Shown: positions 1-64,000 of the stretch, piece after piece
How the letters are laid out: every line of letters begins with the position of its first letter
Numbering within the stretch: position 1 is the first letter of the stretch
Source: Oleiharenicola sp.
Lineage (GTDB): Bacteria; Verrucomicrobiota; Verrucomicrobiia; Opitutales; Opitutaceae
DNA: 64,000 nt
NCBI GenBank assembly: GCA_025363455.1
Contig: JANYDW010000038.1
Location: forward strand, 62,001 to 126,000
Direction of reading: 5' to 3'
Position numbers and translations under genes: made by a program
Notes under the pieces: generated by a model
The model's input: the letters and a program-made list of their open reading frames with translations, nothing else
The model's database searches: none
Told to the model about the DNA's origin: nothing

Positions 1-2
1 TT

Positions 3-104
3 TTCGTGGTCGTGGGCCTGCTGGACCTGGTGGGGGCATTTATCCTGTGGACGTTCGTGCGGGTGCCACCCATGCCGGTCGCCTCCGTCGGTCGCGCTGA
101 TTGA
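3..104 (+). CDS. C-terminal end of an integral membrane protein (5' end outside window)
   Basis: The window opens inside this gene. Reading from base 3 gives 33 codons and then TGA at 102-104. They encode one hydrophobic stretch (VVVGLLDLVGAFILW) followed by a short Arg/Pro-containing tail, as at the end of a last transmembrane helix. The piece is too short to name the family; a transporter is only a guess. The other two forward frames give no hydrophobic pattern. The stretch from 105 to 361 shows no convincing gene. Confidence 0.5.
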   Translation, partial: FVVVGLLDLVGAFILWTFVRVPPMPVASVGRAD

Positions 105-361
105 CGGCGGGCACTGCCCCTGTGTCACTGGCTGAGCTATCTGACGTTGGTATGGTTAGGGTCGCAGCATCGTGAAAGCAGGCTACAGCGGATTTGCCCC
201 CATGGCTGGCAAATCGCGATTGATCGGGCGATTTTCAGAGCGGGCCCTCACGGGGTACTAATGCAAACGGGACGTACGCAATACTGTTTCCCCACTCTGG
301 CGCGTAGCGCTTTGCTAGCTCGCCAATTGCAAACGCTCCCAAGACCTACGATATTTTAGAG

Positions 362-436
362 TGGTGCCCCCACGCGGAATCGAACCGCGGTTTGATGAAT
401 GAGAATCATCTGTCCTAGCCGCTAGACGATGGGGGC
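362..436 (-). tRNA. tRNA-Glu (anticodon CTC)
   Basis: On the minus strand the sequence folds into a full cloverleaf of 75 nt including an encoded CCA end. The acceptor stem is GCCCCCA/TGGGGGC, the D arm GTCT/GGAC, the anticodon stem GATGA/TCATC with loop TTCTCAT (anticodon CTC), and the T arm CGCGG-TTCGATT-CCGCG. It reads GAG codons. Confidence 0.93.
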
Positions 437-518
437 GGAAAAACGAAAGAACAAAAAAGCGCACCGAACGGCGGGCCGTCAAGAGCGGAGATGAACTACC
501 CAGCCAAGGGCACTGTTT

Positions 519-624
519 GCCACAAAGAACACAAAAACCGGTCAGCAAGTGGAACTAGCAGGCGTCTATAGTCGCTCGGAAAAGTCACGATCCAACCCGA
601 ACCCTTTTCGTGTTTTTTGTGGCT
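519..624. repeat. Inverted pair of the 'gccacaaag' interspersed repeat
   Basis: The arm at 519-538 (gccacaaagaacacaaaaa) faces a near-complementary arm at 604-622 (cttttcgtgttttttgtgg) across about 65 bp. The same word recurs at 6806, 7511, 10307, 10528, 47447 and 47541. It lies between tRNA-Glu and ndk and has no coding content. Confidence 0.55.
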
Positions 625-641
625 AAAATGCCTCGGTCGAT

Positions 642-1058
642 TCAGCCGAGCAGCTCCTCGGGCTTGAAGAAGCGGGCCAGCTCGGCCTTCGCGTTCTCGT
701 CGCTGTCGGAGGCGTGGACCACGTTCTTCATCATCTCGGTTCCGAAGTCGCCGCGGATCGTGCCCTTGGCCGCCTTGCGGGAGTCCGTGGGCCCGAGGAG
801 GTCGCGCACCTTCTGGACGATGCCGTCGCCTTCCAGCGCCATCATGATGACCGGGCGCGAGCTCATGAAGGCCTCGATCTCCGGGTAAAAGGGTTTGTCG
901 GCGACATGGGCGTAGTGCTCACGCAGCTTGGCCGGGGTCAGCTTGGCCAGCTTGCAGCCGACAATGGTGAAACCCGCGCTCTCAAAGCGGTTAAGCACGT
1001 TGCCGACATGGCGCTGGGCCATGCAGTCCGGCTTAAAGATGACGAATGTTCTCTGCAT
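642..1058 (-). CDS. ndk: Nucleoside diphosphate kinase
   Basis: This 138-residue cytoplasmic protein transfers the gamma-phosphate of ATP to nucleoside diphosphates through a phospho-histidine and so balances (d)NTP pools. The start at MQRTFVIFKPD is the canonical Ndk N-terminus; the frame stays open upstream to 1169 but that part has no homology and overlaps a repeat. Visible motifs are the FKPD near residues 8-11, the Arg-rich nucleotide-binding segment around residues 84-102, and the active-site signature NVVHASDS with the catalytic His at 115. The length matches the family. It stands alone between tRNA-Glu and the photolyase gene and reads leftward. Confidence 0.96.
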   Translation of the reverse strand: MQRTFVIFKPDCMAQRHVGNVLNRFESAGFTIVGCKLAKLTPAKLREHYAHVADKPFYPEIEAFMSSRPVIMMALEGDGIVQKVRDLLGPTDSRKAAKGTIRGDFGTEMMKNVVHASDSDENAKAELARFFKPEELLG

Positions 1059-1132
1059 ATAAGCGGCCCACCATAGTTTCGGAGACTCGTTTGAAAAGCC
1101 CCGATTTGAAGAATCTTCTGACCTCGGAAGCT

Positions 1133-1216
1133 GCCCGCTAATCACGCGAAATATACGAATTGGGATCAATCCCCGGTTCAGAAGCCTCTCATTTCGTGTG
1201 GTTCGCGTGATTGGCG
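1133..1216. repeat. Inverted pair of the 'cgcgtgattggcgggc' interspersed repeat
   Basis: The segment gcccgctaatcacgcgaaat at about 1133-1152 is matched in inverse by tcgtgtggttcgcgtgattg and the following gcgggc at about 1194-1216. Related words (gttgcccgcgaatcacgcg) occur at 6834 and 10344. The element fills the gap between ndk and the photolyase gene. Confidence 0.5.
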
Positions 1217-1227
1217 GGCAAATTCTG

Positions 1228-2682
1228 TCAGGTCTCTTCCACCCTACCCCGCATGGACTTCAACGCCGCCAAGGCCGCCAGCCGGGCTTCCCCGTGGTCC
1301 ACGATGGGGTGCGGATAGTCCCGGCCCAAAGCCAGCCCGGCCCCGGCCAGCACATCCATCGGGGCTTCCCAAGGTTGATGGATGAACTCGACCGGCAGTT
1401 TCGCGAGTTCCGGAACCCAGCGGCGGACATACGCACCCGTCGGGTCGAACTTCCCGCCCTGCAGAATCGGGTTGAAGATGCGGAAATACGGCGCGGCGTC
1501 CGCCCCGCAGCCCGCGCTCCACTGCCAGCCGAGCGTGTTGCTAGCCAGATCGGCGTCGACGAGTGTGTCCCAAAACCACCCCGCGCCTTCCTGCCAGGAC
1601 AGCCGCAGGTGCTTCACCAGAAACGAAGCCACGATCATCCGCACGCGGTTGTGCATCCAGCCGGTCGCCCACAGCTGACGCATTCCGGCATCCACGATCG
1701 GATAGCCGGTCAAGCCCCGCTGCCACGCGCGCAGTTGCTGCGGATCCTTCCGCCACGGGAAGGCAGCAAAGTCTGTCCGTAACGGCTGCTCCGGCGTGGA
1801 AGGAAAATGATACAGCAGATGATGCGCAAACTCCCGCCAGCCCACCTCGGTTAGAAACACCTGCGCACCGCGGTTCGCGGGGAACACACCGCTATCCTTC
1901 GACAACGCCCGCACGGCGGCCCAGATTTGACGCGGCCCGATGTCCCCGAAATGCAAATGCGGCGACAGCGCGGACGTCCCCTCGATGTCGGGCAGATTGC
2001 GCTGCTCCGCGTAGCCCGCCAACGGACCCGCGATGAATTTCTTCAGGCGCTTCAGCGCACCCGCTTCGCCCGGCTGCCACATCGCGGCGAATCCGGCGTC
2101 CCACTTGAGCGTGGGCAGCAGGGCGAGTTCGTCGAGGGCGAGCGACTTGGGCCACTTCGCGGGTGCGGCGATCGGTCCGGCCGGTAATTTTATCGGCGCC
2201 TCCACCGTCAGCGTCTGACAATGCTTCCAGTAAGGCGTGAACACCTGGAACGGCCTGCCAGCCTTGTTCTGCACCGTGTGCGGTTCGAATAGCAGCGCGG
2301 CGTTGAAACTCTTCGCCTCGACGGCCGCCTCGGCGAGGCCAGCCTTCAGTGTCTTGTCGCGGGCGATCACCGCCGGTTCGTAGCGCCGGTTCCAGTAAAC
2401 GGCCGCGGCGCCGGTGGACTTGATCAGCCCGCGCAGCACCGCCCCACTCTCTCCCCGGGCCAGCACGAGCCGGGAGCCGCGTTCGCGGAACGAGACATCG
2501 AGCGCCGACAGCGAATGATGCAACCACCACCGTGCGGCTCCGCCGATGGGCCAGCGACCCTCCCCCGCCTCATCGAGAATGAAGACCGGCACCACTGGCC
2601 CGCCACGCGTGATCGCGGCAGCTAACGCGGAATTGTCCTGTACGCGCAAATCCTGTCGGAACCAGACGATGGTGGGCGTCAT
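1228..2682 (-). CDS. phr: Deoxyribodipyrimidine photo-lyase (class I)
   Basis: The predicted 484-residue flavoprotein uses blue light to split cyclobutane pyrimidine dimers in DNA. The N-terminal photolyase domain begins MTPTIVWFRQDLRVQDN, which fixes the start; upstream in-frame codons are repeat DNA. The C-terminal FAD-binding half contains GWREFAHHLLYHFP, the TGYPIVDAGMRQLW motif, WMHNRVRM and the NTLGWQWSAGCGADAAPYFR stretch, all standard for class I CPD photolyases and related cryptochromes. It stands alone. Photolyase genes often belong to singlet-oxygen or light-stress regulons that also contain cyclopropane-synthase operons like the one at 17.9-25 kb, but no shared promoter was identified. 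Confidence 0.93.
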   Translation of the reverse strand: MTPTIVWFRQDLRVQDNSALAAAITRGGPVVPVFILDEAGEGRWPIGGAARWWLHHSLSALDVSFRERGSRLVLARGESGAVLRGLIKSTGAAAVYWNRRYEPAVIARDKTLKAGLAEAAVEAKSFNAALLFEPHTVQNKAGRPFQVFTPYWKHCQTLTVEAPIKLPAGPIAAPAKWPKSLALDELALLPTLKWDAGFAAMWQPGEAGALKRLKKFIAGPLAGYAEQRNLPDIEGTSALSPHLHFGDIGPRQIWAAVRALSKDSGVFPANRGAQVFLTEVGWREFAHHLLYHFPSTPEQPLRTDFAAFPWRKDPQQLRAWQRGLTGYPIVDAGMRQLWATGWMHNRVRMIVASFLVKHLRLSWQEGAGWFWDTLVDADLASNTLGWQWSAGCGADAAPYFRIFNPILQGGKFDPTGAYVRRWVPELAKLPVEFIHQPWEAPMDVLAGAGLALGRDYPHPIVDHGEARLAALAALKSMRGRVEET

Positions 2683-2683
2683 G

Positions 2684-2768
2684 GCTGTAGGACGGGATCG
2701 CCGAATCCCGCCTGCATGCGATTTCCGCGCTGCGTTCGAGGCGGGATTCGGCGATCCCGCCCTACAGC
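2684..2768. repeat. REPIN-like palindrome, GTAGGACGGGAT family
   Basis: The left arm tGTAGGacgggatcgccga at 2686-2704 is mirrored by tcggcgatcccgcCCTACa ending at 2767. The outer GTAG/CTAC ends and the inner hairpin arms match the other REPIN-like elements in this window. A half copy lies at 34118 and a worn copy at 10390. It sits directly upstream of the photolyase start. Confidence 0.75.
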
Positions 2769-2779
2769 GCAACCCTTCG

Positions 2780-2832
2780 TGTAGGCGCGCGCCTTGTGCG
2801 CGCCCGGGCGTGGCCGAGCCACGCCCCTACAG
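2780..2832. repeat. REPIN-like palindrome, two different GTAG hairpins
   Basis: The left half is GTAGG followed by a hairpin gcgcgc-ccttg-tgcgcgc. The right half, read on the other strand, is GTAGGGG followed by cgtgg-ctcgg-ccacg. Both halves start with GTAG and point inward. It lies between the photolyase gene and glgA. Confidence 0.7.
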
Positions 2833-2857
2833 TCGGAGGAAACGGAATCGTCCACCC

Positions 2858-4300
2858 TCACAGCACTTCGCTGTAGAGCTTCTCGTAGGCCGCGACCGCC
2901 GTCTTCCATGAGAAATCCCGTTGCATGGCGCGCCGCTGCACCGCCGCATAGCCGGTTTTGTCCGCATACAACGCCAAGGCCTGCTTTAGGCCCGCGTTGA
3001 ATCCTTCCTGTGTAGGCGGAAACATGATGCCCGTGCCGGCCTCGGCTGGTCGGGTGGCTTCGATCACGGTGTCGACCAGCCCGCCGACCTTGCTGACCAG
3101 CGGGATGGTGCCGTAAGCCTGGCTGTACATCTGGTTCAGCCCGCAGGGCTCGAAGAGCGAGGGCATGAGAAAGAAATCCGCGCCCGCCTCCACGAGGTGG
3201 CTTGTGGCCTCGTCGTGCCGCACGCTGACGGCGATCTTATCCGGGTGCGCAGCCGCGAGGGCGCGCATAGCTTCTTCGTATTTTTTGTCGCCGCCGCCCA
3301 GCACCACGAGGCGGCAGTCGTGTTGGGCGAAAAACTCCGCCGCCCCCAGCACCAGGTCGAGGCCCTTGCTGACGGTGAACCGGCAGACCATGCCGAAAAT
3401 GGGTCCCTTGAACTTCTGGTCCCAACCGAATTCCTGCAAGAGCTTGGCCCGGCAAAGCGCCTTGCCCGCGATGTTCTCGACGCTGTAGCGCGCCGGCAGG
3501 CTGGCGTCCACCGCCGGATTCCACACCGCCGTGTCGATGCCATTGATGATGCCGTGCAAATCCTCGATGCGCGTGGCGATCACGCCGTCCATGCCGTTGC
3601 CGAACAGCGGGGTCTGGATCTCTTGCGCGTAGCGCGGGCTGACGGTCGTCACGAGATCGGCGAAGACGATGCCGGCCTTCATCATGCACATCTGGTCGTA
3701 GTACTCCAAGCCATCGATGCTCATCAGGTCCTCGGGCAGATTGGACAGCGCGAAGGATTTTCGGGGGAAGATGCCCTGGTAGGCGATGTTGTGGATCGTG
3801 AAAACCGTCTTGAGGGCGAGCGTCACGCCGTAACGTCGCTCCGCATCGCGCAGGAACAACGGCAGCATGCCCGTCTGCCAGTCGTGGCAGTGCACGATGT
3901 CAGCTTTGAAGTCGGTGAGGCGCAGCAACTCGGCGACGGCCTTCTGGAAGAAAATGAACCGCGCGTCGTTGTCGTCGTAGTCGCGCTCGCCCGTCCAGTA
4001 CGGCAGCTTGCGGTCAAAATATTCCTCGCGGCAGACCAGATGAAGCCGCAGGCCCGGGCGGGGCGTGAGGGTGAGGACATCGCCTGCCAGAAAAGCATCG
4101 CCCATCTCGATCTTCAGCCGGTGGGTGAGCTTGGCGCCCTTGGCGGCCGGGCCGTCGAGCACGGAACGGTAGCCGGGCAGGAAGATCGCGATCTCGTGCC
4201 CCTGGTCCACGAGCGCGCCGGTGAGAGCCGCGACCATGTCAGCCAGTCCGCCCGTCTTGAGATAGGGAAACAGTTCGCTGGCGGCATGGGCAATTCGCAT
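2858..4300 (-). CDS. glgA: Glycogen synthase (ADP-glucose type)
   Basis: This 480-residue GT5 glucosyltransferase elongates alpha-1,4-glucan from ADP-glucose in the cytoplasm. The N-terminus MRIAHAASELFPYLKTGGLA carries the KTGGL sugar-nucleotide motif, and the C-terminal GT-B half carries GMVCRFTVSKGLDL, the EAGADFFLMPSLFEPCGLNQ catalytic stretch and the YGTIPLVSKVGGL motif. Length and both Rossmann halves are complete. No other glycogen gene is next to it; rnr is divergent on the other side of a 277 bp gap that contains a palindromic repeat. Confidence 0.96.
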   Translation of the reverse strand: MRIAHAASELFPYLKTGGLADMVAALTGALVDQGHEIAIFLPGYRSVLDGPAAKGAKLTHRLKIEMGDAFLAGDVLTLTPRPGLRLHLVCREEYFDRKLPYWTGERDYDDNDARFIFFQKAVAELLRLTDFKADIVHCHDWQTGMLPLFLRDAERRYGVTLALKTVFTIHNIAYQGIFPRKSFALSNLPEDLMSIDGLEYYDQMCMMKAGIVFADLVTTVSPRYAQEIQTPLFGNGMDGVIATRIEDLHGIINGIDTAVWNPAVDASLPARYSVENIAGKALCRAKLLQEFGWDQKFKGPIFGMVCRFTVSKGLDLVLGAAEFFAQHDCRLVVLGGGDKKYEEAMRALAAAHPDKIAVSVRHDEATSHLVEAGADFFLMPSLFEPCGLNQMYSQAYGTIPLVSKVGGLVDTVIEATRPAEAGTGIMFPPTQEGFNAGLKQALALYADKTGYAAVQRRAMQRDFSWKTAVAAYEKLYSEVL

Positions 4301-4451
4301 GTTGCAACCCTACAGGCCGGGCCGCACGGTGCGACCAGAAAATCCCGGGTCGTTGCGTTGCAGTCTGAGCCGTCATCGCCTAGGATGCGATTATTCTCAC
4401 TCAACCCGTTCAACACACCCCGTCACTTCAGCCTTCGCCAAGCCTACGGCC

Positions 4452-4542
4452 CGACAGGGCGTGCCACCCCTCTTCATAGAGGGGAGTCAAACTCAAGCAG
4501 CCGAAGTCCCCTCTATGAAGAGGGGTGCCCGACAGGGCGGGG
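4452..4542. repeat. Inverted repeat, CCCCTCTTCATAGAGGGG type
   Basis: Two short palindromes, ccacccctcttcatagaggg at 4464-4483 and its inverse ending near 4527, are each flanked by the word cccgacagggc. They form a larger inverted structure in the glgA-rnr intergenic region. Loosely similar gaac-cgcc-tc...gaggcgccc palindromes occur at 25464 and 29194. Confidence 0.6.
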
Positions 4543-4577
4543 TGTGTGGTCCACATCCGTCGTCCGCCTAACCTCTC

Positions 4578-6797
4578 ATGAATATTTCCGAACGCCTGTT
4601 CGCCCATCTTTCCCGCCGGAACTATGTCCCCGCTCCCGCTGACGCCATCATCAAGGAGTGGCGGCTCAATCCCAAGCAGCGCCGCGCCTTCAACACCGAG
4701 GTCGCCGAACTCGTCCGCTCCGGCCGGATCACGCTGATCAAAAAAGATCGCCTCTGTCTGCCGCGCGAGGCCGACCTCGTCACCGGCACGATCAACTTCC
4801 GCCAGAAGGGCTCGGCCATGGTCGCGCCCGAGGTCCGCGCCACCGAGCCGCGCAAGCCCGCCATCTTCATTGCCGGCGAGGACACCGGTGTGGCCTTGCA
4901 GGGCGACAAGGTCGTCGTCCGACTGCGCTCACCCAAGGAGCGCGACTTTCCGCATTTCCTCAAGCCCGGCGAACAAGCCGGGCGCGTCATCAAGATCCTC
5001 GAGCGCGGCGCCGCCACGCTCACGGGCACGCTCCAGCGCGGCAACTCCTACTTCTATGTCATGCCCGACGACCCGCGTATCGGACACGACATTATCGTCG
5101 CCGACCCAGTTAAGGCCCGCCTCACGCCCCCGGCTGTTGTCGGCGACAAGGTCATCGTCCAGCTCAACGAATGGAAGGAGCGACACCTCAACCCCGACGG
5201 CGTCATCACGCAGCGCCTCGGCCGGGCCTTCGAGCCTCGCGCTGAGCTCGCCGCCATCTTCCACAAATACAACCTCGCAACCTCGTTCCCCGACCCGGTT
5301 GTCCGCGAGGCCGCCGCGATCCCGCCCGAGGTCCAACCGGGCGACCTCGAGGGCCGTCGCGACTATCGCGCCGTGCCGACCTTCACCATCGACCCGGACG
5401 ACGCCAAGGATTTCGACGACGCGCTTTCCGTCGAATACCTCGACAACGGCGAGATCCGCGTCGGCGTGCACATCGCCGATGTCAGCCATTACGTGTACCC
5501 CGGCACTGCCCTCGACCGCGAGGCGCAGCAGCGTGGCAATTCCACCTATCTCGTCGGCACCGTTGTGCCCATGCTACCGGAGAAACTTTCCAACGGCCTC
5601 TGCTCGCTCGTCGAAGCCAAGGACCGCCTGACCAAGGCCGCGATCTTCACCTTTACCCGCGCGGGCGCGATCAAGTCCGTCGACTTCGCCAATACGGTCA
5701 TCCGCAGCCGCAAGCGCCTCACATACAAGCAGGCCTACGCGCTGATGTTCGAGGACGACCCTGCGAAGATCCGCAAGCTCCCCCTCCCCGGCGCACACCA
5801 GACCGGCTCCACCGGCCGCGCCCTCAATGAACTTTCCCAGGCCGAGCTGACCGACCTTCAGAAATGGGTCCGCCAGCTCTGGACCCTCGGCAGCAAACTC
5901 CGCAAGGAGCGCATGGCCGGCGGCTCGCTCGACCTCGACATGCCCGAGACCAAGATTTTCGTCGATGCCGAAGGCTACGCCGACCGCATCGAGAAAATCG
6001 AAAACGACGAGAGCCACCAACTCATCGAGGAGTTCATGCTCCTCGCCAACGAGGCCGTCGCCCGCCTCACCCGCACGAACCGCCTGCCCTCACTCTATCG
6101 GGTCCACGACGATCCCGACGAGGCCAAGCTCGCCGACCTCCGGCAATTCCTTACCACCTTCCAGGTCAAGACCGGCGATCTCATGCATCGCGAGGAAGTC
6201 GTGCGCCTCCTCGCCCAGTTGAAGCATCACCCACAGGGCTTCATCCTCCGCACGCAGCTGCTCCGTTCGATGCGCAAGGCCTGCTATCGCGCTACGCCCG
6301 ATGGGCACTACGGGCTCAACAAGAAGGACTATACGCATTTCACGTCGCCGATCCGCCGCTACTCCGACCTCGTCGTTCACCGTGTCCTCGGAACCTGGCT
6401 GGCGAAACAGCCCGGTTACCGCGCCGTGCACATCGACCAGCTCGCCGAGCATCTCAGCCTCACCGAGATCAACAGCACCGAGGCCGAGCGCGACTCCGTC
6501 AAGGTGAAGCTCATGGAGTATTTCGACCGCGAGGCGGAGCGGAAGAAGAAGACCGTCTTCAATGCGATCATCACCGATGTCCGCAACCACGGGTTCTTTA
6601 TCGAGCTGTCTGAGGCCGGGGCCTTCGGCATGGTGCCGGTGTCGTCGCTCAAGGACGATTTCTACGTCCTCAACGGCGAGGGCACGGCCTTCATCGGTCG
6701 CAAGACGAAGCGCAAGTTCGAACTCGGCCATAAGATCGAGGTCATCGTGGAGAAGGTCGACCGCCAACGGAGATTGATCGACTTCACGGTGCCGTAA
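4578..6797 (+). CDS. rnr: Ribonuclease R (RNB-family 3'-5' exoribonuclease)
   Basis: The 739-residue protein degrades structured RNA processively from the 3' end. Domains in order are an N-terminal winged helix (about residues 5-60), two cold-shock OB folds (about 65-225), the RNB catalytic domain (about 265-620) with the metal-binding Asp cluster IDPDDAKDFDDALSV and YRAVPTFT just before it, GYRAVHIDQLAEHLS near its end, and a C-terminal S1 domain (about 650-735, NHGFFIELSEAGAFGMVPVS). The ATG start follows the palindromic repeat region. It is a single gene, divergent from glgA. Confidence 0.95.
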   Translation: MNISERLFAHLSRRNYVPAPADAIIKEWRLNPKQRRAFNTEVAELVRSGRITLIKKDRLCLPREADLVTGTINFRQKGSAMVAPEVRATEPRKPAIFIAGEDTGVALQGDKVVVRLRSPKERDFPHFLKPGEQAGRVIKILERGAATLTGTLQRGNSYFYVMPDDPRIGHDIIVADPVKARLTPPAVVGDKVIVQLNEWKERHLNPDGVITQRLGRAFEPRAELAAIFHKYNLATSFPDPVVREAAAIPPEVQPGDLEGRRDYRAVPTFTIDPDDAKDFDDALSVEYLDNGEIRVGVHIADVSHYVYPGTALDREAQQRGNSTYLVGTVVPMLPEKLSNGLCSLVEAKDRLTKAAIFTFTRAGAIKSVDFANTVIRSRKRLTYKQAYALMFEDDPAKIRKLPLPGAHQTGSTGRALNELSQAELTDLQKWVRQLWTLGSKLRKERMAGGSLDLDMPETKIFVDAEGYADRIEKIENDESHQLIEEFMLLANEAVARLTRTNRLPSLYRVHDDPDEAKLADLRQFLTTFQVKTGDLMHREEVVRLLAQLKHHPQGFILRTQLLRSMRKACYRATPDGHYGLNKKDYTHFTSPIRRYSDLVVHRVLGTWLAKQPGYRAVHIDQLAEHLSLTEINSTEAERDSVKVKLMEYFDREAERKKKTVFNAIITDVRNHGFFIELSEAGAFGMVPVSSLKDDFYVLNGEGTAFIGRKTKRKFELGHKIEVIVEKVDRQRRLIDFTVP

Positions 6798-6805
6798 GTG
6801 GGAAT

Positions 6806-6862
6806 AGCCACAAAAGACACAAAATCCAGACAGGTTGCCCGCGAATCACGCGAATTCCGCGA
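6806..6862 (+). repeat. Interspersed repeat words after rnr
   Basis: Directly after rnr come agccacaaaagacacaaaat and then gttgcccgcgaatcacgcga. The same two words occur in the same order at 10307-10373. They contain no gene. Confidence 0.5.
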
Positions 6863-6898
6863 AACCAAATTCAACTGGGGAGGGCCCGCGTCCCGGCA

Positions 6899-7442
6899 TA
6901 GTGCACTATAATCGCTGACAATCTCTGCACTAAAATCGCTGACACCTTTAAGTGTCGGGATGCCATGGAAAGAAAACACAGAGTTGGGACAGCGGCACCG
7001 TTTGGTGCTCGCGATGATCAGAGCAGAGGTGAAGGTGATGGATAGCCTTCGTCAGCAGCAGCGAGAGCTGGAGCGGTGGCGACGCGACTACAATCCAGGC
7101 CTGGACCGCTGCCACGTTTGCACACGCCGCGCTATCCCGCCCATTGGCCGGTCCATGTCGTCAAAGGCAGAGGGGAGATTGTCTTCCGCCGTCATCGCTA
7201 CGGCATCGGCCGAACTTTTGCCGGGTTCCGCGTCGGCTTGCGGCCCATCGGACCGACTACCTTCCACGTCGACTTCGACTCGCTGTCCCTCGGGCTCATC
7301 AAGCTGCACCCCACCTCAATCCCATCCGACAAGGGAGGGAGCAAAGCCCCCTCCCTTAACCCTCCCCATCTCTATCGATCATTGCTCCAAACCAAACCTG
7401 TCAGCGATTAAAGTTCCGATAGTGTCAGCGAATTAGTGCAGA
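6899..7442 (+). mobile_element. Decayed IS481-like insertion sequence
   Basis: Both ends carry related inverted sequences with two copies each of the word cgctgaca and gtgca/ctgcact: left end gtgcactataatcgctgaca and aaaatcgctgacacc, right end inverse ctgcactaattcgctgaca and tttaatcgctgacagg. Between them is a shortened transposase frame. The element is about 545 bp where a full IS481 member is about 1 kb, so it is an internal-deletion relic and unlikely to be active on its own. Confidence 0.7.
6960..7411 (+). pseudogene. IS481-family transposase remnant
   Basis: The reading frame beginning at 6960 gives MPWKENTELGQRHRLVLAMI, which matches the typical start of IS481 transposases. It then loses the helix-turn-helix and the DDE core. 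The frame from about 7128 gives YPAHWPVHVVKGRGEIVFRR and later VGLRPIGPTTFHVDFDSLSL, which resembles the C-terminal tail of IS481 transposases. A central deletion and a frameshift separate the two pieces, so no functional enzyme is made. Confidence 0.65.
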
Positions 7443-7469
7443 ATGCCTCCCTGCGGGCCGTGGTTCAGA

Positions 7470-7543
7470 TTAGCGTCAATTAGTGTTCATTAGTGGTAAC
7501 CCTGCCTTGGTTGCTTTTGCGCTTTTTGTGCCTTTTGTGGCCA
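7470..7543 (+). repeat. Interspersed repeat words upstream of the sigma gene
   Basis: The words attagcgtcaattagtgttc and then gcgctttttgtgccttttgt-ggcca lie between the IS481 relic and the sigma factor gene at 7639. They recur at 10492-10565 just ahead of the gene at 10576. No coding content is seen in 7443-7638. Confidence 0.5.
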
Positions 7544-7638
7544 TTCCCTGACCGTCCGGGTTCATCCGTGCCGGGATGGTCTGACGTAATTTTCTTTGTT
7601 CGGTTTTCGTCCCGGCGCCGACCATAGTGCGAAACGCC

Positions 7639-9219
7639 ATGTCCGAAGACGCTGAACTGCTCCGCCGCTATACCGAGGAAGAATCCGAGGGCGCCTTTGC
7701 CGAACTGGTCCAACGGCACGTGCCGCTGGTTTATTCCGCCGCGCTGCGCCGTCTCGCGGGCGATGCCCATGCGGCCGCCGACGTGACCCAGCTGGTTTTC
7801 ACCGCACTGGCCCGCCAGGCGCCCGCGCTGGTGCATTGCCACGTCCTGCCCGGCTGGCTGTACGCGACCACCCGGAATGTTGCCGTTGATTTTATCCGCA
7901 GCGAGCACCGCCGCCGGGTTCGCGAACAGGAGGCCCACGCCATGCATGAACTCGATTCCGCTTCACCCCCGCCCGCATGGGATCAGCTGCGGCCCTTGCT
8001 GGATGAAGTGATGGACCAGCTCGGCCAGCAGGACCGTGAAGCCATCCTCCTCCGCTTCTTCGCCCGCCGGTCGTTTGCCGAAATCGGCCGAACGCTCAAC
8101 CTCAAGGAGGATGCCGCGCGCATGCGCGTCGACCGGGCGGTGGATAAACTCCGCGTCCTGCTGGCGCGCCGCGGCGCCACGTCAACCTGCGCGGCACTGG
8201 GCATGATGCTCACCAGCCAGGCCGCCACCGCCGCGCCGGCCGGCATCGCCGGGACCGTCACCAGCGCCGCGCTCCACTCGGCCAGTATCGCCGGCCCGGC
8301 GTTCGACCTGATCCAGCTTATGAGCACCTCCAAAACTATCGTCGCGGCCGGGGTCGCCCTCGCGCTCGCGATCGGGTTCAGTGTCCATGAAACGCGCCAA
8401 GCCCGTGCGACGGGTGGATCGCTGGCGGCCGCCCAGCGCACCCTCGCCGGGCTGGCAGACCAGGTAACCCGCTCCGGGCAGCGCGCGTCCGAGGCAGAAG
8501 GCAAACTGGCCAGCTTGCGCCAGGCGGTCACGGAAGCCCGCGCCGCGTCCGAAACGGAGGCGCCAAAGACCAAACCCGACCCGATCAGGATTGGGCGGAA
8601 CTTTGCCCAAGCTCATCCGGAAACCACGACGCTGATTACGAATTATGCTTCGCACCGGGTGACGCTCCTCTACGGCGAACTGCTTCGGCGGCTCAATCTG
8701 ACTCCCGCGCAAATCGAGCAGTTTCGCGCGCTGGCCATGCAACTCGAGGCCGGAGTGCGTTGGGATACCTCAAGCCAGGTGCCCTACGCCGAGGTCAACG
8801 TCGGTGACCTGACCCGCCGGCAGATCGAGGATCAGATCCATGGGCTGCTGGGCCCGGCCGGCTTTGCCCAATATGAAGAACAAACCCGGAACCTGCGGGG
8901 TGGGACCAGGCGGCTGGCGGAACAAATCGCGCGGAGTGACTATTTTTCCGCCACCCCACTCACGCCCGAGCAGGCCAATCGCTTGACCGAAATTGTCGGC
9001 CAAAACAGCCCGGAATTTGCCGGCGGCCGGGGCGTCAATCTTGCGACCTTGGATTGGGACAAGACCCTCGCTGCGGCCAGCAGCGTCCTGCCCGCACCAC
9101 AGCTGGCGGCGCTGGCCGCCCTGCGCGACAAGACCCTTTTCGACCAAGCCATGCGACAGCAAATCAATCAAGCCGTGAAGGACGCCCGGGCCGCCGCCGG
9201 GATTCCGCCGGGATACTGA
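7639..9219 (+). CDS. ECF sigma-70 factor fused to a membrane-anchored extracytoplasmic domain
   Basis: The 526-residue product starts with a normal ECF sigma factor: region 2 at about residues 20-90 (including DVTQLVFTALARQ and PGWLYATTRNVAVDFIRSEH) and region 4 at about 120-175 (LGQQDREAILLRFFARRSF, then the helix-turn-helix FAEIGRTLNLKEDAARMRV). It continues with an Ala-rich linker, a probable transmembrane helix at about 232-249 (TIVAAGVALALAIGF) and about 270 residues predicted outside the membrane. No separate anti-sigma is adjacent, so the tail may tether or sense. The ATG at 7639 was chosen over a GTG at 7627. The next gene, 3 bp downstream, encodes a protein resembling the extracytoplasmic tail. 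Confidence 0.85.
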   Translation: MSEDAELLRRYTEEESEGAFAELVQRHVPLVYSAALRRLAGDAHAAADVTQLVFTALARQAPALVHCHVLPGWLYATTRNVAVDFIRSEHRRRVREQEAHAMHELDSASPPPAWDQLRPLLDEVMDQLGQQDREAILLRFFARRSFAEIGRTLNLKEDAARMRVDRAVDKLRVLLARRGATSTCAALGMMLTSQAATAAPAGIAGTVTSAALHSASIAGPAFDLIQLMSTSKTIVAAGVALALAIGFSVHETRQARATGGSLAAAQRTLAGLADQVTRSGQRASEAEGKLASLRQAVTEARAASETEAPKTKPDPIRIGRNFAQAHPETTTLITNYASHRVTLLYGELLRRLNLTPAQIEQFRALAMQLEAGVRWDTSSQVPYAEVNVGDLTRRQIEDQIHGLLGPAGFAQYEEQTRNLRGGTRRLAEQIARSDYFSATPLTPEQANRLTEIVGQNSPEFAGGRGVNLATLDWDKTLAAASSVLPAPQLAALAALRDKTLFDQAMRQQINQAVKDARAAAGIPPGY

Positions 9220-9222
9220 CCC

Positions 9223-10233
9223 ATGAAACACCGCATCTACATCCTCGCAGCGACGGTGACGGCCGGCCTGGCCTTCGCCACCGTGGCTTGGCTCCAAGCG
9301 CGTTCGGCGGCCGGCGCCCAAACTTCGCTGGCCAAACTGGCGCCACGGCAGGCGGAACTCGCCCATCAACTGGCACTCGACCAGGAGCGGATTAACGCGG
9401 CTGATGCGGAACAGCGCAGCCTGCAAGCGATGCGGGTGGCGAAGCCTGCCTCGCCGACAGCCGCCCAATCGGGACAAGCCAAAATTCCGGTGCTGGATCC
9501 GAAGCTGGCGGCCACGGCCGAAGCCATCGCCCGAACACCGTGGCGGGATGTCGTGCTGGAAAAGAACCCCGAATTACAGTCGCGCTATCTCGCGGTGAAG
9601 CGCCGGGACTTGGGGATGGCCTACGGCCCGTTCGTGGCGGAGCTCGGCCTCCCGCCCGACCAGGCCGGGCGATTCCTGGACATCAAGCTGGCGGAGGCGG
9701 AAAACGCCATGGACCTGAATTCCACCATGCGCGCACGCAGTTTGACGGACGCCGACCCGGCGGTGCAGGCCATGCGGCGCCAATCGGAAGACGCGACGCA
9801 GGGGTCCGAGCGCGAGATGCTTGGTGAGGCCGGCTACCAACAGTTACTTGAATTCGAGCGCAAGATCCCGGCGCGCGAGTATGTGAGCGGATTGGCGGCC
9901 TCGCTGGTTTTTTCGGGCGACCCCATCAGCCCGACCCAGGCTGGGCAACTCACGCAAATCCTGGCCGAGGCCAGCGAGACCTACCGCAACGGCGCCCAGG
10001 CCGCGTCCCCGGGACTGAATCTGAACGAGCCGATACGGACCCGACAGCCCGGTCGGGAGTCCATCGATTCGACCCAGGCGCTGGCGCAGGCCCGGACGGT
10101 GCTGTCACCCACGCAGTACGCGGCGCTTGAAGCTGAACTCCTGCGCTACCGGTCGCTTGTAGAATTGTTCAATGTACTCCGCCAAGCCCCCGGCGATCCG
10201 ATCACGGACTTCACCATCGTCGGCCGCAACTGA
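9223..10233 (+). CDS. Single-pass extracytoplasmic protein related to the tail of the preceding sigma factor
   Basis: The 336-residue product begins with a short cytoplasmic end and one hydrophobic helix (IYILAATVTAGLAFATVAWL, residues 5-24), then a heptad-like Gln/Ala/Leu stretch (about 30-70) and a soluble region. That region shares order and wording with the tail of the upstream protein: a helical segment with GL-P-QAGRFLDI against NLTPAQIEQFRAL, G-AGYQQLLEFE against GPAGFAQYEEQ, SPTQAGQLTQIL against TPEQANRLTEIV, and LSPTQYAALEAELL against LPAPQLAALAALR. The two genes are 3 bp apart and surely cotranscribed. Function is unknown; a partner or competitor in signal sensing is inferred. Confidence 0.75.
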   Translation: MKHRIYILAATVTAGLAFATVAWLQARSAAGAQTSLAKLAPRQAELAHQLALDQERINAADAEQRSLQAMRVAKPASPTAAQSGQAKIPVLDPKLAATAEAIARTPWRDVVLEKNPELQSRYLAVKRRDLGMAYGPFVAELGLPPDQAGRFLDIKLAEAENAMDLNSTMRARSLTDADPAVQAMRRQSEDATQGSEREMLGEAGYQQLLEFERKIPAREYVSGLAASLVFSGDPISPTQAGQLTQILAEASETYRNGAQAASPGLNLNEPIRTRQPGRESIDSTQALAQARTVLSPTQYAALEAELLRYRSLVELFNVLRQAPGDPITDFTIVGRN

Positions 10234-10306
10234 ACCCCTGCCTGCTGACTCGCCCTCGTGCTCGGCCAGCGCCAGCTGATCGGGTTCAAGGTGCGTAAGA
10301 AGGGAT

Positions 10307-10373
10307 AGCCACAAAAGGCGCAGAAGGCACAAAACCCAGACTGGTTGCCCGCGAATCACACCAATGAACGCGA
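10307..10373 (+). repeat. Interspersed repeat words in the 10.2-10.6 kb gap
   Basis: The 342 bp gap between the genes ending at 10233 and starting at 10576 has no gene. It holds agccacaaaaggcgcagaag and gttgcccgcgaatcacacca, in the same order as after rnr at 6806. Two further repeats follow at 10390 and 10492. Confidence 0.5.
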
Positions 10374-10389
10374 AACACCATGCAGCTGC

Positions 10390-10472
10390 TGTAGGACGGA
10401 GTCTCCGAACCCCGCCTAGGTTTGACTGTTGAACCATTTTCGAGCCGGGAGTCGGAGATCCGCGTTCCTGCG
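10390..10472. repeat. Worn REPIN-like palindrome, GTAGGACGGAG type
   Basis: tGTAGGacggagtctccgaa at 10390 is answered by ccgggagtcggagatccgcg near 10445-10465. The outer CTAC at the right end is lost. It is a degenerate relative of the element at 2684. Confidence 0.5.
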
Positions 10473-10491
10473 GGCTGCATTTCAGGAATTC

Positions 10492-10567
10492 GATTAATTA
10501 GCGTCATTAGCGGGCAACTTCTGTTTCCTCTGTTTGCTTTTGCGCCTTCTGCGCCTTTTGTGGCCAA
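10492..10567 (+). repeat. Interspersed repeat words ending 9 bp before a start codon
   Basis: ttcgattaattagcgtcatt-agcgggcaac is followed by gcttttgcgccttctgcgcc and ttttgtggcca. The block ends just upstream of the ATG at 10576, so it would form the mRNA leader of that gene. The inverse words occur at 10307-10373. Confidence 0.5.
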
Positions 10568-10575
10568 ATCATTTT

Positions 10576-11103
10576 ATGAAACACTACGACTTCGCCGATA
10601 AATTCCACGCCCTCTACGACAAGGCCGTGAAAACCTACGCTGCCGGACAGACCGACCAGGCCAAATACTTCACGGCCGACGAGAAGACCTTCCTCGCCGC
10701 CAACGGTCTCAGCGTCCAGGCCATGTTCGACTACGCCGAGGACCACCAGGGCTATGGCGAGCCGGGCTACGACCGCGCCCTCGCCATCGAGACGGTCCGC
10801 CGTGACTACTACCTCAACGTCCAACAGGGCAAGGCCTCCGCGGCCGTCCTCGACGTCGCGAAGATGCCCGGCAAGACCGACGCCGTGAAAGGCATCGAGT
10901 GGCTGCCGCGCCTCGTCCCGAAGGCGAAAGCCAAGCTCCGCGGCGAACTGCCGTCTTCGCTGATGTACTCCTGCGGCGGCGACCGACAGTTCTTCCGCGC
11001 GCACGACATCCATCCCGCCGAGTTCCTCACCCTTGTCTGGCGTAACCTCGACAACGACTCCGCCACGATCGACTGGGTGGTGAAGCGAAGCGCGCAGAAG
11101 TAG
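10576..11103 (+). CDS. Conserved hypothetical protein (possible DUF5069-like)
   Basis: The 175-residue soluble protein starts MKHYDFADKFHALYDKAVKT; an earlier in-frame codon at 10534 lies inside repeat DNA and was rejected. The C-terminal half has the pattern KGIEWLPRLVPKAKAKLRGE, then SLMYSCGGDRQFFRAHDIHP and AEFLTLVWRN. I associate this loosely with the DUF5069 group but am not sure. It has no signal peptide or membrane helix and contains one Cys in the YSCGGDRQFF motif. It is followed by dapF-like on the same strand after 157 bp. Confidence 0.75.
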   Translation: MKHYDFADKFHALYDKAVKTYAAGQTDQAKYFTADEKTFLAANGLSVQAMFDYAEDHQGYGEPGYDRALAIETVRRDYYLNVQQGKASAAVLDVAKMPGKTDAVKGIEWLPRLVPKAKAKLRGELPSSLMYSCGGDRQFFRAHDIHPAEFLTLVWRNLDNDSATIDWVVKRSAQK

Positions 11104-11214
11104 AGTCCGGCCCGATTGCCGGGGGCAGGCGGTCAGATAGTTGCCGGGTGGGTTCACCCCGCCGTTTTGAACTCCAGTACAGGAGTTTTTTCGTGTGTTA
11201 CACGTATTCCGTGG

Positions 11215-11260
11215 TTTAACCCTTCTGACTTCTGTTCTCTGCTTTCTGTCCTCTGCAACC
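11215..11260 (+). repeat. CT-rich 'tctgacttctgttctctg' leader repeat
   Basis: A pyrimidine-rich run made of repeated ctgacttctgttctctgctt and tctgtcctctgc words ends immediately before the ATG of the dapF-like gene. Just upstream is gtgttacacgtattccgtgg, which resembles gtgtgttccgtggttttccc ahead of the DUF1080 gene at 51854. These look like members of one leader-repeat class. Confidence 0.4.
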
Positions 11261-12112
11261 ATGCGCTTCCACAAATACCACGCCCTCGGCAATGACTACA
11301 TCGTGATGAACCCGGCGGATTTTCCCTCCTGGACCGTCCCGACCACCGATCAAATCCGCGTCATCTGCCACCGCAATTTCGGTGTCGGCTCCGACGGCAT
11401 CCTCTGGGGCCCGCTCCCGACCACTCGCGCGCAGTTCGGCCTGCGCATTTTCAATCCCGACGGCTCCGAGGCCGAAAAATCCGGCAACGGCCTGCGCATC
11501 TTCTCCCGCTACCTCTACGATCAGCAGAAGGTCGGCCCCGCCCCTTTCACCGTCGACACCCCCGGTGGCGTGGTGAACGTCGTCATCCAACCCGGCGGCC
11601 AGCAGCTCACGGTCGACATGGGCCACGTCAGCTTCAGCAGCGACAAGATCCCGGTCGTGGGCCCGGCCCGCGAGGTCATCAATGAAAAGATCAAGATTCT
11701 CGACCGCGAGTTCACTTACTGCGCCGCCACGATCGGCAACCCGCACTGCGTGATTCCGCTCCCGGCCGTTACGCCCGAGCTGGCGCACCAGTACGGCCCG
11801 CACCTTGAGACCCACGCGAACTTCCCGCGCAAGACCAATGTCCAATTCCTCCAGGTGATCGACCGCGCCAACATCCGGATCGAGATCTGGGAGCGCGGCG
11901 CCGGGTACACCCTCGCCTCCGGCAGCAGCTCCAGCGCCTCCGCCGCCGTGGCCCACAAGCTCGGTCTCGTGGACCGCTCCGTCACCGTGCACATGCCCGG
12001 CGGGCAGATCGGCATCGAGATCGGCGACAACTTTTCCATTCGCATGACCGGCCCGGTCACGCGAGTGGCCGAAGGCACGCTCCACCCCGAGCTCTTCACG
12101 ACGAAGATGTGA
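11261..12112 (+). CDS. dapF: Diaminopimelate epimerase-like protein with both catalytic Cys replaced
   Basis: The 283-residue protein has the two-lobed PLP-independent epimerase fold of DapF: HKYHALGNDYIVMNP at the start, NPDGSEAEKSGNGLRIF, TIGNPHCVIPL, WERGAGYTLASGSSSSA and the closing MTGPVTRVAEG. DapF converts LL- to meso-diaminopimelate with two cysteines. In E. coli they lie in QCGNGA and ACGSGA; here the same positions read KSGNGL (Ser74) and ASGSSS (Ser220), and the E of GAGET is Y. The fold is clear but the classical two-thiol mechanism is not possible. It may be a DapF subfamily with altered chemistry or a different isomerase. The start follows a CT-rich leader repeat. Confidence 0.8.
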   Translation: MRFHKYHALGNDYIVMNPADFPSWTVPTTDQIRVICHRNFGVGSDGILWGPLPTTRAQFGLRIFNPDGSEAEKSGNGLRIFSRYLYDQQKVGPAPFTVDTPGGVVNVVIQPGGQQLTVDMGHVSFSSDKIPVVGPAREVINEKIKILDREFTYCAATIGNPHCVIPLPAVTPELAHQYGPHLETHANFPRKTNVQFLQVIDRANIRIEIWERGAGYTLASGSSSSASAAVAHKLGLVDRSVTVHMPGGQIGIEIGDNFSIRMTGPVTRVAEGTLHPELFTTKM

Positions 12113-12122
12113 GGATAGGCTG

Positions 12123-12193
12123 GTAGGGCGTGACCGCTGAGCGCGCCGTTGGGTTTGACACCGATCGCGGCGGGCCCAGCGGTCCCGCCCTAC
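12123..12193. repeat. REPIN-like palindrome, GTAGGGCGTGACCGCTG family
   Basis: GTAGGGcgtgaccgctgagc at the left is answered by gcccagcggtcccgcCCTAC at the right. Related elements lie at 27130 and 48371. It sits between convergent genes (dapF-like and redoxin), the usual place for these elements. Confidence 0.75.
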
Positions 12194-12202
12194 CCATGGG
12201 GA

Positions 12203-12814
12203 TCAATACTTCACCGCGCAACCATAGGCCCGGGTCGTCGGCTTGGCCACCGGCTTGCCCGCCTTGAGGTCGGCCAGCGCGGCCTTCACATAATTGTGCG
12301 CCCGGGCAATGTCGGCCGGGTTGGCCGAATTAATGTCATCGATCCCTCCGGCGTAGACCAGCTTACCCTCAGGGTTCACCACGAACAGCGTGGGCGTGTG
12401 CCGGGCATCATAGAGCCGGCCGACCTTGCCGTCCGGGTCGCGACAATAAGCCGTGGGAGCAGCCCCGGTATTTTTCTGCCAGGCGACGATGTCGGCGGGC
12501 GCAAAATCCCCCTCCGAGCCGGGATACCCGGAGTTGATGGAAAGCCACACCACGTCCTCGGCCTGCGCCAGCTTCTGGGTGGCGGGCATGTTGCCGCTGC
12601 CCTGATAGTGCTTCTGCACGAACGGGCACTCAGGGTTGACCCACTCCAGGACGACGGTCCTGCCCTTATAAGCGGAGAGCGACTGCTTCTGGCCGTTGAG
12701 GTCGGTGAGAGAAAAATCCGGCGCAACCTGGCCAACGATCGGCGCGGCGTGGACGGCGAGCAGGCAGGCCAGCGAAACGGCCCCGGCGAGAACGGTGCGA
12801 AGTGAGATTTTCAT
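12203..12814 (-). CDS. Secreted thioredoxin-fold (AhpC/TSA-like redoxin) protein
   Basis: The 203-residue product has a signal peptide (MKISLRTVLAGAVSLACLLA then VHA-AP) and a redoxin fold: GQVAPDFSLTDLNGQKQSL, TVVLEWVNPECPFVQKHY, RHTPTLFVVNPEGKLVYAG. The active site has a single Cys (NPECPF) in place of the CxxC of thioredoxins, plus a Cys two-thirds along (YCRDPDG) and one near the C-terminus (YGCAVKY). It is probably an extracytoplasmic thiol peroxidase or reductase-like protein. Start was set at MKISLRT; 15 upstream in-frame residues lack sense. It is monocistronic. Confidence 0.85.
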   Translation of the reverse strand: MKISLRTVLAGAVSLACLLAVHAAPIVGQVAPDFSLTDLNGQKQSLSAYKGRTVVLEWVNPECPFVQKHYQGSGNMPATQKLAQAEDVVWLSINSGYPGSEGDFAPADIVAWQKNTGAAPTAYCRDPDGKVGRLYDARHTPTLFVVNPEGKLVYAGGIDDINSANPADIARAHNYVKAALADLKAGKPVAKPTTRAYGCAVKY

Positions 12815-12885
12815 GGCGGGAGTTTTCCGGAGAATTGCACAGGAATTTTGGCAGGTCAAACCTCCGGACGGGGGTTAGGTGGTCC

Positions 12886-12960
12886 TGTCATCGCGAGCCC
12901 GGTGCCGCCGGGCGTGGCGATCCAGTCAGATGGCTGGCTTCGGCACCCGCGGCGCGTGCT
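12886..12960 (+). repeat. 'gtcatcgcgagc' interspersed repeat
   Basis: tgtcatcgcgagcccggtgc followed by gtggcgatccagtcagatgg resembles the elements at 52503 and 54520 (gtcattgcgag...gcaatctagccagctgg). The 227 bp between the redoxin gene and 13042 has no gene. Confidence 0.45.
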
Positions 12961-13041
12961 TGTCGCCAGGACAAACTACTCCAGGCAAACCCCCGTCCAA
13001 TTGCACATTGCCGCGGGAGTCCGAAACCATAGCCTGCCGGG

Positions 13042-14529
13042 GTGACTGGATGGATTGCCGATTTTTTCCGTTTCTGGTGGGCGCTGTTCTATTGGAACGC
13101 CCGCAAATCGTGGTTCCGCCTGAACGGCGCGCACCGCGATTCCTGCCCCTGCCAGAACTTCAGCGATTCAGGCCACGCCCTGGACTCGCGCTGCGAGGCC
13201 GTGGTGCACTGGCGGAATCCCGCGCGATTCAAAAGAGTTTGCCCGCTGCTGACCCAGACCAAGGACGGTTGGCGCTGCAGCGTGGATGCCGAGCGCGTGC
13301 GGCCTTTCTGGGGTCGCACCGCGGGCTATGTTGGTGCGGCCCTATTGTCGCTCTACCTGCTGGGGTCGGTGGCCGTGTTCGCCGCGATGCGCACCGCGCA
13401 CTACCCGGTCAGCTACTGGACGGTGATCTGGCCGCCGCATTGGGCCGATCTGCGCCATTCGCAGGAGAATCTCCTCACGGCCCGCGCCCAACAAGCCCTC
13501 GCCCACGGTGATTTCATGGCCGCGATTCTCTCGCTGCAGCGGGTCTGCGAGCTGAATCCCCGGAATTACAGCGCGGGCCTCACCCTCGCCAGCCTGGTCG
13601 AGATCGCCGGCCAGCCCTCGGTGGCCGACCATATCTATCGGCGCCTGATGCAAGACGTGCCGGAGCAGCGGACGACCACCGCCGCGGCCTGGGTTCGACC
13701 GCTGCTGGCCCAGGGCGACTACGCCCAACTCAAGCCCCTCGCCATTTCCATGCTCAGTGAAGATTCCGGCCGGCGTGAAGCCTGGTTGCACGCTCTGCTT
13801 TTCTCCGCGCGCCAAACTGGCGACAAGGAAGTTCTCCGCCCGCTCCTGAAAAACGAACATGGCCTGCCCAACTGGTGCATCGACATCATCGGACTCGAGC
13901 AGCTCCTACTGGAAAGCCGGGCCGATCAGGCCATTCCCCGCCTCAATCGGGTCCAGACCCGGCCCGCGAGCGCGTACATCCCTTATTATCAGGTCGACCG
14001 GTTGCTGCGCCTCGGTCGGCCGGAACAGGCCGGCCAGGTGCTCCTGGCCTATGGCAACCGCCTGCCGGCGGATGAGGCGGCCTTTCTCCGCCTCCGGGTC
14101 TACCGGGCGCAGAAGTGGACGTCATTGCTGGAACCCGAGTATGACACCCTGCTGAACCGCCCCCTGACACCGCGTCTGGTCGCGCTGTTTTGCGCCTCTC
14201 TCGTGGAGCAGCCGGCTCCCGACCTGCTTCCCCGCTTTCTCGATCACTTCATGCAGGACGGACCGGCGGTGAGCAACGAGACCTTGCCGCTGTTCCAGGC
14301 TTCATATCTGGCCGCGGTGCTCGGGAGGGAAAACCTCCGGGCGGAAAAGCTCGCCAGTGTTATCAGCCGGTTCACGGGTTCCGACTCCAAGACCTTGCGA
14401 GGGGTTGGTGCTGTCTTGAAATCCCGCACAGCGAATGAGCAGATGGCCCGCATCTTGCCCCTCCTGCCGTTGCCGGTGGAAGTTTTCTACGCCATCTACC
14501 AGCGACCGACCGCGCCGTCCGCACGATGA
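13042..14529 (+). CDS. Cys-rich membrane protein with TPR-like region, exosortase-linked
   Basis: The 495-residue protein starts at GTG (MTGWIADFFRFWWALFYWNA). Residues 35-79 hold five cysteines (C35-P-C37, C51, C67, C79), suggestive of a metal site on the cytoplasmic side. One transmembrane helix follows at about 94-114 (YVGAALLSLYLLGSVAVFAA). The rest is alpha-helical with TPR-like spacing (ARAQQALAHGDFMAAILSLQ, RVCELNPRNYSAGL), likely extracytoplasmic. It overlaps the exosortase gene by 4 bp (ATGA), so the two are translationally coupled. No named family was recognised; a role in loading or scaffolding exosortase substrates is inferred only from the coupling. Confidence 0.8.
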   Translation: MTGWIADFFRFWWALFYWNARKSWFRLNGAHRDSCPCQNFSDSGHALDSRCEAVVHWRNPARFKRVCPLLTQTKDGWRCSVDAERVRPFWGRTAGYVGAALLSLYLLGSVAVFAAMRTAHYPVSYWTVIWPPHWADLRHSQENLLTARAQQALAHGDFMAAILSLQRVCELNPRNYSAGLTLASLVEIAGQPSVADHIYRRLMQDVPEQRTTTAAAWVRPLLAQGDYAQLKPLAISMLSEDSGRREAWLHALLFSARQTGDKEVLRPLLKNEHGLPNWCIDIIGLEQLLLESRADQAIPRLNRVQTRPASAYIPYYQVDRLLRLGRPEQAGQVLLAYGNRLPADEAAFLRLRVYRAQKWTSLLEPEYDTLLNRPLTPRLVALFCASLVEQPAPDLLPRFLDHFMQDGPAVSNETLPLFQASYLAAVLGRENLRAEKLASVISRFTGSDSKTLRGVGAVLKSRTANEQMARILPLLPLPVEVFYAIYQRPTAPSAR

Positions 14530-16136
14530 ACCTGTTTAGTCCAGCTGCCTTGCCCCTGCGTCCGGGCCGGCCGCCAGCCGGTGCTCTGGCCATCGGAGTT
14601 GGCCTAGTCGGCTTGATCGCCGCCTATTGCATCCATCTCTGGCCGGAGTGGCGGCACAATCCGGACTTGTCGCACGGATTTTTCGCCCCCCTCGTCTTTG
14701 CCCTGCTGTTGGGGGAAAGCCGCCGCTTGGGACCGCTGCGCTGGGTGCAGCCGGGTACACCTGCTCTGCTCGCGCTGGGCCTGGTGTTGGCGGGCGGATT
14801 CGCTCTGTTCGGTCTCGCCGGGCTCTTTGCTGCGTCGCTGGCCTGGTCCCATGCGCTCGTACTCTTCCTGCTCGCCGGCACCCTCGCCTGCTTCCTCCTC
14901 GGCGGCCTGCTCATCCTGGCCGACGCGCGCCTCCGCGTCCTGCCGTTCAACTGGATCAACCTGACCGCCATTTTCCTCTGGGTGCTCGTGGCGCCGGTGC
15001 CGAACGGAACCTACACCCGCCTGACCCTCGGCCTGCAAGGCTGGGTGACAAACGGAGTCATGAACATCCTCCAGTTTCTTGCCGTGCCGGCCCGTCAGCA
15101 CGGCAACGTGATCGAGCTGGCCCGCACCACGGTGGGCGTCGAGGAGGCCTGCAGCGGCGTCCGCAGCCTCATCTCCTGTATCTTCGCCGGGTTTTTTTTC
15201 GCCGCCTGGCAGGTGCGCCGCCCCGGTCGCCGGGTGCTGCTGATCCTGGTCGCGCCCGCCCTGGCCCTGACGATGAATTTTCTGCGCTCCCTCGTGCTTA
15301 CCCTGCTCACCAACGACAATGTCGACATCACCGGCCCGTGGCACGATGCCACGGGATTCGCCATCCTCGGCGTGACGGCCGCCCTCCTCGCCGGCCTGGC
15401 CATTCTCCTCGAATCCAAGGACACACCACCGCCAGTTCCTCCGGCCACTGCCGAGCCGACCGCGGCCCCGGCCTGGCCCTATCGACTCTTCTGGACGGGC
15501 ACCGGCCTCACGCTATCGCTCGCGGCTTTTTTCTTTCTGAACTCGCGGCCATCCGTCTCGCCCGCCGCCGTGGTTCCGTCTCTCACCACCATGCTGCCGG
15601 CGGAGGCTTCGGGCTGGCAGGTGAAGACACCCACTGACCTGTATCAGTTTTCCAGCGTCCTGCAGACCACCCATCTGCTGCAGCGGACTTATCTGCGTTC
15701 CACGGGGGGCGCCGAGCCGGTAGCCCTGACGGTCTACGTCGCCTACTGGCCGGCCGGGCAAGCGTCGGTCAGCCGGGTCGCTTCGCACACGCCCGATGCG
15801 TGCTGGCCGGGCTCCGGTTGGATCGCCCAACCGGCCTCGGCGGGTCACACCCAGTCCATCGGGCCGGAATATTCGCCGGGAGAATACCGGGTGTTCCGTT
15901 CGGAAAACGGTTCTACCCAGCATGTCTGGTTCTGGCACATCTTTGACGGCCGGGTCATCGACCATCGGGATCCGTATTCCCTGCCCGCACTTCTGCGCAG
16001 CGCCGTGCAATATGGCTTCCGCCGCCAGGGCAGCCAGTATTTCATCCGTATTTCGAGCAACCGCCCCTGGAACGATCTTGCCGGCGAACCGCTCTTGCGC
16101 GAAATCCTCGCCAACCTCGACCAAGTCGGTCTCTGA
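14526..16136 (+). CDS. Exosortase with fused EpsI-type C-terminal domain
   Basis: The 536-residue multi-pass membrane protein carries the exosortase/archaeosortase triad: Cys209 in VEEACSGVRSL, Arg254 in NFLRSLVL and His273 in GPWHDATG. About eight hydrophobic helices precede residue 300. After a Pro-rich linker (about 300-318) and one more helix (about 326-345) comes an EpsI domain with VASHTPDACWPGSGW. Exosortases cleave and anchor proteins with PEP-CTERM-type tails, usually in bacteria that make exopolysaccharide. Upstream partner overlaps by 4 bp. No PEP-CTERM substrate with a classical PEP box was found in the window. Confidence 0.92.
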   Translation: MNLFSPAALPLRPGRPPAGALAIGVGLVGLIAAYCIHLWPEWRHNPDLSHGFFAPLVFALLLGESRRLGPLRWVQPGTPALLALGLVLAGGFALFGLAGLFAASLAWSHALVLFLLAGTLACFLLGGLLILADARLRVLPFNWINLTAIFLWVLVAPVPNGTYTRLTLGLQGWVTNGVMNILQFLAVPARQHGNVIELARTTVGVEEACSGVRSLISCIFAGFFFAAWQVRRPGRRVLLILVAPALALTMNFLRSLVLTLLTNDNVDITGPWHDATGFAILGVTAALLAGLAILLESKDTPPPVPPATAEPTAAPAWPYRLFWTGTGLTLSLAAFFFLNSRPSVSPAAVVPSLTTMLPAEASGWQVKTPTDLYQFSSVLQTTHLLQRTYLRSTGGAEPVALTVYVAYWPAGQASVSRVASHTPDACWPGSGWIAQPASAGHTQSIGPEYSPGEYRVFRSENGSTQHVWFWHIFDGRVIDHRDPYSLPALLRSAVQYGFRRQGSQYFIRISSNRPWNDLAGEPLLREILANLDQVGL

Positions 16137-16138
16137 AC

Positions 16139-16231
16139 GTGCTCTTCGCTGTCACCAAGCATGAACGCCTCCTGCTCGGCCTGCTGGCCCTGCTTATCGC
16201 ACTCGGCGTCCTCGGCTTGCTGCTGTTTTGA
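16139..16231 (+). CDS. Possible 30-residue single-helix membrane miniprotein
   Basis: A GTG codon 2 bp after the exosortase stop opens a 30-codon frame: a short charged start (VLFAVTKHER) and an unbroken hydrophobic helix (LLLGLLALLIALGVLGLLLF) ending at TGA. Position, charge pattern and the KHER-then-helix layout are what a small membrane accessory protein would look like. An alternative is chance, since no ribosome-binding site is evident. Moderate to low confidence. Confidence 0.4.
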   Translation: MLFAVTKHERLLLGLLALLIALGVLGLLLF

Positions 16232-16398
16232 ACCCGCCCAATGGGCATTGCCAAGTCCGTCAAATTCACGACCTTCGCATCCATTATCCCTCTCCGCCCG
16301 TATAACCCGATGCAATGCTACTGGTCAGTGTCTTATCGCTTGGCTTCTGCGGATTGTGCGCGCCCCGGGGGGACACCTCCCGGACCGGCCGCGTGACC

Positions 16399-16989
16399 AT
16401 GGGCAACGCATCACAACCGTCCGACGACAACCGCCACGCCGCGCAAAGGGCGCTGCTGGCAGCGATGGCCCGCGGAGAGAGAAACGCCCTCGCAGGCCTC
16501 TACGACCAGCTGGCCGGCCCGCTCTACTCCCTCGCCTTCCGCATGCTCGGCGACAACGGTGAGGCGCAGGATCTGGTGCAGGACATCTTCCTGCAAGTCT
16601 GGCGGAGCGCCGCGACCTATGAGTCCGGCCGCGGCAGCGTCTTTTCCTGGATGGCCACGCTCACGCGCAACCGCGCCATCGACCGCATCCGCATGCGCAA
16701 GCGTCGCGGCGAACTCCTGGGCAATGCGGCCCCCGAGCTGCAACCGTCCGCCTTGGGCGGCGAAGAGGATTCCGCGGGATCACTCTGGCTGCGCGAGAAA
16801 TCCGCCGCAGTCCGCAGCGCCCTGGCCGAACTCGCGCCCGACCAGCGCCAGGCCATCGAGTTGGCCTACTTCAGCGGTCTCACCCAGCAGGAAATCGCCG
16901 CGAAGCTCAGCGAACCCCTCGGCACCATCAAGGCCCGCATCCGTCGCGGCCTCCTCCGGCTCAAGGACCGGCTTCCCGCCCGGTTATGA
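16399..16989 (+). CDS. ECF RNA polymerase sigma factor (SigK-like)
   Basis: The 196-residue sigma factor has region 2 at about 25-95 (ALAGLYDQLAGPLYSLAFRM, DLVQDIFLQVWRS, SWMATLTRNRAIDRIRMRKR) and region 4 at about 135-190 (LAPDQRQAIELAYFSGLTQQ, EIAAKLSEPLGTIKARIRRG). The ATG at 16399 is chosen; the frame is open further up but without sigma homology. It overlaps the next gene, an RskA-type anti-sigma, by 4 bp (ATGA), so the pair is coupled as in SigK/RskA systems. The pair runs convergently towards the membrane-lipid operon at 17.9-25 kb. Confidence 0.92.
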   Translation: MGNASQPSDDNRHAAQRALLAAMARGERNALAGLYDQLAGPLYSLAFRMLGDNGEAQDLVQDIFLQVWRSAATYESGRGSVFSWMATLTRNRAIDRIRMRKRRGELLGNAAPELQPSALGGEEDSAGSLWLREKSAAVRSALAELAPDQRQAIELAYFSGLTQQEIAAKLSEPLGTIKARIRRGLLRLKDRLPARL

Positions 16990-17834
16990 TCACCGAACGC
17001 CAAGAGGAACTGGCCACCCTGCACGCCCTCGGTCTGCTCGAGGATGCGGAGCAGCGCGCTTTGGCCGGCGAACTGGCGGGCAATGCGGAGCTGGCCGCGC
17101 TGATCACTTTGCTGGATGACACCGCGGTGCAACTTACCCTCGCCGCGCCGACGGTGGTGCCACCTGCCGGCCTGAAAAACCGCATTCTCGAAGCCTGCAC
17201 TGAGCCCGGCCGAAGTGCCGCGGCCGCACCGGCCGAGGCGCCCGTCGTGGGTTTCCCGCTGTGGCGCATCGCCCCGTGGGCCATGGCGGCGGCGCTGATG
17301 ATCGCTGCGACCTGGCTGGCCTCCCACAATCTCTCGCTGCAATCCGAGAACGATGCGCTGCGCACGGAACGGAAGCTGGCCGAGATCGCCTATCAGGCCG
17401 CCCAAGCGCAGCTCAAGGAGCGTTCCCTGCTCGCCGAGGGCATGATCAACGACCTGGGCCACCAGCTGCACGAACAACAGGATCTCACCCGACTCAAGGT
17501 CACCGCACTCGCCTCGCTCGCCGGCAACACGCCGGAAGCTCAGGCCATCGCGGTCTGGGATCCCAGCCGGGAGACCGGCTTGCTCACCGTCGACAAACTC
17601 CCGGCTGTTCGCGAAAATCAGGACTATCAGCTCTGGGTGGTTGACCCGGCCTATCCCAATCCGGTCGACGGCGGCGTGTTCAAGCCCGGGGCCGACGGCC
17701 ATGTCGTGCTCACCTTCAAAGGCAACAAGCCCATCAAGAGCGTCGCCGCCTTCGCCATCAGCCTCGAGAAGAAGGGCGGCGTACCGAAGGCCGAGGGCCC
17801 GATTGTCCTGCTCGGCAAGGTGCCGCCGATCTGA
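16986..17834 (+). CDS. Anti-sigma factor, RskA family
   Basis: The 282-residue protein has an N-terminal cytoplasmic anti-sigma part (about 1-85, with LATLHALGLLEDAEQRALAG typical of zinc-less RskA proteins), one transmembrane helix at about 93-112 (PWAMAAALMIAATWLASH), a coiled stretch (about 115-165) and a C-terminal RskA domain (about 175-282, with AIAVWDPSRETGLLTVDKLP, YQLWVVDP and GVPKAEGPIVLLGKV). It would hold the upstream sigma factor at the membrane until an envelope signal releases it. The coupling to the sigma gene fixes the pairing. Confidence 0.92.
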   Translation: MITERQEELATLHALGLLEDAEQRALAGELAGNAELAALITLLDDTAVQLTLAAPTVVPPAGLKNRILEACTEPGRSAAAAPAEAPVVGFPLWRIAPWAMAAALMIAATWLASHNLSLQSENDALRTERKLAEIAYQAAQAQLKERSLLAEGMINDLGHQLHEQQDLTRLKVTALASLAGNTPEAQAIAVWDPSRETGLLTVDKLPAVRENQDYQLWVVDPAYPNPVDGGVFKPGADGHVVLTFKGNKPIKSVAAFAISLEKKGGVPKAEGPIVLLGKVPPI

Positions 17835-17870
17835 ACGGATCTCCGCCGTTCGAACTTGGGGGGACTTAAC

Positions 17871-17908
17871 GCCCCGACTGGTTGCAGTATTTCCAATGCA
17901 GTCGGGGC
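17871..17908. terminator. Hairpin between convergent operons
   Basis: A perfect 10 bp stem (gccccgactg / cagtcggggc) with an 18 nt loop lies between the ends of the anti-sigma gene and the lipid operon. There is no strong T run on either side, so it may be a Rho-assisted stop or a transcript-stabilising hairpin serving both strands. Confidence 0.5.
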
Positions 17909-17931
17909 ATAAAGCCGCGCCCACATCCACC

Positions 17932-18684
17932 TCACTCCAACCCCGTCAGCGCCTCGCGCGCCCGCCGTTTCGACGTGGCGTCGTGTTTGCTGCGGTCGGA
18001 CATGGCGAGCCCGTGCTTCCAGCTGGCGCGCGCGTCATCCTTCCGACCGGCGGCGGCGTAGGCGAAGCCAACGTCGATCCAATGATTGAGTTCCCCGGGT
18101 TCCAGTTCGGTGGAGCGTCGAAGCTGGGTTATACCCTCCTCAAGCGACGCCGGCGAGATCCCGCCGTAGAGCAACCGCGCGAAAAAGCGGGCCGTCATCC
18201 CGAGCGATGCCACCTCGTAATGCCAGCGGCCCAGCACATGGTGCGCCCAGGCGTAGTTCGGATCGAGCTGCAGCGAACGCTCAGCCTCTTCCTTGATAAG
18301 GCGCGAATATTCCACCTTGGTCCGGACGTCGCAGACCGTGGCGAGATGCCCGTGGCAGATGGCGAGCGACAGCGTGTAGACGGCGTTGGTGGGCTCCAAG
18401 GCGTAGGCCCGTTGCGCGTAGTCGAGCCCATGCTGGGCGAACTCCCTCTTGCCGGCGTCCGTCGCCTGGTCGGGCACCAAGTCGGAGTATTGCTTGGCGA
18501 TCTTGAAGAGGATTGCAGCGTCATTGGGCTTCGCAGCATCCGCCTGCTGAAAGTGGATCAGCGCGCCCGCCGAATCCAGTCTAGCCTCAGCGGCTTGCGC
18601 CTTGCGCACCAGGTCATCAACCGGGGCAGCCCGCAACCCCGCGGCCAGAGCGGCAATCAACACTAGTCGGAGAAAAAATCTCAC
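17932..18684 (-). CDS. Secreted TPR-repeat protein, last gene of the lipid operon
   Basis: The 250-residue protein begins at GTG with a signal-like helix (RFFLRLVLIAALAAGLRA then AP). The mature part has TPR-like helical pairs: LVRKAQAAEARLDSAGALIH, YAQRAYALEPTNAVYTLSLA, EAERSLQLDPNYAWAHHVLG and LRRSTELEPGELNHWIDVGF. The GTG overlaps the stop of the preceding methyltransferase gene by 4 bp (GTGA), which decides the start. The pattern resembles the mitochondrial RMD-type TPR proteins in layout. Function is unknown; location implies an envelope role beside lipid-modifying enzymes. Confidence 0.8.
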   Translation of the reverse strand: MRFFLRLVLIAALAAGLRAAPVDDLVRKAQAAEARLDSAGALIHFQQADAAKPNDAAILFKIAKQYSDLVPDQATDAGKREFAQHGLDYAQRAYALEPTNAVYTLSLAICHGHLATVCDVRTKVEYSRLIKEEAERSLQLDPNYAWAHHVLGRWHYEVASLGMTARFFARLLYGGISPASLEEGITQLRRSTELEPGELNHWIDVGFAYAAAGRKDDARASWKHGLAMSDRSKHDATSKRRAREALTGLE

Positions 18685-19700
18685 GGCTTGCGAAAGAGGT
18701 AGTGACTGACCAGCCACTCCTCCCCGGAACGAAACCACCACAGCTCGGCGCACGCGAGGTAGAAGACCCGCCAATAGGCCCACCATTTCGAGGCCGCGCC
18801 GGTCCCGTAGGTCTGGACAAACAGCGGCATGATCTCCGCCCGGTGGGCGTCCATGTTCTGCAGCCAGTGCTCGGCTGTCTGCGCATAGTGCCGGCCGTTG
18901 ATCTTCCAATCCTGCACCAGTCTCAGATCGTCCTGGAACTGCGGGAACAGCTCGTGGGCGGGCATCATGCCGCCGGTGAAGAAATATTTGCTCATCCAGT
19001 CGCTCTCGTCCCGCACCTCGAAATGATAGGCGGAGTGTGCGTGCGTGAAAACGTGGGCGAAAAACAGGCCATCGGGTTTCAGCCAGCGGCTGATATTGGT
19101 GATGAGTCGGGGCCAGTTCTTCATGTGTTCGAACATTTCGACCGACACCACGCGATCGAAACGACAGGGTGTAATGTCAAACCCGTTCATGTCGCAGGTG
19201 ATGATCTCGACGTTGGTCAGGCCGCGCCGGTCTGCTTCGGCCAGGATATGCTCGCGCTGGGTCCGGGAGTGCGAGACACCGGTGACGCGGGCCCGCGGAT
19301 ATTTCTCCGCCATCCAAAGGGTCAGGGAGCCCCAGCCGCAACCCAGTTCGAGGATCGACTGGCCGTCGGTGAGGCGAGCCCGCTCGCACGTGAGCGTGAG
19401 CATCCGATCTTCAGCCAGGGCGAGCGTCTCGGTGCCACCGTCGTAGAAGCCGGAGGAGTATTTCAACCGCGGACCGAGGCAGCGTTGGTAGAACGCCGTG
19501 GGTACTTCGTAGTGCTGTTCCTTGGACTCGGCCGTGTTGATCGCGATGGGCATCGCCCGGAGCGACTCGGCGAACTGCGTCACGTGTGCGGCGGGGTCCG
19601 GCTGATCGATCTCGCGCAGGCGCTGGCGAAGCAGGCGCCGGATGCCGAAGCGAATCAGCCAGTCGGGGAGCAAGTTTTTCTCGAGGAGGGTGTCGATCAT
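18681..19700 (-). CDS. Cyclopropane-synthase-like SAM methyltransferase
   Basis: The 339-residue protein begins MIDTLLEKNLLPDWLIRFGI. It has the class I methyltransferase core with motif I ILELGCGWGSLTLWMAEKYP, the upstream substrate-side motif HYEVPTAFYQRCLGPRLKYS, and FDRVVSVEMFEHMKNW, all shared with the cyclopropane fatty acid synthase family. It is shorter and distinct from the canonical Cfa at 21497-22792 and closer to the group annotated as plant coclaurine-methyltransferase-like. It overlaps its neighbours on both sides by 4 bp, so it is in the middle of a coupled operon. Substrate is probably a membrane acyl chain, but this is inferred. Confidence 0.88.
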   Translation of the reverse strand: MIDTLLEKNLLPDWLIRFGIRRLLRQRLREIDQPDPAAHVTQFAESLRAMPIAINTAESKEQHYEVPTAFYQRCLGPRLKYSSGFYDGGTETLALAEDRMLTLTCERARLTDGQSILELGCGWGSLTLWMAEKYPRARVTGVSHSRTQREHILAEADRRGLTNVEIITCDMNGFDITPCRFDRVVSVEMFEHMKNWPRLITNISRWLKPDGLFFAHVFTHAHSAYHFEVRDESDWMSKYFFTGGMMPAHELFPQFQDDLRLVQDWKINGRHYAQTAEHWLQNMDAHRAEIMPLFVQTYGTGAASKWWAYWRVFYLACAELWWFRSGEEWLVSHYLFRKP

Positions 19701-20488
19701 GGAAGTTTCTTTGGAAACCAGGGCAGGAAGGCACTGGTTGTGGCCTGGTAGCGGCGATAGGCGTCGCCCTTGGAACGCTCGGCCTGCTGCTCGGTGAGCG
19801 GGATGCCGGTGACGTTCAGCAGTAGGAAAAGAATGCTCGCCGGACCGATCACCGCGAGCCAGCCCCACGGCGTGCCCAGTGCGAAAAGGAAATACGCGAC
19901 CCAGATGAGCCACTCGAAAAAGTAATTGGGGTGGCGGCTGAAGCGCCACAGGCCCGCGTCGCAGACCCGACCCTTGTTCCCCGGATCGCGCTTGAAGGCA
20001 GCCAGCTGGGCGTCGGCTAGCGACTCGCCTGAAAGGGCAAGAAACCACAGGGCGGTGCCCGCGATCTCCAGTGGATGTAGAACGGTGACGGCATTGGTCA
20101 CCGGCAGCAGGAAGGGTACGCCCAGCAATGCGACGGAAGCCGCCTGCAGTTGGAAAAACCCGAACATTTTGGGGCCGAAGTTACACGCCCAATCCTTCCT
20201 CAACTGCACATAGCGGCCGTCTTCGACCGGATGGTGCCCGGCGACGCGGCGCAACAGGTGAGTACCCAATCGCAGGCTCCACAGCACCGCCATGGTGGCC
20301 AGAATGCCCCGTCGCGGCAGCCAACCGGAACCGCCCAGCGCATAGAAACCGGCCAGCAGAGCGAAGGCATAGGACCAGGCCACGTCCACAAAGCCGTAGT
20401 TGTCCAGCCGGCGGCACAGCAGAAACAGCCCGACAAAAGTAACGCAGAGCCCGGTGAAAGCAGTGACGAGGAGGAGCAAGGCGGACAT
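19697..20488 (-). CDS. DUF1295 membrane protein (steroid 5-alpha-reductase-like)
   Basis: The 263-residue protein has six or seven hydrophobic helices and the DUF1295 hallmarks: NYGFVDVAWSYAFALLAGFY, RLGTHLLRR, KRDPGNKGRVCDAGLWRFSR-HPNYFFEW and a C-terminal TEQQAERSKGDAYRRYQATT. This fold is shared with isoprenylcysteine methyltransferases and NADPH-dependent sterol or acyl reductases. Within this operon a reduction step on a modified acyl chain is plausible. It overlaps the next gene by 4 bp. Confidence 0.9.
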   Translation of the reverse strand: MSALLLLVTAFTGLCVTFVGLFLLCRRLDNYGFVDVAWSYAFALLAGFYALGGSGWLPRRGILATMAVLWSLRLGTHLLRRVAGHHPVEDGRYVQLRKDWACNFGPKMFGFFQLQAASVALLGVPFLLPVTNAVTVLHPLEIAGTALWFLALSGESLADAQLAAFKRDPGNKGRVCDAGLWRFSRHPNYFFEWLIWVAYFLFALGTPWGWLAVIGPASILFLLLNVTGIPLTEQQAERSKGDAYRRYQATTSAFLPWFPKKLP

Positions 20489-20496
20489 GAAAAAGA

Positions 20497-20982
20497 TTAC
20501 GCCCGGACGGCCGTCTTGGATGCCAGTCGCCGCAACGCAAGGCGCGTGAGGTAATACACCGCGGCCAGCAACAAAGGACTCGTCAGCGCCCAGGCCGTGA
20601 AGGCATGGAGCCCCGCCCAGCCAAAGCGCTGGAGAAAGGCGCCGAGGCTGGCCTCGCGGAAGGTACGCAGCATCTCGCCAATCGTGAACCGGTCACCCTG
20701 CACCCGCCACAGCCACTCCCCCAATCGCACATAGCCGAGGATCATGACCAGCTGGACGGGACCGAGGACCTGGTTGAGCGTTTGCAGGATCGGCTGGTTC
20801 AGGCGCAGCCAGAGTCCAGCACCGAGGTTGAGCAACGAGGTAAACCCGAGAAAGGGAAACAGCGAGCAGACCCCGCCGACCCCAAGCGTGAGCGCGACCT
20901 GATCGGGCGTGATGCCCTGGGTCAACAACGCGAGAAGCGGAACACGCACCCGGCGCTGCCAGAACGATCCGGTCTGGTTCAC
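20497..20982 (-). CDS. DUF2062 membrane protein
   Basis: The 161-residue protein starts at a GTG that overlaps the stop of the upstream DUF1475 gene (GTGA), giving MNQTGSFWQRRVRVPLLALL. It shows the DUF2062 pattern: QGITPDQVALTLGVGGVCSL-FPFLGFTSLLNLGAGLWLRL-NQPILQTLNQVLGPVQLVMI, then a long loop and a final helical hairpin (LHAFTAWALTSPLLLAAVYY). DUF2062 proteins are small integral membrane proteins of unknown function, sometimes fused to glycosyltransferases. The much longer frame upstream to 21327 is an out-of-frame shadow of DUF1475. Confidence 0.88.
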   Translation of the reverse strand: MNQTGSFWQRRVRVPLLALLTQGITPDQVALTLGVGGVCSLFPFLGFTSLLNLGAGLWLRLNQPILQTLNQVLGPVQLVMILGYVRLGEWLWRVQGDRFTIGEMLRTFREASLGAFLQRFGWAGLHAFTAWALTSPLLLAAVYYLTRLALRRLASKTAVRA

Positions 20983-21377
20983 GCGAGAAGGTAGATGACG
21001 ATCGAAGCCACCGTCAGAGCTGCGGGCAACGCAACCTTGCCCGGCTGGCGGCGGATGAAGACCTCGGCTAGCGGACCGACAACCGGCACGGCGAACAGCT
21101 GAGCGAGCATGTAGGCCGACATCGCCATGTTGCCGAGCAGGATGATGGACACAAACCAGAGCACGCGGGCGGCCAACGACTGCTCCTTCCAGGCCACCCA
21201 GGCAAAAAACGTGATGAACGCCCAGTAGGCATCGAAAAGCGTGGCGATCACCCACGGGTCGCGGAAGGTCGCGCTGCGGGCGAAGGCGCCGAGCGACTGA
21301 TGCATGCTCGCCCAGCTCGTGACGCACAGCATCGAGCCGATGACGACCACGAAGAGGAGGCGGAGGAAGAGGATCAT
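20979..21377 (-). CDS. DUF1475 membrane protein
   Basis: The 132-residue protein has three to four transmembrane helices (LFLRLLFVVVIGSMLCVTSW; AYWAFITFFAWVAWKEQSLA; ARVLWFVSIILLGNMAMSAY; LPAALTVASIVIYLLA). The pattern FARSATFRDPWVIATLFDAY and GNMAMSAYMLAQLF matches DUF1475/DUF2834-type lipid-operon membrane proteins as I recall them. It follows cfa after a 119 bp gap that holds a repeat, and overlaps DUF2062 by 4 bp. Confidence 0.8.
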   Translation of the reverse strand: MILFLRLLFVVVIGSMLCVTSWASMHQSLGAFARSATFRDPWVIATLFDAYWAFITFFAWVAWKEQSLAARVLWFVSIILLGNMAMSAYMLAQLFAVPVVGPLAEVFIRRQPGKVALPAALTVASIVIYLLA

Positions 21378-21407
21378 GGGCGATTTGAGCTCAAACCATC
21401 GTCACCG

Positions 21408-21486
21408 TCATCGTGCGCGCAGCGAAGAATCCACGATGGCGAACAGCGCGGCCCTATTCGTTGATTTTTCGCTGCGCTCAAAGTGA
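21408..21486. repeat. Inverted 'gcgcagcgaagaatcc' repeat inside the lipid operon
   Basis: catcgtgcgcgcagcgaaga-atcc and tgatttttcgctgcgctcaa form an inverted pair separated by about 30 bp. The same repeat class occurs at 31683 and around the IS110 element (59727 and 61029). It interrupts the otherwise overlapping gene chain between cfa and DUF1475. Confidence 0.6.
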
Positions 21487-21496
21487 CAGAAAGTGG

Positions 21497-22792
21497 TTAT
21501 TGGAGTGACAAGTTGTTCGCCCGCGAATGCAGCGTGTGCACGACCGAGATATGCCGAAGTGCGAAGGCCGCCTCGCAGTAGCCCAAATAGTAACGCCACT
21601 TGCGAATGAATCGGTCGTCAAAGCCCAGCGCGCGCACTTGATCGAGCCTGGCCTCGAAGCTGTCGCGCCAACACCGGAGCGTGCGCGAGTAATCGCTGCC
21701 GAAGCTGTCGAACGCCTGCAGGACGAAGCCGCCCTGCTCGCTGAGCAGGTGGTTGAGCCGGTTGACCGAAAGCAGGAGCGAGCCCGGGAAGATGTGCTTC
21801 TGGATAAAATCCACGCCGCCGCGCAAGGCCTCGTAGCGGTCGTCAGGCACCGTGATATATTGCAGGGCGAGCAGACCGTCAGGCTTGAGCAGGCGGGCAC
21901 AGGCGGCGGCGTAGTCCGGGAGATACTTGTGGCCGACGGCCTCCAGCATCTCGATGGAGACGATCTTGTCGAACTGCCCGGTAATGTCCCGGTAGTCCTG
22001 CAAGCGAACCTCAATGCGGTCCGCGAGCCCGGCGGCGGCAATGCGCTTCACCGCCAGGTCGCGCTGCTGCTGCGAAATAGTCACGGTGGTGACGCGGCAA
22101 CCATATTTCTGAGCGGCGCGCAGGCTCCAACCGCCCCACCCCGTGCCGATCTCGAGGACGTGGTCGGTGGGCTGCAGCCGTAGGTGGCGGCAAAGGACGT
22201 CGTTCTTGGCGATCTGGGCCTCGGCGAGGGAGGCATCGCGCCGCTCCCATCTGGCAGAGGAATACGTCATCGATTCATCGAGCCAGAGGGCGAAGAAATC
22301 ATTCGAGAGGTCGTAATGGTCGGCAATATTGCGTCGGGCCGTAGCTCGGTTGTTAGGGCGCAGGAGATGCCCGAGCCGATCAAAGGCCCGCAGGACGTTC
22401 AACGCGAACAGCTGCGCGCGGCTCGAACCCGAAAGCGTGGGTGCGTGCCGGTAATTGAGCACGAACCAGCCCACCACGGCCGTCAGGTCGGTCGTCTCCC
22501 AATCGCCGTCAATGTAGGACTCGGCGAAGCCGATGTCACCGTTCAGGAGGCATTTCTTGAAAAAGGCCGGGCGGAGCACGCGGATCGTGGCACGGTTGAC
22601 TACCCCCGGGGCCACCTCAACGGCGGCCGCTGCAGCATCGCCGAATATCCGGGAAGTGCCGTCAGGCAGCTCCAAGATGAGCCGGCCGAGCGGTAGCCCG
22701 GCGAACGCAGCGAGCACGTGGCGCTCGGCGAAGGAAACGCAGCGTGGAAGGGTCAGGGGGGCGACGGCGGAGCGAGTCGTGGAGGTGCTCAT
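21497..22792 (-). CDS. cfa: Cyclopropane-fatty-acyl-phospholipid synthase
   Basis: The 431-residue enzyme transfers a methylene group from S-adenosylmethionine to cis double bonds of membrane phospholipid acyl chains. It carries the N-terminal Cfa domain (about 1-120, FFKKCLLNGDIGFAESYIDG-DWETTDL), the motif NIADHYDLSNDFFALWLDES-MTYSSA, motif I VLEIGTGWGGWSLRAAQKYG and the C-terminal YLPDYAAACARLLKPDGLLA-LQ. Catalytic-site residues typical of the family (the E of SIEMLEAVG and the H of DFIQKHIFPG) are present. The start MSTSTTRS overlaps the stop of DUF1365 (ATGA). It is the third gene of the operon that starts at 25074. Confidence 0.95.
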   Translation of the reverse strand: MSTSTTRSAVAPLTLPRCVSFAERHVLAAFAGLPLGRLILELPDGTSRIFGDAAAAAVEVAPGVVNRATIRVLRPAFFKKCLLNGDIGFAESYIDGDWETTDLTAVVGWFVLNYRHAPTLSGSSRAQLFALNVLRAFDRLGHLLRPNNRATARRNIADHYDLSNDFFALWLDESMTYSSARWERRDASLAEAQIAKNDVLCRHLRLQPTDHVLEIGTGWGGWSLRAAQKYGCRVTTVTISQQQRDLAVKRIAAAGLADRIEVRLQDYRDITGQFDKIVSIEMLEAVGHKYLPDYAAACARLLKPDGLLALQYITVPDDRYEALRGGVDFIQKHIFPGSLLLSVNRLNHLLSEQGGFVLQAFDSFGSDYSRTLRCWRDSFEARLDQVRALGFDDRFIRKWRYYLGYCEAAFALRHISVVHTLHSRANNLSLQ

Positions 22793-23706
22793 GCTTTGTG
22801 AGAGGTGGAAACGAGCGTGGGTTTGATGCCGGAAAGTGGCGCGGGAGCGGACGCGATGCTGGCGTGCGGCCGATAGAGGTCGCGCTGGTCGGCGCCGCGG
22901 GCGGACTTGGCGAACCACGGGACGTTTTTCAACCAGAGCTGAAAGGCGTGCCAGTGAATGAGGCCAATGATGCGGAGGGTGAGCAGCGGATACTTGAGAG
23001 TGAACCACGCCAGTCGCCCGTCGGTGAGCGGCTCGCGCGGACCCGTCAGCGTGCTCGTGAGCGTGCGCGCGGCGCCGACATAGTCGTCGATCTGGACGGA
23101 CAGTCGCTCACCTGGTGTCCGCAGCTTGAAATCAAAAGCCACATCCACCTCGCTGAACGGCGAGACATAGAAATGTTTCGGCACGCGGAGGGAAAACACG
23201 CCGTCGCGCCGTGTTTCCGGCCCGAGCATATACGGCTTCATCTCCTTGAAGGTGTTCGTGACCTCGGCCAGGGCGGCGAGCGGGGCGCCCCGGTGGTCAT
23301 AGCAGAAATAGAACGAGACCGGATTGAAGAGATAACCAAGGATACGCGGCAGTGTGACCAGGATCACGCGTCCACCCGTCAGGTCGATGCCGTGGGAGGC
23401 GAGATGGCCGACGACGCGCGATTTGAGACTTTGGTCGGGTGGTTCCGCCGGGCCCACGGCAAATCCAGGCGGCGCGCCCAGTGGTCGCCCCCTACCATTA
23501 AATACCCGCTCGTGCGTGGGCAGAAAGTCGTCGTCGCGGAACGAGTACAGATTCCGCCAACCATGGGAGAAGAGACGCAGTTTGCGGTGGAGCATGTCCA
23601 GCTCATCCAGGTCGAGGGCAAACAGGAAAATACGGTAGTCGAACCGGTGCGCCTTGGGCGCGAACCGGGCGTGCATGACGCGGCACTCATACAGGCAGGA
23701 GTTCAC
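22789..23706 (-). CDS. DUF1365 protein
   Basis: The 305-residue protein shows the DUF1365 pattern: LYECRVMHARFAPKAHRFDY-RIFLFALDLDEL at the start, RVILVTLPRILGYLFNPVSF-YFCYD in the middle, EVTNTFKEMKPYML, VPKHFYVSPFSEVD and a C-terminal ALTLRIIGLIHWHAFQLWLK-type helix. The function is not established; the gene almost always sits between a flavin amine oxidase and a Cfa gene, exactly as here. It starts 9 bp after the amine oxidase stop and overlaps cfa by 4 bp. Confidence 0.92.
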   Translation of the reverse strand: MNSCLYECRVMHARFAPKAHRFDYRIFLFALDLDELDMLHRKLRLFSHGWRNLYSFRDDDFLPTHERVFNGRGRPLGAPPGFAVGPAEPPDQSLKSRVVGHLASHGIDLTGGRVILVTLPRILGYLFNPVSFYFCYDHRGAPLAALAEVTNTFKEMKPYMLGPETRRDGVFSLRVPKHFYVSPFSEVDVAFDFKLRTPGERLSVQIDDYVGAARTLTSTLTGPREPLTDGRLAWFTLKYPLLTLRIIGLIHWHAFQLWLKNVPWFAKSARGADQRDLYRPHASIASAPAPLSGIKPTLVSTSHKA

Positions 23707-23715
23707 TGCCGGGAG

Positions 23716-25074
23716 TTACGAGTGAGCCAAGGTGTGAGATGCAGAAATATTGCCCAAAATCGTTCGGCGATCAGCCCCAGCCTCGGGATCAGGCCCCCAC
23801 GGATCGCGGCCGAGGAGCTGGCGCGAGAGATTCACGGCGGAGAGCATGCCGTCTTCGTGAAAACCGTAGCGCGTCCATGCCCCGCAATAATAGGTCTCGG
23901 TGGCGCCCGTAGCAGTTTCGTTCAACCGGGGAATTTCTGCCTGGGCCCGGACCGCGCCCAGGGTGAACAGCGGGTGCTCGTAAGCGATGGTCTTGAGGAC
24001 GCGCTTCGGGGCGATGCGGTCGGAGCCATTGATCGAGACAAAGTAGTTCTCCCGATCCGAGACGCCTTGCAACCGGTTCATCCAGTAGATCGTCGCGGGC
24101 GAGATGCGCCCAGCGGCATCACGGGCCAGCGAGTAATTCCACGCCGACCAGGCAAGCTTGGTGCGGGGCATGACGGAGGCGTCGGTGTGCAACGTGGCGA
24201 TGTTGGGCTGGTACTGAAACTCCCGGAGCAGGCGGGACTCGTCGGCGGTGGCGTCGGCGAGCAGCGCGAGCGATTCGTGGCCGTGTGCAGCCATGATGAC
24301 CTTGTCGAAGCGCTGCGCGATGTCGTCGGCCGTGGTGACCAGCACACCGATGGGACTGCGGCTGACGCGGATGACGCGGGCGCCGGTGCGGATGCGGTCA
24401 ACCCAGGGCGACATCATGCGCCGGACATATTCCTGCGCACCGCCGTCCACCGTCCACCACTGGTGCTGGGTGCTGAGACCGAGAAAGCCATGGTTGTGAA
24501 AGAAACGCAGGAGCGTGCGGACAGGAAACTGGAGCATTTTCTCCGGCGGCGTGGACCAAACGGCGCTGCTCATCGGCACGAGGTAGAGATCAAGAAAGTC
24601 CCCGCCGTAGCCCCGGGCGCGCACGTAGTCGGCCAGCGTGAGCGAATCGATGGCCGGGTCCGCCAGCGCGGCGATTGCCTCCCGGTTGAACCGGTCGATG
24701 GCCCACAGCATCCGGTAGAAGGAAGGCCGGAGGAGATTGCGGCGTTGCGCGAAAAGGTGGTTGAGCGACGAGCCACAGAATTCGAGACCAGTGTCCTCGT
24801 GGCGCACGCTGAACGACATGTCCGTTTTCCTTACCGGAACCTGCAATTCGCCGAAGAGGCGCGTCAGCTGGGGATAGGTCTCGTAGTTGAAAACCATGAA
24901 CCCGGTGTCAATTGCCACAGGGCGGCCGGTGCCGGTCTCGGGTACAGTCACCGTGTTCGTATGTCCACCCGCATGGGCGTTTTGCTCGAAAAGGGTGATG
25001 TCAAAGTGCCGGTGCAGAAAGTGGGCGCAGCCGAGACCTGAGATTCCGGTGCCGATGATGGCGAGGGAGGACAT
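23716..25074 (-). CDS. FAD-dependent amine-oxidase-family protein, first gene of the lipid operon
   Basis: The 452-residue protein begins MSSLAIIGTGISGLGCAHFL with the dinucleotide-binding GxGxxG and ends with the second FAD motif (GAWTRYGFHEDGMLSAVNLS). It belongs to the NAD/FAD-binding flavin oxidase or desaturase group found beside DUF1365 and Cfa. In Rhodobacter related genes belong to the sigma-E/ChrR light-stress regulon and some such flavoproteins act as desaturases in furan fatty acid synthesis; that role here is inference. An in-frame ATG 12 bp upstream is possible. It is divergent from fabV across 167 bp, so the operon promoter must lie in 25075-25241. Confidence 0.9.
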   Translation of the reverse strand: MSSLAIIGTGISGLGCAHFLHRHFDITLFEQNAHAGGHTNTVTVPETGTGRPVAIDTGFMVFNYETYPQLTRLFGELQVPVRKTDMSFSVRHEDTGLEFCGSSLNHLFAQRRNLLRPSFYRMLWAIDRFNREAIAALADPAIDSLTLADYVRARGYGGDFLDLYLVPMSSAVWSTPPEKMLQFPVRTLLRFFHNHGFLGLSTQHQWWTVDGGAQEYVRRMMSPWVDRIRTGARVIRVSRSPIGVLVTTADDIAQRFDKVIMAAHGHESLALLADATADESRLLREFQYQPNIATLHTDASVMPRTKLAWSAWNYSLARDAAGRISPATIYWMNRLQGVSDRENYFVSINGSDRIAPKRVLKTIAYEHPLFTLGAVRAQAEIPRLNETATGATETYYCGAWTRYGFHEDGMLSAVNLSRQLLGRDPWGPDPEAGADRRTILGNISASHTLAHS

Positions 25075-25241
25075 GGATGATTGCAATACGCGCCTGGACC
25101 GCGGCTGGATTCACCAATCACCTCGAGTGTGGCCCCGGACTCACCCGGCCCCAGCCGCCCGAGGCGCGTTGGCGAGCATTATTTTCCTCCTCGTAACTTG
25201 GCTCTTGTCAGGCGGGGCGGCGGCGTAAGAATTTCCGGGCA

Positions 25242-26429
25242 ATGATCATCAAACCGAAGGTCCGCGGCTTTGTCTGCGTGACCGCCCACCCCACCGGTTG
25301 TTCTGCCCATATCCAGCAGCAGATTGACTACGTCAAAGCCAAGGGTCCGATCAAGCAGGGCCCGAAGAAGGTGCTCGTCATCGGTGCCTCCACCGGTTTC
25401 GGCCTGTCCTCGCGTATCACGGCGGCCTTTGGGTCCGGCGCCGCCACCCTGGGTATCTTCTATGAACGCCCCTCTGAGGAGGGGCGCCCGGCGACGCCCG
25501 GCTGGTATAATACCATCGCCTTCTCCAAGGCAGCCCGCGCCGCCGGTCTCTATGCCGCCAATCTCAACGGCGACGCCTTTTCCGACGACATCAAGAAACA
25601 GGCGCTGGAGATCATCGCCCGCGACCTCGGCCAGATTGATCTCGTGGTCTACTCCCTCGCCTCGCCCCGGCGCGTCCATCCCAAGACCGGCGCGGTGCAT
25701 AAGTCCACCCTCCAGCCTATCGGTGCCCCCTACACCAACAAGACCGTCGACACCGACAAGGGCATCGTGAGCGAGGTCACCATCCAGCCGGCCGACGAGA
25801 CGGGCATTGCTGATACCCTCGCTGTCATGGGCGGCGAAGACTGGGAAATGTGGATCCAAGCCCTGCTCGACGCCAAGCTGCTGGCCCGCGGCGCCACCGC
25901 CATCTCCTACTCCTATATCGGCCCCATCCACACTTGGCCCATCTACAAGGACGGCACCATCGGCCGGGCCAAGATTGACCTGGAACGCGCGGCCAAGGCG
26001 ATCGACACCAAACTCAAAGCCCACGGCAATGGCCGGGCCTTCATCTCCGTCAACAAGGCGCTTGTCACCCAAGCCAGCTCGGCCATTCCGGTCGTACCGC
26101 TCTACATTTCAATTCTCTACAAGGTCATGAAGGCCAAGGGCACCCATGAGGGATGCGTGGAACAGATCCAGCGCCTCTTTGCCACCCAGCTCTACAACGG
26201 CGTCCAACCCAAGTTCGATGCCGAAGGTCGCGTACGCGTGGACGACTGGGAAATGCGTCCCGAGATCCAAGACGCCATCTCGGAAATCTGGCCGAAGGTC
26301 ACGACTGAAAACTTGGAGCAACTGACGGACATCAAGGGTTACCGCTCTGAATTCCTGAAGATGTTCGGTTTCGGTGTGCCCGGAGTGGACTACGAGGCCG
26401 AGGTCGAGCCACATCACGTGATGCTTTGA
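25242..26429 (+). CDS. fabV: Enoyl-[acyl-carrier-protein] reductase FabV
   Basis: The 395-residue enzyme reduces trans-2-enoyl-ACP or -CoA with NADH in the last step of fatty acid elongation; FabV types are often triclosan-tolerant. Features are MIIKPKVRGFVCVTAHPTGC, the NADH motif VLVIGASTGFGLSSRITAAF, WYNTIAF, VVYSLASPRRVHPKTG, VMGGEDWEMWI and the Y-x8-K active site in PIYKDGTIGRAK. The length is typical. It is monocistronic and divergent from the lipid operon, so acyl-chain synthesis and modification genes share one intergenic region. A palindrome resembling intergenic repeats lies inside the gene at 25464-25489 without changing length. Confidence 0.96.
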   Translation: MIIKPKVRGFVCVTAHPTGCSAHIQQQIDYVKAKGPIKQGPKKVLVIGASTGFGLSSRITAAFGSGAATLGIFYERPSEEGRPATPGWYNTIAFSKAARAAGLYAANLNGDAFSDDIKKQALEIIARDLGQIDLVVYSLASPRRVHPKTGAVHKSTLQPIGAPYTNKTVDTDKGIVSEVTIQPADETGIADTLAVMGGEDWEMWIQALLDAKLLARGATAISYSYIGPIHTWPIYKDGTIGRAKIDLERAAKAIDTKLKAHGNGRAFISVNKALVTQASSAIPVVPLYISILYKVMKAKGTHEGCVEQIQRLFATQLYNGVQPKFDAEGRVRVDDWEMRPEIQDAISEIWPKVTTENLEQLTDIKGYRSEFLKMFGFGVPGVDYEAEVEPHHVML

Positions 26430-26437
26430 GCGGTCAG

Positions 26438-26490
26438 GTAGGGCGCACCGGCCCGGTGCGCCGCGGCGGGGCAGGGCCGCCCCGCCCTAC
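26438..26490. repeat. REPIN-like palindrome, GTAGGGCGCACC family
   Basis: The left half is GTAGGG then hairpin cgcaccggcccggtgcg. The right half read inversely is GTAGGG then cggggcggccctgccccg. Both halves have internal stems of different sequence but identical layout. It lies 8 bp after the fabV stop. Confidence 0.72.
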
Positions 26491-26564
26491 CCGATGCCAG
26501 GACCCGGCACAAAACACCCGGGGCCTTGGCACAAACCGCCAGGCCGCGTGTCTCTTTCCCCACA

Positions 26565-27062
26565 ATGAAATCCAGCCATCTCCTTATGTTTTTCGCGGCC
26601 ATCGCCGCCGGTTCCCTCCTGACTGCCGCCGAGGCGAAGCAGTCAGCCGTGACAGTGAAATTCAACGAACCCGATAAATTCACCGATGCCGCCGCCCATT
26701 TCAATGGCGGCACCGACCAATATTATCTCGATACGCTGTCCGAGCACCTGCAGAAAGTGGCGGCCCGGCAGCTCGCCCCCGGCCAAAAACTGGAAGTCAC
26801 CATCACCGACATCGACCTGGCCGGCGATTTCATTCCCTCCAATCCCAAGCTGATGGATGTGCGCGTCATCAAGGACATCTATATTCCGCGCATGGTTCTC
26901 TTCTTCCGGCTGCTCGACGCGGACCGCAAGGTCATCACGGAAGGGGAGCGCAAGCTCACTGACCTGAATTTCATGAACAACCTCGGATTGGTCGACCGGG
27001 ACCAGCCGCTGTTCTATGACAAGGCCCTGCTCACCGAATGGGTGCGGAAGGAACTGAAATAG
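26565..27062 (+). CDS. DUF3016-like secreted protein
   Basis: The 165-residue product starts MKSSHLLMFFAAIAAGSLLT with a signal peptide ending near AEAKQ. The mature part has VTVKFNEPDKFTDAAAHFNG, LSEHLQKVAARQLAPGQKLE, VTITDIDLAGDFIPS and IYIPRMVLFFRLLDADRKVI-TEGERKLTDLNF, the layout of the DUF3016 family of periplasmic proteins of unknown function. The start at 26565 is preferred because upstream codons lack a signal sequence. A clear terminator follows. Confidence 0.85.
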   Translation: MKSSHLLMFFAAIAAGSLLTAAEAKQSAVTVKFNEPDKFTDAAAHFNGGTDQYYLDTLSEHLQKVAARQLAPGQKLEVTITDIDLAGDFIPSNPKLMDVRVIKDIYIPRMVLFFRLLDADRKVITEGERKLTDLNFMNNLGLVDRDQPLFYDKALLTEWVRKELK

Positions 27063-27091
27063 ATCCCGGTCACGCCTGCCTGCGACTTTTC

Positions 27092-27118
27092 GCCCGGCCG
27101 AATCGGCCGGGCTTTTTT
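27092..27118 (+). terminator. Rho-independent terminator after the DUF3016 gene
   Basis: A GC-rich stem gcccggccg / cggccgggc with a short loop is followed by six T residues, 30 bp after the stop codon. Confidence 0.85.
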
Positions 27119-27129
27119 ATGGGGTTGAG

Positions 27130-27192
27130 GTAGGGCGTGACCGCTGGGCGCGCCGTTTGCCCATCGCGGACGGCCCGGCGGTCCGTCCCTAC
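27130..27192. repeat. REPIN-like palindrome, GTAGGGCGTGACCGCTG family
   Basis: GTAGGGcgtgaccgctgggc is answered by gcccggcggtccgtCCCTAC. It is the same family as 12123 and 48371 and lies just past the terminator, between convergent genes. Confidence 0.78.
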
Positions 27193-27220
27193 CGGCGCTG
27201 CCGCGCCAACACATGTCCCC

Positions 27221-27907
27221 TCAGCCCTCGAGCGCCGACACGCTGAGCGATTTGCCGTTGTCCTTCGGGCCGAGCTGCAGAATGAACGGGGCGGCGACCT
27301 TCGCCCACGCCTCGGCTTTGGGATAACTGGAAGCGCCGTCGGCCCAGGCCTGCCGCAACATGTCGGTGTCAATCACCCCGGGATTGAGCGGTACCGCCGC
27401 CATGCCCGCGGGCAGTTCCTGCGCGAGAGCCTGGGTCAGCCCCTCCATGGCAAATTTCGAAGCGCAGTACGGCGCCACCTCGGGCGACGTGCTCCGGCCC
27501 CAGCCGGAGCTGAGGTTGACGATCACGCCACTCTTCCGCGCCACCATCGCGGGGGCAAAATACCGGATAACATTGGCCACGCCCTTGATGTTGACATCGA
27601 TCAGGCGGTTGAACTCGGCAGCAGGCACCTGCCAGAGCGGCTTGGGGGTGTTCATCAGCGCCGCGTTGTTGATCAGCAAATCCGGCGCCCCGTGTCGGGC
27701 CAGCACGTGCTCGGACCAGAGCGCGACCTTGTTCTCCTCCGCCACGTCGACCGAGGTGAAATCGTGGGGGGCCGGATGCGTAAAGCGCAGGTTCAGGATC
27801 TCCGCGCTGCGGCCACAACCGATGACCGTGTGCCCGTGGGCGATATACCACTCGGCCAGGGCCCGGCCCAAGCCCCGCGTGACCCCGGTGATGAGGATGG
27901 TCTTCAT
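27221..27907 (-). CDS. Short-chain dehydrogenase/reductase
   Basis: The 228-residue Rossmann protein has the cofactor motif TGVTRGLG near the N-terminus, the structural NNAAL, the catalytic Ser in NLSSGWG and the YCASK active site (Tyr and Lys). It is a classical SDR with NADP-type cues (Arg after GCGR). The substrate cannot be inferred. It is a single gene, upstream of which 27908-28065 holds a REPIN-like element. Confidence 0.9.
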   Translation of the reverse strand: MKTILITGVTRGLGRALAEWYIAHGHTVIGCGRSAEILNLRFTHPAPHDFTSVDVAEENKVALWSEHVLARHGAPDLLINNAALMNTPKPLWQVPAAEFNRLIDVNIKGVANVIRYFAPAMVARKSGVIVNLSSGWGRSTSPEVAPYCASKFAMEGLTQALAQELPAGMAAVPLNPGVIDTDMLRQAWADGASSYPKAEAWAKVAAPFILQLGPKDNGKSLSVSALEG

Positions 27908-27968
27908 GCCGGCACCACTAATTCACACTAACGGACACTAATCCAGAAAATGAGTCAGGCAGGTTTGT

Positions 27969-28029
27969 TGTAGGTCGGGCTTTACGCCCGACACATGAGT
28001 CTCACGTCGGGGATAAACCCCGACCTACA
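27969..28029. repeat. REPIN-like palindrome, GTAGGTCGGG family (inverse orientation)
   Basis: tGTAGGtcgggctttacgcc is answered by ggggataaaccccgaCCTACa. It is the exact reverse orientation of the copies at 39975 and 51716; the two arms have different inner stems (ggg-ctttac-gccc and gggg-tttat-cccc). Confidence 0.85.
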
Positions 28030-28065
28030 GGGAATTCCTCAACTCTCACCTCTCAACTTCCCGCG

Positions 28066-28464
28066 TCAGCGGGTTTGCAGCCGGATCTTGTTCAACCCGT
28101 GCTTGCGGCAAATATCCATCGCCTGCAGGGCGTAGCGCAGTTCCGCGGTCTCGTCCGACCGGACGAGAACGGTGATGTCCTTGCTGACGCGACCAATCTC
28201 ATCGGCGAGCTGCTCCAGGTTCGCCATCGTCGCGGGCCGGCCGTTCACTTCCATTTTTCCCTCCTTGGATACGCTGATGGTGAACGATTCCTTCAACTCG
28301 CTCTTACCTGCCGTCTCCGCCTTCGGCAGGGTGAGGTTCATGGTCGTGACGGATCGAAACTGCATCGTGACGAAAGCGAAAAAAATCAGCATCACGAGCA
28401 CATCGATCAAGGGCACGAGATTCAGCTCGGGCCGCTTGCGCTTCTTGACGTAGAGCCCGCTCAT
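28066..28464 (-). CDS. exbD: ExbD/TolR-family biopolymer transport protein
   Basis: The 132-residue protein has a short cytoplasmic end, one transmembrane helix with the conserved Asp (LNLVPLIDVLVMLIFFAFVT) and a periplasmic ExbD domain (LPKAETAGKSELKESFTISV, then VLVRSDETAELRYALQAMDI-CRKHGL). It couples the proton motive force, through ExbB, to outer-membrane energisation. It overlaps the ExbB gene by 4 bp. No tonB gene is next to it. Confidence 0.92.
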   Translation of the reverse strand: MSGLYVKKRKRPELNLVPLIDVLVMLIFFAFVTMQFRSVTTMNLTLPKAETAGKSELKESFTISVSKEGKMEVNGRPATMANLEQLADEIGRVSKDITVLVRSDETAELRYALQAMDICRKHGLNKIRLQTR

Positions 28465-29024
28465 GATTTGCCGTGGGTGGCGAGAATGCGCTCCAGGAGC
28501 AGGTCGATCCGGGCGGCGTAGTTTTCCACCTTCCGCTGCAGGAAACCAGCACCGACCAGAGAAGGGATCGCGATCGAGAGACCGATGACCGTGGCCGAGA
28601 GTGCCAAGGCCACGCCCTTGGTGAAGGCCGCGGGATCGGGCAGCCCCGTCTCGGGCGAAATTTGCGAGAACACCTGCAACAGGCCGGTCACGGTGCCGGT
28701 CAGGCCGATGAGGGGCGCGGCGGCGTAAATGACCTCCAGGTACGGGATGCCCCGCTCCATGCGGTTGAGTTCGAGCCGGGCAAATGCCTTGACCGCCTCG
28801 GGGTCGGTCTTGTGGGTGTTCGCAAAGTCCACGACCCGGGCCAGCACGGAATGGCGGCCACCGGGTTGAGGTTTTCCCTCCACGATGGCGTCGACCAAGT
28901 CGTTCGGCAGCACGGCGTCCTGACGGAGGGCATAAAGCCGCTCACAGAGGATGTAGATGGCGATAAGAGAGCAAAGTCCGAGCGGATAGATGAGCAGGCC
29001 GGCGCCTTTAAAAACTTCGAGCAT
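28461..29024 (-). CDS. exbB: MotA/TolQ/ExbB proton channel protein
   Basis: The 187-residue protein has three helices: an N-terminal one (AGLLIYPLGLCSLIAIYILC) and two late ones around the signature YLEVIYAAAPLIGLTGTVTG-LLQVFSQIS and FTKGVALALSATVIGLSIAI-PSL. The cytoplasmic loop lies between them. Together with the overlapping exbD it forms the proton channel that powers TonB- or Tol-type transport. The order exbB then exbD and the ATGA overlap are standard. Confidence 0.92.
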   Translation of the reverse strand: MLEVFKGAGLLIYPLGLCSLIAIYILCERLYALRQDAVLPNDLVDAIVEGKPQPGGRHSVLARVVDFANTHKTDPEAVKAFARLELNRMERGIPYLEVIYAAAPLIGLTGTVTGLLQVFSQISPETGLPDPAAFTKGVALALSATVIGLSIAIPSLVGAGFLQRKVENYAARIDLLLERILATHGKS

Positions 29025-29287
29025 AGGAGGTGTGAGGGAGTTGAAGCGGCCTCTTAGACGCCGACAAGGAGGAAAAGGTTCATGGCGAGGAGCTTTTTTG
29101 CGATATTTCCTGTTTTTCAGCCTGGCAGGGCAGCGTGTTGGGATGCGCCTGAGCCGCCGGAGCTCGCAGCACCAGGCATTCTTGTATTAGAACGTCCGCC
29201 TCCTTGAAGAGGCGCCCAATGTGAGCTAAATCGACTAAACATTGGCGAGTTCGCCCTCGGGCGGCCAACGCCTTGACCCAACCCCTC

Positions 29288-30679
29288 ATGAATCGCATCC
29301 GACTCCTTCGCCCTTTGTACATCCACTTGGCCGTTGCCTTGAGCGCAATGGCGTTCGCCGCCGACGCCCAGGCCCAGATCGCCGCCGGCAAGGACAAGTT
29401 CCTCGGCAACATCATTCCCGGCAGCGTGCCCACCAGCTTCGGCACCTACTGGAACCAGGTCACACCCGAGAACGCCGGCAAGTGGGGTTCCGTGGAGGCC
29501 ACGCGCAACACCATGAATTGGACGCAGCTGGACACCGCTTACAACTACGCCAAGGCCAATAATATCAAATTCAAGGAGCACACCTTGGTCTGGGGCGCCC
29601 AATATCCAACCTGGATCACGGGCCTGACCGCGAGCGAGGCCCGCGCGGAAGTCGAGGAGTGGATGACCCTCCTCGCTGCCCGCTATCCCGATGTCTGGGC
29701 CATTGACGTCGTCAATGAGCCCGTGAAGACGCCCATGCCGGCCGCCCTCAAGGCCGGACTCGGCGGCGATGGCACCACCGGTTGGGATTGGGTCATCACT
29801 TCCTTCCAGCTCGCCCGGGCGAAATTCCCCAATGCCAAGCTTTTCATCAACGAATATGGCACGGAGAACGACGCCAATGCCCGCGGTCAGATGCTCACCA
29901 TTATCAATCTCCTCAAGACGCGCGGCCTCATCGATGGCATCGGCATCCAGGCCCACTACTTCAATCTCGACAACATGAGCGCCGCGCAGATGACCACCTG
30001 CCTCGACGCCTATGCGGCGACCGGCCTCGATCTCTACATCACTGAGCTCGACATTGGTGGCACCCCGTTGAGTGAACTTGCCCAGGCCGCCAAGTATCAG
30101 GAGATTTTTCCTGCCATCTGGACCCACGCAGCCGTCAAGGGCGTCACGCTCTGGGGCTATATCGAGGGCCAAACCTGGCGCGCCGGCACGGGTATCCTCA
30201 ACAGCAACGGCACCGAACGCCTCGCCATGACCTGGCTCAAGGGCTACGTGACCGGCACCCTGCCAGCCATCCCCTCAGTGCCCACCAATATCACCGCCAC
30301 GGCCGCGTCCGCCACGCAGATCAACCTCGCCTGGACTGACAACGCCACCAGCGAAACCGCTTACAAGGTCGAGCAAGCCACCGCGTCCGGCGGCCCGTGG
30401 ACGGAAGTGGCTGGCGCGCTCGCGGCCAACACCACGACCTACAGCGCCACCGGGCTGACGGCCTCCACCGCTTATTTCTTCCGGGTGCGTGCGAGCAACG
30501 CCAGCGGAAACAGCGACTACACAGCGAACGCCTCGGCCACGACCTCCGCTGCGCCTGCGCCGACGCCGACGCCCCAGCCCAGCAGTGGTGGTGGCGGAGG
30601 AGGCGGCGCACCCAGCCTCGGCTTCCTCACCTTCCTCGGGGTCGCCGCTCTTGCCCGCCTTCGTCAACGCGCAGGCTGA
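29288..30679 (+). CDS. Secreted GH10 endo-1,4-beta-xylanase with Fn3 domain and Gly-rich C-terminal anchor
   Basis: The 463-residue protein has a signal peptide (about 1-30, ending ADAQA-QI) and a GH10 barrel (about 31-325) with the acid/base Glu144 in VVNEPV and the nucleophile Glu253 in ITELDIGG; HTLVWGAQYP is the usual substrate-binding strand. A fibronectin type III domain follows (about 328-420), then a Pro/Thr linker, seven glycines, APS, a hydrophobic helix (LGFLTFLGVAALA) and an Arg-rich end. That tail looks like a sorting signal. The enzyme cleaves xylan backbones outside the cell. ATG 29288 is chosen over an upstream TTG at 29273. Confidence 0.94.
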   Translation: MNRIRLLRPLYIHLAVALSAMAFAADAQAQIAAGKDKFLGNIIPGSVPTSFGTYWNQVTPENAGKWGSVEATRNTMNWTQLDTAYNYAKANNIKFKEHTLVWGAQYPTWITGLTASEARAEVEEWMTLLAARYPDVWAIDVVNEPVKTPMPAALKAGLGGDGTTGWDWVITSFQLARAKFPNAKLFINEYGTENDANARGQMLTIINLLKTRGLIDGIGIQAHYFNLDNMSAAQMTTCLDAYAATGLDLYITELDIGGTPLSELAQAAKYQEIFPAIWTHAAVKGVTLWGYIEGQTWRAGTGILNSNGTERLAMTWLKGYVTGTLPAIPSVPTNITATAASATQINLAWTDNATSETAYKVEQATASGGPWTEVAGALAANTTTYSATGLTASTAYFFRVRASNASGNSDYTANASATTSAAPAPTPTPQPSSGGGGGGGAPSLGFLTFLGVAALARLRQRAG

Positions 30680-30771
30680 TTCTGTAATGCAGGATCGCCG
30701 GCCCCAAACTTGTCAACGGTGAGCCCGTCGAATCCGTCGAACGGGCCGAATCCCCGCTTTTTTTCACCGGA

Positions 30772-31638
30772 ATGAAACGTCTGCTTCCAGCCGTCTTGCT
30801 CGCCGGCGTCATCACCGGCTTGATCATTTATCGCCACCGCGAACCTGCGCTTCAGCCTCTGTCCAGTGCCGTGATCCTGAAACTACTCGCGGCCACCCCA
30901 CCCGACCCAAAGGCAACGGGCAACACCCCGTCACGCATTGTCCCGCCGACGGCCTCGACGATGACACCCGTAGATGAAATAGCGCACGCCCTCCGCAGCG
31001 GCACGGTGACCGAAAAGGATCGAGCCATCAATGTACTGCTGCCCGCGCTGGTCGCGAGCGACCCCTCTGCCGCCGGTCATCTCGCGCTGGCCTGGGAGCC
31101 GGGCGCCCTGCGGGAAGAACTTCTGCACGAGGTCATCCGACTCTGGTCGGCCGCAGACATCGGCGGCGCTGTCACCTGGCTCACTTCGCTGCTAAACAAC
31201 GCCGACCGGGGAAACGCGTCGACGACCGCGACGGCGCAGGTCGCCCAGACCGATCCACCCGGAGCGATCGAGCTCGCGCAACTCCTCGGCGTCGGTACTG
31301 CCGACGGCAGTCTCGAGCACCTCACCCAACTCTGGACCGAGGAGAATCCTCGCGAGGCCATGGCCTGGATCGTGACCCAGTCCACGGGCCCCAACCGGGA
31401 CCGGTTGCTGTCCCGGATCGCATGGGTCCGGGCCCAAAGCGAACCGACGGAAGCGGCAGCCCTCGTGCTGGACCATATGAACGCCGGAGCCTTGCGGGAC
31501 GACGCCGTGATCGGGGTGGTGCACCAGTGGGCCCTGCGCGACCCGGCGGGTGCGACCAACTGGGTCGCCCAATTTCAATCCGGCCCGCTCCAGACGCGGG
31601 CGCTCGGCGAACTCGAGACAGCGCACAAGCTCCGCTGA
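30772..31638 (+). CDS. Membrane-anchored helical-repeat protein, function unknown
   Basis: The 288-residue protein has an N-terminal helix (LLPAVLLAGVITGLIIY, about 4-20), a Thr/Pro linker and then alpha-helical repeats. The repeats have the pattern W-x-x-x-DP/NP-x-x-A-x-x-W: LWSAADIGGAVTWLTSL, LWTEENPREAMAWIVTQ, QWALRDPAGATNWVAQF. This repeat style is common in large paralogous sets of Verrucomicrobiota. No enzymatic motif is visible. It follows the xylanase gene by 92 bp and may share its transcript. Confidence 0.75.
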   Translation: MKRLLPAVLLAGVITGLIIYRHREPALQPLSSAVILKLLAATPPDPKATGNTPSRIVPPTASTMTPVDEIAHALRSGTVTEKDRAINVLLPALVASDPSAAGHLALAWEPGALREELLHEVIRLWSAADIGGAVTWLTSLLNNADRGNASTTATAQVAQTDPPGAIELAQLLGVGTADGSLEHLTQLWTEENPREAMAWIVTQSTGPNRDRLLSRIAWVRAQSEPTEAAALVLDHMNAGALRDDAVIGVVHQWALRDPAGATNWVAQFQSGPLQTRALGELETAHKLR

Positions 31639-31682
31639 GTGGATAAAATAATACTTTAGCTGTTTCGAATCGGATTGAACTT

Positions 31683-31760
31683 GGATCCTTCGCTGCGCTC
31701 AGGATGACGGAACGAGGATTATTTCTCAAAACGTGTCATTCTGAGCGCAGCGAAGAATCC
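31683..31760. repeat. Inverted 'gcgcagcgaagaatcc' repeat
   Basis: ggatccttcgctgcgctcag-gatgac is answered across about 25 bp by gtcattctgagcgcagcgaa-gaatcc. When translated the right arm gives CHSERSEESK, a well-known spurious peptide. The 257 bp gap around it has no gene. Confidence 0.75.
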
Positions 31761-31895
31761 AAGAATCAGTTCAGTCGACACAAACCGGCCATGCCATCAT
31801 TTGATGGCTCAAACCTCGGCTTCGAGCGCAGAGCCGGCTTCATCCCCGCACTCCTTCCGCATGGACTCGTGAGCCCAGCCGTATTGAATGCCGGA

Positions 31896-34115
31896 ATGCT
31901 GAAATCCCTCCGGCACTTTCGCCTTAGCCAAGCCGTGGCTCTTTTGTCGTTCGCCTGCTGCCTGCCCGCGGATGAAAACCCCAACCTCACATACTTTCGC
32001 AACATCGCGGAGACGCGCAGTTACACGCTCGGCCGGCCGGTGGCGCCCCACCTCACGCCCGACGGCAGCGCCGTGCTCTTTCTCCGCGGCGGCGCGCGCG
32101 ACCGCGTGCTCCGACTCTACGAGCTGGACCTGGCGACCGGCAAGGAGCGCGAGCTCATCACCCCGGCGCAGATCCTGGGCAACGGTGAGGAAAAGCTGAC
32201 CGCCGAGGAAAAGGCCCGGCGGGAACGGGCGCACGTCACCGCCCGCGGCTTCACCCGTTTCGACCTGACCAAGGACGGCCAGCGCCTGCTCGTGACTCTT
32301 TCCGGCAAGCTCTACGTCGTGAACCGCGCTGACCTGCACGTGACCGAGCTGCCGGGCAAAAACTGGATCGACCCGCGCTTCTCGCCTGACAGCACCGCCG
32401 TGGCCGCCGTCCAGGCGGGCGAATTGCACCTGATTGACCTGGCCGGCCTGACGGACCGCGTCTTGACCACGGGCGCCTCCGAGACGCTCACTCACGCCAC
32501 GGCGGAGTTTGTCGCCCAGGAGGAGATGGCCCGCTTCGAAGGCTACTGGTGGTCGCCCGATTCCGCGTGGCTGGCCTATCAGGAGACCGACGAATCCGGC
32601 GTGGAGACGCGCTACATCGGCGATCCGCTCCATCCCGAGACTGTCCCGACAAAGTTCGCCTACCCCAAGGCCGGATCGACCAACGCCGTCGTGCGTCTCG
32701 GCGTCATCGCCCGCAGCGGCGGCGAGACCCGTTGGATTAAATGGGACTCCGCCAAGTATCCCTACCTCACTCGCGTCGTCTGGAAGGAGACGGGTGCCCC
32801 GCTGAGCATCCTTGTACAGGACCGTGCCCAGCAGCATCAGATGCTCCTTGCGGCCGATCCTGCCACCGGGGAAACCCGTGAACTCCTTCAGGAGTCCGAT
32901 CCGGCCTGGCTCGACCTCGACGACATGGCCTTCATGCCCCTCTGGCTGAAAGGAGGTCGGCAATTCCTGTGGACCACCGAATCACGCGGTGACTGGCAGG
33001 TCGAATTGCGCGATGCCGACGGACGCCTCTTGCGTGAGCTGACCCCTCTCGGCTTCGGCTACCGGGGCGTCGTGAAGGCCGACGAGGAAACCGGCGTACT
33101 CTACGTCAAGGGCAGCGCCGATCCCCGCGAGACGCATGCCTGGAAATTTTCCCTCGCCGGCGGCAAGGGCACCGACCTAACGCCGGCCAGTGGCACCCAT
33201 GGCCTGCAAGTTTCAGAAAACGGCCGCGTCCTGCTGCACACCTTCGATCTGCGCGACGGCAGCACCGGCACCGAGGTGCTGGCAGTCGACAGCCGGAAAC
33301 TGGGCGAACTGAAGTCCGTCGCCGAGAATCCCCCGGCCTGGCCCATGGTCGAGTTCACCCAAACAGCCGGCGGCCCGCGGTCCTTTTACGCGGCGATTGT
33401 CCGGCCGCGGAATTTCCAACCGGACCGGAAATACCCGGTCATCCTTTCCGTCTATACCGGCCCGACCATAACCGTGGTCTCGGCCAGTCTCCGCGGTTAT
33501 CTGCACGACCAGTGGATGGCCGACCAGGGCTACATTGTCGCCCGGCTCGACGGCCGCGGCACGCCTCATCGCGGCCGTGATTGGGAACGGGCCATCCGCG
33601 GCAACTTCATCGACATCGCGTTGAACGACCAGGTCGAGGGCCTGAAGGCACTCGGGGCCCAATATCCAGAGATGGACCTGTCGCGCGTCGGCGTCACCGG
33701 CTGGTCTTTCGGCGGCTATTTCAGCGCCATGGCCACCCTGCGTCGACCCGATGTCTTCAAGGCCGGTGTCGCCGGGGCACCGGTCATCACGTGGGAAAAC
33801 TACGACACCCACTATACTGAGCGCTACCTCGGTCTGCCGCAGGAGCATCCCGAAGCCTACAAGGTCAGCAGCGCCCTGAGTTACGTCGATCAGCTCCAGC
33901 GCCCGCTGCTGCTCGTGCACGGCCTGACCGACGACAACGTCTACTTCCAGCACACCATGCAGCTGGCCGACGCCCTCTTCATGGCGGGCAAGCCCTACGA
34001 AATCCTCCCCATGACCGGCACCCACATGGCCGGGGCGGAGAATCCCCTGATCACCTACCGCGAGGAACTCCGCGTCATCGATTTCTTCAACCAGCACCTG
34101 AAGGGCCCGGAGTGA
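31896..34115 (+). CDS. S9 family dipeptidyl-peptidase IV-like serine protease
   Basis: The 739-residue protein starts MLKSLRHFRLSQAVALLSFA with a signal peptide; upstream in-frame codons translate a DNA repeat and were rejected. An N-terminal DPP-IV beta-propeller (about 60-520, with HATAEFVAQEEMARFEGYWW as in DPP-IV) leads to an alpha/beta hydrolase domain with the nucleophile Ser604 in GWSFGGY, Asp679 in GLTDDNVYFQH and His710 in TGTHMAG. The EE pair of AQEEM would bind the substrate N-terminus. It probably trims Xaa-Pro dipeptides from peptides in the periplasm. It is monocistronic. Confidence 0.94.
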   Translation: MLKSLRHFRLSQAVALLSFACCLPADENPNLTYFRNIAETRSYTLGRPVAPHLTPDGSAVLFLRGGARDRVLRLYELDLATGKERELITPAQILGNGEEKLTAEEKARRERAHVTARGFTRFDLTKDGQRLLVTLSGKLYVVNRADLHVTELPGKNWIDPRFSPDSTAVAAVQAGELHLIDLAGLTDRVLTTGASETLTHATAEFVAQEEMARFEGYWWSPDSAWLAYQETDESGVETRYIGDPLHPETVPTKFAYPKAGSTNAVVRLGVIARSGGETRWIKWDSAKYPYLTRVVWKETGAPLSILVQDRAQQHQMLLAADPATGETRELLQESDPAWLDLDDMAFMPLWLKGGRQFLWTTESRGDWQVELRDADGRLLRELTPLGFGYRGVVKADEETGVLYVKGSADPRETHAWKFSLAGGKGTDLTPASGTHGLQVSENGRVLLHTFDLRDGSTGTEVLAVDSRKLGELKSVAENPPAWPMVEFTQTAGGPRSFYAAIVRPRNFQPDRKYPVILSVYTGPTITVVSASLRGYLHDQWMADQGYIVARLDGRGTPHRGRDWERAIRGNFIDIALNDQVEGLKALGAQYPEMDLSRVGVTGWSFGGYFSAMATLRRPDVFKAGVAGAPVITWENYDTHYTERYLGLPQEHPEAYKVSSALSYVDQLQRPLLLVHGLTDDNVYFQHTMQLADALFMAGKPYEILPMTGTHMAGAENPLITYREELRVIDFFNQHLKGPE

Positions 34116-34117
34116 GC

Positions 34118-34144
34118 TGTAGGGCGGGATCGCCGATCCCGCCA
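34118..34144 (+). repeat. Half REPIN-like hairpin
   Basis: tGTAGGgcgggatcgccgat-cccgcc is a single GTAG half with an intact hairpin, related to the element at 2684. It starts 3 bp after the S9 peptidase stop. Confidence 0.6.
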
Positions 34145-34272
34145 AGGAATGACATAAAGATGACCTTGCGCCGACAAGCGGGGCGCAAGGCGCCAGGCTG
34201 TCGGCGTTATCTAATCTTGTATCGGCCCAGCGGCGCTCCTCGGCAGAGAGCCCCACCTCCGGATACGCGTCC

Positions 34273-34308
34273 TGACCCCGTTGGATTGCGTGACCCCGTT
34301 GGATTGCG
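34273..34308 (+). repeat. Tandem 18-bp repeat (two copies)
   Basis: The unit tgaccccgttggattgcg occurs twice in direct succession in the 328 bp gap between the S9 peptidase and the RAYT gene. The gap has no gene. Confidence 0.7.
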
Positions 34309-34321
34309 CCTGGTTTGGTTT

Positions 34322-34380
34322 TGTGGGAGCGACCTTGGTCGCGATTCGTTCACAAACATCGCGTGCAAGCACGCTCCCAC
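34322..34380. repeat. REPIN-like palindrome, GTGGGAGC-CTTG family
   Basis: tGTGGGagcgaccttggtcg-cga is answered by tcgcgtgcaagcacgctCCCAC. It is the reverse orientation of the copy at 49948 and lies just downstream of the RAYT gene. The two halves have stems CGAC/GTCG and CGTG/CACG around the same CTTG loop. Confidence 0.8.
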
Positions 34381-34393
34381 CCGCCAAGTCGAT

Positions 34394-34456
34394 GCGAGGC
34401 TAAGCGCGAGGCTAAGGGGTCGCGCGAGGCTAAGGGGTCGAGGCTAAGGGGTCGGG
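34394..34456 (+). repeat. Tandem 'gcgaggctaaggggtc' repeat
   Basis: The word gcgaggctaaggggtc occurs about four times in slightly varied spacing. The block runs into the last codons of the RAYT gene on the opposite strand. Confidence 0.65.
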
Positions 34457-35433
34457 TTGTGGGGTGTGGGGACAATGCCCAGCTGTCGAGCCAGTGCGGG
34501 ATTGCCTGAGCGACCCCAGACGGCGACCTTGCGTCCGATTTCATGGCGGTTGCCGAGGTATAAGTTTTTCCCGAGCCAGGGATTGGTCACTGTAGTGCGT
34601 GCCTTCAAAGCAGCGGCAATGGCCACCTTCCACTCAGCCGACTTACCGGCAGCTGCGAGATCGGCCGGAGTGCGGCGTAGGCGACGCAGCAACCTCAACA
34701 GTTCGGAGTGCCAATGTGATTCGTAGTCAGCGCGCATGTCCGAGAAATGCTGCGATTTTCCGGCCCGCAAGGTCCGGTTCTCCTCTAGGAGGCTGCGGGT
34801 GAAGTCGGCCGTGCCGAAGGCCCAGCCACGTGACATGCGGTCAAATTTCTGGCGTTTTTGCTCAGGTTGGTCCTCAGCCAGCCAGCCGAGATACTCGGCG
34901 TATTTACGGTGCCCAGCGGAGGAGTCGGTGAGGGCTCCGGCGTGGCGCAACGCGGGCCGGGGATCAAACCAGGCCGGACGCAGTTTGGGCTGGTGGATCC
35001 ATGCCACGCTGGCCCACGGGTACAATCCGAGGGTGTCTGCGGAACACAGCCCGGCGCGCACCGGGTTGAGGTGGATGTAGTGACAGACCGAGGCCAACGG
35101 ATCGCCGTCCTCGATTGCGATGCTTTTGAATCTCCCTTGGAAGAGATGACCATGCGCCTGACGGTAGTGATTGAACCGCATCGCGAAGGTGCACTGCAGC
35201 CAGTGCATGCCGGCGGCGAGGTTTGCCTGCGGGGTGGTGACGGCGAGGTGAAAGTGGTTGGACATGAGCGCCCACGCATGCAGGAGCCATCCGGTCCTTT
35301 GGCAGGCCTCGTCGAGGCAGTGGAGAAAGGCGCGTTTGGTGTCGGCCGCCGCAAACACAGGGCCGCGGTAGTTGCCGCGGTTGATGACATGGTAGGAGGC
35401 GTTTTCGGATTCGAGGCGAAGGGGGCGGGGCAT
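34444..35433 (-). CDS. REP-associated tyrosine transposase (RAYT, Y1 family)
   Basis: The 329-residue protein begins MPRPLRLESENASYHVINRG-NYRGPVF, the usual Y1 transposase start. It has the HUH metal-binding motif in SNHFHLAVTTP and the later YIHLNPVRAG where the catalytic Tyr is expected, plus FQGRFKSIAIEDGDPLASV-C. RAYTs nick single-stranded DNA at GTAG- or GTGG-tagged REP hairpins and are thought to spread REPIN elements. REPIN-like elements flank this gene on both sides (34322 and a half copy at 35634). The frame appears intact; its last codons run into a tandem repeat. Confidence 0.93.
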   Translation of the reverse strand: MPRPLRLESENASYHVINRGNYRGPVFAAADTKRAFLHCLDEACQRTGWLLHAWALMSNHFHLAVTTPQANLAAGMHWLQCTFAMRFNHYRQAHGHLFQGRFKSIAIEDGDPLASVCHYIHLNPVRAGLCSADTLGLYPWASVAWIHQPKLRPAWFDPRPALRHAGALTDSSAGHRKYAEYLGWLAEDQPEQKRQKFDRMSRGWAFGTADFTRSLLEENRTLRAGKSQHFSDMRADYESHWHSELLRLLRRLRRTPADLAAAGKSAEWKVAIAAALKARTTVTNPWLGKNLYLGNRHEIGRKVAVWGRSGNPALARQLGIVPTPHNPTP

Positions 35434-35633
35434 GGCGCCAGCGTGCGGCACAGGCGATCACCGGCGAGGCCCGGGCCGTAATTTATCCGTAATCAACACG
35501 GCGATCCCCACACCCCACAACCTGACCCCCTACGCTCGGCTTGTCCCCGCGGCCACGTTCTATCCAATTCAATTACATGATCCCGGCTCAGGCCGCGCGA
35601 CGACAAGGCAAATTGGGGCACGCCGCCGTTAGG

Positions 35634-35658
35634 CATCGCTTGCAAGCAAGCTCCTACA
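35634..35658 (-). repeat. Half REPIN-like hairpin, CTTG loop
   Basis: On the minus strand this reads tGTAGGagcttgcttgcaag-cga: the GTAG tag, stem CTTG/CAAG and loop CTTG. It is the fourth stem variant of the family at 43637, 49948 and 50107. It lies between RAYT and clpC; the rest of 35434-35702 has no gene. Confidence 0.7.
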
Positions 35659-35702
35659 AGCCGAATCGACGTTCGGGCTTCGACCCACACGAGTGAAACC
35701 GA

Positions 35703-38222
<2,520 letters not shown>

Positions 38223-38252
38223 TGGTTCCATGTGGTGACTTAGGTAAATCGG

Positions 38253-39335
38253 CTACTTGATGCTGCGAGTGAAGTCTGGATGCGTCAATTTGGCAAATTC
38301 AGACCGCAGGCGGGCCGCGCGCAGCACATCCCGCTGGGCGGGGTCGAAGGCACCCTTGGCCGCATGTTGGACGTGGCCTGGCTGGCACTCGATGAAAAGG
38401 CGGTCCACCACAGCCCGCTGGGTGTCCGGGAACACGTCGAGGTCGATACCCAGCCGGATGAGGGACAACAGGTTCATGGCCTCACCCGAGTTGAGCAGGT
38501 AGCCGTTCTGCAGGATGCCGAAAGCGCGGCCGATCTTGTCGGATAACTTGTTCGGGTCGGTCTCGAGGAGCTTCTGGCGGGCGTTGAGTTCCTGCTCGAT
38601 GATCGTGTTCAGCACGCCGTGCAGGTGCTTGATGATTCCCTCCTCGCTCTCGCCGAGGGTGGTCTGGTTGGAGATCTGGAAGATGCTGCCGCTGGCGTCC
38701 GAACCCTCGCCGAAGAGACCGCGTACGGCCATGCCCAACTGGTTGACGGCGCGCACGACCTTTTCCATCTGGCCTGAAATGACGAGTGCGGGCAGGTGCA
38801 TCATGGCCGAGGCGCGGATGCCAGTGCCGAGATTGGTTGGGCAGGCGGAAAGATACCCGAGCCGCGGATTAAAAGCGAAGTCGATGTGCTCCTCGAGATT
38901 GGTGTCGAGGGCGTTGATGGTGCTCCAGACCTTCTTGAACTGGAAGCCGGCCCGCAGCACCTGGATCCGGAGATGGTCCTCCTCGTTGACCATGACGACA
39001 CAAGATTGGTCCTTGCTGATCACGATGCCGGCGCCGGCCTTCGAGTGACACAGCTCGCGGCTGATCAGGTGGCGCTCGACGAGGATCTGTTTCTGCAAGT
39101 CGTCGAGGGTCTCGACCGGGATGGCGAGGCCCCGCTTCATCTGCGGCAGCGCGGCAACCGCCTGCATGCATTGGTCACGGATGTCTCGTTTCTGCGCTTC
39201 CTTGGCCCAGCCAGGAAAGGGCTGGCCCGCCAGGTTCCGGGCGAGCCGGATGCGGGTCATGAGTACGACGGCGCTCTTGCTGGCGGCGGTGTCCGTCAGC
39301 TCGGAATGCGAATCGATGAGCTCGTTGATCTTCAT
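38253..39335 (-). CDS. mcsB: Protein-arginine kinase McsB
   Basis: The 360-residue enzyme phosphorylates arginines in proteins and so marks them for ClpC-ClpP. It belongs to the phosphagen-kinase family: SAVVLMTRIRLARNLAGQPF-PGW near the start, CHSKAGAGIVISKDQSCVVM-VNEEDHLRIQ, LGYLSACPTNLGTGIRASAM-MHLPALVISG and the late SDASGSIFQISNQTTLGESE. These include the catalytic-site NEEDH and TNLGTGIRAS segments of the family. It overlaps mcsA by 4 bp. No ctsR repressor gene is seen, although in Bacillus it heads this operon. Confidence 0.95.
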   Translation of the reverse strand: MKINELIDSHSELTDTAASKSAVVLMTRIRLARNLAGQPFPGWAKEAQKRDIRDQCMQAVAALPQMKRGLAIPVETLDDLQKQILVERHLISRELCHSKAGAGIVISKDQSCVVMVNEEDHLRIQVLRAGFQFKKVWSTINALDTNLEEHIDFAFNPRLGYLSACPTNLGTGIRASAMMHLPALVISGQMEKVVRAVNQLGMAVRGLFGEGSDASGSIFQISNQTTLGESEEGIIKHLHGVLNTIIEQELNARQKLLETDPNKLSDKIGRAFGILQNGYLLNSGEAMNLLSLIRLGIDLDVFPDTQRAVVDRLFIECQPGHVQHAAKGAFDPAQRDVLRAARLRSEFAKLTHPDFTRSIK

Positions 39336-39844
39336 GTTTCAGCCGGTGGTTTACCGCTCGTGGATTGGCGGACCTGGGTGAGTTCATCGCGGTAGCGCGC
39401 GGCATCCTCGTAACGCTCGGATTTGATCGCCTGATCGAGCTCGGTCTCCAGCTGCGTGAGGCGCTCGTACAGGGATTTGCGGGCGATGGCGCGCTGGGGA
39501 ATCTTGCCTGTGTGGCTGCTGCCCTTGTGCATGGTGTCGAGCATGGGCTCGAGCATCTTGCTGAAATGTTCGTAGCAGGAGGGGCAGCCGAAGCGACCGT
39601 TCTTCTTGAAATCCTGGGTCGTGAAACCGCACGCAGAGCATTTCCCGGCATCGCCCGTCGGCTCAGGATTGAGCGAGGCCTTGAGGAGCATGTCGGCGAG
39701 GGAAAAGCCGCTGGGATCCGTCACGCCTTTGGCCTGCGCGCACGCCTCGCACAAATCCACCTTATGTATCTTGCTGTTAACAATCTGGGTGAGGTGGACA
39801 GTAGCGGGCTTGGAGCAGAGGTCGCACTTGAGTGAATTGGCCAT
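39332..39844 (-). CDS. mcsA: McsB activator McsA (UvrB/UvrC-motif zinc protein)
   Basis: The 170-residue protein starts MANSLKCDLCSKPATVHLTQ. It has paired zinc-binding CxxC motifs (CDLC, CEAC, CSAC, CPSC) in the first 110 residues and a C-terminal UVR motif (LETELDQAIKSERYEDAARY-RDEL). McsA activates McsB and bridges to ClpC. Upstream in-frame codons to 39970 have no similarity. It is the first gene of the mcsA-mcsB-clpC operon; the promoter should lie in 39845-39970. Confidence 0.93.
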   Translation of the reverse strand: MANSLKCDLCSKPATVHLTQIVNSKIHKVDLCEACAQAKGVTDPSGFSLADMLLKASLNPEPTGDAGKCSACGFTTQDFKKNGRFGCPSCYEHFSKMLEPMLDTMHKGSSHTGKIPQRAIARKSLYERLTQLETELDQAIKSERYEDAARYRDELTQVRQSTSGKPPAET

Positions 39845-39974
39845 GTATTTTGTGAATGCCAGAGTAGTGCCCCCATCCCCGAAAAGCAAACGACGGGGGC
39901 CGGCCCTGGTTTCCTGCCGAAATCCTGTTGGCGAACAGTCTGGGAGGCAAGCGCGTAGGCTGGGAGTCATCAGC

Positions 39975-40036
39975 TGTAGGTCGGGGTTTATCCCCGACGG
40001 ATCGCACGAGCTGTCGGGCGTAAAGCCCGACCTACA
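39975..40036. repeat. REPIN-like palindrome, GTAGGTCGGG family
   Basis: tGTAGGtcggggtttatccc-cgac is answered by gtcgggcgtaaagcccgaCCTACa. It is almost identical to 51716 and inverse to 27969. It lies between mcsA and ilvE. Confidence 0.88.
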
Positions 40037-40065
40037 TTAAATGAACCAGTCCCGCCTCCAAAAGC

Positions 40066-40932
40066 TCAGATCCGGGTGCCTTCGACCAACACGCGTTTCC
40101 GGAAACTGCCGAGCACGCGGGCGGTGACCGGGCCGGGCTTGCCGGCACCGATGACCCGACCGTCGAGCTTGACCACGGGGATGACCTCGGCGCCCGTGCC
40201 CGTGAGAAAACATTCGTCGGCGCACCAGACGTCGTAGCGCGTCAGGTCGGCCTCGCGCATGGGAATGCCAAGTTCCTTGGCGATGTCGAAGACCGTGGCG
40301 CGAGTGATGCCCTTGAGCGCGCCGGCGGAAGCGGCCGGGGTGATGATCTCGCCCTTTTGCACGACGAACACGTTGTCGGCGGTGCACTCGGCGACATAGC
40401 CCTGGGCATTGAGCATGATGGCCTCGAGCGCGCCGGCCTGCTTGGCCTCGATCTTGGCGAGGATGTTGTTGAGGTAATTGAGCGACTTGACAGTCGGCGG
40501 CAGCGCGTCCGGCGCGATCCGACGGGTGGGCACGGTGACGATGGCCAGGCCGTTGTCGTAGTATTCCTGCGGGTAGAGCGTGATCTTGCTGGCGATGACG
40601 AAAGTGGTCGGGTTCGCGCAGGACCACGGGGCCAGGCCCAGGTCGCCCACACCGCGCGTGACGACGAGGCGGATGTAGCCGTCGTTCAGATTGTTCCGGC
40701 GGCAGGTCTCGCACACGGCCTCGGCCAACTGGGCGCGGGTCAGCGGTAGCGTGAGCATGATCGCCCGGGCGGACATCTCGAACCGTTCCAAGTGATCGTC
40801 CAGGCGGTAGACGTTGCCGCCGTAGATGCGGATGCCCTCAAAAATCCCGTCGCCGTAAAGCAGACCGTGATCGAAGACCGAGACCTTCGCCTCGCTGGAA
40901 TCGACATACTTGCCATCGAAATAAACAACCAT
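40066..40932 (-). CDS. ilvE: Branched-chain amino acid aminotransferase (class IV)
   Basis: The 288-residue PLP enzyme transfers amino groups between glutamate and branched-chain 2-oxo acids in valine, leucine and isoleucine synthesis. It starts MVVYFDGKYVDSSEAKVSVF with the family signature DHGLLYGDGIFEGIRIYGG, carries the PLP Lys149 in PTVKSLNYLNN, and has ECTADNVFVV and ITRATVFDIAKELGI near the C-terminus. A D-amino-acid aminotransferase role cannot be excluded, but the IlvE motifs fit better. It is a single gene. Confidence 0.92.
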   Translation of the reverse strand: MVVYFDGKYVDSSEAKVSVFDHGLLYGDGIFEGIRIYGGNVYRLDDHLERFEMSARAIMLTLPLTRAQLAEAVCETCRRNNLNDGYIRLVVTRGVGDLGLAPWSCANPTTFVIASKITLYPQEYYDNGLAIVTVPTRRIAPDALPPTVKSLNYLNNILAKIEAKQAGALEAIMLNAQGYVAECTADNVFVVQKGEIITPAASAGALKGITRATVFDIAKELGIPMREADLTRYDVWCADECFLTGTGAEVIPVVKLDGRVIGAGKPGPVTARVLGSFRKRVLVEGTRI

Positions 40933-41050
40933 GATCGGGCCATCTCACCAAAGTCGCCGCTGTTGTCCAGTCCGGGAATAGAGAATGCGCTTGTATTTGC
41001 CGTTCCGACGGCGAACTGTTCCGCCTGACGGGCCGCAATCCTCAACTCCT

Positions 41051-41794
41051 ATGAAATTGCGCACTATCCCGTCCGGTCATACCGGCTTCACCCTCATTGA
41101 GCTGCTCACGGTCATTGCCATCATTGGCATTCTCGCGGCGCTCATTTTTCCCACCGTCGGCAAGGTTCGCGAGACTGCCCAGCGAACCGTCGATGCCAGC
41201 AACCTTCGCGAGGTCGTCAAGGCTGCCAGCATCTATGCCGCGGACAACAACGACCGCCTCCCTGACCCCGGGGCCATCGCCGCGCTGTATCCCGGCCTTG
41301 GCTCGGGTCCCTACGCTTGGGCCGGCATCCTGGCGCAGCGCGGCATCGTGAGCGACCCCACGTTTTTCTTCGCCAAGAACGACCCTTACTTTACCGGCGC
41401 CTACCCTGCTGCCATTGTCGATCCGGCCAACCGCACGACGCTCAACAGCGACTTCGCCGGCCGAACCTTGAGCTTTGAATTCGTCGGCGGCCTGCGCATG
41501 GGCGACGCGCCCTCCACTCCCGTGGCCTTCACCCGCGGGTTGCAGGTAAGCGGCCAGTGGGACCAAGGCAGTGGCGTCTACAAGGACAAGGGCGGGCACA
41601 TCGCCTACCTCGGCGGCAACGTCCAGTTCTTCGCCGACGTGACCGATGTCGAACGTCAGTTGACCCTCAGCAACGGGACAAAAGGTGCTTCCATCCGCCA
41701 AGCCATCCCCCTCGCCGCCAAAATCTATGCCACGACACCGAGCGGGGGCCCGACGGTCGGCTCGCTGGCGGGCACCCCCGGTCAGGCGCCCTAA
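41051..41794 (+). CDS. Prepilin-like protein (type II secretion pseudopilin style)
   Basis: The 247-residue protein has the prepilin peptidase site G-FTLIELLTVIAIIGILAAL with Phe at +1 and Glu at +5, followed by the N-terminal pilin helix. The soluble domain contains DASNLREVVKAASIYAADNN-DRLPDPG and ends with DKGGHIAYLGGNVQFF, the H-x9-like closing motif found in the large prepilin-like families of Planctomycetes and Verrucomicrobiota. It would be processed by a PilD-type peptidase and assembled at the membrane or exported. Start ATG 41051 gives a short leader. A terminator follows. Confidence 0.9.
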   Translation: MKLRTIPSGHTGFTLIELLTVIAIIGILAALIFPTVGKVRETAQRTVDASNLREVVKAASIYAADNNDRLPDPGAIAALYPGLGSGPYAWAGILAQRGIVSDPTFFFAKNDPYFTGAYPAAIVDPANRTTLNSDFAGRTLSFEFVGGLRMGDAPSTPVAFTRGLQVSGQWDQGSGVYKDKGGHIAYLGGNVQFFADVTDVERQLTLSNGTKGASIRQAIPLAAKIYATTPSGGPTVGSLAGTPGQAP

Positions 41795-41822
41795 TAGGAC
41801 CCATCCATTGGCCCACTGACTC

Positions 41823-41852
41823 GCCCGGCGTTTTCCCGCGCCGGGCTTTTTT
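41823..41852 (+). terminator. Rho-independent terminator after the prepilin gene
   Basis: Stem gcccggcg / cgccgggc with loop ttttcccg is followed by six T residues, 29 bp after the stop. Confidence 0.85.
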
Positions 41853-41892
41853 CTTCCCCCCTCCGGTCACCGCCGTAGGCTGCACCCGCTCC

Positions 41893-43614
41893 ATGGCAAC
41901 CGCGAATCCCACCTACGTCATCGGCCATCGCAATCCTGACGCCGACTCCATCTGCTCGGCTATCGCCTACGCTGCATTCAAGGAAGCGCGCGGGGAATCC
42001 GGCTACGTCGCCGCCCGGTGCGGCAACTCCAACGCCCGCATTGACGCGATCCTGGAACGCTTCCACACCCCGCTGCCGCATTACCTCAGTGATGTTTTTC
42101 CCCGCGTCCGCGATATGATGGTGCGGCAGCCCCTCGCCGTGCAGGAGGACGTTACTTGTGCCGAGGCCCTCAAGCTCATCGACCGGCACGGCATCACCTA
42201 CCTGCCCGTGGTCTCGGTCCAACAGCGTGCGGTCGGCTCGGTGACGCTCGCGCAGCTCGGCCATTTCTTCATCCCGCGCATCGACGAACCTCGGGCCATG
42301 CGCCAGGTCCGCACCAGCCTCGCCCGCATCGTCAGCTCCCTCCAGGCTTCGGTGCTCCACACGGTCGACGAAAACCGGCTGGAGGACCTCTTCGTCCGCA
42401 TCGGGGCCATGGATGTCGGCACTTTCTGGAAGATATCCGAGAAGGAGCAGATCCCGCCGGGCCAGTCGCTCATCATCGTCGGCGACCGGCGCGACATCCA
42501 GCAACGCTCCATCGAGATCGGCATCCGCGCCCTCATCATCAGCGGCAACCTCCCGGTCGATCCGGCCATCGCCAAGCTGGCGAAGGAGCGCGGCGTCAGT
42601 GTCATCTCCAGCCCGCACGATACCGCCACCACGGCGTGGTTCGTCCGCACCGCCTCCACCATCGAGCGCCTCGTCGACCGCAAGTTCACCGCGCTGAATG
42701 CCGAGGCCCGCATCGCCGATGTCCGGCGCAAGTTCTCCCAGCTTTCCTCCCACGCCATGATGGTCACCGGTGAGGACAACCTCCTCCAGGGCATTCTCAC
42801 CAAGTCCGATCTGCTCAAGCCCGTGCCCACCCGCCTCGTGCTCGTGGATCACAATGAGCTCACCCAAGCCGTGCCCGGCGCCGACGAGGTCATCATCACC
42901 GAGATCATCGACCACCACCGACTCGCGCCAATGACGACCTCGCAGCCCATCCTCTTCATCAATGAGCCCGTCGGTTCAACCTGCACGATCATCGCAGATC
43001 TGTTCCGTCGGCACGGCCTCGTTCCCGCCGCCGACCTGGCTGGCGTGATGATGTCCGGCCTCATCTCCGACACCCTGTTGCTCCAAAGCCCGACTTCCAC
43101 CGCCAAGGACGCCGAGGTGCTCAACTGGCTGCAGACCCACGCCGCCATCAAGGCCCAGGCCCTCGGCCAGCTCATCTTCAGCTCGGGCTCCGTCATCCTC
43201 GCCAGTCCGGCGGACCGGGTCGTCCGTTCCGACTTCAAGGTCTACGACGACGAGGAGGGCGTGCGCTTTGCCGTCTCGCAGGTAGAGGAACTCGGCTTCG
43301 ACAACTTCTGGCCGCACGCCAAGGCCCTCGCGCAGGCCCTCGCCGACCTCCGCGCCACGGAGAAACTGACCTTTGCCGCCCTGCTCGTCACCGACATCAA
43401 CACCCAGAACTCGCTGATGCTTGTCAAGGGCGATGCCGAGTTTATCCGTCGCATTTCCTATCCCCACGTCGAGCAGGACGAGATCTTCGAACTCAACGGC
43501 GTCGTCAGCCGCAAGAAGCAGCTCATTCCCTACCTCACCGACCTGCTGAAGGAAATGCACAGCGAGGGCGTTTCTCCCTCCAAGTCCGGCCCGCCCTTCG
43601 GCAAACGGAGCTGA
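41893..43614 (+). CDS. ppaC: Manganese-dependent (family II) inorganic pyrophosphatase with CBS-DRTGG insert
   Basis: The 573-residue enzyme hydrolyses pyrophosphate to phosphate. It starts MATANPTYVIGHRNPDADSI with the DHH-type metal motif HRNPDADS. Two CBS domains (about 75-130 and about 250-310) with a DRTGG domain between them form a nucleotide-sensing insert that lets adenine nucleotides control activity in CBS-PPases. The catalytic part resumes with LVDHNELTQAVPGADE, IIDHHR and the C-terminal DHHA2 domain (SDFKVYDDEEGVRFAVSQVE). The length is typical of CBS-PPases. A longer upstream frame without homology was rejected. Confidence 0.93.
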   Translation: MATANPTYVIGHRNPDADSICSAIAYAAFKEARGESGYVAARCGNSNARIDAILERFHTPLPHYLSDVFPRVRDMMVRQPLAVQEDVTCAEALKLIDRHGITYLPVVSVQQRAVGSVTLAQLGHFFIPRIDEPRAMRQVRTSLARIVSSLQASVLHTVDENRLEDLFVRIGAMDVGTFWKISEKEQIPPGQSLIIVGDRRDIQQRSIEIGIRALIISGNLPVDPAIAKLAKERGVSVISSPHDTATTAWFVRTASTIERLVDRKFTALNAEARIADVRRKFSQLSSHAMMVTGEDNLLQGILTKSDLLKPVPTRLVLVDHNELTQAVPGADEVIITEIIDHHRLAPMTTSQPILFINEPVGSTCTIIADLFRRHGLVPAADLAGVMMSGLISDTLLLQSPTSTAKDAEVLNWLQTHAAIKAQALGQLIFSSGSVILASPADRVVRSDFKVYDDEEGVRFAVSQVEELGFDNFWPHAKALAQALADLRATEKLTFAALLVTDINTQNSLMLVKGDAEFIRRISYPHVEQDEIFELNGVVSRKKQLIPYLTDLLKEMHSEGVSPSKSGPPFGKRS

Positions 43615-43636
43615 GTGGCACGAAACGGGGCTGCAA

Positions 43637-43712
43637 TGTAGGAGCCTGCTTGCAGGCGATCCGGAACACCCGCCAACGGACCACGTTGTATCGCCTGCAA
43701 GCAGGCTCCTAC
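43637..43712. repeat. REPIN-like palindrome, GTAGGAGC-CTTG family
   Basis: tGTAGGagcctgcttgcagg-cga is answered by tcgcctgcaagcaggctCCTAC. Each half has stem CCTG/CAGG and loop CTTG. Nearly identical to 50107. It lies between ppaC and glnS. Confidence 0.88.
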
Positions 43713-43777
43713 TCTCCGGACACACTCGCCAACTGCGCCATTGCCACGGGCTGACGAATTCCCCTTCCTTGGCCGGA

Positions 43778-45595
<1,818 letters not shown>

Positions 45596-45604
45596 CGGGC
45601 CGGT

Positions 45605-45631
45605 GGAGGCGGGACTGGTAGTCCCGCCTCC
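45605..45631. repeat. Short perfect hairpin after glnS
   Basis: ggaggcgggact / agtcccgcctcc pairs over 12 bp with a tiny loop, 9 bp after the glnS stop. It lacks a T run and may be a transcript-end hairpin or a worn REP element. Confidence 0.5.
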
Positions 45632-45663
45632 AAATAAAAACCCCACGCTGCATCCGCGTGGGG
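45632..45663 (-). terminator. Terminator of the small His/Lys-rich gene
   Basis: On the minus strand the stem ccccacgc / gcgtgggg is followed by five T residues and an AT-rich tail. It lies 25 bp past the stop of the gene at 45689-45931. Confidence 0.75.
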
Positions 45664-45688
45664 TGAGAGTCGAACCGTTGGAAAGAGC

Positions 45689-45931
45689 TTACTGGGCCGG
45701 AGGTGTGGGCGCAGCTGCCGGGGGTGTCTCGCCTGACTTCTTGTGATGATGCTTCCGGTGGGTCTTTTTGCCCTGCTTTTGGTGTTTCCGGTGCTTGCCT
45801 GTTTTGGCCGGCGCATCAGTCCCGGGGGCAGAATCGGTAGCGGCGGGAGGAGTGGTGACAGTATCAGCGGCGAACAGTCCCGTGGTCGCAACCGCCAGGA
45901 CGATGGAAAGGAGTATGAGGAACTTTTTCAT
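45689..45931 (-). CDS. Small secreted His/Lys-rich protein
   Basis: The 80-residue product has a clean signal peptide (MKKFLILLSIVLAVATTGLF then AADT) and a mature part of low complexity: Thr/Pro/Ala stretches flanking a core of Lys and His (KHRKHQKQGKKTHRKHHHKK). It ends TPPAAAPTPPAQ-like. The core could bind metal, polyphosphate or anionic polymers, or be a cell-wall binding tail. No family was recognised. It has its own terminator and its start lies 33 bp from the gltX stop, so it may be cotranscribed with gltX. Confidence 0.8.
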   Translation of the reverse strand: MKKFLILLSIVLAVATTGLFAADTVTTPPAATDSAPGTDAPAKTGKHRKHQKQGKKTHRKHHHKKSGETPPAAAPTPPAQ

Positions 45932-45963
45932 GTTAGGAAGATGACGCCAACGAGAATCAGGAG

Positions 45964-47352
45964 TTACGCGCTGGCCAGAAATTTCTGCAAGCGCGCCAGC
46001 ACCCGGTCTTTGCCCAGCACGCGGAACATGCTGGTGATGCTCGGACCGGCGTTGGTGCCGGACACCGCCAGGCGCGCGACGGCCTGGTAGTCGCCGAAGC
46101 CAAGGCCCTTGCCCTCGGCCAACGACTTTATGCCGGCCTCGATGGCCGTATCGCTGGAGAAATCCATCGCCGGCAAGGCGGCGATCAACTCGGCCAGCCG
46201 GACCTTGGGCTCGCCCTTGGCCATGACCTTGTCCTTCACCTTGGAATCGATGACGGGATCCCGAAAGAAATAGGAAGTATAGGCCGGAAGTTCGCCGATA
46301 GCCTTAATCTTAGGCTGGGCCAATAAGACGACCTCGTTGAAATAGGGCTGATCTAGCAACACGGTCTCCAGTCCCTGTTGCTTAAAGTAAGCTGCACTCC
46401 CTGAAGCGAACTGCGTCGAGTTCTGTTGAAGCGTGTAGAGCATATTCACGTGCTCAAGTTTCTTACCATCAAACTTAGCATTGCTCTGATTTATGCCAGG
46501 TAGGTCGAAGAGCTTCACAATGTCCGCAATCGGCATCTTTTCGCGATCATCACCCGGATTCCAGCCAAGCAATGCCAGATAGTTTACTAATGCTTGAGGG
46601 TCGAAACCACGCTTTTGGTATTCCTCGATGAGGGCGCCTTTGTCGCGCTTGCTCATCTTGCCCTGACCCATCTCGGGCGATTTCAGGATCAGTGGGATGT
46701 GGGCGAAGACCGGCGCGGTGACGCCGAATCCCTCGTAGAGTCGCACGTGCTTGCTGGTGTTGGACAGGTGGTCCTCGCCGCGGATGATGTGTGAGACCTT
46801 CATCTCGATGTCATCCACCACGTTCACGAAATGAAACACCGGGTTGCCGTCGGAGCGGAAGATCACGAAGTCCTCGTCCTCCTGCCGCTCGACCCGACCG
46901 CGGATCTGGTCGTCGATGACGACGGGCGAGGTCTTCACCTTCTCGACTTCCTTCTTCCGGTGGTCGTCGAACACCTTGTAGCGCTCACCGAGCAGCTTGA
47001 ACCAGACGGCGCCGTCCTTCTCGTAGGCCCGACCGCTGTCGAGCAGCTGTTGCTTGTAGCGCTGGTAGATCGCGCCGCGCTGGCTCTGGCGATAGGGACC
47101 GTACGAGCCGCGCTCGCCCACCCCGCTGGGATTCGGGCCCTCGTCCCAATCCATGCCCAGCCAGGTCAGGCTGTCGTAGATGAGCTTGAGGAACGCCTCG
47201 CTGTTGCGTGCCTGGTCGGTGTCCTCGATCCGCAGAATAAACGTGCCACCGGTGTGCCGGGCATAGAGCCAGTTGAACAGGGCCGTGCGGGCGCTCCCGA
47301 TGTGGAAGAAGCCGGTGGGACTGGGGGCGAAACGAACGCGGACGTTGGACAT
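45964..47352 (-). CDS. gltX: Glutamyl-tRNA synthetase
   Basis: The 462-residue class I synthetase charges tRNA-Glu. It has [20 protein letters not shown] with the HIGH-equivalent motif, [13 protein letters not shown], the Zn-less middle part, and [11 protein letters not shown]. The helical anticodon-binding domain ends the protein. A segment at about 46290-46625 has clearly lower GC (about 40-50 percent against more than 60 in the flanks) while the frame stays intact, suggesting an imported patch. It stands opposite the M14 peptidase gene. Confidence 0.95.
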
Positions 47353-47446
47353 GAGAGAACGGTCAGCTAGGCGGAAGGCCCGGGTACTGTCAAAGCCTGA
47401 GCCGGTGCCGCATTGCTATCGCTTGGCCGCCGCGAACCCAAGGCAG

Positions 47447-47565
47447 TTTTGGCCACAAAAAGTCACAAGCATCCGAGGGCGAGTGAAGCTCCCAAGGCGC
47501 CTATCGGCGCGCGGCAGATTTCAATAGCAGGACAAAACATTATTTGTGCCTCTTTGTGGCCAAAC
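47447..47565. repeat. Inverted pair of the 'gccacaaa' interspersed repeat
   Basis: ttggccacaaaaagtcacaa at 47447 is answered by ttatttgtgcctctttgtgg-cca at 47541-47563. The 272 bp gltX to M14 gap has no gene. Confidence 0.5.
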
Positions 47566-47624
47566 CTCTGGCTGCTTGGCTTGTTATCCGTGGTCCTCGG
47601 CGCAACCTAACGACAAGCAATATA

Positions 47625-48374
47625 ATGTCATCCCTCCTCCCTCTGGATCCTGCGGTATTTATCCCACGGTTCTCGGCCGCCGCCGTACAGGCTGGTTTCC
47701 AAGTCGAGACCTTCGGCGAGATCCACGGTCATCCCCTGATCGCGGCGACCAAACCCGCCACGGGGCCGCGTCCGCGAATCTATCTATCCACCGGCATTCA
47801 TGGCGACGAGCCGGCCCCGCCTTGGGCCTTGCTGGACCTGCTCGAGGCCGGATTCTTCGACGACCGCTGCACTTGGACGCTCTGCCCGCTGCTCAATCCC
47901 ACTGGCTTCCTCTCCCGCACTCGCGAGAACTTCGCCCGGATCGACCTCAACCGCGATTACAAGTCGCTCCAGACCGCCGAGGTCCGCGCGCACCAGGCCT
48001 GGCTGCAGCGCCAAGGACGCTTCGACCTCGTTCTCTGCGGGCATGAGGACTGGGAGTCGAAGGGATTTTATCTCTACGAGCTGAACCTAGATAACCACCC
48101 CACCCTCGCCCATCGCATGCTCGACGCCGCCCGTGCCCACGGTCCCATCGAAACCGCCACTATCATCGATGGACGGAACATTTCCGAGGCGGGCCTCATC
48201 CGGCCAGTCAGCGACCCGCTGCTGCGCGGCACCTGGCCCGAAGCGCTTTACCTGGCGTACCAGCATTGCACGCTCAACTACACGATCGAAACCCCCTCGG
48301 CCCAACCCCTCGAACAGCGGATCGCGACCCAATGCGCGGTGGTCAGAGCGGCGGTGGAAGCATTTCTACGGTAG
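47625..48374 (+). CDS. M14 family metallocarboxypeptidase-like protein
   Basis: The 249-residue protein has the M14/succinylglutamate-desuccinylase-like zinc site: STGIHGDEPAPP gives His and Glu of HxxE, CGHEDWES gives a further His, and NYTIETPS carries the late Glu expected to be catalytic. LLNPTGFLSRTRENFARIDL-NRDY is typical of M14 subfamilies that act on short peptides. There is no signal peptide, so it is cytoplasmic. The stop codon TAG is formed by the GTAG of a REPIN-like element (48371). Confidence 0.88.
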   Translation: MSSLLPLDPAVFIPRFSAAAVQAGFQVETFGEIHGHPLIAATKPATGPRPRIYLSTGIHGDEPAPPWALLDLLEAGFFDDRCTWTLCPLLNPTGFLSRTRENFARIDLNRDYKSLQTAEVRAHQAWLQRQGRFDLVLCGHEDWESKGFYLYELNLDNHPTLAHRMLDAARAHGPIETATIIDGRNISEAGLIRPVSDPLLRGTWPEALYLAYQHCTLNYTIETPSAQPLEQRIATQCAVVRAAVEAFLR

Positions 48375-48429
48375 GGCGCGACCGCTGGGCGCGCCGCGAA
48401 TTACGGACGGCCCAGCGGTCCGTCCCTAC
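48371..48429. repeat. REPIN-like palindrome shared by two convergent gene ends
   Basis: GTAGGGcgcgaccgctgggc is answered by gcccagcggtccgtCCCTAC. The first GTAG contributes the TAG stop of the M14 gene (48372-48374) and the inner part contributes the last nine or so codons and TAA stop of the opposing pseudouridine synthase gene (48401). Family of 12123 and 27130. Confidence 0.85.
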
Positions 48430-49258
48430 CACCCAGCTTCTCCGTCACGAACGCATCGATCAAAGCCTGCGCCTCGCTCGCCGGCAGTTGCATCCGGCGT
48501 TCAGCGAACCGTGCCAGATCCTGCGGCCACGGAGCGCGGAGCAGGTAATCCATCCCGGCCGGGCGGAGGTCGATCGCGGCACAATGCAGCGCCTGCCGTG
48601 TGGTCGCCAGCAGCGCCGAGTGCCGGGTCGTCCAGCCTTGGGTGGCAAACTCCAGATAGAGTGTCGGGTCGGGACCGTAGAGCTTGTCACCCACGACCCG
48701 GTGGTTGAGCCATTCCGCATGGGCCCGGATCTGATGCTTACGGCCGGTGTTCAACTCGACGCCCACCAGCGTATAGCCATTCCGTGCCGCCAGCGGATGG
48801 AAAGCTGTATGCGCCTCCTGCGCGCCCACCGTACCGGCTTCCACGACCCGCGATTTAACCGTAACGTTCGTGGTGGGGTCCGGTCCCAAGGGTTGATTCA
48901 CCTCCACCGATCCGGGCAGCTCTCCCTCCAGCAACGCCACGTAGGCCTTGCCGATCCGTCGCTTAAGGACCGCCTTCCCGAGCCGTGTGCCCGTCGACTC
49001 ATCCTTGGCCAGAATAATCACTCCAGAGGTTTCTCGATCGAGCCGATATACAAAGCGGATGGTCGCCATGCCCAACCCTTCCCGTACCGCACCCGCCAGG
49101 CTCGACCACGGACCGTTTTTCGATGGGTGCACCACCAACCAGCCCGGCTTGTCGATCACCAGCAGCCGCTCATCGCTCAGGATCACCCACTTGGGGAGTT
49201 CGTCGGGGTGGACCATCGGGGCTTCATCCGGTGGCAGGGGCTCAGTGGCATGGATCAT
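48401..49258 (-). CDS. RluA-family pseudouridine synthase
   Basis: The 285-residue enzyme isomerises uridine to pseudouridine in RNA. It has LLVIDKPGWLVVHPSKNG, the catalytic Asp in YRLDRETSGVIILAK, and GVELNTGRKHQIRAHAEWLN, all standard for the RluA class (TruC/RluC style without an S4 domain). The precise target base is not known. The C-terminal tail (GGRDGPLGRP) is encoded by a REPIN-like element, so the native end has probably been replaced. The start is set at MIHATEPLP; a start 51 bp upstream is possible. Confidence 0.9.
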   Translation of the reverse strand: MIHATEPLPPDEAPMVHPDELPKWVILSDERLLVIDKPGWLVVHPSKNGPWSSLAGAVREGLGMATIRFVYRLDRETSGVIILAKDESTGTRLGKAVLKRRIGKAYVALLEGELPGSVEVNQPLGPDPTTNVTVKSRVVEAGTVGAQEAHTAFHPLAARNGYTLVGVELNTGRKHQIRAHAEWLNHRVVGDKLYGPDPTLYLEFATQGWTTRHSALLATTRQALHCAAIDLRPAGMDYLLRAPWPQDLARFAERRMQLPASEAQALIDAFVTEKLGGRDGPLGRP

Positions 49259-49467
49259 GCAGGAGCGTTCAATAATTTTCCCGCGCGCTGAAGCCGAGAA
49301 GATTTGCAAAGCGAACCCAAGCCGGTAGACCTTACCTCAGTCGAATGAAGCTGTTTAAATCAGTGACGCTCGGGTCGGTCCGCCGGACGACCAGCACTGC
49401 CAAAGCTTATTCCTCTCCTCCCGCCACTGGCTCCGCTTTTTTGCGTCATTAACCCGAAGGAAATACC

Positions 49468-49845
49468 ATGAACAAAAACAACCATCCCCACGAAGTCATC
49501 GTGACCGGCATCCACCTCGAACTCACCCCGTCGCTGAAAAGCTACGTGGCGGAGAAGGTGGATTGTTTGTTTCGTCACGAGGCCCATATCGTAGGGATCC
49601 GCATCGAGCTGGAATGTGACCGCCGCCACGATCATGCCCACAAGTTTGTCGCCAAGGCCCATGTCGAGGTTCGCGGCCCCAATATCAATTGCATCGCCGA
49701 GTCCGAGGAAATGCACAAATCCGTGGATCTGCTCGTGGACAAGATCGACCACGTCCTGCACAAGCGCCACGGCCAGCACAAGGGCAAGCGCAACCACCCA
49801 CACGCGATCGAATTCGCCGACGTCGAACTGCCCAAGGCCATCTGA
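49468..49845 (+). CDS. hpf: Ribosome hibernation promoting factor / RaiA-type protein
   Basis: The 125-residue protein binds the 30S subunit and puts ribosomes into a resting state. It has the HPF fold pattern VIVTGIHLELTPSLKSYVAE-KVDCLFRH, EVRGPNINCIAESEEMHKSV-DLLVDKIDHVLHKRH and a basic His/Lys-rich end. It is the short type without the C-terminal dimerisation domain of long HPF. An AGGAAAT-type ribosome-binding sequence precedes the ATG. A terminator follows. Confidence 0.92.
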   Translation: MNKNNHPHEVIVTGIHLELTPSLKSYVAEKVDCLFRHEAHIVGIRIELECDRRHDHAHKFVAKAHVEVRGPNINCIAESEEMHKSVDLLVDKIDHVLHKRHGQHKGKRNHPHAIEFADVELPKAI

Positions 49846-49871
49846 GCCCGGCCGGCCTCTTCGTTCCCTTC

Positions 49872-49897
49872 GGTCCGCCCTTCGGCGGGCCTTTTTT
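49872..49897 (+). terminator. Rho-independent terminator after hpf
   Basis: Stem ggtccgccc / ggcgggcc with a three-base loop is followed by six T residues, 27 bp after the hpf stop. Confidence 0.82.
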
Positions 49898-49947
49898 ATT
49901 CCCTGTGGGTCAAATACCCTAGAGCTTGCTCCGGCTTGGACTGGGCA

Positions 49948-50008
49948 TGTGGGAGCGTGCTTGCACGCGATGTTTGGTAAACGAATCGCGACCAAGGTCG
50001 CTCCCACA
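49948..50008. repeat. REPIN-like palindrome, GTGGGAGC-CTTG family
   Basis: tGTGGGagcgtgcttgcacg-cga is answered by tcgcgaccaaggtcgctCCCACa. Left stem CGTG/CACG, right stem CGAC/GTCG, same CTTG loop. Inverse copy of 34322. Confidence 0.85.
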
Positions 50009-50106
50009 AAACCAGGGGACTTGGGCGGAATGCCTCGGAGCTTGCCCCGAGGATCTTTACTCGTGGTGGGTCCAATGCCCGGAAGCTTGCTCCGGCTTGG
50101 TCGGGA

Positions 50107-50176
50107 TGTAGGAGCCTGCTTGCAGGCGATCCGGCTGGCGGCCCAACGCAGAATCGCCTGCAAGCAGGCTCCTACA
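50107..50176. repeat. REPIN-like palindrome, GTAGGAGC-CTTG family
   Basis: tGTAGGagcctgcttgcagg-cga is answered by tcgcctgcaagcaggctCCTACa. Stem CCTG/CAGG on both sides; nearly identical to 43637. Confidence 0.88.
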
Positions 50177-50277
50177 AAAAAACGAAGGGAATCAGAGGTC
50201 TGACGGGTTTGATCAAATGCCTCGGGGCTTGCCCCGAGGATCTTTACTTGGGGAGTCGGGCTCCCGTCCGACACTTC

Positions 50278-50334
50278 GTAGGGGCCGGTCCTTGAGCTGC
50301 CACGCCTGCTGGACCGAGCAAGCTCGGCCCCTAC
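50278..50334. repeat. REPIN-like palindrome, GTAGGGGCC type
   Basis: GTAGGGGccggtccttgagc is answered by ccgagcaagctcggCCCCTAC. The right half has the stem CCGAG/CTCGG around CAAG (CTTG on the other strand); the left half is worn. It lies ahead of hutI. Confidence 0.7.
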
Positions 50335-50461
50335 ATGATCCAACGCCGGGCGTGAGCCCGGCCCTCCCGCGATGCGGAATTACTCCGTGCAATCCTCGGT
50401 CAACTTGCTTGGAATCCCTCCCCCGTTCCGTGGCTTCCACGGCTCAACCCTAACCAATCCC

Positions 50462-51691
50462 GTGCCCCTTCTTATTCGCAATGCCCGCATCCTCACCCTT
50501 GCCCCTTCGACGGGCGCGGGGCAGGCGGCCCCGAATCGCCCGCGACGGGGTAAGGAACTGTCCGAACTTGGCGTCATCCCAACGGGCGACGTGCTCGTCG
50601 CGGACGGGAAAATCATCGCGGTCGGTCCCAGGGTGGACGCTCCCGCCGATGCTGAGGTCATTGAAGCCCAAGGTCGCGTGCTCCTGCCAGGCTTTGTCGA
50701 CTGCCACACCCACGCCTGTTGGGCGGGCGACCGGCTGGGCGAATGGGAGATGAAGCTCCGCGGCGTGCCCTACCCGGAGATTCTCAAGCAGGGCGGCGGC
50801 ATCCACGCCACCGTCAAGGCCGTGCGTGAGGCGACCCAGAAGCAGCTCGCCGCCAGCTTGCGCGACCGACTCGGGGCCATGCTGCACGAGGGCACGACCA
50901 CCGTGGAGGTGAAGAGTGGCTACGGCCTCAATACCGAGGCCGAGATGAAGATGCTGCGCGCCATCCGCCGCGCCGCCGCGGAGTGGCCGGGTACGGTCGT
51001 GGCCACGGCTCTGCTGGGCCATGCCTTCGAAGGCGACCTCGATGAATATGCTCGCATGGTCGTGAAGGACATGTTGCCCGAGGTTTCGCGCGAGTTCCCC
51101 GATATCACGGTGGACGCCTATTGCGAGGAGGGTGCCTGGTCGGTCGACACTTGCGTGAAATTTTTCGAGAAAGCCCGCAAGCACCACCCCATCCGCGTGC
51201 ATGCCGACCAGTTCACCTCCCTCGGCATGATTCCCGAGGCGGTGCGAATGCACGCCCGCAGCGTCGACCACCTCGAGGCTGCGACCAAGAAGGATTTAAT
51301 TCTGCTCGCCCAATCGCCGACCCTCGGTGTCATCCTGCCCAGCACGGGCCTGCACACCGACCAGCGATTCATGCGGGCGCGTCTGTTCATCGAGCAAGGC
51401 GGCGCGCTGGCGCTGGCCACGAACTGCAATCCCGGTACCTCGCCCAGCCACTCGCTCCCCCTCGCCATCGCTCTCGCGGTCCGCTTCTGCGGACTGACTC
51501 CCGCCGAGGCCATTGTAGCCTCCACGATCAATGCCGCCGCCGTGCTCGGCCTCACTGATCGCGGCACCATCGCGGTGGGCCAGCGGGCCGACCTGCTGCT
51601 TCTCCGCCACAAGGATGAGCGACAGCTCGCTTACGAACTTGGCGGCAATCCGGTCGAGTTGGTTGTGGTCGGCGGCAACGTTGTAAGCTGA
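50462..51691 (+). CDS. hutI: Imidazolonepropionase
   Basis: The 409-residue metal hydrolase opens the imidazolone ring in histidine breakdown to give formiminoglutamate. It has [28 protein letters not shown] with the HxH metal site, [54 protein letters not shown] and the late [20 protein letters not shown]. The start is GTG 50462 ([11 protein letters not shown]); an ATG at 50372 would add a tail without homology. No other hut gene is adjacent, so it stands alone after the repeat cluster. Confidence 0.94.
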
Positions 51692-51715
51692 GCAGGCTGC
51701 TGGTGTGGGTATTTG

Positions 51716-51776
51716 TAGGTCGGGGTTTATCCCCGACGGTTTGACGGACTGTCGGGCGTAAAGCCCGACCTACATC
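51716..51776. repeat. REPIN-like palindrome, GTAGGTCGGG family
   Basis: tGTAGGtcggggtttatccc-cgac is answered by gtcgggcgtaaagcccgaCCTACa. It is nearly identical to 39975, differing mainly in the short spacer. It lies between hutI and the DUF1080 gene. Confidence 0.88.
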
Positions 51777-51794
51777 AACCATTCCAGCCAACCG

Positions 51795-51840
51795 ATGTCT
51801 TGCTTCCGTCTGTTCTGTGTGTTCCGTGGTTTTCCCACCC
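51795..51840 (+). repeat. Leader repeat 'tctgttctgtgtgttccgtgg'
   Basis: cttccgtctgttctgtgtgt and ttccgtggttttcccac stand directly ahead of the DUF1080 start. The block resembles the gtattccgtggtttaaccct and CT-rich text ahead of the dapF-like gene at 11261. Confidence 0.4.
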
Positions 51841-51853
51841 CCCCAAAAAACCC

Positions 51854-52492
51854 ATGTCCCCCCGCTCCCTCCTCCGCCTGTTGCTCCCTCTCGCCTGCCT
51901 CAGTCCCGCGGTTTTCGCCGCCGATACTGAGGAGGGCTTTGTCGCCTTGATGGATGGCAAGACCTTCACCGGCTGGAAACCAGCGACCGAGAATCCTGCC
52001 ACCTGGAAAATCGAGGACGGCGCCTTCGTCTCCCGCGGCGCACGGTGCCACCTCTTCTACATGGGCGACGGGCAGCCCTTTAAAAACTTCGAGTTCAAGG
52101 CCGAGATCATGACCGAGCCCGGCGCCAATGGCGGCATCTATTTCCACACCGCCTACCAGGAAACCGGCTGGCCCAAGGCGGGCTTCGAGGCTCAGGTCAA
52201 CAACACCCAGTCCGACTGGAAGAAGACCGGCAGCGTGTACGACATCGCCAGCGTCGGCTTCGCGACCGCCGAGGACAACAAGTGGTGGACCCAGACCATT
52301 ATCGTGGAAGGCAACACCGTCACCGTGAAAGTCGATGGCAAGACCGTCGTCCAATACAAGGAGCCGCCCGGCGCACAGCCCGGCAAGGACTTCGCGCGCA
52401 AGCTCGGCTCCGGGACATTCGCCCTGCAGGGCCACGATCCCAAGAGCATCGTCCGCTACCGCAACATCCGCGTCAAACGCCTGCCGGACTGA
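51854..52492 (+). CDS. Secreted DUF1080 (3-keto-disaccharide hydrolase-like) protein
   Basis: The 212-residue product has a signal peptide (SLLRLLLPLACLSPAVFAA) and a DUF1080 beta-sandwich: GFVALMDGKTFTGWKPATEN, TWKIEDGAFVSRG, FKAEIMTEPGANGGIYFHTA, WPKAGFEAQVNNTQSDWKKT-GSVYDIA, and FALQGHDPKSIVRYRNIRVK. These proteins bind or hydrolyse oxidised glycosides outside the cell and are abundant in Planctomycetes and Verrucomicrobiota. The start ATG 51854 is chosen for the signal peptide. A degenerate repeat and tRNA-Arg follow. Confidence 0.92.
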   Translation: MSPRSLLRLLLPLACLSPAVFAADTEEGFVALMDGKTFTGWKPATENPATWKIEDGAFVSRGARCHLFYMGDGQPFKNFEFKAEIMTEPGANGGIYFHTAYQETGWPKAGFEAQVNNTQSDWKKTGSVYDIASVGFATAEDNKWWTQTIIVEGNTVTVKVDGKTVVQYKEPPGAQPGKDFARKLGSGTFALQGHDPKSIVRYRNIRVKRLPD

Positions 52493-52502
52493 GGTGCAGG
52501 TT

Positions 52503-52588
52503 TGTCATCGCGCGGTGCGCACCGCGCGCCGTGGCGATCGATTCGACTGGATTGCTTCGTCGCTAAAACGCTCCTCGCAATGGCATTA
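52503..52588. repeat. 'gtcatcgcg...cgcaatggc' interspersed repeat
   Basis: gtcatcgcgcggtgcgcacc begins the element and actggattgcttcgtcgct followed by cctcgcaatggc ends it. The copy at 54520-54597 has the same right end (ctggattgcttcgtcgct, ctcgcaatgac). The rest of 52493-52660 has no gene. Confidence 0.6.
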
Positions 52589-52660
52589 AGAAGAGGTCCA
52601 CCTCCGTCAATATTCTGCTTGCTGTCATTCCGGGAAATTCGCTTATTCGCCGTTCTCTCG

Positions 52661-52737
52661 TGCGGGCATAGCTCAACTGGATAGAGCGCCAGACTACGAA
52701 TCTGGAGGTTTGGGGTTCGACTCCCTATGCCCGCACC
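52661..52737 (+). tRNA. tRNA-Arg (anticodon ACG)
   Basis: A 77 nt cloverleaf with encoded CCA: acceptor GCGGGCA/TGCCCGC, D arm GCTC/GAGC, anticodon stem CCAGA/TCTGG with loop CTACGAA (anticodon ACG, A34 normally deaminated to inosine), T loop TTCGACT. It reads CGN codons. Confidence 0.95.
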
Positions 52738-52793
52738 ATTTTCCAAAAACGCGCGGTCTGCCCGCGCGTTTTTCCTTGGCGGGTGCCGGGTCC

Positions 52794-54509
52794 TTAGGCG
52801 CCGGCCGGACGCCAATCCAGCAGCTCCATCTGGAGGGACCGCCGGCCGTTGTAGAAATTCCAGTTGAGCTGCACCGCCAGTTCTAATGGCGCTCCGACCG
52901 GCGGAAGCCGATCGGCCATTTTCCACGCCACGCCGCTGATGCGGCGGCCAACCGCATCCTCACCGGTGAAGCGGAAATGCAGTTCCTTGAACACATCGGG
53001 CCGATTGCGCAGCCGCAGGCCACGCACGCCGAAGACCGGCTCGGGATGACCCATGCCGAACGGGTGCAACTGCTCCAACTCGCCCATTAAACTCTCGTTG
53101 ACCGCGGTGGCCTCGAGCCAGCCGGAGAGTTCGAGTCCGGGCTGGGCGTCCCCACGATCGCTGCGGCTGCGGATGACCTCGTCGAACATCTTCCGAAATT
53201 CCTCCAGCCTGAGCTTGGTGAGCGAGACGCCGACCGCCATTGGGTGGCCGCCCCAGCTTTCGAGACAGCCGGCGCAGGCACTGAGTATCTCAACGAGGTT
53301 TGAGCCAGTGATGCCCCGGCCGGAGCCCTTGGCCAGCGCACCCTCATTGCCGAGCACGATTGCGGGGCGGTTATATTTCCGTGAGATGCGCCCGGCCACA
53401 ATACCCACCACGCCGGGATGCCAGTCCTCGTCGAATAGGACCAGCCCGCTCGCCGCCTTGAAATTCTCCTCGACGTACCGTTCGGCCCGCTCGGTGATCT
53501 GCCGCTCGATGTCCTGCCGCTCGTGGTTAAGGTCGTCAAGTTGACGGGCTGCCCGTTCGCAGAAAGCCGGGTCATTGCTCAACAGGAGGTCCACCGACAA
53601 CGCGGCGTCGGCCAGCCGCCCGCTGGCGTTGATGCGCGGCCCGAGCCGGAAGGAAATGTCCGTGGGCACGAGGCCCTGTTCGCTCTTGAGGCCGGAAACC
53701 TGCATGAGAGCTAGCAGGCCCGGCCGCCGGGTTTCGGCCAGCATCCGCAGGCCGTGGCGGGCGAAGATGCGGTTCTCGCCGTGCAACGGCACCAGGTCCG
53801 CGATCGTGCCCATGGCCACCAGGTCGAGGTATTCCTTGAGCACGATGGCGAGGGCGACCGGGTTATTTTCCGCCCGCAGCTTCTTCAGGAGTCCGTGGGC
53901 CAGCTTGAAGACCAGCCCCACCGTGCAGAGGAAGCGCCAGTCACCATCCTCCACGGTCGGGTGCACATGCGGGTTGATGAGGATGGCCTGGGTGGCTGGG
54001 GGCTCAGTGGAACGGTGGTGATCAACGATGATCACGTCCACGCCGCGTGACCGCAACAGCGCGACCTCGGCGCTGGAGTTGGTCCCGCAGTCCAGTGCGA
54101 TGAACAAGTCTGGCTGGCCTGCTTCCAGCGCCCGCTCGATCGAGGTCCGAGTCAGGCCGTAACCCTCATCCGCCCGGCGGGGTACGATGTAGGCGGGTTC
54201 CAGTCCCAGCCGCCGCAGGAGCCCGACCAGGATCGCAGTACTGCATACCCCGTCCACGTCGTAGTCGCCGAGCACAACAACCTTTTCCTTGCGGCTGATC
54301 GCCTGCCGCAGCCGGTCGGCCGCCTGCTCCAGGTTGATCAGCAGGAACGGGTCTCCAATGGCAGCCAAGGTTGGGGCTAGAAAGCGGGCAGCGGCGGCCT
54401 CAGGTACCCCGGTGCGCAGCAGCAGCTCGGCCACGACAGGTGACGTGCCCAGGTTTCGCGCAAGGGCGGCCACGCTGTCTGCGTGGACCGGGGTGTAGTT
54501 CCAGCGCAT
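52794..54509 (-). CDS. recJ: Single-stranded-DNA-specific exonuclease RecJ
   Basis: The 571-residue 5'-3' exonuclease acts in recombination and mismatch repair. It has the DHH domain motifs VVVLGDYDVDGVCSTAIL, ALDCGTNSS and IIVDHHRS, then LDLVAMGTIADLVPLHGENR and FRLGPRINASGRL, and the DHHA1 part with HPGVVGIVAGRISRKYNRPA and ESWGGHPMAVGVS. The C-terminal OB domain is complete. The start at MRWNYTPVHA (54509) is preferred; an ATG 15 bp upstream falls inside a DNA repeat. Confidence 0.94.
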   Translation of the reverse strand: MRWNYTPVHADSVAALARNLGTSPVVAELLLRTGVPEAAAARFLAPTLAAIGDPFLLINLEQAADRLRQAISRKEKVVVLGDYDVDGVCSTAILVGLLRRLGLEPAYIVPRRADEGYGLTRTSIERALEAGQPDLFIALDCGTNSSAEVALLRSRGVDVIIVDHHRSTEPPATQAILINPHVHPTVEDGDWRFLCTVGLVFKLAHGLLKKLRAENNPVALAIVLKEYLDLVAMGTIADLVPLHGENRIFARHGLRMLAETRRPGLLALMQVSGLKSEQGLVPTDISFRLGPRINASGRLADAALSVDLLLSNDPAFCERAARQLDDLNHERQDIERQITERAERYVEENFKAASGLVLFDEDWHPGVVGIVAGRISRKYNRPAIVLGNEGALAKGSGRGITGSNLVEILSACAGCLESWGGHPMAVGVSLTKLRLEEFRKMFDEVIRSRSDRGDAQPGLELSGWLEATAVNESLMGELEQLHPFGMGHPEPVFGVRGLRLRNRPDVFKELHFRFTGEDAVGRRISGVAWKMADRLPPVGAPLELAVQLNWNFYNGRRSLQMELLDWRPAGA

Positions 54510-54519
54510 GGCTTTTTCT

Positions 54520-54597
54520 GTCATTGCGAGTGAGGCGGAGCCGAACTTGGCAATCTAGCCAGCTGGATTGCTTCGTCGCTCCGCTTCTCGCAATGAC
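54520..54597. repeat. 'gtcattgcgag...ctcgcaatgac' inverted repeat
   Basis: The ends gtcattgcgag and ctcgcaatgac are perfect inverse complements; the interior has ggcaatctagccagctggat and tgcttcgtcgctcc. It fills the recJ-secDF gap. Confidence 0.7.
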
Positions 54598-54605
54598 AAG
54601 AGAGG

Positions 54606-57164
54606 TTATTCCGATGCGCGCGAAGAGCCGGCCCACTCGTACTTGGGCGCGATGTCCTGGTGGGCTTCGACGTGTTTCCGGTCACCCTTGTGCCACCAGT
54701 AGAAGACCTGGGAGGCGATGAAGATGGCCGAGAAAGTCGACGTTACGATGCCGACGAGGAAGGTGAAGGCGATGCCGTGGAGCTGGCCGCCGCCGAAAAG
54801 GAAGAGCGCCAGAGCCGCGAGGAAGGTGGTGGTTGCCGTCATGATCGTACGGGCGAAAACCTTGCGGATGGCGTTATTGATGACGTCGCGGAGGGTGCCA
54901 GTGGGATTCAGCTTCAATTCCTCGCGGATACGGTCGAAGACGACGACGGTCTCGTTGATCGAGTAGCCCGCGACGCAGAGGATGGCCGCCACCATGGGGG
55001 CGGTGAACTGGTAGCCACAGAGCACGTAAATGCCGATGTTCATCAGGATGTCGTGCAACGTGGAGGCCATGGCACCGATGCCGAAACCAAACTCAAATCG
55101 GAAGGCGATGTAGATGAGGATGACCGCCATGGAAAGCCCGACCGACTTGACGGCGTTCCACTTGATCTCACCACCAATCGAGGCACCGATCTGGGTCGTG
55201 CCGGTGCTCGTGAGCCCGGCGTTCGGATAGGCCTTCTGCAGGGCCTCAAAGAGAGCCTTGGACTTGCCAAAGGCGGTCTCGAGCTTGAGCTGCTCCTTGC
55301 CGGTGGCGAGGTCGCTGGGGTAACTGGGGTTCACCTCGCCGGTCCCGTTGGCCTGGGCGATCTGGCGAATGCCGGCGATGTCGATCTTCTGGGTGAAGTT
55401 GGCGGTGATCATATCGCCGCCGGCGAAATCAATGCCATAGATGCGATCGCCCTTGTAGAAGACCACCGCGAGGCCGACGGCCACCAGCAGCACCGATCCG
55501 ATGGCGGCGGGTTTGCCATATTTGATGAAGTCGACATTGAGGTCCTTCAACATCCGACGCATCGTCATTTTCTTGAGCACAGCGGACTCGATCAGCCACT
55601 CCATGAGGAAGTGACCCGTGATCAGGACGGAGAACAGGGTGGCGCAGACGCCAGTCAGCAAGGTGAAGCCGAAGCCCTTGATCGGGCCGGTGCCGACCTT
55701 GATCATGATTGCACAGATGATGAGCTGCACAAAGTGGGCGTCCAGGATCGTTGTGAGCGCCTTCCAGAAACCGCCGCGGTTGGCGCTGACAAGGCTCTTG
55801 CCCTCGGCGAGCTCCTCGCGCATGCGCTCGAAGATCAGGATGTTTGCGTCGACCGCCATGCCGATGGTCAGCACGATGCCGGCAAGGCCGGGCAAGGTCA
55901 TGGTCGCGTGGAAGCTGGCCATCACGGCCATGATGATGAGAATGTTGACCGCGAGCGAGATGACGGCCACGAGACCGCCAGTCGCGTAAAAGGTGATCAT
56001 AAACGCGCAAACCGCAGCAGTGCCGATCAGCGCGGCCTTCACGCCGCTATTGACGGCATCGGTGGCCAGGGAGGGCCCGATCTCATATTGCTCCTTGATT
56101 TGCAGCGGGGTATCGAGGGGGTTGTTGAGCACGCTGGCCAGGTTCTCCGCTTCGCGCTGGGAAAACTGACCGGAAATTTCGGCGGAATCGCTCACGATCT
56201 CCTTCTCGACGCCCGGGGCGGATTCGAGCTTGCCGTCGAGCACGATGGCCAGGCGGGCCCGGCGGCCGGTGCGCTGGCCCTCGTCAGCGATGGCCTTGGT
56301 CACCTGGGCGAACTGCCGGCTGCCCTCCTTGGTGAAGTGCATGAGGATCTTGAAGCGGCCATAATCGTCGCGGGTCGCATAGGACTTCTCGATGGCCGCG
56401 CCCGTCATCTCGGGGATTTGCTTGATGTAGAGTTCCTCGGAAAAGCTTTCACCGGTCCGGCCTTCCTGGGTGTAGGTCATCGGCTGGTACCCGGGCGGCG
56501 GCGCGCTCGTCTGGGGTGTCGCCAGCGGATGAACGATGCGGAAGTCGAGGCGCGCCGGCCGGGTCGCGGCGGTCTGGATCTCCGGATTCTCCCGGGTTGA
56601 AGCGCCGGGGAGCTGGATTTCAATCCGGGTCGTCCCGACCGGTCGGATCAAAGGTTCTGTCACGCCGAGGCTGTTGATGCGGCTGTCGATGATCTCGACG
56701 GCCTTCTTCAGCTTTTCCTCGCGGTCCCGGTCGGTGAGGGCGGCGGCGGCGGTCGGATCCATTTCCAGGGTGATGGCGATGCCCCCCTTGAGATCCAGGC
56801 CAAGTTGCACACTGCCTTTTGAACGGCGCAAAAGTTCGCCGAGGAGGATGTCATTCCGCTTGTCCTTATTCTTCAGTTTGTCCTCGAGCCGGATTTGGGG
56901 GAAGTACTCGGAGAGATCGAGCTGCTCCTCGCGACCGATCTGCTTAAGGGCAACATAAGTGCTGAGTTCCCGGCCTTGCGCCCGGGCGGCCGCGATACGG
57001 TCGTTGACCTTGGTCATCAAGGTGGCAAATTGGACGTTCTTGGCGGAGGCCTCGGATTTGACGTAGTCGCCGAAGGGTTGGTCCTTTAGCGGGATGAGTT
57101 CGAGCACCGCCCACAGCACGACGACCGCGGACAGGATCAATTTCCAGTAGTTTTGACGAAGCAT
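54606..57164 (-). CDS. secDF: Protein translocase SecDF fusion
   Basis: The 852-residue membrane protein uses the proton gradient to help pull proteins through SecYEG. The SecD half has an N-terminal helix, the periplasmic P1 domain (LGLDLKGGIAITLEMD, IIDSRINSLGVTEPLIRPVG) and six-helix block (LPGLAGIVLTIGMAVDANIL-IFERMREELAEGKS). The SecF half starts near residue 565 with a new helix and YKGDRIYGIDFAGGDMITAN, and ends with its own block (GYSINETVVVFDRIREELKL). Both halves are complete and fused in one frame. It follows yajC by 59 bp. Confidence 0.95.
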   Translation of the reverse strand: MLRQNYWKLILSAVVVLWAVLELIPLKDQPFGDYVKSEASAKNVQFATLMTKVNDRIAAARAQGRELSTYVALKQIGREEQLDLSEYFPQIRLEDKLKNKDKRNDILLGELLRRSKGSVQLGLDLKGGIAITLEMDPTAAAALTDRDREEKLKKAVEIIDSRINSLGVTEPLIRPVGTTRIEIQLPGASTRENPEIQTAATRPARLDFRIVHPLATPQTSAPPPGYQPMTYTQEGRTGESFSEELYIKQIPEMTGAAIEKSYATRDDYGRFKILMHFTKEGSRQFAQVTKAIADEGQRTGRRARLAIVLDGKLESAPGVEKEIVSDSAEISGQFSQREAENLASVLNNPLDTPLQIKEQYEIGPSLATDAVNSGVKAALIGTAAVCAFMITFYATGGLVAVISLAVNILIIMAVMASFHATMTLPGLAGIVLTIGMAVDANILIFERMREELAEGKSLVSANRGGFWKALTTILDAHFVQLIICAIMIKVGTGPIKGFGFTLLTGVCATLFSVLITGHFLMEWLIESAVLKKMTMRRMLKDLNVDFIKYGKPAAIGSVLLVAVGLAVVFYKGDRIYGIDFAGGDMITANFTQKIDIAGIRQIAQANGTGEVNPSYPSDLATGKEQLKLETAFGKSKALFEALQKAYPNAGLTSTGTTQIGASIGGEIKWNAVKSVGLSMAVILIYIAFRFEFGFGIGAMASTLHDILMNIGIYVLCGYQFTAPMVAAILCVAGYSINETVVVFDRIREELKLNPTGTLRDVINNAIRKVFARTIMTATTTFLAALALFLFGGGQLHGIAFTFLVGIVTSTFSAIFIASQVFYWWHKGDRKHVEAHQDIAPKYEWAGSSRASE

Positions 57165-57223
57165 GGATGTTGGTTGTTAAAGGGGTAGCACGGCGGGGCC
57201 AGCCGGCACGACGCGGGGCGCAC

Positions 57224-57550
57224 TCAGGCGGCGTCGGATTTCTTCACCACGGTGGTGATGAAGCTTTTGCCGACCTCGACCTTGGCGTTGTTTTCACCGA
57301 TCCGGACGACGAAACGATCGTCCTTCACATTGGTGATGACGCCATAGATGCCTCCGGCGGTGACGACCTCGTCACCAGCGCCAAGCGCGGCCAGCATTTT
57401 CTCGTGCTCCTTCTGCTTCTTGCGCTGGGGGGCGATCATCAGGAAATACATCGCCACAAACAGCAGGGCGTAGGGGACGATCATCAGCAGCGGGTTGCCG
57501 CCGGGGGCGGGCGCGGCGGCTTGGGCGAGGAGAACATGTAACTTAGTCAT
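57224..57550 (-). CDS. yajC: Preprotein translocase subunit YajC
   Basis: The 108-residue protein has one transmembrane helix (LLMIVPYALLFVAMYFLMIA) followed by the YajC signature PQRKKQKEHEKMLAALGAGD-EVVTAGGIYG. It associates with SecDF. The start at MTKLHVLLAQ is chosen; upstream in-frame codons to 57616 are unsupported. It is the first gene of yajC-secDF, divergent from speA over 98 bp. Confidence 0.92.
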   Translation of the reverse strand: MTKLHVLLAQAAAPAPGGNPLLMIVPYALLFVAMYFLMIAPQRKKQKEHEKMLAALGAGDEVVTAGGIYGVITNVKDDRFVVRIGENNAKVEVGKSFITTVVKKSDAA

Positions 57551-57648
57551 TGCGTCTGCGGGTGTTTTGAAAAATTTGAAAAGGGCGAATAAGCCTGCCT
57601 GAATTCCAAAAAGCAAGCCTAACCCCCGCCCTTTCCCGTTCCGTCAAT

Positions 57649-59589
57649 TTGAAGACCAAATCCGCATCAAACTGGTCCGCCGCCCAGTCCGAGGAACACT
57701 ATGGTTTCAAGCGCTGGGGCGCCAATCACTTCTCCGTGGATTCCGAGGGCTTTGTGCAGGTCCAGCCCCTGTCCGACGGCCGCACCATCCGCCTCATGGA
57801 CGTCATCGAGGAGGCCACCAGCATGGGCCTCAAGGCCCCCCTCGTCATCCGCATGCAGGACACCCTCCGGCATCGCGTCACCCTGCTGAACCAGGTCTTC
57901 CACAAGGCGATCAAGGACGAAAAATACAAGGGCGAGTACCGCGGCGTCTTCCCCATCAAGGTCAACCAGCTCCGCGAAGTCGTCGACGAGATCATCTCGG
58001 CCGGCAAGGACTTCAACTTCGGTCTCGAGGCCGGCTCCAAGCCCGAGCTCATGATCGCCCTGGCCATGCACGAAGGCTCCCAGCGCCTCATCATCTGCAA
58101 CGGCTATAAGGACAAGGACTACATGCGGCTTGCTCTCCTCGGTCGCAAGCTGGGCAAGCGCATCATCATCGTCATCGAGCAGCTGTCCGAGGTAGACAGC
58201 ATCATTGAGATTTCCAAGGAAACCGGCGTGAAGCCCCTGATCGGCTTCCGCGTGAAACTCCAGACCCGCGGCGAGGGCAAGTGGTCCTCCTCCACCGGCG
58301 ACAACGCCAAGTTCGGCCTCAACACCGCCGAGATCCTCTTTGCCGTCGAGAAGCTCCGCGCCGCCAAGATGCAAAAGAGCCTCCGGCTCGTCCATTTTCA
58401 CATCGGCTCGCAGGTGCCCAACATCATCACAATCAAGGCCGCCGTCACCGAGGCTGCGCGCTTCTACTGCCAGCTCGCCAAGATGGGCTTCCCCATGGGC
58501 TACCTCGACGTCGGCGGCGGGCTCGGCATCGACTATGACGGCTCGCGCACGAACTTCGACTCGTCGATGAACTACACGCTGGGCGAATACGCCCGCGACG
58601 TCGTCTTCAACATCCGCGAGATCTGCGACGCCTCGGGCGTCACCGTGCCCGACATCGTCACCGAGTCCGGCCGCGCCGTCGCCGCGCCCCACTCCATGCT
58701 CGTCGTCGAGGTCTTCGAGCGCATCAACAAGCACGAGTCCCTCGGCAAGCAGCACCAGCCCAAGTCCCGCCACAAGGTCGTGGACGACCTCGCCATCCTC
58801 CTGAAAAACAAGGCCAAGCTCGGCCGCCTCGAGCGCTTCCACGATGCGCTCCAGAAAAAGGAGGAAGCCTTCTCGCTCTTCAATCTCGGCTACCTCGACC
58901 TCGAGAACCGTGCCGCGGCCGAGCAGATTTTCTGGCAGATCTGCGAGCAGATCGACAAGGAGGGCACCAAGTCCGGCTACCAGCCCGAGGAACTCCACGA
59001 CCTCAAGAAGCTCCTCGCCGACCAGTACGTCTGCAATTTTTCGGTCTTCCAGTCCCTCCTCGACAGCTGGGCGCTCAAGCAGCTCTTCCCCATCACTCCG
59101 CTCCACCGGCTCAAGGAAAAGCCCACGGTCAACGCCGTGCTCGTGGACATCACCTGCGACTCCGACGGCAAGGTCGACACCTTCATCGACCTGCAGGACG
59201 TGAAGGACTACATCACGCTCCACCCGCTCAAGGCCGGCGAGCCGTACTTCCTCGGCATCTACCTGACCGGCGCCTACCAGGACATCATGGGCGACCTGCA
59301 CAACCTCTTTGGCCGCGTCAACGAGGTCCACGTCTTCCTCGAGGACGACGAGCCCAACGGCTACTACATCGAGGAAGCCCTCGCCGGCTCGCGCATCTCC
59401 GACGTCATCGAGGGCGTGCAATACCAGTGGGAGGAGCTCTGCCGGAAGATCAAGCAGCAGATCGACCACGCCACGAAGAAGGACCTCATCAAGCCCCGCG
59501 AGGGCGTGCGCCTCGTCGAGTTCTACGAATCCCAGATGCTCGCCAAGACCTACCTCAACATCGAGCAGAACGGGAAGAGGAAGCGGTGA
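57649..59589 (+). CDS. speA: Biosynthetic arginine decarboxylase
   Basis: The 646-residue PLP enzyme of fold III converts arginine to agmatine for polyamine synthesis. It starts at TTG (MKTKSASNWSAAQSEEHYGF). It has the PLP Lys104 in VFPIKVNQLREVVDE, FGLEAGSKPEL, LRLVHFHIGSQVPNI, YLDVGGGLGIDYDGSRTNFD and IVTESGRAVAAPHSMLVVEV, then the helical insert and C-terminal barrel with DITCDSDGKVDTFID. Length and motif order match SpeA. No agmatinase or speB gene is adjacent. Confidence 0.95.
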   Translation: MKTKSASNWSAAQSEEHYGFKRWGANHFSVDSEGFVQVQPLSDGRTIRLMDVIEEATSMGLKAPLVIRMQDTLRHRVTLLNQVFHKAIKDEKYKGEYRGVFPIKVNQLREVVDEIISAGKDFNFGLEAGSKPELMIALAMHEGSQRLIICNGYKDKDYMRLALLGRKLGKRIIIVIEQLSEVDSIIEISKETGVKPLIGFRVKLQTRGEGKWSSSTGDNAKFGLNTAEILFAVEKLRAAKMQKSLRLVHFHIGSQVPNIITIKAAVTEAARFYCQLAKMGFPMGYLDVGGGLGIDYDGSRTNFDSSMNYTLGEYARDVVFNIREICDASGVTVPDIVTESGRAVAAPHSMLVVEVFERINKHESLGKQHQPKSRHKVVDDLAILLKNKAKLGRLERFHDALQKKEEAFSLFNLGYLDLENRAAAEQIFWQICEQIDKEGTKSGYQPEELHDLKKLLADQYVCNFSVFQSLLDSWALKQLFPITPLHRLKEKPTVNAVLVDITCDSDGKVDTFIDLQDVKDYITLHPLKAGEPYFLGIYLTGAYQDIMGDLHNLFGRVNEVHVFLEDDEPNGYYIEEALAGSRISDVIEGVQYQWEELCRKIKQQIDHATKKDLIKPREGVRLVEFYESQMLAKTYLNIEQNGKRKR

Positions 59590-59726
59590 GGATCGAATTA
59601 ACCGCTAATGGGATTCACCAAAGGTGAGTCCTTTTTAGTCCGCTCCGACTGATCGTCTCCGCGACAGATTCTAGGGCCTGCTGATCGCAGGCTCTACTCA
59701 TCGCAGGCGTTCAAAATCCCTTCCCG

Positions 59727-59759
59727 TCATTGTGAGCGCCGCGAAGAATCCAAGCAGGG
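59727..59759 (+). repeat. Left arm of a repeat split by the IS110 element
   Basis: cccgtcattgtgagcgccgc-gaagaatcc is the left arm of the class seen intact at 31683. Its right arm, gcttcgctgcgctcaggatg, is at 61029-61048 on the far side of the insertion sequence. The remainder of 59590-59767 has no gene. Confidence 0.6.
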
Positions 59760-59789
59760 GATGCCACCTGCGCCTACCCCTTGGGTCCT

Positions 59790-60060
59790 TGTATGTCTTG
59801 CCCGATGAAAGTTGAGAAGGGTTTGCCCCGGGCCGGGCTCCGAGAATGGGCGATGAAGCTCGTCGGAGGAGCGCGGCCCGGGTTGGGGAGTTGCCAAGCT
59901 GGCCGGAAAGGCTTAGCTGGCGGCCGCCCGCCAGGGCGCCCGCCGTACTGGCCGTACGGTGGGCGGCAAGACCGACAGATCGCTGGATCCTTGGGCCTGG
60001 GAGCCCGGAGCGAAGCCCGATCGCGGTCTTGCACCTGGTCAAACCTCGAACCGCTGAAAG
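59790..60060 (+). ncRNA. Candidate IS110 bridge RNA region
   Basis: IS110-group elements transcribe a structured RNA from the long non-coding left end; it guides the transposase to target and donor DNA. This stretch is GC-rich with several self-complementary segments (for example gccgcccgccagggcgcc near 59931 and cgccgtactggccgtacggt near 59950). The word agcgaagc at 60009-60016 is the reverse complement of gcttcgct just right of the insertion point, which could be a target guide or chance. No RNA ends can be set from sequence. Confidence 0.4.
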
Positions 60061-60064
60061 AGTC

Positions 60065-61021
60065 ATGAACTCGCATAACAAGGTAGAGTCGACCGAACCT
60101 GTGAGCTACGTCAGCCTGGATATCTCCAAGGCAAGACTGGACTGCGAGATAGCCGGCCAGAAGTGCCGGCATGTCCCCAATACGGCAGCGGGCATCGCCA
60201 CGCTGATCACCGCCATCGAGCCGCTGCCGGGAGTGCGGGTGGTGTGCGAAGCGACCGGAGGCTATGAACGCCGGTTGCTCGCGCAGCTGCACCAAGCGCA
60301 GGTACCGGTCTGTCGGCTGCAGCCCGGACGGGTGCGCCACTTTGCGCGGGCGGAGGGCACGCTGGCGAAGACTGACAAGATTGATCTGGGGGTAATCTAC
60401 CGCTACGCCTGCAGCATGCATCCGCGAGTGGAGAAGCCGCCGCTGCCCGAGGTGACCGCCTTGCGGGAGCTGCTGGACTACCGCCGGCAGTTGGTGGAAC
60501 AGGCGACGCAAACGGGCAACCGGCTCGAGACCGCCGGGGCGACCCTGCAGGCGCTGTTGCAGATCCAGCACGAACAACAGCAGGGGGCCTTGGCGAAGGC
60601 CGATGAGCTGGTCGCACAGCACCTGCGCGCGCATCCCGCGCTGCGGGCCAAGTCCGAGCGGATGCAGCAACTGCAAGGGGTCGGTCCGGTGTTGGCGACA
60701 ACCCTGCTGGCCTACCTGCCCGAACTGGGCGAGGAGGACGACAAACGCATCGCCGCTTTGGTCGGGGTGGCGCCCTTTGCTCATGACAGTGGCGAGAGCT
60801 CCCAACCCCGCCATGCCCGGGGTGGCCGCGTTGAGGTCCGCAACGTCCTGTACATGGCCGCCGTCAGCGCCTCCCAGCATAACCCGGTCCTCGCACCGTT
60901 CTACCAACGGCTCCGCGCGGCGGGCAAACCCGCCAACGTCTGCCTGCTCGCCGTCATGCGCAAACTCATCGTCGTACTCAATCGCATGCTCAAAGACACC
61001 AACTTTACCCTTGTCAGCTGA
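60065..61021 (+). CDS. IS110 family transposase
   Basis: The 318-residue DEDD recombinase has the RuvC-like acidic residues D19 (YVSLDISKARLDC), E62 (VVCEATGGYERRLLAQLHQA), D104 and D107 (GTLAKTDKIDLGVIYRYA). A coiled middle follows, then the C-terminal Tnp_20 domain with LQGVGPVLATTLLAYLPEL, LVGVAPFAHDSGESSQPR (candidate catalytic Ser242) and NVLYMAAVSASQHNP. All key residues are present, so the gene may be active. An earlier frame start at 59846 lies in the non-coding end and was rejected. Confidence 0.94.
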   Translation: MNSHNKVESTEPVSYVSLDISKARLDCEIAGQKCRHVPNTAAGIATLITAIEPLPGVRVVCEATGGYERRLLAQLHQAQVPVCRLQPGRVRHFARAEGTLAKTDKIDLGVIYRYACSMHPRVEKPPLPEVTALRELLDYRRQLVEQATQTGNRLETAGATLQALLQIQHEQQQGALAKADELVAQHLRAHPALRAKSERMQQLQGVGPVLATTLLAYLPELGEEDDKRIAALVGVAPFAHDSGESSQPRHARGGRVEVRNVLYMAAVSASQHNPVLAPFYQRLRAAGKPANVCLLAVMRKLIVVLNRMLKDTNFTLVS

Positions 61022-61075
61022 CACCGCTGCTTCGCTGCGCTCAGGATGATGGACCACGGGAGAACTGTCCGCTCC

Positions 61076-61125
61076 TCACCCCGTGTTCTTCAACCCGCCG
61101 GCGAGGCCATTGACGGTCAGCTCCG
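61076..61125 (-). pseudogene. Duplicate of the ppc 3' end
   Basis: These 50 bp match 61857-61906 with three differences. Read on the minus strand they encode ELTVNGLAGGLKNTG and a stop, against ELTVNGIAGGLKNTG in the complete gene. It is a detached copy of the C-terminus of phosphoenolpyruvate carboxylase, 730 bp away from the live one. Confidence 0.8.
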
Positions 61126-61134
61126 GGCCTCCCC

Positions 61135-61341
61135 TTACCTCTGTCGGGCGCGTTTCTGGCTACGCTCGAAGATCTCGTCGACGCCCTGCTTGGCGTAGAT
61201 CCGCTTGGAGACCTGCACATAATCGGTCGGGCGCGGCCGCAGCAAAGTCAGGAAACGATGGGCCCGGACCGTGCCCAAGCTACGCGCCAAGGCTTTGATC
61301 CCTCGCGTGGCAATATCGGCATCTTTGGAAATTCTGGTCAC
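61135..61341 (-). CDS. Small protein paired with the PIN gene (putative antitoxin)
   Basis: The 68-residue basic protein starts at a GTG overlapping the PIN stop codon (GTGA) and reads MTRISKDADIATRGIKALAR-SLGTVRAHRFLTLLRPRPTD-YVQVSKRIYAKQGVDEIFER and a basic end. The pattern GIKALARSLGTVRAHRFLTL followed by a D-Y element resembles small partners of PIN proteins in cyanobacteria and others, as I recall them. The order is toxin first, antitoxin second, the reverse of most VapBC pairs. Function is inferred from pairing. Confidence 0.65.
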   Translation of the reverse strand: MTRISKDADIATRGIKALARSLGTVRAHRFLTLLRPRPTDYVQVSKRIYAKQGVDEIFERSQKRARQR

Positions 61342-61787
61342 GGCTGGATTGCTTGTGCTGCTACGTAAGCCACCGGATTGCTGACATGCAAACCCAGATT
61401 CAACCGCCCGGCCCCCTTGATTAGTTGATCGTCGCAGGTCAGGAACCAATCAGCCTTGGCGTGCAAGGCACAGGCCACATGCAAGGCATCTTTCGCGGAG
61501 AGCCGGCCCGCGCGTTGCAGTTCATGGGCCTGGACTCTGATTGCTTCCACCGGACTCACCCGGATCGAGCAGGCACGCCCCAGGCGAATAATCTCCACCC
61601 GCCGGGCGGGGAATGGACAAAACGAATTCTCATCATCGTGCATGAACGACCAGACGAGTTCAGGTTGCCCGGCCAGTGCCCAGGCAAAGATCGCTGCGCA
61701 GGCTACTGCTTCGCGCCGGATTCGACTCTGTCGCTGGTCGTCAAAGCACCGCTGAAAGCAATTGTAGTCGAGATAGAGCAGCCTCAC
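61338..61787 (-). CDS. PIN-domain protein (putative VapC-like ribonuclease toxin)
   Basis: The 149-residue protein starts at GTG (or TTG one codon earlier) with VRLLYLDYNCFQRCFDDQRQ. PIN acidic residues are seen in YLDYNCF, in SAKDALHVACALHAKADWFL and in TCDDQLIKGAGRLN. PIN domains are Mg-dependent RNases. The gene is the first of a two-gene unit with the small protein at 61135-61341 and is bounded by the duplicated ppc 3' end. No ATG start is present. Confidence 0.82.
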   Translation of the reverse strand: MRLLYLDYNCFQRCFDDQRQSRIRREAVACAAIFAWALAGQPELVWSFMHDDENSFCPFPARRVEIIRLGRACSIRVSPVEAIRVQAHELQRAGRLSAKDALHVACALHAKADWFLTCDDQLIKGAGRLNLGLHVSNPVAYVAAQAIQP

Positions 61788-61856
61788 CAAAAGAAACGTG
61801 CCAGATTGACCGCGTGAGGCAAGATCGCTCCCCGCAAACCTGGAGACATTACAGTT

Positions 61857-64000
61857 TCACCCCGTGTTTTTCAACCCGCCGGCGATGCCGTTGACGGTCA
61901 GCTCCAGCACTGTGCGGATACCCTCGCGGTCGGCCTTCTTCACGCGAGGAGCGCGGCGACGCTTGATCATCTCGACCTGCAGGTAGTTGAGCGGGTCGAC
62001 GTAGGGATTGCGGAGCTTGATCGAGCGCGCGAGCACCGGCTCGTTCTCCAGCAACTGCGCCTGGCCGGTCACGGCGAGCATCGCCTTCTCGGTCAGCTTG
62101 AACTCGTCGAGGATGCGCGTCAGCGCGCGCTCGCGGATGCCCTCGTCCTCGACCAAGCCGGCGTAGACCCGGGCAATGGACATGTCGGCCTTGCACAGCG
62201 TGAGCTGGGCGTTGTCGATCATGGTCTGGAAGAACGGCCAGCCCTGATACATCTCGTGCAGAATTTTCACTCCCGAGGAACCCTGGCTGAGAATCGCTTG
62301 CAGGCCGCTACCGAGGCCGTACCATCCGGGGAAATTGAAACGACTCTGCATCCACGAGAACACCCAAGGGATCGCCCGCAAGTCGCCCACACTCATGCTC
62401 CCCTTGCGCCGGTAGGTGGGGCGCGACCCGAAGTTGAGTTCGCTGATCTCGTCGATTGGCGTGGCTTGCCGCCAGAACGTGAGGAACTCCGGGTCGTCGT
62501 GCACACACGCCCGGTAGGCCGCCAGGGCGGCGACGCTCATCTGCTCCATGGCGTTAAGCCAGCGGGCCGGCGCGCGACGCGAACCAAGCTGGGCCTCGTG
62601 GGTCCCCCGCAACACGCCATAGGCCATCTGCTCCAACACGCGATGTGCCAGATCGGGGTCATGATAACGGGTCGAGAGCACCTCGCCTTGCTCCGTCACG
62701 CGGATGCCGCCGTCCTTGAGCCCGACCGGCTGGGCCAGGATCGCCTTGGCGGCTGGTCCGCCGCCACGCGCGATGCTGCCGCCGCGACCGTGGAAGAGCG
62801 TGACTCGCATTTTATACTGGCGGCAGACCCGCATGATCGCGTCCTGCGCCTGGAACAGTGCCCAATTGGCGGTGAGGTAGCCACAGTCCTTGTTGCTGTC
62901 CGAGTAGCCCAGCATGACATGCTGGTGCCGGTGGTTGCGCAACAGCTCCGGCGCGTAGGCCGGATGGGTGAAAAGCGCCCCCAAGATGGCGGGGGCGCGG
63001 TTGAGATCGTCGAGGGTCTCAAACAACGGCGCGATCGGCAGGTGCACCCCGGCGAGGGCTTGCAGCAGGATCACTTCCAGCACGTCCGAGACCTCGTTGG
63101 TCATGCTGATGATGTAGATGCCCAAAGCGTCAGCCCCGTATTGACGCTGCGCCTGGACGGCCAGCCGCAGCGGTTCGAGAATATTGCGGGTCTCGGCGGA
63201 AAGACTTGCCACGCGCCCGGCGGGCAGCACCGCGGCGGTCCTCAGCGTGGCGGAAAGCAATTCCTGTTTTCTCCCCTCGCCCAGCTGCTCGTAGTCCGGC
63301 TGCCCCAGGAGCTCGGCGATCGCCCGGGCATGAGGCCCGGAATGTTGCCGAAGGTCCAGCCGGGCCATGCCCAGCCCAAATACATCGACACAGGTCAGCG
63401 CCTCTCGCAGCTCGCCACTGGCCAATGGGGCCGCCCGGTCCCGCAGGAGGTCGGCCTCAATCTGCAGCAGGATGTCTCGCACGGTTCCGGTCTGGGCCAG
63501 CGGCCGGTCGGCCTCCGCCAGTTCGAGCAAATCGACATCGGCCTGGGCCAGCAACCGTTCCCGCAGGCTGCTTAGAATAAGCCGGTACGGTTCGCGCGGA
63601 TAGCGCGCCCCGACCTTCGCCATCACATCCGACGACGCGCGGCATTCCTCGGCCATCCGGCGGATGACCGGGGCGAAGCGCGCGCGCCGGTCGGAAACAG
63701 TCAGTGATCCGGCGAGATTGTAGAGGACGTCGCTGACTTTCTTGATCGCCATCCGGCGATTCATGCGCAGGACCTGCGCCGTGACCCCGGCCGTCACGCC
63801 CGGGTTGCCGTCCCGGTCGCCGCCGATCCACGAGCCGAAGGACAGCCAGCGGTTGGGCGCACGCACGCCGGGATAATGGCGGTTCAGGGATTCCTGCAGG
63901 TCGGCATGTAACCGTGGCAGCAGCTGGTAGAGCGTCCGATCGAAATACCACAGCCCGGTGCGGGCTTCATCGGTCACCTCTGGCCGTTCGGTCCGGCTGC
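61857..64000 (-). CDS. ppc: Phosphoenolpyruvate carboxylase (5' end outside window)
   Basis: The C-terminal 714 residues or so are present; the frame stays open to the window edge (RPEVTDEARTGLWYFDRTL at the boundary). The enzyme adds bicarbonate to phosphoenolpyruvate to give oxaloacetate. Motifs include FGSWIGGDRDGNPGVTAGVT, GYSDSNKDCGYLTANWAL, VTLFHGRGGSIARGGGPAAK, IPWVFSWMQSRFNFPGWYGL-GSGL and the closing LTVNGIAGGLKNTG. All belong to the bacterial-type PEPC. Its last 50 bp are duplicated at 61076, on the other side of the PIN module. Confidence 0.95.
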   Translation of the reverse strand, partial: SRTERPEVTDEARTGLWYFDRTLYQLLPRLHADLQESLNRHYPGVRAPNRWLSFGSWIGGDRDGNPGVTAGVTAQVLRMNRRMAIKKVSDVLYNLAGSLTVSDRRARFAPVIRRMAEECRASSDVMAKVGARYPREPYRLILSSLRERLLAQADVDLLELAEADRPLAQTGTVRDILLQIEADLLRDRAAPLASGELREALTCVDVFGLGMARLDLRQHSGPHARAIAELLGQPDYEQLGEGRKQELLSATLRTAAVLPAGRVASLSAETRNILEPLRLAVQAQRQYGADALGIYIISMTNEVSDVLEVILLQALAGVHLPIAPLFETLDDLNRAPAILGALFTHPAYAPELLRNHRHQHVMLGYSDSNKDCGYLTANWALFQAQDAIMRVCRQYKMRVTLFHGRGGSIARGGGPAAKAILAQPVGLKDGGIRVTEQGEVLSTRYHDPDLAHRVLEQMAYGVLRGTHEAQLGSRRAPARWLNAMEQMSVAALAAYRACVHDDPEFLTFWRQATPIDEISELNFGSRPTYRRKGSMSVGDLRAIPWVFSWMQSRFNFPGWYGLGSGLQAILSQGSSGVKILHEMYQGWPFFQTMIDNAQLTLCKADMSIARVYAGLVEDEGIRERALTRILDEFKLTEKAMLAVTGQAQLLENEPVLARSIKLRNPYVDPLNYLQVEMIKRRRAPRVKKADREGIRTVLELTVNGIAGGLKNTG

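Follow-up and report, generated by a model that had tools for sequence, protein, structure and literature searches.

CTTG hairpins in an Opitutaceae-like bacterium: REP elements and REPINs, two of which appear to lie within IS200/IS605-type units

The gap between an hpf-like gene and an amidohydrolase gene in the draft genome of an Opitutaceae-like bacterium (G000; 4.23 Mb, 83 contigs, 94.94% complete) contains a series of hairpins with a CTTG loop, whose stems differ from copy to copy and remain paired; gene context was surveyed for this gap. What kind of element these hairpins are, and why both arms of the stem change together, are the questions that we address here. The window, a stretch of 64,000 nucleotides (C57:62001-126000), has nine exact matches to the pattern GAG-N4-CTTG-N4-CGA in a search that did not require pairing (34327+, 34359-, 35636-, 43642+, 43691-, 49953+, 49986-, 50112+, 50154-). 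Allowing one mismatch raises the number of matches to 15; shuffled sequences give a mean of 6.28, and none of 100 reached 15. The original prediction of such hairpins is confirmed: the places it had named all carry the motif, one or two bases off, and the stem variants keep their pairing, with 4/4 stem pairs in 9/9 exact matches.

Our preferred explanation, which we hold at a probability of about 0.86 from sequence comparison, is that the CTTG hairpins belong to two nested layers of single-strand-DNA mobile elements, with two REPINs of the gap contained in IS200/IS605-type units. In the first layer, REPs consist of GTRGGA, a short palindrome and GAT, mostly arranged as REPINs. A RAYT (a Y1/HUH tyrosine transposase) would be expected to recognise the folded single strand by its unpaired GTRG head, stem and loop, and would then cut the REPIN and copy it to new places. 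Because the RAYT is expected to recognise the fold, stems should change in ways that preserve pairing, and RAYT lineages should have REP classes of their own. In the second layer, the two REPINs of 49899-50246 would lie inside non-autonomous IS200/IS605-type units with longer hairpins at their left and right ends (LE and RE). These units lie 3' of TTTA-like sites, and an IS200 TnpA acting in trans, not found in the draft, presumably moved them. Judging from their families, RAYT and TnpA would each bind the folded strand through their own hairpins, cut beside them and rejoin it, and the REPINs may have entered an IS200 relic and multiplied together with it.

By their layout the CTTG hairpins are REP elements, mostly in head-to-head pairs, that is, REPINs: a GTRG head is followed by two bases, a short stem with a short loop, and a GAT tail. 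Two marks of REP membership were found, a GT(A/G)G head adjoining a short palindrome and a high copy number, with 186 copies of GTRGGAG-N4-CTTG-N4-CGA genome-wide (95 and 91 on the two strands) and none of the reversed control. Among 56 unique REPs (28 loci and the window), 23 inverted pairs and 10 unpaired copies were counted. The GTRGGAG motif is present in 67 of 150 genomes drawn from the family. The family maximum, 478 copies, is found in G083, a genome absent from those with a RAYT match. Outside the gap, the window holds the following REPs:

34323-34380, unstranded: T3/T2 REPIN that retains no more than the inner flanks of a unit A (DNA search: C57:96316-96390, query 50-125)
35636-35657, minus strand: single REP with stem CTTG/CAAG (T5) (motif search)
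43638-43712, unstranded: free REPIN of two inverted T4 REPs, without IS200-type ends (motif search)

We sorted the copies by hand from the listings. All 46 GTGGGAG copies fall into 23 with stem CGAG/CTCG, 13 with CGAC/GTCG, seven with CGTG/CACG and three with one arm changed. Among the 100 listed of 148 GTAGG copies, 86 have CCTG/CAGG (three of them altered outside the stem), six CTTG/CAAG, two CGTG/CACG, four have one arm changed and two are unrelated. The stem variants of this genome thus amount to about six amplified types, and CTTG/CAAG differs from CCTG/CAGG by one stem pair. Since all seven GTGGGAG copies with CGTG/CACG have a CGAC/GTCG copy 36-37 nt away, these two stems are the two ends of one REPIN. 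The seven copies with a change on one arm (in the 46 GTGGGAG and the 100 of 148 GTAGG copies) are a matter of decay, not of compensation, a split that is partly one of definition, as a double change would be counted as another type. The original prediction had named descent from a few duplicated ancestral copies as the outcome that would speak against selection on the folded form, and within the genome this outcome is half realised, the variants being few amplified types with later one-arm changes. Independent evidence of covariation must come from other lineages.

The gap itself is organised as follows:

49468-49845, plus strand: hpf-like gene (S30AE) upstream of the gap (PF02482, 56.8 bits, cut-off 23.7)
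49872-49898, plus strand: left flank of unit A, made up of a terminator-like hairpin and a T-run whose last bases are TTTA (sequence)
49899-50059, plus strand: unit A, non-autonomous IS200-type, with a GTGGGAG REPIN core, ending in GATCTTTA (alignment)
49918-49934, plus strand: LE hairpin of unit A, with a decayed stem (sequence comparison)
49949-49971, plus strand: REP of unit A with stem CGTG/CACG (T2) (motif search)
49985-50007, minus strand: REP with stem CGAC/GTCG (T3), forming one heterodimeric REPIN with T2 (motif search)
50033-50052, plus strand: RE hairpin of unit A (sequence comparison)
50060-50246, plus strand: unit B, non-autonomous IS200-type, with a GTAGGAG REPIN core (alignment)
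50079-50095, plus strand: LE hairpin of unit B, imperfect (ccggaag-CTTG-ctccgg) (sequence)
50108-50130, plus strand: REP of unit B with stem CCTG/CAGG (T4) (motif search)
50153-50175, minus strand: REP with stem CCTG/CAGG, inverted partner of T4 in unit B (motif search)
50220-50239, plus strand: RE hairpin of unit B (ctcgggg-CTTG-ccccgag) (sequence comparison)
50255-50272, unstranded: palindrome GTCGGGCTCCCGTCCGAC of another repeat class (sequence)
50278-50334, unstranded: inverted pair headed GTAGGGGCC, another REP-like class (sequence)

Unit B follows unit A's terminal TTTA with no base in between. Compared with an IS200 copy in G071, unit A is identical at 45 of 49 aligned bases of the left end and 35 of 42 of the right end, and unit B at 39 of 49 and 36 of 42. 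In both units the REPIN appears to occupy the place of tnpA. The hairpins at 50080 and 50219 had originally been counted with the REPs; they are IS200-type ends and belong to a different element, so that two systems had been merged into one. That at 50080 is present as predicted, with an imperfect stem. The end of the gap (50255-50367) is crowded with palindromic repeats of other classes.

Such units are repeated across the genome. The sequence CTCGGNGCTTGCNCCGAG has 12 copies, and all eight that were fetched adjoin REPs. The units begin with TTC(C/G)CTGTGGGTCCAATACCCCG after TTTA-like bases and close with a hairpin and the same terminal sequence as unit A; seven copies of type A and 23 of type B were aligned, those of the window included. 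Among the loci fetched from this genome under set mismatch limits, which missed some copies (e.g., C5:142065), we found 20 distinct LE-RE units, of which 18 fit the strict REPIN pattern; in the other two, L102 and L109, the alignment reveals REPs that have been altered. Their left boundary is sharp: the four adjoining bases carry 1.25-1.71 bits and those beyond at most 0.28. Past the terminal TTTA on the right side, the information content is 0.78 and 0.68 bits at the first two bases and at most 0.46 further on. The left flank is exactly TTTA in 12 of the 20 units and one or two letters off in the others. TTTA stands at both unit ends, which makes a 4-bp target duplication possible; in the set of 20, 10 units differ from TTTA on a single side and no unit does so alike on both, but in a separate comparison L138 has TTCA on both sides. 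The LE hairpins pair in 102 of 119 cells, slightly better than shuffles, 124 of 5000 of which reach that value. The RE hairpins pair in 84 of 99 cells (0/5000 shuffles), a count that includes one unrelated match and reflects mainly two master forms. Selection on the fold of these outer hairpins is therefore less well supported than for the REPs.

Unit matches occur in at least 85 of 252 family genomes (E<=1e-5, with REPIN-only matches included and up to three places scored per genome), and of 20 such places chosen by eye, 15 again showed the right-end pattern. In G187 (locus L170), the same two ends enclose an open reading frame of 151 aa, an IS200/IS605 transposase by NF033573 (117.9 bits, cut-off 55) that matches the solved ISHp608 transposase and its relatives. 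Complete IS200 elements, in which tnpA lies between ends much like those of the units, were found in G187, G054, G071 (two), G198 and G195, the last being the most altered. Units A and B thus have both ends in common with an autonomous, tnpA-bearing element. They also resemble the IS200/IS605 family and its miniature derivatives, called palindrome-associated transposable elements (PATEs), in their subterminal LE and RE hairpins, in the lack of any terminal inverted repeats (TIRs) that we could see, in their short left target and in the NF033573 type of TnpA; they differ in that a REPIN stands in place of tnpA. A tnpA match (E<=1e-20) is present in 12 of 252 genomes, and none was obtained at this threshold in the 94.94% complete draft of G000. 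The unit behind hpf in G156 looks like an IS200 whose gene was replaced, because it retains CTGTCTTGATCA, the last tnpA codons with the stop. In G093, a type A unit lies inverted between hpf and a terminator-like hairpin (L123), apparently an independent insertion into the same gap.

One unit elsewhere in the genome, at C5:62830, has an empty counterpart: G160 lacks about 195 bases at this site, where the terminator-like hairpin is followed by TTTTTA and then the right flank. G113, which likewise has no REPIN unit there, carries a shorter segment in which LE- and RE-like remnants may be present. The core at this site is T4 in our genome and T2/T3 in the closest relative, G156, behind the same terminator; in G156 one contig holds the left flank and almost all of the unit and another the right flank, and the two, which both end inside the repeat, are presumed to join. 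In G093, too, this right flank is preceded by a unit whose core is T2/T3. Two histories would fit, an exchange of the core at this site or more than one use of the TTTA behind the terminator.

The units would differ in origin if they were not of IS200 type at all and blocks had instead spread by recombination, or through a RAYT acting on REPINs together with their flanks. Tandem REPIN clusters with flanking DNA have been described (PMC3116915), and no tnpA match was obtained in this draft, both of which suit such an account. We consider it unlikely in view of the match between the unit ends and those of complete IS200 elements in other genomes, the sharp boundaries and the empty site in G160. 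LE-RE units without a REPIN also speak against it: in G161, two of them (L168, L169) are identical between their ends and have different flanks, so that the chassis can multiply without a REPIN.

The contents of the IS200-type units vary further. By eye, we found REPIN-like cores of other classes between such ends: L180 (G043) has an inverted pair with a GTAGC head, and the pair in L178 (G139) resembles it. T4 REPINs are found within units and also on their own, the window copy at 43638 being of the free kind. A search with the gap DNA gave 167 candidates, and among the 40 scored there are at least nine T2/T3-like REPINs, seven of which keep at least one unit end. Both ends are present at C5:142065, C21, C42, C47:34414 and C57:111890, C47:18129 retains its left end, the ends at C55 are mixed, and C51 and C57:96316 (window 34323) have inner flanks only. 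Four further CGAC copies, outside the list of this search, lie in C2, C19, C20 and C65:57062.

Matches to PF01797 identify 11 Y1 transposase genes in this genome. Four long ones (L031-L034), including that of the window, have inverted ends with GGGGTC(A/G)G and are of the TIRYT kind; GGGGTCAG fits the GGGGWSAS given for TIRYT elements in PMC3733652. The window gene and its ends are:

34444-35451, minus strand: Y1 transposase of 335 aa, TIRYT kind, not a REP cognate (PF01797 search, terminal repeats)
34448-34472, plus strand: terminal inverted repeat of this gene (sequence)
35505-35530, minus strand: terminal inverted repeat of this gene, starting with GGGGGTCAGG on the minus strand (sequence)

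We considered this gene as the maker of the REPs and rejected it, since it has TIRs and its REP_Tyr_transpos score of 66.7 bits is under the cut-off of 80; it is neither carrier nor cognate of the REPs, and those near it are the partial unit A and the single T5. This gene copy is also flanked by tandem ggctaaggggtc repeats, and three named relatives of its protein, at 36-41% identity, come from Opitutaceae or Verrucomicrobia MAGs, which is the basis for calling the host Opitutaceae-like.

Six of the seven short Y1 genes have a class-specific palindrome on either side; the seventh, L035, is missing the N-terminal region (its match covers query residues 34-153) and has one palindrome, downstream, by eye. 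The gene recorded as L036/L045 (C75:56973-57485, protein P0002) scores 86.1 bits with NF047646 REP_Tyr_transpos (cut-off 80), matches 4ER8 at E 8.7e-05, contains the HUH motif MPDHVHF and has GTAGGAG REPs on both sides. Five further short RAYTs (L037-L041) each have a palindrome class of their own, e.g., GTAGGGCGGGATC..., TGTAGGTCGGGCTTTACGCCCGAC and GGTAGGGCGGGACCGCTGGGCCCGCC; that of L037 is also present in the window, near 34120. A T4 REPIN near L037 was considered as its cognate and rejected, as L037 has its own flanking palindromes. No Y1 gene of this genome was seen to be flanked on both sides by T1 or by the T2/T3 pair. T1 (GTGGGAGCGAGCTTGCTCGCGA) is identical to the first 22 of the 23 letters of the Pseudomonas REP class PF8 as tabulated in PMC3686654 (Table 1). 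There are 23 copies of these GTGGGAGCGAG REPs (e.g., C1:84880, C17:12181), and no T1-flanked RAYT was seen in this draft; G093, of the same genus, has a RAYT with T1-class REPs (L056). This class, GTGGGAG with CGAG stems, flanks RAYT genes in relatives only (L056, L062, L066) and none of the 11 Y1 genes here, despite these 23 copies. T1 may be represented here by orphan REPs, or its RAYT gene may lie in the missing part of the draft.

In the family, 104 of 150 genomes matched the RAYT search, and 30 RAYTs were returned as loci. REPs of the GTRGGAG frame lie within 200 bp of 15 of these 30 genes, in 15 genomes, and on both sides in 14 cases. A looser palindrome test finds both-side palindromes at 25 of the 30 loci, the other five showing them by eye; it also fires in 35 of 170 control windows, and we prefer the strict frame. 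Other RAYT loci bear other palindromes, e.g., GTAGGTCGGGC-TTTAT-GCCCGAC. The 60 REP-frame matches beside RAYTs reduce to 11 distinct haplotypes, in which 51 of 55 cells are Watson-Crick pairs and the other four are all G.T. Shuffles of these haplotypes have a mean of 36.7 paired cells and a maximum of 48, and none of 10,000 reached 51; the haplotypes are related by descent, so that this result is not to be read as a probability. Stem pairs 1 and 4 are invariant, and pairs 2 and 3 (three Watson-Crick types each) and the loop-closing pair (two types, C.G and T.A) vary with compensation. Selection on the folded form, as originally proposed, is therefore supported across RAYT-linked REPs and not by the in-genome copies, which are not independent.

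The loops of the 60 matches are CTTG (38), TTTA (9), CTCG (9), CTGG (3) and TTTG (1). The proposal that CTTG is a fixed recognition loop holds in part, as the outer C.G is swapped for T.A and the third base varies. The flanks of L036/L045 have CCTG and CTTG stems and TTTA, CTTG and CTCG loops, so that this RAYT is unlikely to be strict about stem pair 2 or the loop. In line with this, the T and A of a TTTA loop are thought in PMC8266576 to pair and so to count as stem.

In the RAYT tree, three genes with CGAG REPs form one clade (98/99) and two with CTCG another (99/99), and 13 genes with palindromes of the TCGGGC, TGGGGC, TCGGGG, GGGGC-TTTA or CGGC-TTTA kinds form a third (99/98). L072 (CCTG) groups with L073 (CGTG-like; 99/96), and most CCTG genes have no resolved position. 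In the resolved parts of the tree, REP class and RAYT clade go together, with L072 as the one exception. The covariation of the stems is most likely due to a single-strand-DNA transposase (Y1/HUH) that would read the fold.

A quite improbable alternative is that the hairpins act as RNA downstream of genes, as mRNA stabilisers, terminators or small RNAs, and that it is the RNA fold which is selected. The gap does lie behind hpf, several left flanks of units are T-runs after terminator-like hairpins, and all four non-Watson-Crick cells of the RAYT-linked haplotypes are G.T, a pairing also noted in REP stems in PMC3733652, which suggests that many REPs are transcribed. Against this, an Rfam scan of the window returned two tRNAs and no other RNA family, the terminator-like hairpin of hpf stands before the units, and in-genome copies of one type have one-arm changes. 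The unpaired GTRG head, the inverted pairing, the association with RAYTs and the pattern of classes by clade fit a transposase substrate. Least credible of all is that the stem changes reflect chance and the duplication of a few ancestral copies with no selection for pairing, which would suit the about six in-genome types and the later one-arm changes within a type, but not the three Watson-Crick types at pairs 2 and 3 and two at the loop-closing pair beside 15 RAYTs in 15 genomes, nor 51 paired cells of 55 against a shuffle mean of 36.7.

The first of the two mobile layers, the REPs, is already known from other bacteria. The Pseudomonas GTAG-1 REPs and REPINs (PMC3686654, PMC3116915, PMC3733652) are described with the same GTRGGA head, CTTG palindrome, GAT tail and head-to-head doublets, and likewise with classes that differ by complementary stem changes, T1 matching PF8 over 22 bases; here, in contrast, the host is Opitutaceae-like and two REPIN types lie in IS200-type units. 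Within the same phylum, Opitutus terrae has highly enriched GTAG repeats in several families, one of them mostly GTGG-headed, and we met no mention of an IS200-type carrier in its account in PMC3733652. The Marinomonas REPtron Mb of group 3 has a 5-bp palindrome two bases from GTAG and a TTTA loop, which recalls the CTTG/TTTA exchange seen here, but its host and stem differ, and cleavage was tested in Marinomonas (PMC8266576) whereas our case is built from sequence. According to PMC3733652, where REPtrons and TIRtrons are described, most REP families split into sub-families with alternative complementary stem residues, and RAYTs coevolve with their REPs (PMC2817692); compensatory stems are therefore a known property of a known kind of element. 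Two cases in PMC3733652 come nearest to the carrier units: in A. variabilis and others, dimers of REPs are nested in longer palindromes, and next to transposase genes of Pseudomonas, degenerate REP units are linked with other stem-loops. Partial coverage of the literature on REPs or REPINs with IS200, IS605 or MITE yielded no description of REPINs as IS200-type cargo, and REPINs as cargo of IS200-type miniature elements look like a new form of a familiar kind of element.

The RAYT on which REPINs are thought to depend is single-copy and unable to move itself (PMC3116915). Our tentative proposal, which we rate at close to even odds, is that the IS200-type miniature elements of the family provide a chassis with a cargo slot that REPINs of different classes fill time and again, so that REPINs would spread without their RAYT and cores would be exchanged between units. 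If true, the IS200-type ends would be a second engine for REPINs, the carrier units might account for REP types whose own genome lacks a RAYT for them, and a single DNA segment would unite the substrates of a domesticated transposase and of its still-mobile relative. In addition, the RAYT-linked REP set, with its many stems and few fixed positions, points to the bases that a RAYT likely reads.
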